In this document: piece by piece, positions 1-7,603 of the stretch
How the letters are laid out: every line of letters starts with the position of its first letter
Position numbering within the stretch: position 1 is the stretch's first letter
From: an uncultured beta proteobacterium
GTDB taxonomy: Bacteria > Pseudomonadota > Gammaproteobacteria > Burkholderiales > SG8-39
Direction: 5' to 3'
DNA: 7,603 nt
Assembly: GCA_902826155.1 (NCBI GenBank)
Contig: CADEDU010000042.1
Coordinates: 19,564 to 27,166, forward strand
Program-made: the position numbers and the translations under genes
The notes under the pieces: model-generated
Databases searched by the model: none
Seen by the model: the letters and a program-made list of their open reading frames with translations, nothing else
What the model was told of the DNA's origin: nothing

Positions 1-524
1 CCCAGGTCGATCTTGGTGATCACCAGCCGATCGGCGACGGCGACCTGCTTCATCGCCTCGCTCATTGTCGCCAGCGAGTTCGCCCCGTTCACACAATCGA
101 CCAGCGTGACCACGCCGTCGAGCCGGTAGTGCGTCGCCAGCATCGTGTCGCTCACCAGCGAATGCATGATCGGTGCCGGATCGGCCAGGCCACTGGTTTC
201 GATGAACACGCGATCGAAATCGATGACCTCGCCGGCACGCCGCTTGATGAACAGCTCGCGCAGCGTCTCCTGCAGATCGGTCCGCACCGCGCAGCACAGG
301 CAGCCGTTGGCCAGCAAAGTCATCGACTCGGTGGAATCGGCCAACAGCGCGTGGTCGATGCCGACCTCGCCGAACTCGTTCACGATCACCGCCGCCCGGT
401 TCATATCCGGATGGCGCAACAGTCTGGAGAGCAGCGTGCTCTTGCCGCTACCCAGAAAGCCGGTGATGATCGTGATCGGGATGCGGCCGGCGAACGGATC
501 GCGGCCGCCGCCAGCCTGACTCAC
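1..524 (-). CDS. COG0523 / CobW-type G3E GTPase, putative metallochaperone (3' end outside window)
   Basis: I read 174 codons on the minus strand from a GTG at 524-522; the C-terminus lies beyond the left edge. Motifs appear in the order of the G3E family: Walker A GFLGSGKS (residues 22-29), the metal-switch segment NEFGE (49-53), the metal-binding CxCC motif C75-L-C-C78, ETSGLADP (109-116, Walker B region) and the guanine-specificity motif TKID (170-173). The family hydrolyses GTP to insert or move Zn, Co or Fe for client metalloproteins in the cytoplasm. The GTG overlaps the stop of the upstream propeller gene as GTGA, implying translational coupling. The specific subfamily (CobW, YjiA, ZigA, nitrile hydratase activator) cannot be set without the C-terminal domain. 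The family call is very secure; the GTG start is likely, since the preceding in-frame codons offer no better start. Confidence 0.93.
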   Translation of the reverse strand, partial: MSQAGGGRDPFAGRIPITIITGFLGSGKSTLLSRLLRHPDMNRAAVIVNEFGEVGIDHALLADSTESMTLLANGCLCCAVRTDLQETLRELFIKRRAGEVIDFDRVFIETSGLADPAPIMHSLVSDTMLATHYRLDGVVTLVDCVNGANSLATMSEAMKQVAVADRLVITKIDL

Positions 525-1771
525 ACGGTCATCTCGAGCACGTAGACGCCGCCGATGTGGCGATCGACCGCGAACAGCAGGCGCCGATCGTCGACATAGC
601 AGTCGTTGATCTGGATCGCCCCGCTGGGGGCCATGCGGGGCGCGGCCGGCACGTAGTACGCGATCTCCTGCGGCTGGTACGGGTTGCTGGTATCGAACGC
701 GCGCACGCCGCCGTTGAAGAACGTACCGACCACGATCGTGTCGGAACGCCACGAAGTCTCCACCGGCAGGTTCTCATGCAGGTTGTGCGCGCCGTAGCGA
801 CCGCCGCGTTTGCCGAACTGCTCGATCGAAGGCAGCGGGAAGGTCGAGATCGGCTGCAGGTTGGTCTCCACCCGCGCATCGACCACGCGCACGAGCTTGG
901 GCCAGTCCACGCCGAGATCCTGCGTACATTCGTCCGCCACGATCAGCAGATCGCGTGAGAGCAGCGGCATGCAGGTGTGGCAAAAGCCGTTGAACGGCGG
1001 CGAGTAGTTCCAGTTGCTCACCAGCCGGGGCTGACTCTTGTTACTGATGTCGAGGATCACTGCGCCGCCGTCGATGTAGCCGATGTAGGCGCGATCGGGG
1101 CGCTCGGGATAGATGTTGGCGTTGTGGACGCGAAAACCGGTGTCGAATGGCTTGGGCATGCGCGCGGGCGGCGGTGCCGAGTCGCCCTTGCGTGTACCCG
1201 GATACCACCAGCGGCCCGCTTCCACCGGCTTCGATGGATTGCGAACGTCGACGATCATGTAGCACTGGTCATCGCTCGGATGGGTGGGCTCGAAATCCGC
1301 CGCGCCGCTGGCCATGTGCACGAACTGGCCATCGACGAACCACACGCAGTGCACGCCGCGCGAATGCGGCCCGGAGCGATCGAAGTGCGAGATCAGCTTC
1401 GGCGCTTCCGGCGTGGAGATGTCGAACAGATCGAAGCCGGCCGGCTTCATGCCGACGTTCTTGGTCTGGTAGGCCACGCACATCGTGTCGCCCACGACGT
1501 CGAGCGAGTTGGAGCGCACGTTCGCATGCGGCAGTTCGGTCTGCACCACCTGCTTCAGATTCTTCGGATCGGTGACATCCACCGCAGTGAAGTTCTTCGG
1601 CGCCGATTCGTGCGCGAGCCACAGGATGCGCCGGCCATCCTTGGTCTTCTGCATCGCCATGCCCTCGCCCACGCCGCCGAAGCCCGACAGTTCGTGCTGC
1701 GAAATGAGCTTCATGTTCCAGGCCAGGGCCTGATCCGCCCTGCCTGCCGCGCCGCCAAAGGTCGTTGCCAT
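521..1771 (-). CDS. LVIVD-repeat beta-propeller protein, His-rich, cytoplasmic, unknown function
   Basis: The product has 416 residues. Repeated units end in a 'V-D-(I/V/T)-x-(N/D)-P-x-x-P' pattern: VDVTDPKNLKQV (64-75), FDISTPEAPKLI (116-127), VDVRNPSKPVEAG (174-186), LDISNKSQPRLV (240-251), VVDARVETNLQPI (296-308) and FDTSNPYQPQEI (359-370). This is the LVIVD-type repeat, which folds as a beta-propeller, here about six blades. Histidines recur in conserved-looking loops: GPHSRGVH (H136, H141), RVHN (H216), CHTC (H265) and AHNLHE (H329, H332). They may form a metal site on the propeller axis (inference). I start at ATG 1771 because a GAGAAGA Shine-Dalgarno (1781-1787) sits 9 bases upstream. 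The open frame extends 81 codons further, but that stretch has poor composition. No signal peptide or membrane segment is seen. It forms an operon with the G3E GTPase and is divergent from the amidohydrolase. Confidence 0.85.
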   Translation of the reverse strand: MATTFGGAAGRADQALAWNMKLISQHELSGFGGVGEGMAMQKTKDGRRILWLAHESAPKNFTAVDVTDPKNLKQVVQTELPHANVRSNSLDVVGDTMCVAYQTKNVGMKPAGFDLFDISTPEAPKLISHFDRSGPHSRGVHCVWFVDGQFVHMASGAADFEPTHPSDDQCYMIVDVRNPSKPVEAGRWWYPGTRKGDSAPPPARMPKPFDTGFRVHNANIYPERPDRAYIGYIDGGAVILDISNKSQPRLVSNWNYSPPFNGFCHTCMPLLSRDLLIVADECTQDLGVDWPKLVRVVDARVETNLQPISTFPLPSIEQFGKRGGRYGAHNLHENLPVETSWRSDTIVVGTFFNGGVRAFDTSNPYQPQEIAYYVPAAPRMAPSGAIQINDCYVDDRRLLFAVDRHIGGVYVLEMTV

Positions 1772-1780
1772 GTGTAGAGG

Positions 1781-1787
1781 TCTTCTC
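1781..1787 (-). promoter_or_regulatory. Shine-Dalgarno of the propeller gene
   Basis: GAGAAGA on the minus strand lies 9 bases before ATG 1771-1769. It decides this start over the much longer upstream open frame, whose possible starts lie in the divergent intergenic region. Confidence 0.55.
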
Positions 1788-1917
1788 GTTGTGGGATGAG
1801 ACGTCGGTGGAAGACACGAGGGTAACGGCGCGCATAGCGAAGTGCAACGGCGCGCGAACGGCGGCTCGATCCTGCACCTAACGGATCGTGCTGGCAGGTC
1901 GTACGGACGCGCACAAG

Positions 1918-1941
1918 CCGCGCGTATGATGCCTCGCGCGG
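1918..1941. repeat. Perfect 7-bp inverted repeat around the -10-like box
   Basis: CCGCGCG (1918-1924) and CGCGCGG (1935-1941) are exact reverse complements separated by 10 bases that contain TATGAT. Its position would suit an operator blocking a promoter. However, the arms are simple GC alternation, which arises easily in a GC-rich genome. Confidence 0.4.
1925..1930 (+). promoter_or_regulatory. Candidate -10 box for the amidohydrolase gene
   Basis: TATGAT matches the sigma-70 -10 consensus at 5 of 6 bases and lies 63 bases before the ATG. The matching -35 region (around 1902-1907, TACGGA) is poor, so the promoter may need an activator or be fortuitous. The box sits in the loop of the CCGCGCG/CGCGCGG palindrome (1918-1941). 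Confidence 0.3.
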
Positions 1942-1984
1942 AGCACGTCGCTTCTGTTGAGCACTCACGCGTCACCAACAAAAC

Positions 1985-1990
1985 GAGGAG
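1985..1990 (+). promoter_or_regulatory. Shine-Dalgarno of the amidohydrolase
   Basis: GAGGAG is followed by ACC and the ATG at 1994. The match to the anti-SD is strong, although the 3-base spacing is short. It supports this start, which also places the Tat motif at a normal depth from the N-terminus. Confidence 0.65.
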
Positions 1991-1993
1991 ACC

Positions 1994-3517
1994 ATGACCA
2001 CCCTTCCCGATCACGATCCATCAGCGCGTCTTCATCCCGACGACTGCGCGTGCTGTACTCCTGCGCTTTCGCGCCGCGGATTTCTGCGTGCTGCCGCGCT
2101 TGGTGCCGTTGCCACACCCGTACTGACGAGCATGTCAGCGTGCGCCACCGGCGCAGGCGCCGAGTCGATCACGGCTGGCCAGCCGATTCTCATCAAAGGC
2201 GGCTGCGTGTTGTCGCTCGATCGCGGCATTGGCGATTTCGAACAGGCCGACGTGCTGGTCGAAGGCTCGAAGATCGCGGCGGTGCGCCCCAACATTGCGG
2301 CGCCGAACGCGGCGGTCATCGACGCGCGCAATACCATCGTCATGCCAGGGTTCGTCGACACGCACCGTCATATGTGGCAAGGCATCCTGCGCAACATCCT
2401 GCCCGATGGCTCGCTGCAGGACTACATTCGCGTGGTGCAACGCATGGTTGGTCAGGCCTATACGCCCGACGACGTCTACGCGGGCAATCTGTCGAGCGCG
2501 CTCGGTTGCATCGATGTGGGCGTGACCACGGTGCTCGACTGGTCGCACATCCACATGACGCCCGCGCACACCGACGCGGCGATCAAAGGCTTGCAGGAAT
2601 CGGGCGTGCGCGCGGTGTTCGCCTACGGTACGCCGCAGCACGAATCGGGTGACTGGACCAAAGCGCCGAACCATCGATTCCCCGGTGACATCGCCCGCCT
2701 GCGCAAGCAGTTCTTTTCCTCCGAGGACCAGCTGCTTACGTTGTTCCTGGCCTCACCGGGCGGCACGCCCGAGGCGATCCTGCCCACGTGGCGAGCCGCG
2801 CGCGACGTCGGTGCGCGAATCACCATCCACGTCGGCGTGGGCGAGTTCGGCCGCAATGCGCTGCTCGAACGCCTGCACAAGATCGAGCCGCTGCGTTCGG
2901 ACACGACCTACATCCACTGCTGCACGCTCAACGACACCGAGTGGAAACTGATCCGCGATTCGGGCGGCACGGTGTCGATTGCCGGGTACGTCGAGACGCT
3001 GATGGGTCACGGCAATCCACCCACGCAGAAGGCGATCGACTTCGGCGTGCGTCCCAGCCTGAGCGTGGATGTCGAAACCTCGGTGCCGAACGATTTCTTC
3101 ACGCAGATGCGCACCGTACTGTCGCTGCAGAAGAATGAAGTCTGGGCACGGCGGCTCGCCGGTCAGAAGGACGCAGGCCGCTTCCTCACCGCGCGCGAAG
3201 TGCTGGAGTTCGCCACCATCGAAGGCGCCAAGGCCAATGGTCTGGAGCGCAAGGTCGGGTCGCTCACGCCGGGCAAGGAGGCCGACATCATCCTGCTGCG
3301 TACCGATCGGCTAAACGTGATGCCGATGAACAACGCCGTCGGCGCAGTGGTAACCAGCATGGGCCCGCAGAACGTCGACACGGTGCTGATCGGCGGCAGG
3401 ATCAAGAAGCGCCACGGCGAACTGCTGGGCGTGGACATGGCGCGTATCACGCGCGTGCTCGACGCGGCACGCGAACGGGCGCTGGCCAACGGCAAATACC
3501 CGCGCAACCGGGTATAG
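1994..3517 (+). CDS. Tat-exported amidohydrolase (cytosine deaminase / ATZ-TRZ chlorohydrolase-like)
   Basis: The product has 507 residues. The N-terminus has a twin-arginine signal, SRRGFLRAAALG (26-37), then a hydrophobic stretch ending TSMSAC50. That resembles a degenerate lipobox, so the mature protein may be a periplasmic lipoprotein. A C-A-C-C cluster (18-21) precedes the signal. The catalytic domain is a COG0402-type TIM barrel: VDTHRHMWQG carries the metal-binding H124-x-H126, HVGVGE gives H279 and E284, IHCC gives H308, and SVDVETS gives D359. A C-terminal beta-sandwich segment follows (LTPGKEADIILL, 424-435; VLIGGRIKK, 464-472). The family hydrolyses C-N bonds, deaminating or dechlorinating N-heterocycles such as cytosine, guanine or triazines; the substrate here is unknown. 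Family relatives are mostly cytoplasmic, so the export signal is notable. AGGAG (1986-1990) lies just before the ATG. Confidence 0.9.
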   Translation: MTTLPDHDPSARLHPDDCACCTPALSRRGFLRAAALGAVATPVLTSMSACATGAGAESITAGQPILIKGGCVLSLDRGIGDFEQADVLVEGSKIAAVRPNIAAPNAAVIDARNTIVMPGFVDTHRHMWQGILRNILPDGSLQDYIRVVQRMVGQAYTPDDVYAGNLSSALGCIDVGVTTVLDWSHIHMTPAHTDAAIKGLQESGVRAVFAYGTPQHESGDWTKAPNHRFPGDIARLRKQFFSSEDQLLTLFLASPGGTPEAILPTWRAARDVGARITIHVGVGEFGRNALLERLHKIEPLRSDTTYIHCCTLNDTEWKLIRDSGGTVSIAGYVETLMGHGNPPTQKAIDFGVRPSLSVDVETSVPNDFFTQMRTVLSLQKNEVWARRLAGQKDAGRFLTAREVLEFATIEGAKANGLERKVGSLTPGKEADIILLRTDRLNVMPMNNAVGAVVTSMGPQNVDTVLIGGRIKKRHGELLGVDMARITRVLDAARERALANGKYPRNRV

Positions 3518-3526
3518 CAACCGGGT
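3496..3526 (+). repeat. Hairpin and 13-base tandem duplication across the amidohydrolase stop codon
   Basis: ATACCCG (3496-3502) and CGGGTAT (3509-3515) form a perfect 7-bp stem with a 6-base loop, ending at the TAG stop (3515-3517). In addition GCAACCGGGTATA (3504-3516) is followed directly by GCAACCGGGTCTA (3517-3529), a 12-of-13 match. No U-run follows the hairpin, so it is at best a weak transcription end signal. It may equally be a byproduct of a small slippage duplication that created or moved the stop. Confidence 0.5.
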
Positions 3527-3638
3527 CTAACTAGCGGCCGCCGTGGCGTGCGTATCGCTGCAACGCGCTGCGGCGGAATCTCTGTGCGTCGCTCAAGTTG
3601 TCGCAGCGAAGCCGCACCGTCAGATCAAGCCGGAACGA
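3518..3638. other. Convergent intergenic spacer
   Basis: These 121 bases separate the 3' ends of the amidohydrolase (plus) and the Bug receptor (minus). The only symmetry I see is CGCTGCG (3566-3572) against CGCAGCG (3602-3608), with a 29-base loop. There is no T-run on either strand and no credible small gene. A rho-dependent or weak bidirectional terminator is possible but not demonstrated. Confidence 0.4.
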
Positions 3639-4625
3639 TTAGTCCGCCTTCAAGCCGGCAAGCTTGACCAGCTTGCTCATGCGCTCGAAATCCTGTTTGA
3701 TGAATTCGGTGAACTCTGCCGGCGTGGTGCCGCGCGGTTCGGCGCCCTGATTGACCAGTTGCTCCCTCATCTCGGGCAGTGCAAGGGTTTTCATCATCGC
3801 CGCATGGACGCGTTCCACGACCGTGTTCGAGGTGCCCTTGGGTACGAGCACTCCATACCAGCTGGCGGCGTTGTATTCCGGGTAGCCCGATTCAGCCACG
3901 GTCGGCACATCGGGCAGCGTTGGTGACCGCGTGGCACTGCCGACTGCAATTGGCCGCAGCCGACCGCCACGAACGTGCGACAACGGCGCTGAAAGAGGCG
4001 TGAACGACCATTGCGCTTCGCCCGATATCACCGCACCGACCGACTGGCCTGCCCCCTTGTACGGCACATGTACCGCGCGCGCCGCCGTGATCGAGTTGAA
4101 CAGCAATCCGGCGAGATGGCTGGCCGAGCCGATTCCAGCTGAGGCCATGTTGAGCTGATCCGGTTTCTCCTGCATGAGCGCCACCAGTTCCTTCACGGTG
4201 GTTGCCTTCACGGCGTTGTTGACCACCAGCAGATTCTGGCCGATGGCGAACAGCGAGATCGGCACGAAGTCGGCGAGGGTGTCGTAGGCGAGCTTCTTGT
4301 AGGTGTGCGGTGCGATAGTCAGCCATGCGGATGCACCTAACAGCAGCGAATAGCCGTCCGGTGCCGACTTTGCGGCGGCCTCGGCGCCGATGATGCCGCC
4401 GGCACCGGCACGATTGTCGATCACCACCGACTGACCCAGCGCTTCGGCGAACTTGTGGGCGAACACCCGGCCGAGCACATCCGAGGCGGCGCCCGGCTGC
4501 TGCGGGACGATGAGGCGAACGGGTTTGTTCGGATAATCGTCGGTGGTCTGCGCGTGCGCCGCACTGACACCCGCTGCTAGCACGAGAGCCAGACCTGCAC
4601 GCCTTGCCGTCGTCCAACCATTCAT
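3639..4625 (-). CDS. Bug/TctC-family tripartite tricarboxylate-type solute-binding receptor
   Basis: The product has 328 residues, the usual length for the family. A Sec signal peptide (basic ARR at 7-9, hydrophobic core 10-20) probably ends at AHA25 before Q26. The mature start YPNKPVRLIVP (31-41) is a Bug hallmark, as are PGAASD (44-49), VVIDNRAGAGG (67-77), the PDGYSLL segment (89-95), VHVPYKG (185-191), LPDVPTVAESG (237-247) and WYGVLVPKGT (256-265). The protein binds a small carboxylated ligand in the periplasm. The TctA/TctB permease genes are absent here, as is common for orphan Bug receptors. Start ATG 4625 has a GAGGAGG Shine-Dalgarno 8 bases upstream. The gene sits 49 bases after the JAMM gene on the same strand, so read-through is possible, but a functional link to the Ubl operon is unlikely. 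The ligand is unknown. Confidence 0.95.
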   Translation of the reverse strand: MNGWTTARRAGLALVLAAGVSAAHAQTTDDYPNKPVRLIVPQQPGAASDVLGRVFAHKFAEALGQSVVIDNRAGAGGIIGAEAAAKSAPDGYSLLLGASAWLTIAPHTYKKLAYDTLADFVPISLFAIGQNLLVVNNAVKATTVKELVALMQEKPDQLNMASAGIGSASHLAGLLFNSITAARAVHVPYKGAGQSVGAVISGEAQWSFTPLSAPLSHVRGGRLRPIAVGSATRSPTLPDVPTVAESGYPEYNAASWYGVLVPKGTSNTVVERVHAAMMKTLALPEMREQLVNQGAEPRGTTPAEFTEFIKQDFERMSKLVKLAGLKAD

Positions 4626-4633
4626 GACATGAC

Positions 4634-4640
4634 CCTCCTC
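4634..4640 (-). promoter_or_regulatory. Shine-Dalgarno of the Bug receptor
   Basis: GAGGAGG on the minus strand is 8 bases before ATG 4625-4623 and is one of the strongest ribosome binding sites in the window. An out-of-frame ATG at 4630-4628 meets a stop two codons later, so it is not the start. Confidence 0.75.
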
Positions 4641-4674
4641 ACGCTTGAAATATTCGACTCACCTGCGCGAACAA

Positions 4675-5310
4675 TCATAGACCGATCGAAGCGCTGCTGA
4701 TCGTGGTGCGGTCGAGTTCAAGGGCGTCGGGGCCGAGATAGCACCGTTCGATCGACGCCGCGTCGGTGGCGAACGGATCGATCACCCAGCCGACGCTATA
4801 GGCGTGCGCGAAGAACGCACGCTGCGTGCGCCGGTCGGTACCGCTGAAGAACGCGCCCAGGTGCGGATGGCTGTGATACCAGCCCACCACGAGCCGACCG
4901 TCGCGCAATCGCTCGCGCGCCTTGGTCCATACCGAAGTGCCCAGTTGCAGTGAGATGGCGGTACTCGCGTAGTCGTCGCCGGGCAAAGCTTCGAGTACGC
5001 GTACCACGGCGACCGTTTCACTGGCGCCGGCCGCAGTGGCATGCGTGAATGCGTCGCCGATAAGCAACCCGCCAAGCTCGGATTCGCTGCCTCGGAGATG
5101 GGCGAAGACCTGCTCGCGCATGGTCTGACCGATGATCAGCAAAGGAAGCGCCTCGCGGCGCTGCTCCAGTGCGGCGGCGATCCGCAGCACATCGGACACC
5201 GACTCACCACGATAGAGCGCAGTGATCGGTTTGGGGCCGACCTCGGCCGGTTGTTCGCGCCATTGGATCGCGGCCACGTTCAGGTGCTCGCGGTGAACGT
5301 GTGTGCGCAT
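4675..5310 (-). CDS. JAB/JAMM (MPN+) metalloprotease, predicted Ubl deconjugase/processing peptidase
   Basis: From ATG 5310 the product has 211 residues. The JAMM zinc site is complete: E78 in ESELGGLLIG, then H146-S-H148-P-x6-S156-x2-D159 in HSHPHLGAFFSGTD. In this family the two His and the Asp bind Zn while Glu activates water. These enzymes cut after the C-terminal Gly of ubiquitin-like proteins or remove them from targets. No membrane segment or signal is seen. About 60 residues precede the MPN core and I do not recognise them. The chosen ATG overlaps the E2 stop (5282-5280) by 31 bases. A GTG at 5277-5275, just past that stop, is an alternative start (200 residues), and neither has a clear Shine-Dalgarno. 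The gene ends the operon E1-Ubl-E2-JAB. The family call is secure; the start is uncertain. Confidence 0.93.
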   Translation of the reverse strand: MRTHVHREHLNVAAIQWREQPAEVGPKPITALYRGESVSDVLRIAAALEQRREALPLLIIGQTMREQVFAHLRGSESELGGLLIGDAFTHATAAGASETVAVVRVLEALPGDDYASTAISLQLGTSVWTKARERLRDGRLVVGWYHSHPHLGAFFSGTDRRTQRAFFAHAYSVGWVIDPFATDAASIERCYLGPDALELDRTTISSASIGL

Positions 5311-5915
5311 TGCGGACAATGCACCGTCCCAGATTTGCCGGCAGGCAGGCGCAAGCGGGTCGTACAGCGTGGGCACGGCACCAGGACGCGATCGTCCGGC
5401 GCTCGCGGCTCTTGCCAACGCACGCTCGGGTTCGTCGATTCGACCGCCTGCAATTCAACGCGGTCGGTGGGAAACGCATCGGGATGCTGCGCCGCCACGC
5501 GCTGGTACCAGTGCATGGCCTCGCCGTTCGCCGCCGACTGCAGATTGAGCAGCAGCGGATCGAACGTCAGCAATCGGGCGATGCGTTGCACGAACAGATC
5601 CATGCCCTCGCTCGCCAGCCACTTCGCGCCCAGGCACACCAAGCCCGATGCGAACACGTTCGGATGGAAGATCGGCGTGGTCACGAGCGCGGCGGGCGGC
5701 TGGAACGGATAGCGCGCTCCCAGATCGATCACGACGCGCGAGGCCGGCTGTTTGACGCGCGGATATTCGCGCGAGCCGACCGTGAAGTAGCGCAGGTCGA
5801 TCACGTAGCGATCGGGTCGCGCATCTTCCAGCACCGAGATCTTGCCGTCCGAGCTTTGCGCGAGCGAACGCAAACGCGCCAGGTCGGCGGCGCGGCGCAC
5901 GGCGCTTACCGACAT
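5280..5915 (-). CDS. E2-like ubiquitin-conjugating enzyme with C-terminal zinc ribbon
   Basis: The product has 211 residues. The UBC fold is recognisable: the beta-strand region RYVIDLRYFTV (36-46), YPFQPPAALVTTPIFHPN (69-86) with the YPxxPP and HPN (84-86) signatures, then catalytic C94 in GLVCLGAKW. The spacing from HPN to Cys equals that of eukaryotic E2s, so the enzyme looks active and thioester-forming. A helix-rich segment (105-145) follows. After it comes an extra module, C181-PR-C184...C200-PQ-C203, a compact zinc ribbon absent from a minimal E2 and possibly a target- or partner-binding element. I chose ATG 5915, 25 bases after the Ubl stop; the open frame extends 23 codons further but would run back into the Ubl gene. 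The 3' end overlaps the start of the JAMM gene. Confidence 0.93.
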   Translation of the reverse strand: MSVSAVRRAADLARLRSLAQSSDGKISVLEDARPDRYVIDLRYFTVGSREYPRVKQPASRVVIDLGARYPFQPPAALVTTPIFHPNVFASGLVCLGAKWLASEGMDLFVQRIARLLTFDPLLLNLQSAANGEAMHWYQRVAAQHPDAFPTDRVELQAVESTNPSVRWQEPRAPDDRVLVPCPRCTTRLRLPAGKSGTVHCPQCAHTFTAST

Positions 5916-5940
5916 GCCTGTCCCGTCGCTGCGTGATCGA

Positions 5941-6201
5941 TCAGCACCAACCCGCGACGAGCACCGGCTGGACTTCGAGCACATCCCCCTCCTTCACCTT
6001 GGAGCGGTCCAGCACCTCATGCGGCGCTAGCGCCATCCCGGTCGTGACGTTGACGAGCGTGTAATCGGTGTCGGCCGGCAGCGCCCAGTTGTCGACGGCC
6101 GACTGGACGACCTCGCTGCCCGTACTGGTGCCGGCGATAGTGATCTCGGCCTTGCGGGTCTGATCGGCAGTACGCACGATGAGTCGGGTGTCGTCGGCCA
6201 T
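5941..6201 (-). CDS. Ubiquitin-like beta-grasp protein, conjugation substrate of the operon
   Basis: The product has 86 residues, a typical single-domain ubiquitin-like size. The layout fits a beta-grasp: two N-terminal strands (RLIVRTA at 6-12, AEITIAG at 18-24), a helix (GSEVVQSAVDNWAL, 28-41), a strand (YTLVNVTTG, 47-55) and a last strand after the EGD turn (VLEVQPVLVAG, 74-84). The chain ends A83-G84-W85-C86 rather than in GG, so G84 could be exposed by removing two residues, plausibly by the JAMM enzyme in the same operon (inference). No Lys is near the tail. Sequence similarity to ubiquitin itself is low. The call rests on size, predicted fold and position between E1 and E2 genes. The start is firm: GGAGG lies 8 bases upstream, and the ATG is 3 bases after the E1 stop. 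YukD/EsaB-type Ubl is the main alternative family. Confidence 0.85.
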   Translation of the reverse strand: MADDTRLIVRTADQTRKAEITIAGTSTGSEVVQSAVDNWALPADTDYTLVNVTTGMALAPHEVLDRSKVKEGDVLEVQPVLVAGWC

Positions 6202-6204
6202 CGC

Positions 6205-7377
6205 TCAATCCTCCAGTTCGATACACAGTGTGGACTGCCTGAAACGCGCGAGCACGAATTTGGCTGGCAGCGATTGTCCGGCGAAGTCGCGCTCCAGCTC
6301 GTGCAGGGGAAACTGGTCGCGAATCTCGATCTGCACCGCGCGCTGTCGGCAGCGTGGACATTGCATCACGCGATCGTCAAAGCCGCTGGCCCGCTGCAAC
6401 AGCATCTGCGATGCCTCGGGCAACTCGCCGCATCGTGCGCAACGATAGCTGGTGATGAGCGGGTCGCTGAGCGTGAGATCCGCATCGTCGTCCAGCCCCA
6501 GGTCGAGCGTGCGCGTGAGCGCGCGCCGCGCACGAATGAGCTGCGGTCGCGCGGCCAACGACGCGCAGCCGATGCATTGCTCGGCGGGTGCGAGCCGCAC
6601 GCTGGTGCTCGTGCCGCCGATCGTGTCGAGCAGCACACGGCGTGCGCCATCGGTGCGATCGGAACGATCGGAGTGCGCAGTCTGGCCCAGGCGCAACGCC
6701 TGCGATGCTGCCAGTGCGCCCGCCGCGCTGGCGGTGATCGTGGTGGTCGGGATCTTGCGCGCCTCGAACGCGCGCTTTTTGAGCCAGCCGCACGAATAGC
6801 GTTCGGCGATGCGCTGGTAGGCGCTTTGCGGCAGGTGACATTCGAAGCACGCCCCGCAGCGTGCGTTCGAAAATGGAAACACTTCGATCGACGCGTAGCG
6901 GCTGTCCAGACCCGCATTGACCAGATCGACGCCTGCGATCAGACACATCTGATTGAGCCGGATGCGCGCCTCGAAATTGTCGACGCAGGCAACCGCGCAC
7001 GAGTAGGTCTGCAGTGCATGCAGCGACAGCGTGTCCCAGAAGTCGCCCTCGATCGCGCGCAACGAGACGTTCGGATCGAGCAGCGCCGCACGTTCGGCAA
7101 CGACTTCAGCCTTCGAACGTCCGACGTCGCCATCGCGAAAGAACACGCTGCGGGTCAGGTTGTGCGCTTCGATGCGATCGAAATCGAACACGTCGATCCG
7201 GCCCGCACCGAGCAGCGCGAGATTCTTCACCACCTCGTTGCCGACCGCGCCGGCACCGATCACCGCGACCCTGGCTTGCGCAACCTGCTCCTGCGAGAAC
7301 CAGTCGATCAGCGCGTGCCGTGCGTAGCGTTCGTCAGCCACGGCGGATGCCGGTGCGACCCGCTCAGTCGACGACAT
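6205..7377 (-). CDS. E1-like ubiquitin-activating enzyme (ThiF/UBA family) with extra C-terminal zinc domain
   Basis: The product has 390 residues. The ThiF adenylation domain begins RYARHALI (18-25). It carries the nucleotide loop G41-A-G-A-V-G46, DFDRIEAHNLTR (65-76), K89 and CVDN with D133, all expected for ATP/Mg binding and acyl-adenylate formation on the Ubl C-terminus. C174, C177 and C180 (CGACFEC) pair with C268-IG-C271 as the E1 structural zinc site. The catalytic Cys is probably C196 in RYSCGW, because the segment matching the eukaryotic catalytic loop reads IPTTTITAS (209-217), with Thr where Cys is expected. Residues 300-390 add a C313-AR-C316...C340-PR-C343 zinc ribbon and a short beta-rich end, perhaps E2-binding. 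Start ATG 7377 overlaps the upstream gene by 14 bases. The open frame runs 68 codons further but only by shadowing that gene. Confidence 0.93.
   Translation of the reverse strand: MSSTERVAPASAVADERYARHALIDWFSQEQVAQARVAVIGAGAVGNEVVKNLALLGAGRIDVFDFDRIEAHNLTRSVFFRDGDVGRSKAEVVAERAALLDPNVSLRAIEGDFWDTLSLHALQTYSCAVACVDNFEARIRLNQMCLIAGVDLVNAGLDSRYASIEVFPFSNARCGACFECHLPQSAYQRIAERYSCGWLKKRAFEARKIPTTTITASAAGALAASQALRLGQTAHSDRSDRTDGARRVLLDTIGGTSTSVRLAPAEQCIGCASLAARPQLIRARRALTRTLDLGLDDDADLTLSDPLITSYRCARCGELPEASQMLLQRASGFDDRVMQCPRCRQRAVQIEIRDQFPLHELERDFAGQSLPAKFVLARFRQSTLCIELED
6210..6214 (-). promoter_or_regulatory. Shine-Dalgarno of the Ubl gene, inside the end of E1
   Basis: GGAGG on the minus strand lies in the last codons of E1 and 8 bases before the Ubl ATG (6201). 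It is the best ribosome binding site in the Ubl operon, consistent with the Ubl being needed in larger amounts than the enzymes. Confidence 0.7.
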
Positions 7378-7603
7378 TGACCGGCCCGATGTCGGTGCCG
7401 TTGCACACCGTGCAGCGATGATGATTCTCGCGGCCGAGCACTTCCACGCTCTCGTGATGGAAGAAGCTCTGACAGCCCGCGCACCGATACAGCGGCTTGG
7501 CAGGATCGAGCGGCGCGCTCGAAAACGCGTCGCGCAGGCCGGCCAGATCACTGCGCTTGACCACGTGCGCCAGCCCCGCATCGCCCGACTTCGAGCGGCG
7601 CAG
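7364..7603 (-). CDS. C-terminal part of an unidentified protein ending in a Cys/His zinc finger (5' end outside window)
   Basis: The frame is open to the right edge, giving 79 residues and a TGA at 7366-7364. A GTG at 7564 could start it, but nothing marks that as the true start, so I treat the gene as 5'-truncated by the window. The visible part has one clear module: C41-AG-C44, then HH (49-50), HH (61-62) and C64-TV-C67. This is a zinc-ribbon or treble-clef layout whose CxxC...H...EN...CxxC order faintly recalls prokaryotic RING-like fingers. It overlaps the E1 start by 14 bases and so belongs to the Ubl operon. An E3-like or target-adaptor role is conceivable but unproven. The upstream domains are needed to name it. 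Confidence 0.7.
   Translation of the reverse strand: MRRSKSGDAGLAHVVKRSDLAGLRDAFSSAPLDPAKPLYRCAGCQSFFHHESVEVLGRENHHRCTVCNGTDIGPVNVVD

Follow-up and report, generated by a model that had tools for sequence, protein, structure and literature searches.

The window analysed here, a stretch of 7,603 nucleotides, carries on its minus strand, from 7603 to 4675, a run of five genes in the order zinc-finger gene, E1, Ubl, E2 and JAMM, which probably constitute a complete and self-contained cassette for conjugation of a ubiquitin-like protein (Ubl); conjugation by the operon is likely. This reading was based on the gene order, the folds and families of the products, the conserved active-site residues and the hydrophobic N-terminal helix of the zinc-finger relatives, and from these we infer the individual chemical steps, an E3 role and a target. 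The kind of system is not new, because E1-E2-JAB-RING systems were predicted earlier in the literature, and the cassette is a variant of these predicted prokaryotic systems and distinct from Bil.

Gene content and layout

The ORFs are packed tightly (Table 1). The E1 and zinc-finger genes overlap by 14 bases, the Ubl gene lies 3 bases from the E1 gene, and the E2 gene 25 bases from the Ubl gene; the JAMM gene either overlaps the E2 gene by 31 bases, when read from ATG 5310, or is separated from it by 2 bases, when read from GTG 5277, a start proposed because the N-termini of related JAMM proteins read M[K/R]W. The identical gene set was found in equally tight order at loci of other genera, indicating that this arrangement is not due to chance. 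The earlier note had described a same-strand cluster of five genes, and the minus-strand ORFs, the protein families and the recurrence across genera bore this out. The zinc-finger gene it listed is present but not complete, as it is cut by the window edge, a truncation that had been missed.

Table 1. Genes of the cassette and their positions in the window
Feature	Position	Strand	Description
Zinc-finger gene	7364..7603	-	C-terminal 79 codons only; 5' end outside the window (open at 7603)
E1-like activating enzyme	6205..7377	-	One ThiF adenylation domain and C-terminal zinc-ribbon region
Ubl, 86 aa, YukD-like beta-grasp	5941..6201	-	Conserved tail, model, fold match
E2-like conjugating enzyme	5280..5915	-	UBC domain, HPN and Cys94, C-terminal zinc ribbon
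JAMM/MPN+ metalloprotease	4675..5277	-	From GTG 5277 (proposed); ATG 5310 also possible

Conserved features of the five proteins

The E1 matched ThiF (PF00899) in Pfam with an E value of 1e-39, over the cut-off, and only one ThiF stretch was found within its 390 aa. When 30 of the 35 E1s were taken into the conservation count, R20, K89, D133, C177, C180, C196 and C268 were present in all of them and C271 in 29; the E1 tree was built without L026, whose contig is cut. The ThiF match and the retention of R20, K89 and D133 confirmed the intact nucleotide site reported before, and Cys196 is a candidate for the catalytic (thioester) Cys. The best matches of the E1 profile were eukaryotic E1s (1e-36), with the solved BubCD far lower (2e-10). 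In the profile alignment, the E1 aligned end to end with UBA5/MccB and had no long insert, so nothing pointed to a Cys domain of its own.

The Ubl combines a beta-grasp fold with a conserved C-terminal Gly, which is single (VLVAG, followed by WC) and not Gly-Gly. The motif QPVL[V/G]AG was kept in all the 120 relatives listed, of 514 found; 58 of these 120 end at the conserved Gly and 62 extend 1-35 residues further. We predict Gly84 as the mature end and WC as the tail. No Pfam match was obtained for the window Ubl; of 45 aligned Ubls, 21 matched YukD (PF08817) with E values of 0.1 or lower, 6e-7 being the best. The AlphaFold model (pLDDT 84) matched ubiquitin and SUMO folds, the best being Caldiarchaeum ubiquitin (E 4e-6, TM 0.78), in agreement with the 86-residue beta-grasp protein proposed earlier. 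The Ubl profile found no meaningful relative among PDB sequences (best 0.043).

The E2 contains a UBC domain with an active-site Cys, as it matched UQ_con (PF00179) over the Pfam cut-off (4e-9), and its HPN motif and Cys94 were found where the earlier note had placed them. Solved E2s in the PDB match it by sequence (UBE2T, 2e-8), and the E2 profile was closest to eukaryotic ubiquitin enzymes. Among 120 relatives, the active-site Cys was invariant, the motif read HPN in 97, HPH in 17 and NPN in 6, and the C-terminal CxxC..CxxC was present in 111. The JAMM protein matched Prok-JAB (PF14464) at 1e-11, over the Pfam cut-off. In the JAMM site, said earlier to be complete, the Glu, the two His and the Asp were invariant in 19/19 aligned sequences, and Ser was found in 90% or more. 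The best match of its profile was RPN11 (5e-15), deubiquitinases of the RPN11 type being the closest, and it also matched a Caldiarchaeum protein. JAMM is the probable tail-processing and deconjugating enzyme. The conserved motifs, together with the profile matches, give good support to the proposal of a full set for conjugation and deconjugation.

For the zinc-finger protein, four full-length relatives were found (P0241-P0244), of 122-123 aa and with an N-terminal hydrophobic stretch; judging from this predicted helix, the protein is membrane-anchored in the full-length relatives. The finger residues D, C-x2-C, S and C-x2-C were invariant in 27/27 aligned sequences; the relatives have a one-zinc finger, to which an OB domain is added in many. 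The finger profile gave a weak PHD/RING-like match, the best being the BPTF PHD at E=0.023. Prok-RING_1 (PF14446) was over the cut-off in none of 12 relatives' genomes, and equally weak matches were obtained in 12 of 14 well-known control genomes; it matched the L011 finger at E 0.15, no match was listed for 9 other relatives scanned, and the Pfam scan gave none in the window fragment. Foldseek and VIA-align resolved the OB domain only, and the absence of RING/PHD chains from the rows shown is uninformative on the finger, because the OB domain filled the lists. The protein is a candidate E3 or membrane tether, the E3 role being weak because the finger keeps a single zinc site and falls below the Prok-RING_1 cut-off. 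The membrane anchoring of the relatives, the single-Gly Ubl end with its optional tail, and the J-domain gene of a sister lineage had all gone unmentioned in the earlier note.

Distribution and genomic neighbourhood

A single scan across 84,980 species genomes yielded 34 loci, several of them on contigs that end inside the module. E1 adjoined the Ubl gene in all 34; E2 was present in 32, JAMM in 30 and the zinc finger in 28, and the recurrent order was zinc-finger-(J)-E1-Ubl-E2-JAMM. A sister lineage has an additional, stand-alone J-domain gene; such a gene adjoins E1 in 23 of the 36 loci compared, and Pfam DnaJ was above the cut-off in 6/7 J-domain proteins tested; the window lineage has the operon without a J gene, and both zinc-finger and J genes are absent beside the module in four Porticoccaceae-type loci. 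We recognised no description of a J-domain gene with a bacterial Ubl operon in the literature within reach, which did not extend to the primary papers of 2011 and 2024-2026; it may have been published elsewhere. The module has a rare and patchy distribution. When genome-wide searches scored the best few candidates per genome, the E2 profile matched a single genome of 398 in Pseudomonadota, which was the centre itself, 4 of 296 in Vibrionaceae, three of which were known before, and, in two further families, 1 of 298 and 1 of 349 (the centres). The E1 search of plasmid records returned one distant match only (42% identity, 52% covered), and that of a phage collection found nothing.

Flanking ORFs were scanned with PADLOC, taking in 88 of the 90 ORFs listed for the isolates and 9 of the 32 ORFs of L035, and leaving out L017, a near copy of L016. 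Defence genes lay within 10 kb in 4 of 9 isolate loci, namely type III R-M (L012), QatA/C/D (L014), KwaB (L016) and a type I restriction subunit (L027), and a module copy on a viral contig (L035) stands beside type II R-M. Of these, L012 (Novosphingobium) and L027 (Cupriavidus) come from environmental isolates and have a six-gene operon. In the other five isolate loci, a partial check of the flanks allowed no system to be assigned; among 10 flank proteins of L019, L020, L021, L024 and L028, only MzaA was matched, over part of one L020 protein. MzaA was also among the matches in control regions. The isolate scan listed 25 of 115 PADLOC families, so unassigned matches remain. In the MAG flanks, no assembled defence system was found among 95 proteins (of 128 ORFs), the window's nearest relatives included; the scattered single matches (26 families), e.g., DndA and SspA, were read as housekeeping paralogues. 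For L061, the flanks were inspected visually. In control regions from the same set of genomes (117 of 124 ORFs), 19 PADLOC families were matched at 1e-10, and no complete system was recognised among them. The window module itself is surrounded by ordinary metabolic genes, with no defence association. A role in phage defence is backed only indirectly, by the neighbours of some relatives and the viral-contig copy and not by the window's own context, and is plausible but unproven.

Relation to known systems and possible roles

Burroughs, Iyer and Aravind in 2011 are said to have predicted three-enzyme E1-E2-RING systems with JAB and a YukD-like Ubl. The fingers here, by contrast, are below the Prok-RING_1 cut-off. 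PMC7159879 cites the same 2011 study on prokaryotic E1-E2-RING-JAB systems. The Ub-E1-E2-srfp(RING)-Rpn11 cascade of Caldiarchaeum subterraneum (PMC5654768) has the same set of activities in a compact cluster with JAMM adjoining, and a pro-Ubl with a C-terminal tail is common to both; moreover, Caldiarchaeum proteins match the Ubl model and the JAMM profile. In contrast to that cascade, the operon here is bacterial, with a single-Gly Ubl, a one-zinc-site finger with a membrane helix, an E1 without sign of a separate Cys domain, and a J-domain gene in the sister lineage. The Ubl shares a sequence match with the YukD/EsaB family (PF08817), but accompanies E1, E2 and JAMM, whereas YukD was described in PMC1779556 in the context of ESAT-6 export and as not conjugated. 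Type 6d of Iyer 2006, in which the E2 is without the classical His according to the same paper, was rejected, as this His is present in the window and in 114/120 relatives. Type II CBASS was also rejected, with E1 and E2 being separate genes and the family scan of window proteins giving no CD-NTase.

We consider it highly improbable that the cassette simply belongs to Bil or Bub. It has E1, E2, Ubl and protease in common with both, and in BilABCD, too, a single operon combines E1, E2 and Ubl with JAMM; moreover, defence genes occur close to some relatives. According to PMC11354881, the Bil E1 consists of inactive and active adenylation domains plus a Cys domain, BilB carries a CEHH motif and BilA has two Ub-like domains; none of these three features, so defined, was found in the operon, which has instead a single-adenylation-domain E1, an HPN E2, a single-domain 86-aa Ubl and an extra membrane zinc-finger gene. 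In agreement, PADLOC reported no match to BilA, BilB or BilC at E up to 1, and BilD matched weakly (1e-7, vs 7e-19 for the best E1-E2 model). The suggestion of a subtype apart from Bil is likewise well supported. Bub is a bacterial Ubl-conjugation operon, some copies of which lie near immune regulators or R-M (PMC13373217); the E1 profile matches BubCD only distantly, well behind eukaryotic E1s. A sulfur-carrier or cofactor E1-Ubl-JAB pathway, like ThiF/MoeB with ThiS/MoaD and with another role for the E2-like protein, is very unlikely as well. The ThiF/MoeB models match the E1 below their curated cut-offs, the E1 has one adenylation domain and two CxxC pairs, and JAB-linked sulfur operons exist (PMC1779556), but the E2 is canonical, its Cys being invariant and its motif mostly HPN, the JAMM resembles RPN11 and the E1 has the conserved extra Cys196, all of which speaks against such a pathway, and no cofactor or sulfur gene was recognised in the window.

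In the preferred reading, a conjugation cassette, JAMM would trim the WC tail and expose Gly84, which E1, probably a homodimer because it has one adenylation domain, would adenylate, leading to a Ubl thioester on Cys196. The Ubl would then pass to Cys94 of E2 and from there to a target at the inner membrane, on which it would be joined to a lysine, with the membrane-anchored zinc-finger protein perhaps guiding transfer as E3 or tether, and JAMM could also take the tag off targets. Anti-phage or anti-mobile-element defence is in our view the most likely biological role, at a little under an even chance. Its fuller form, a mobile Ubl immunity in which a tethered single-zinc RING/PHD-like E3 directs conjugation at the inner membrane, a larger version is coupled through a dedicated J-domain protein to Hsp70, and proteins or assemblies of an incoming phage are tagged and then unfolded, is speculative and rather doubtful; the window would hold its minimal five-gene form. 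After defence, the next likeliest role, suggested by the J-domain gene of the sister lineage, is a response to stress or to poor protein quality that runs through Hsp70; here, the membrane zinc finger and the relatives' co-chaperone would deliver damaged proteins to the Ubl machinery. The frequent J-domain gene beside E1, the ordinary chromosomal neighbours of the window, the MAG loci without an assembled defence system, and the fact that Bub operons likewise were not shown to protect against phage according to PMC13373217 all favour tagging of this kind. The rare and patchy distribution, the defence genes or viral contig near several relatives, and the lack of a J gene in the window-lineage operon argue against it, and we regard it as somewhat unlikely.

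Should the cassette prove to conjugate, bacteria would offer a small cascade that could be rebuilt in one tube. Its E1 and JAMM profiles are good matches to ubiquitin proteins of eukaryotes, its Ubl fold and JAMM also match those of Caldiarchaeum, and the match to the solved Bub E1 is only distant. Target choice in bacterial Ubl systems, here via a membrane-anchored zinc finger, and the involvement of chaperones, via the sister-lineage J-domain partner, would then become testable.

Gene order and conserved residues

The five genes lie on the minus strand, between positions 7603 and 4675, and their junctions, read 5' to 3', are a 14-base overlap, a 3-base gap, a 25-base gap, and either a 31-base overlap or a 2-base gap. 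These data, along with the Pfam matches listed in the table, bear out the compact same-strand operon proposed in the earlier note. The zinc-finger gene does head the cluster, as claimed there, but it is cut by the window edge. An M[K/R]W.[D/E] start was common to many JAMM and J-domain proteins (at 5277-5310 in the window, and in relatives), and is perhaps a docking motif shared by both. Its presence in the relatives suggests that the JAMM gene begins at GTG 5277, which the relatives support better than 5310.

Coordinates of the cassette genes in the window and of the additional J-domain gene in related loci
Feature	Position	Strand	Remarks
Zinc-finger gene	7603-7364	minus	5' end beyond window
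E1	7377-6205	minus	Pfam ThiF over cut-off
Ubl	6201-5941	minus	without Pfam match of its own
E2	5915-5280	minus	Pfam UQ_con over cut-off
JAMM	5310 or GTG 5277, to 4675	minus	Pfam Prok-JAB over cut-off
J-domain gene	e.g., L014 8624-8875		present in L001-L006, L012-L014, L016, L017, L019-L025, L027, L028, L034, L035, L061

As far as sequence can tell, the parts are intact. The E1 residues R20, K89, D133, C177, C180, C196, and C268 were invariant in the 30 sequences aligned of 35, and C271 was kept in 29 of the 30. C196 lies within RYSCG, with a conserved PTT 14 residues further on; the catalytic Cys of UBA5 sits in a presumably comparable loop. The catalytic Cys of E2 was kept in 120/120 relatives, preceded by HPN (97), HPH (17), or NPN (6), and a C-terminal CxxC..CxxC ribbon was found in 111/120. 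In 19 JAMM proteins, the Glu, both His, and the Asp were invariant, and the Ser nearly so. Family profiles gave as top matches eukaryotic E1s for E1 (1e-36; BubCD at 2e-10), UBE2A/B for E2 (1e-12), and RPN11 for JAMM (5e-15; Caldiarchaeum homologue, 2e-14).

The predicted Ubl model, built from 45 sequences (mean pLDDT 84; end flexible), had the strand order of a beta-grasp and matched ubiquitin, SUMO, and ISG15 chains, in agreement with the fold initially proposed; the best match was Caldiarchaeum ubiquitin (E 4e-6, TM 0.78, 24% identity). A YukD Pfam match at E up to 0.1 was obtained for 21/45 aligned Ubls. All 120 listed relatives, of 514 found, carry QPVL[V/G]AG; 58 of these 120 end at the conserved Gly, and 62 extend by 1 to 35 variable residues, the tail beyond Gly84 in the window being WC. 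This distribution points to Gly84 as the probable working end, with removal of any tail beyond it. Ubiquitin ends in di-Gly, whereas the window Ubl has a single Gly.

Occurrence and variants of the module

One pass over 84,980 species genomes with only two Ubl peptide patterns recovered 34 loci. When scored by phmmer with the window proteins as queries, E1 and Ubl were each present in 34/34, E2 in 32/34, JAMM in 30/34, and the zinc-finger gene in 27/34, or 28/34 counting a cut copy in L023; the module is interrupted by a contig start or end in L009, L010, L022, L026, and L034. At the Porticoccaceae-type loci L030-L033, no zinc-finger gene was found by phmmer with the window protein. These four kept E1-Ubl-E2-JAMM alone and adjoin common divergent genes, including one for a 183-aa protein; one of the divergent genes is presumably sigma-factor-like. 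The E2-profile search matched 1/398 in Pseudomonadota, 4/296 in Vibrionaceae, and 1/298 and 1/349 in two further families, the centre being counted; the Vibrionaceae matches were three already-known loci and a fourth, L061. In the E1 tree, L023 (Desulfobacterales label) fell inside a proteobacterial clade, the Marinimicrobia-labelled rows clustered with a Rhodospirillaceae one, and L025 (Flavobacteriaceae label) stood apart on a long branch; all are MAGs and may be misbinned. Small proteins encoded directly 3' of the JAMM gene were alike in the distant loci L061 (9083-9373) and L025 (3967-4314), and we take both to be DUF4236-like.

A stand-alone J-domain gene was present in 23/36 loci compared, between the zinc-finger gene and E1, and directly 5' of E1 wherever the zinc-finger gene sits downstream. 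These genes escaped an ORF length filter and were located by inspecting the intergenic gaps and applying a motif made by hand; the counts hold for these loci only. The products begin with M, often MKW, and the seven tested had 68-86 aa; six of the seven were over the Pfam DnaJ cut-off, and the seventh, L025, was at 0.012. By the same reading, the gene was not found in L030-L033, the window, or its E1-tree neighbours L007-L011, L015, L018, and L029 (a fork drawn open, with support 84/89). Presence and absence required 2 changes on the E1 tree, versus a mean of 10.8 for shuffled labels.

The membrane zinc-finger proteins of L014 (7785-8624), L012, L022, and L027 have a C-terminal OB-fold domain, which may hint at nucleic-acid binding. 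Those of L001-L006 show a signal-peptide-like start and Cys-rich repeats ahead of the membrane helix, as if they carried an additional outside domain.

Relation to described systems

Three defining features of Bil given in PMC11354881 rule out Bil membership, in line with the separate subtype that the earlier note thought possible. The kind of system is already predicted in the literature: several bacterial E1-E2-JAB operon types were catalogued (Iyer 2006, PMC1779556), systems described as complete combine JAB, E1, and a RING-type E3 with a fusion of Ubl and E2 (PMC7159879, citing Burroughs 2011), and some complete bacterial operons were noted alongside the Caldiarchaeum set, functional in vitro (PMC5654768). 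The type 6d E2 of Iyer 2006 (PMC1779556) lacks the His, whereas that of the module has it. According to PMC4327156, none of the bacterial genomes analysed there had a complete Ub toolkit, and PMC13373217 describes protection by Bub operons as not yet shown.

Genomic surroundings and proposed role

PADLOC analysis of the flanks of nine isolate loci placed a type III methylase and restriction enzyme, together with PDC-S11, just upstream of L012; QatA, QatC, and QatD ~2 kb downstream of L014; KwaB ~1 kb downstream of L016; and, ~3 to 6 kb downstream of L027, PDC-S28 with a type I restriction subunit. No system was assignable at L019, L020, L021, L024, and L028 in a check that covered 25 of 115 PADLOC families and 14 of their flank proteins singly, and nothing assembled was seen in 95 of 128 MAG flank ORFs. 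As a control, the alanyl-tRNA synthetase regions of the nine genomes were used; their 117 proteins gave 19 families, including a type I specificity subunit by itself, a QatC-like protein, PDC-S13, MzaA, and RmrA, versus 115 among 97 module-flank proteins (nine from L035), and we recognised no assembled system in the control regions. The resulting 4/9 versus 0/9 gives a hand-calculated one-sided p of ~0.04, from a small comparison that was not blinded.

The viral contig L035 carries all six module genes (7815-14397) between portal/UmuDC-like genes and a type II R-M pair, with lysis and capsid genes further on; we take it to be a prophage, and the phage gene names are our assignment. Genes presumed integrase-like (L016, 13381-15152) and serine-recombinase-like (L014, 2673-4334) lie near the module and adjoin tmRNA and tRNA-Ser, respectively; both modules are likely in genomic islands. 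The window neighbours (1-4625) are ordinary metabolic genes, encoding a TctC receptor, an amidohydrolase, an LVIVD-repeat protein, and what is presumably a CobW-like GTPase fragment.

In the part of the relevant literature covered, we are aware of no experimental work on this form of the module. Judging from conservation, the chemistry is probably that of a conjugation cycle: the Ubl would be trimmed by JAMM, activated at Gly84 by E1 and then held on E1 Cys196, and carried on E2 Cys94; the membrane-anchored finger protein would bring E2 to inner-membrane targets, and JAMM would reverse the mark. A chaperone-linked stress response comes second among the roles considered, and defence is our first, though tentative, choice, with somewhat less than even chances of being the role of the module.
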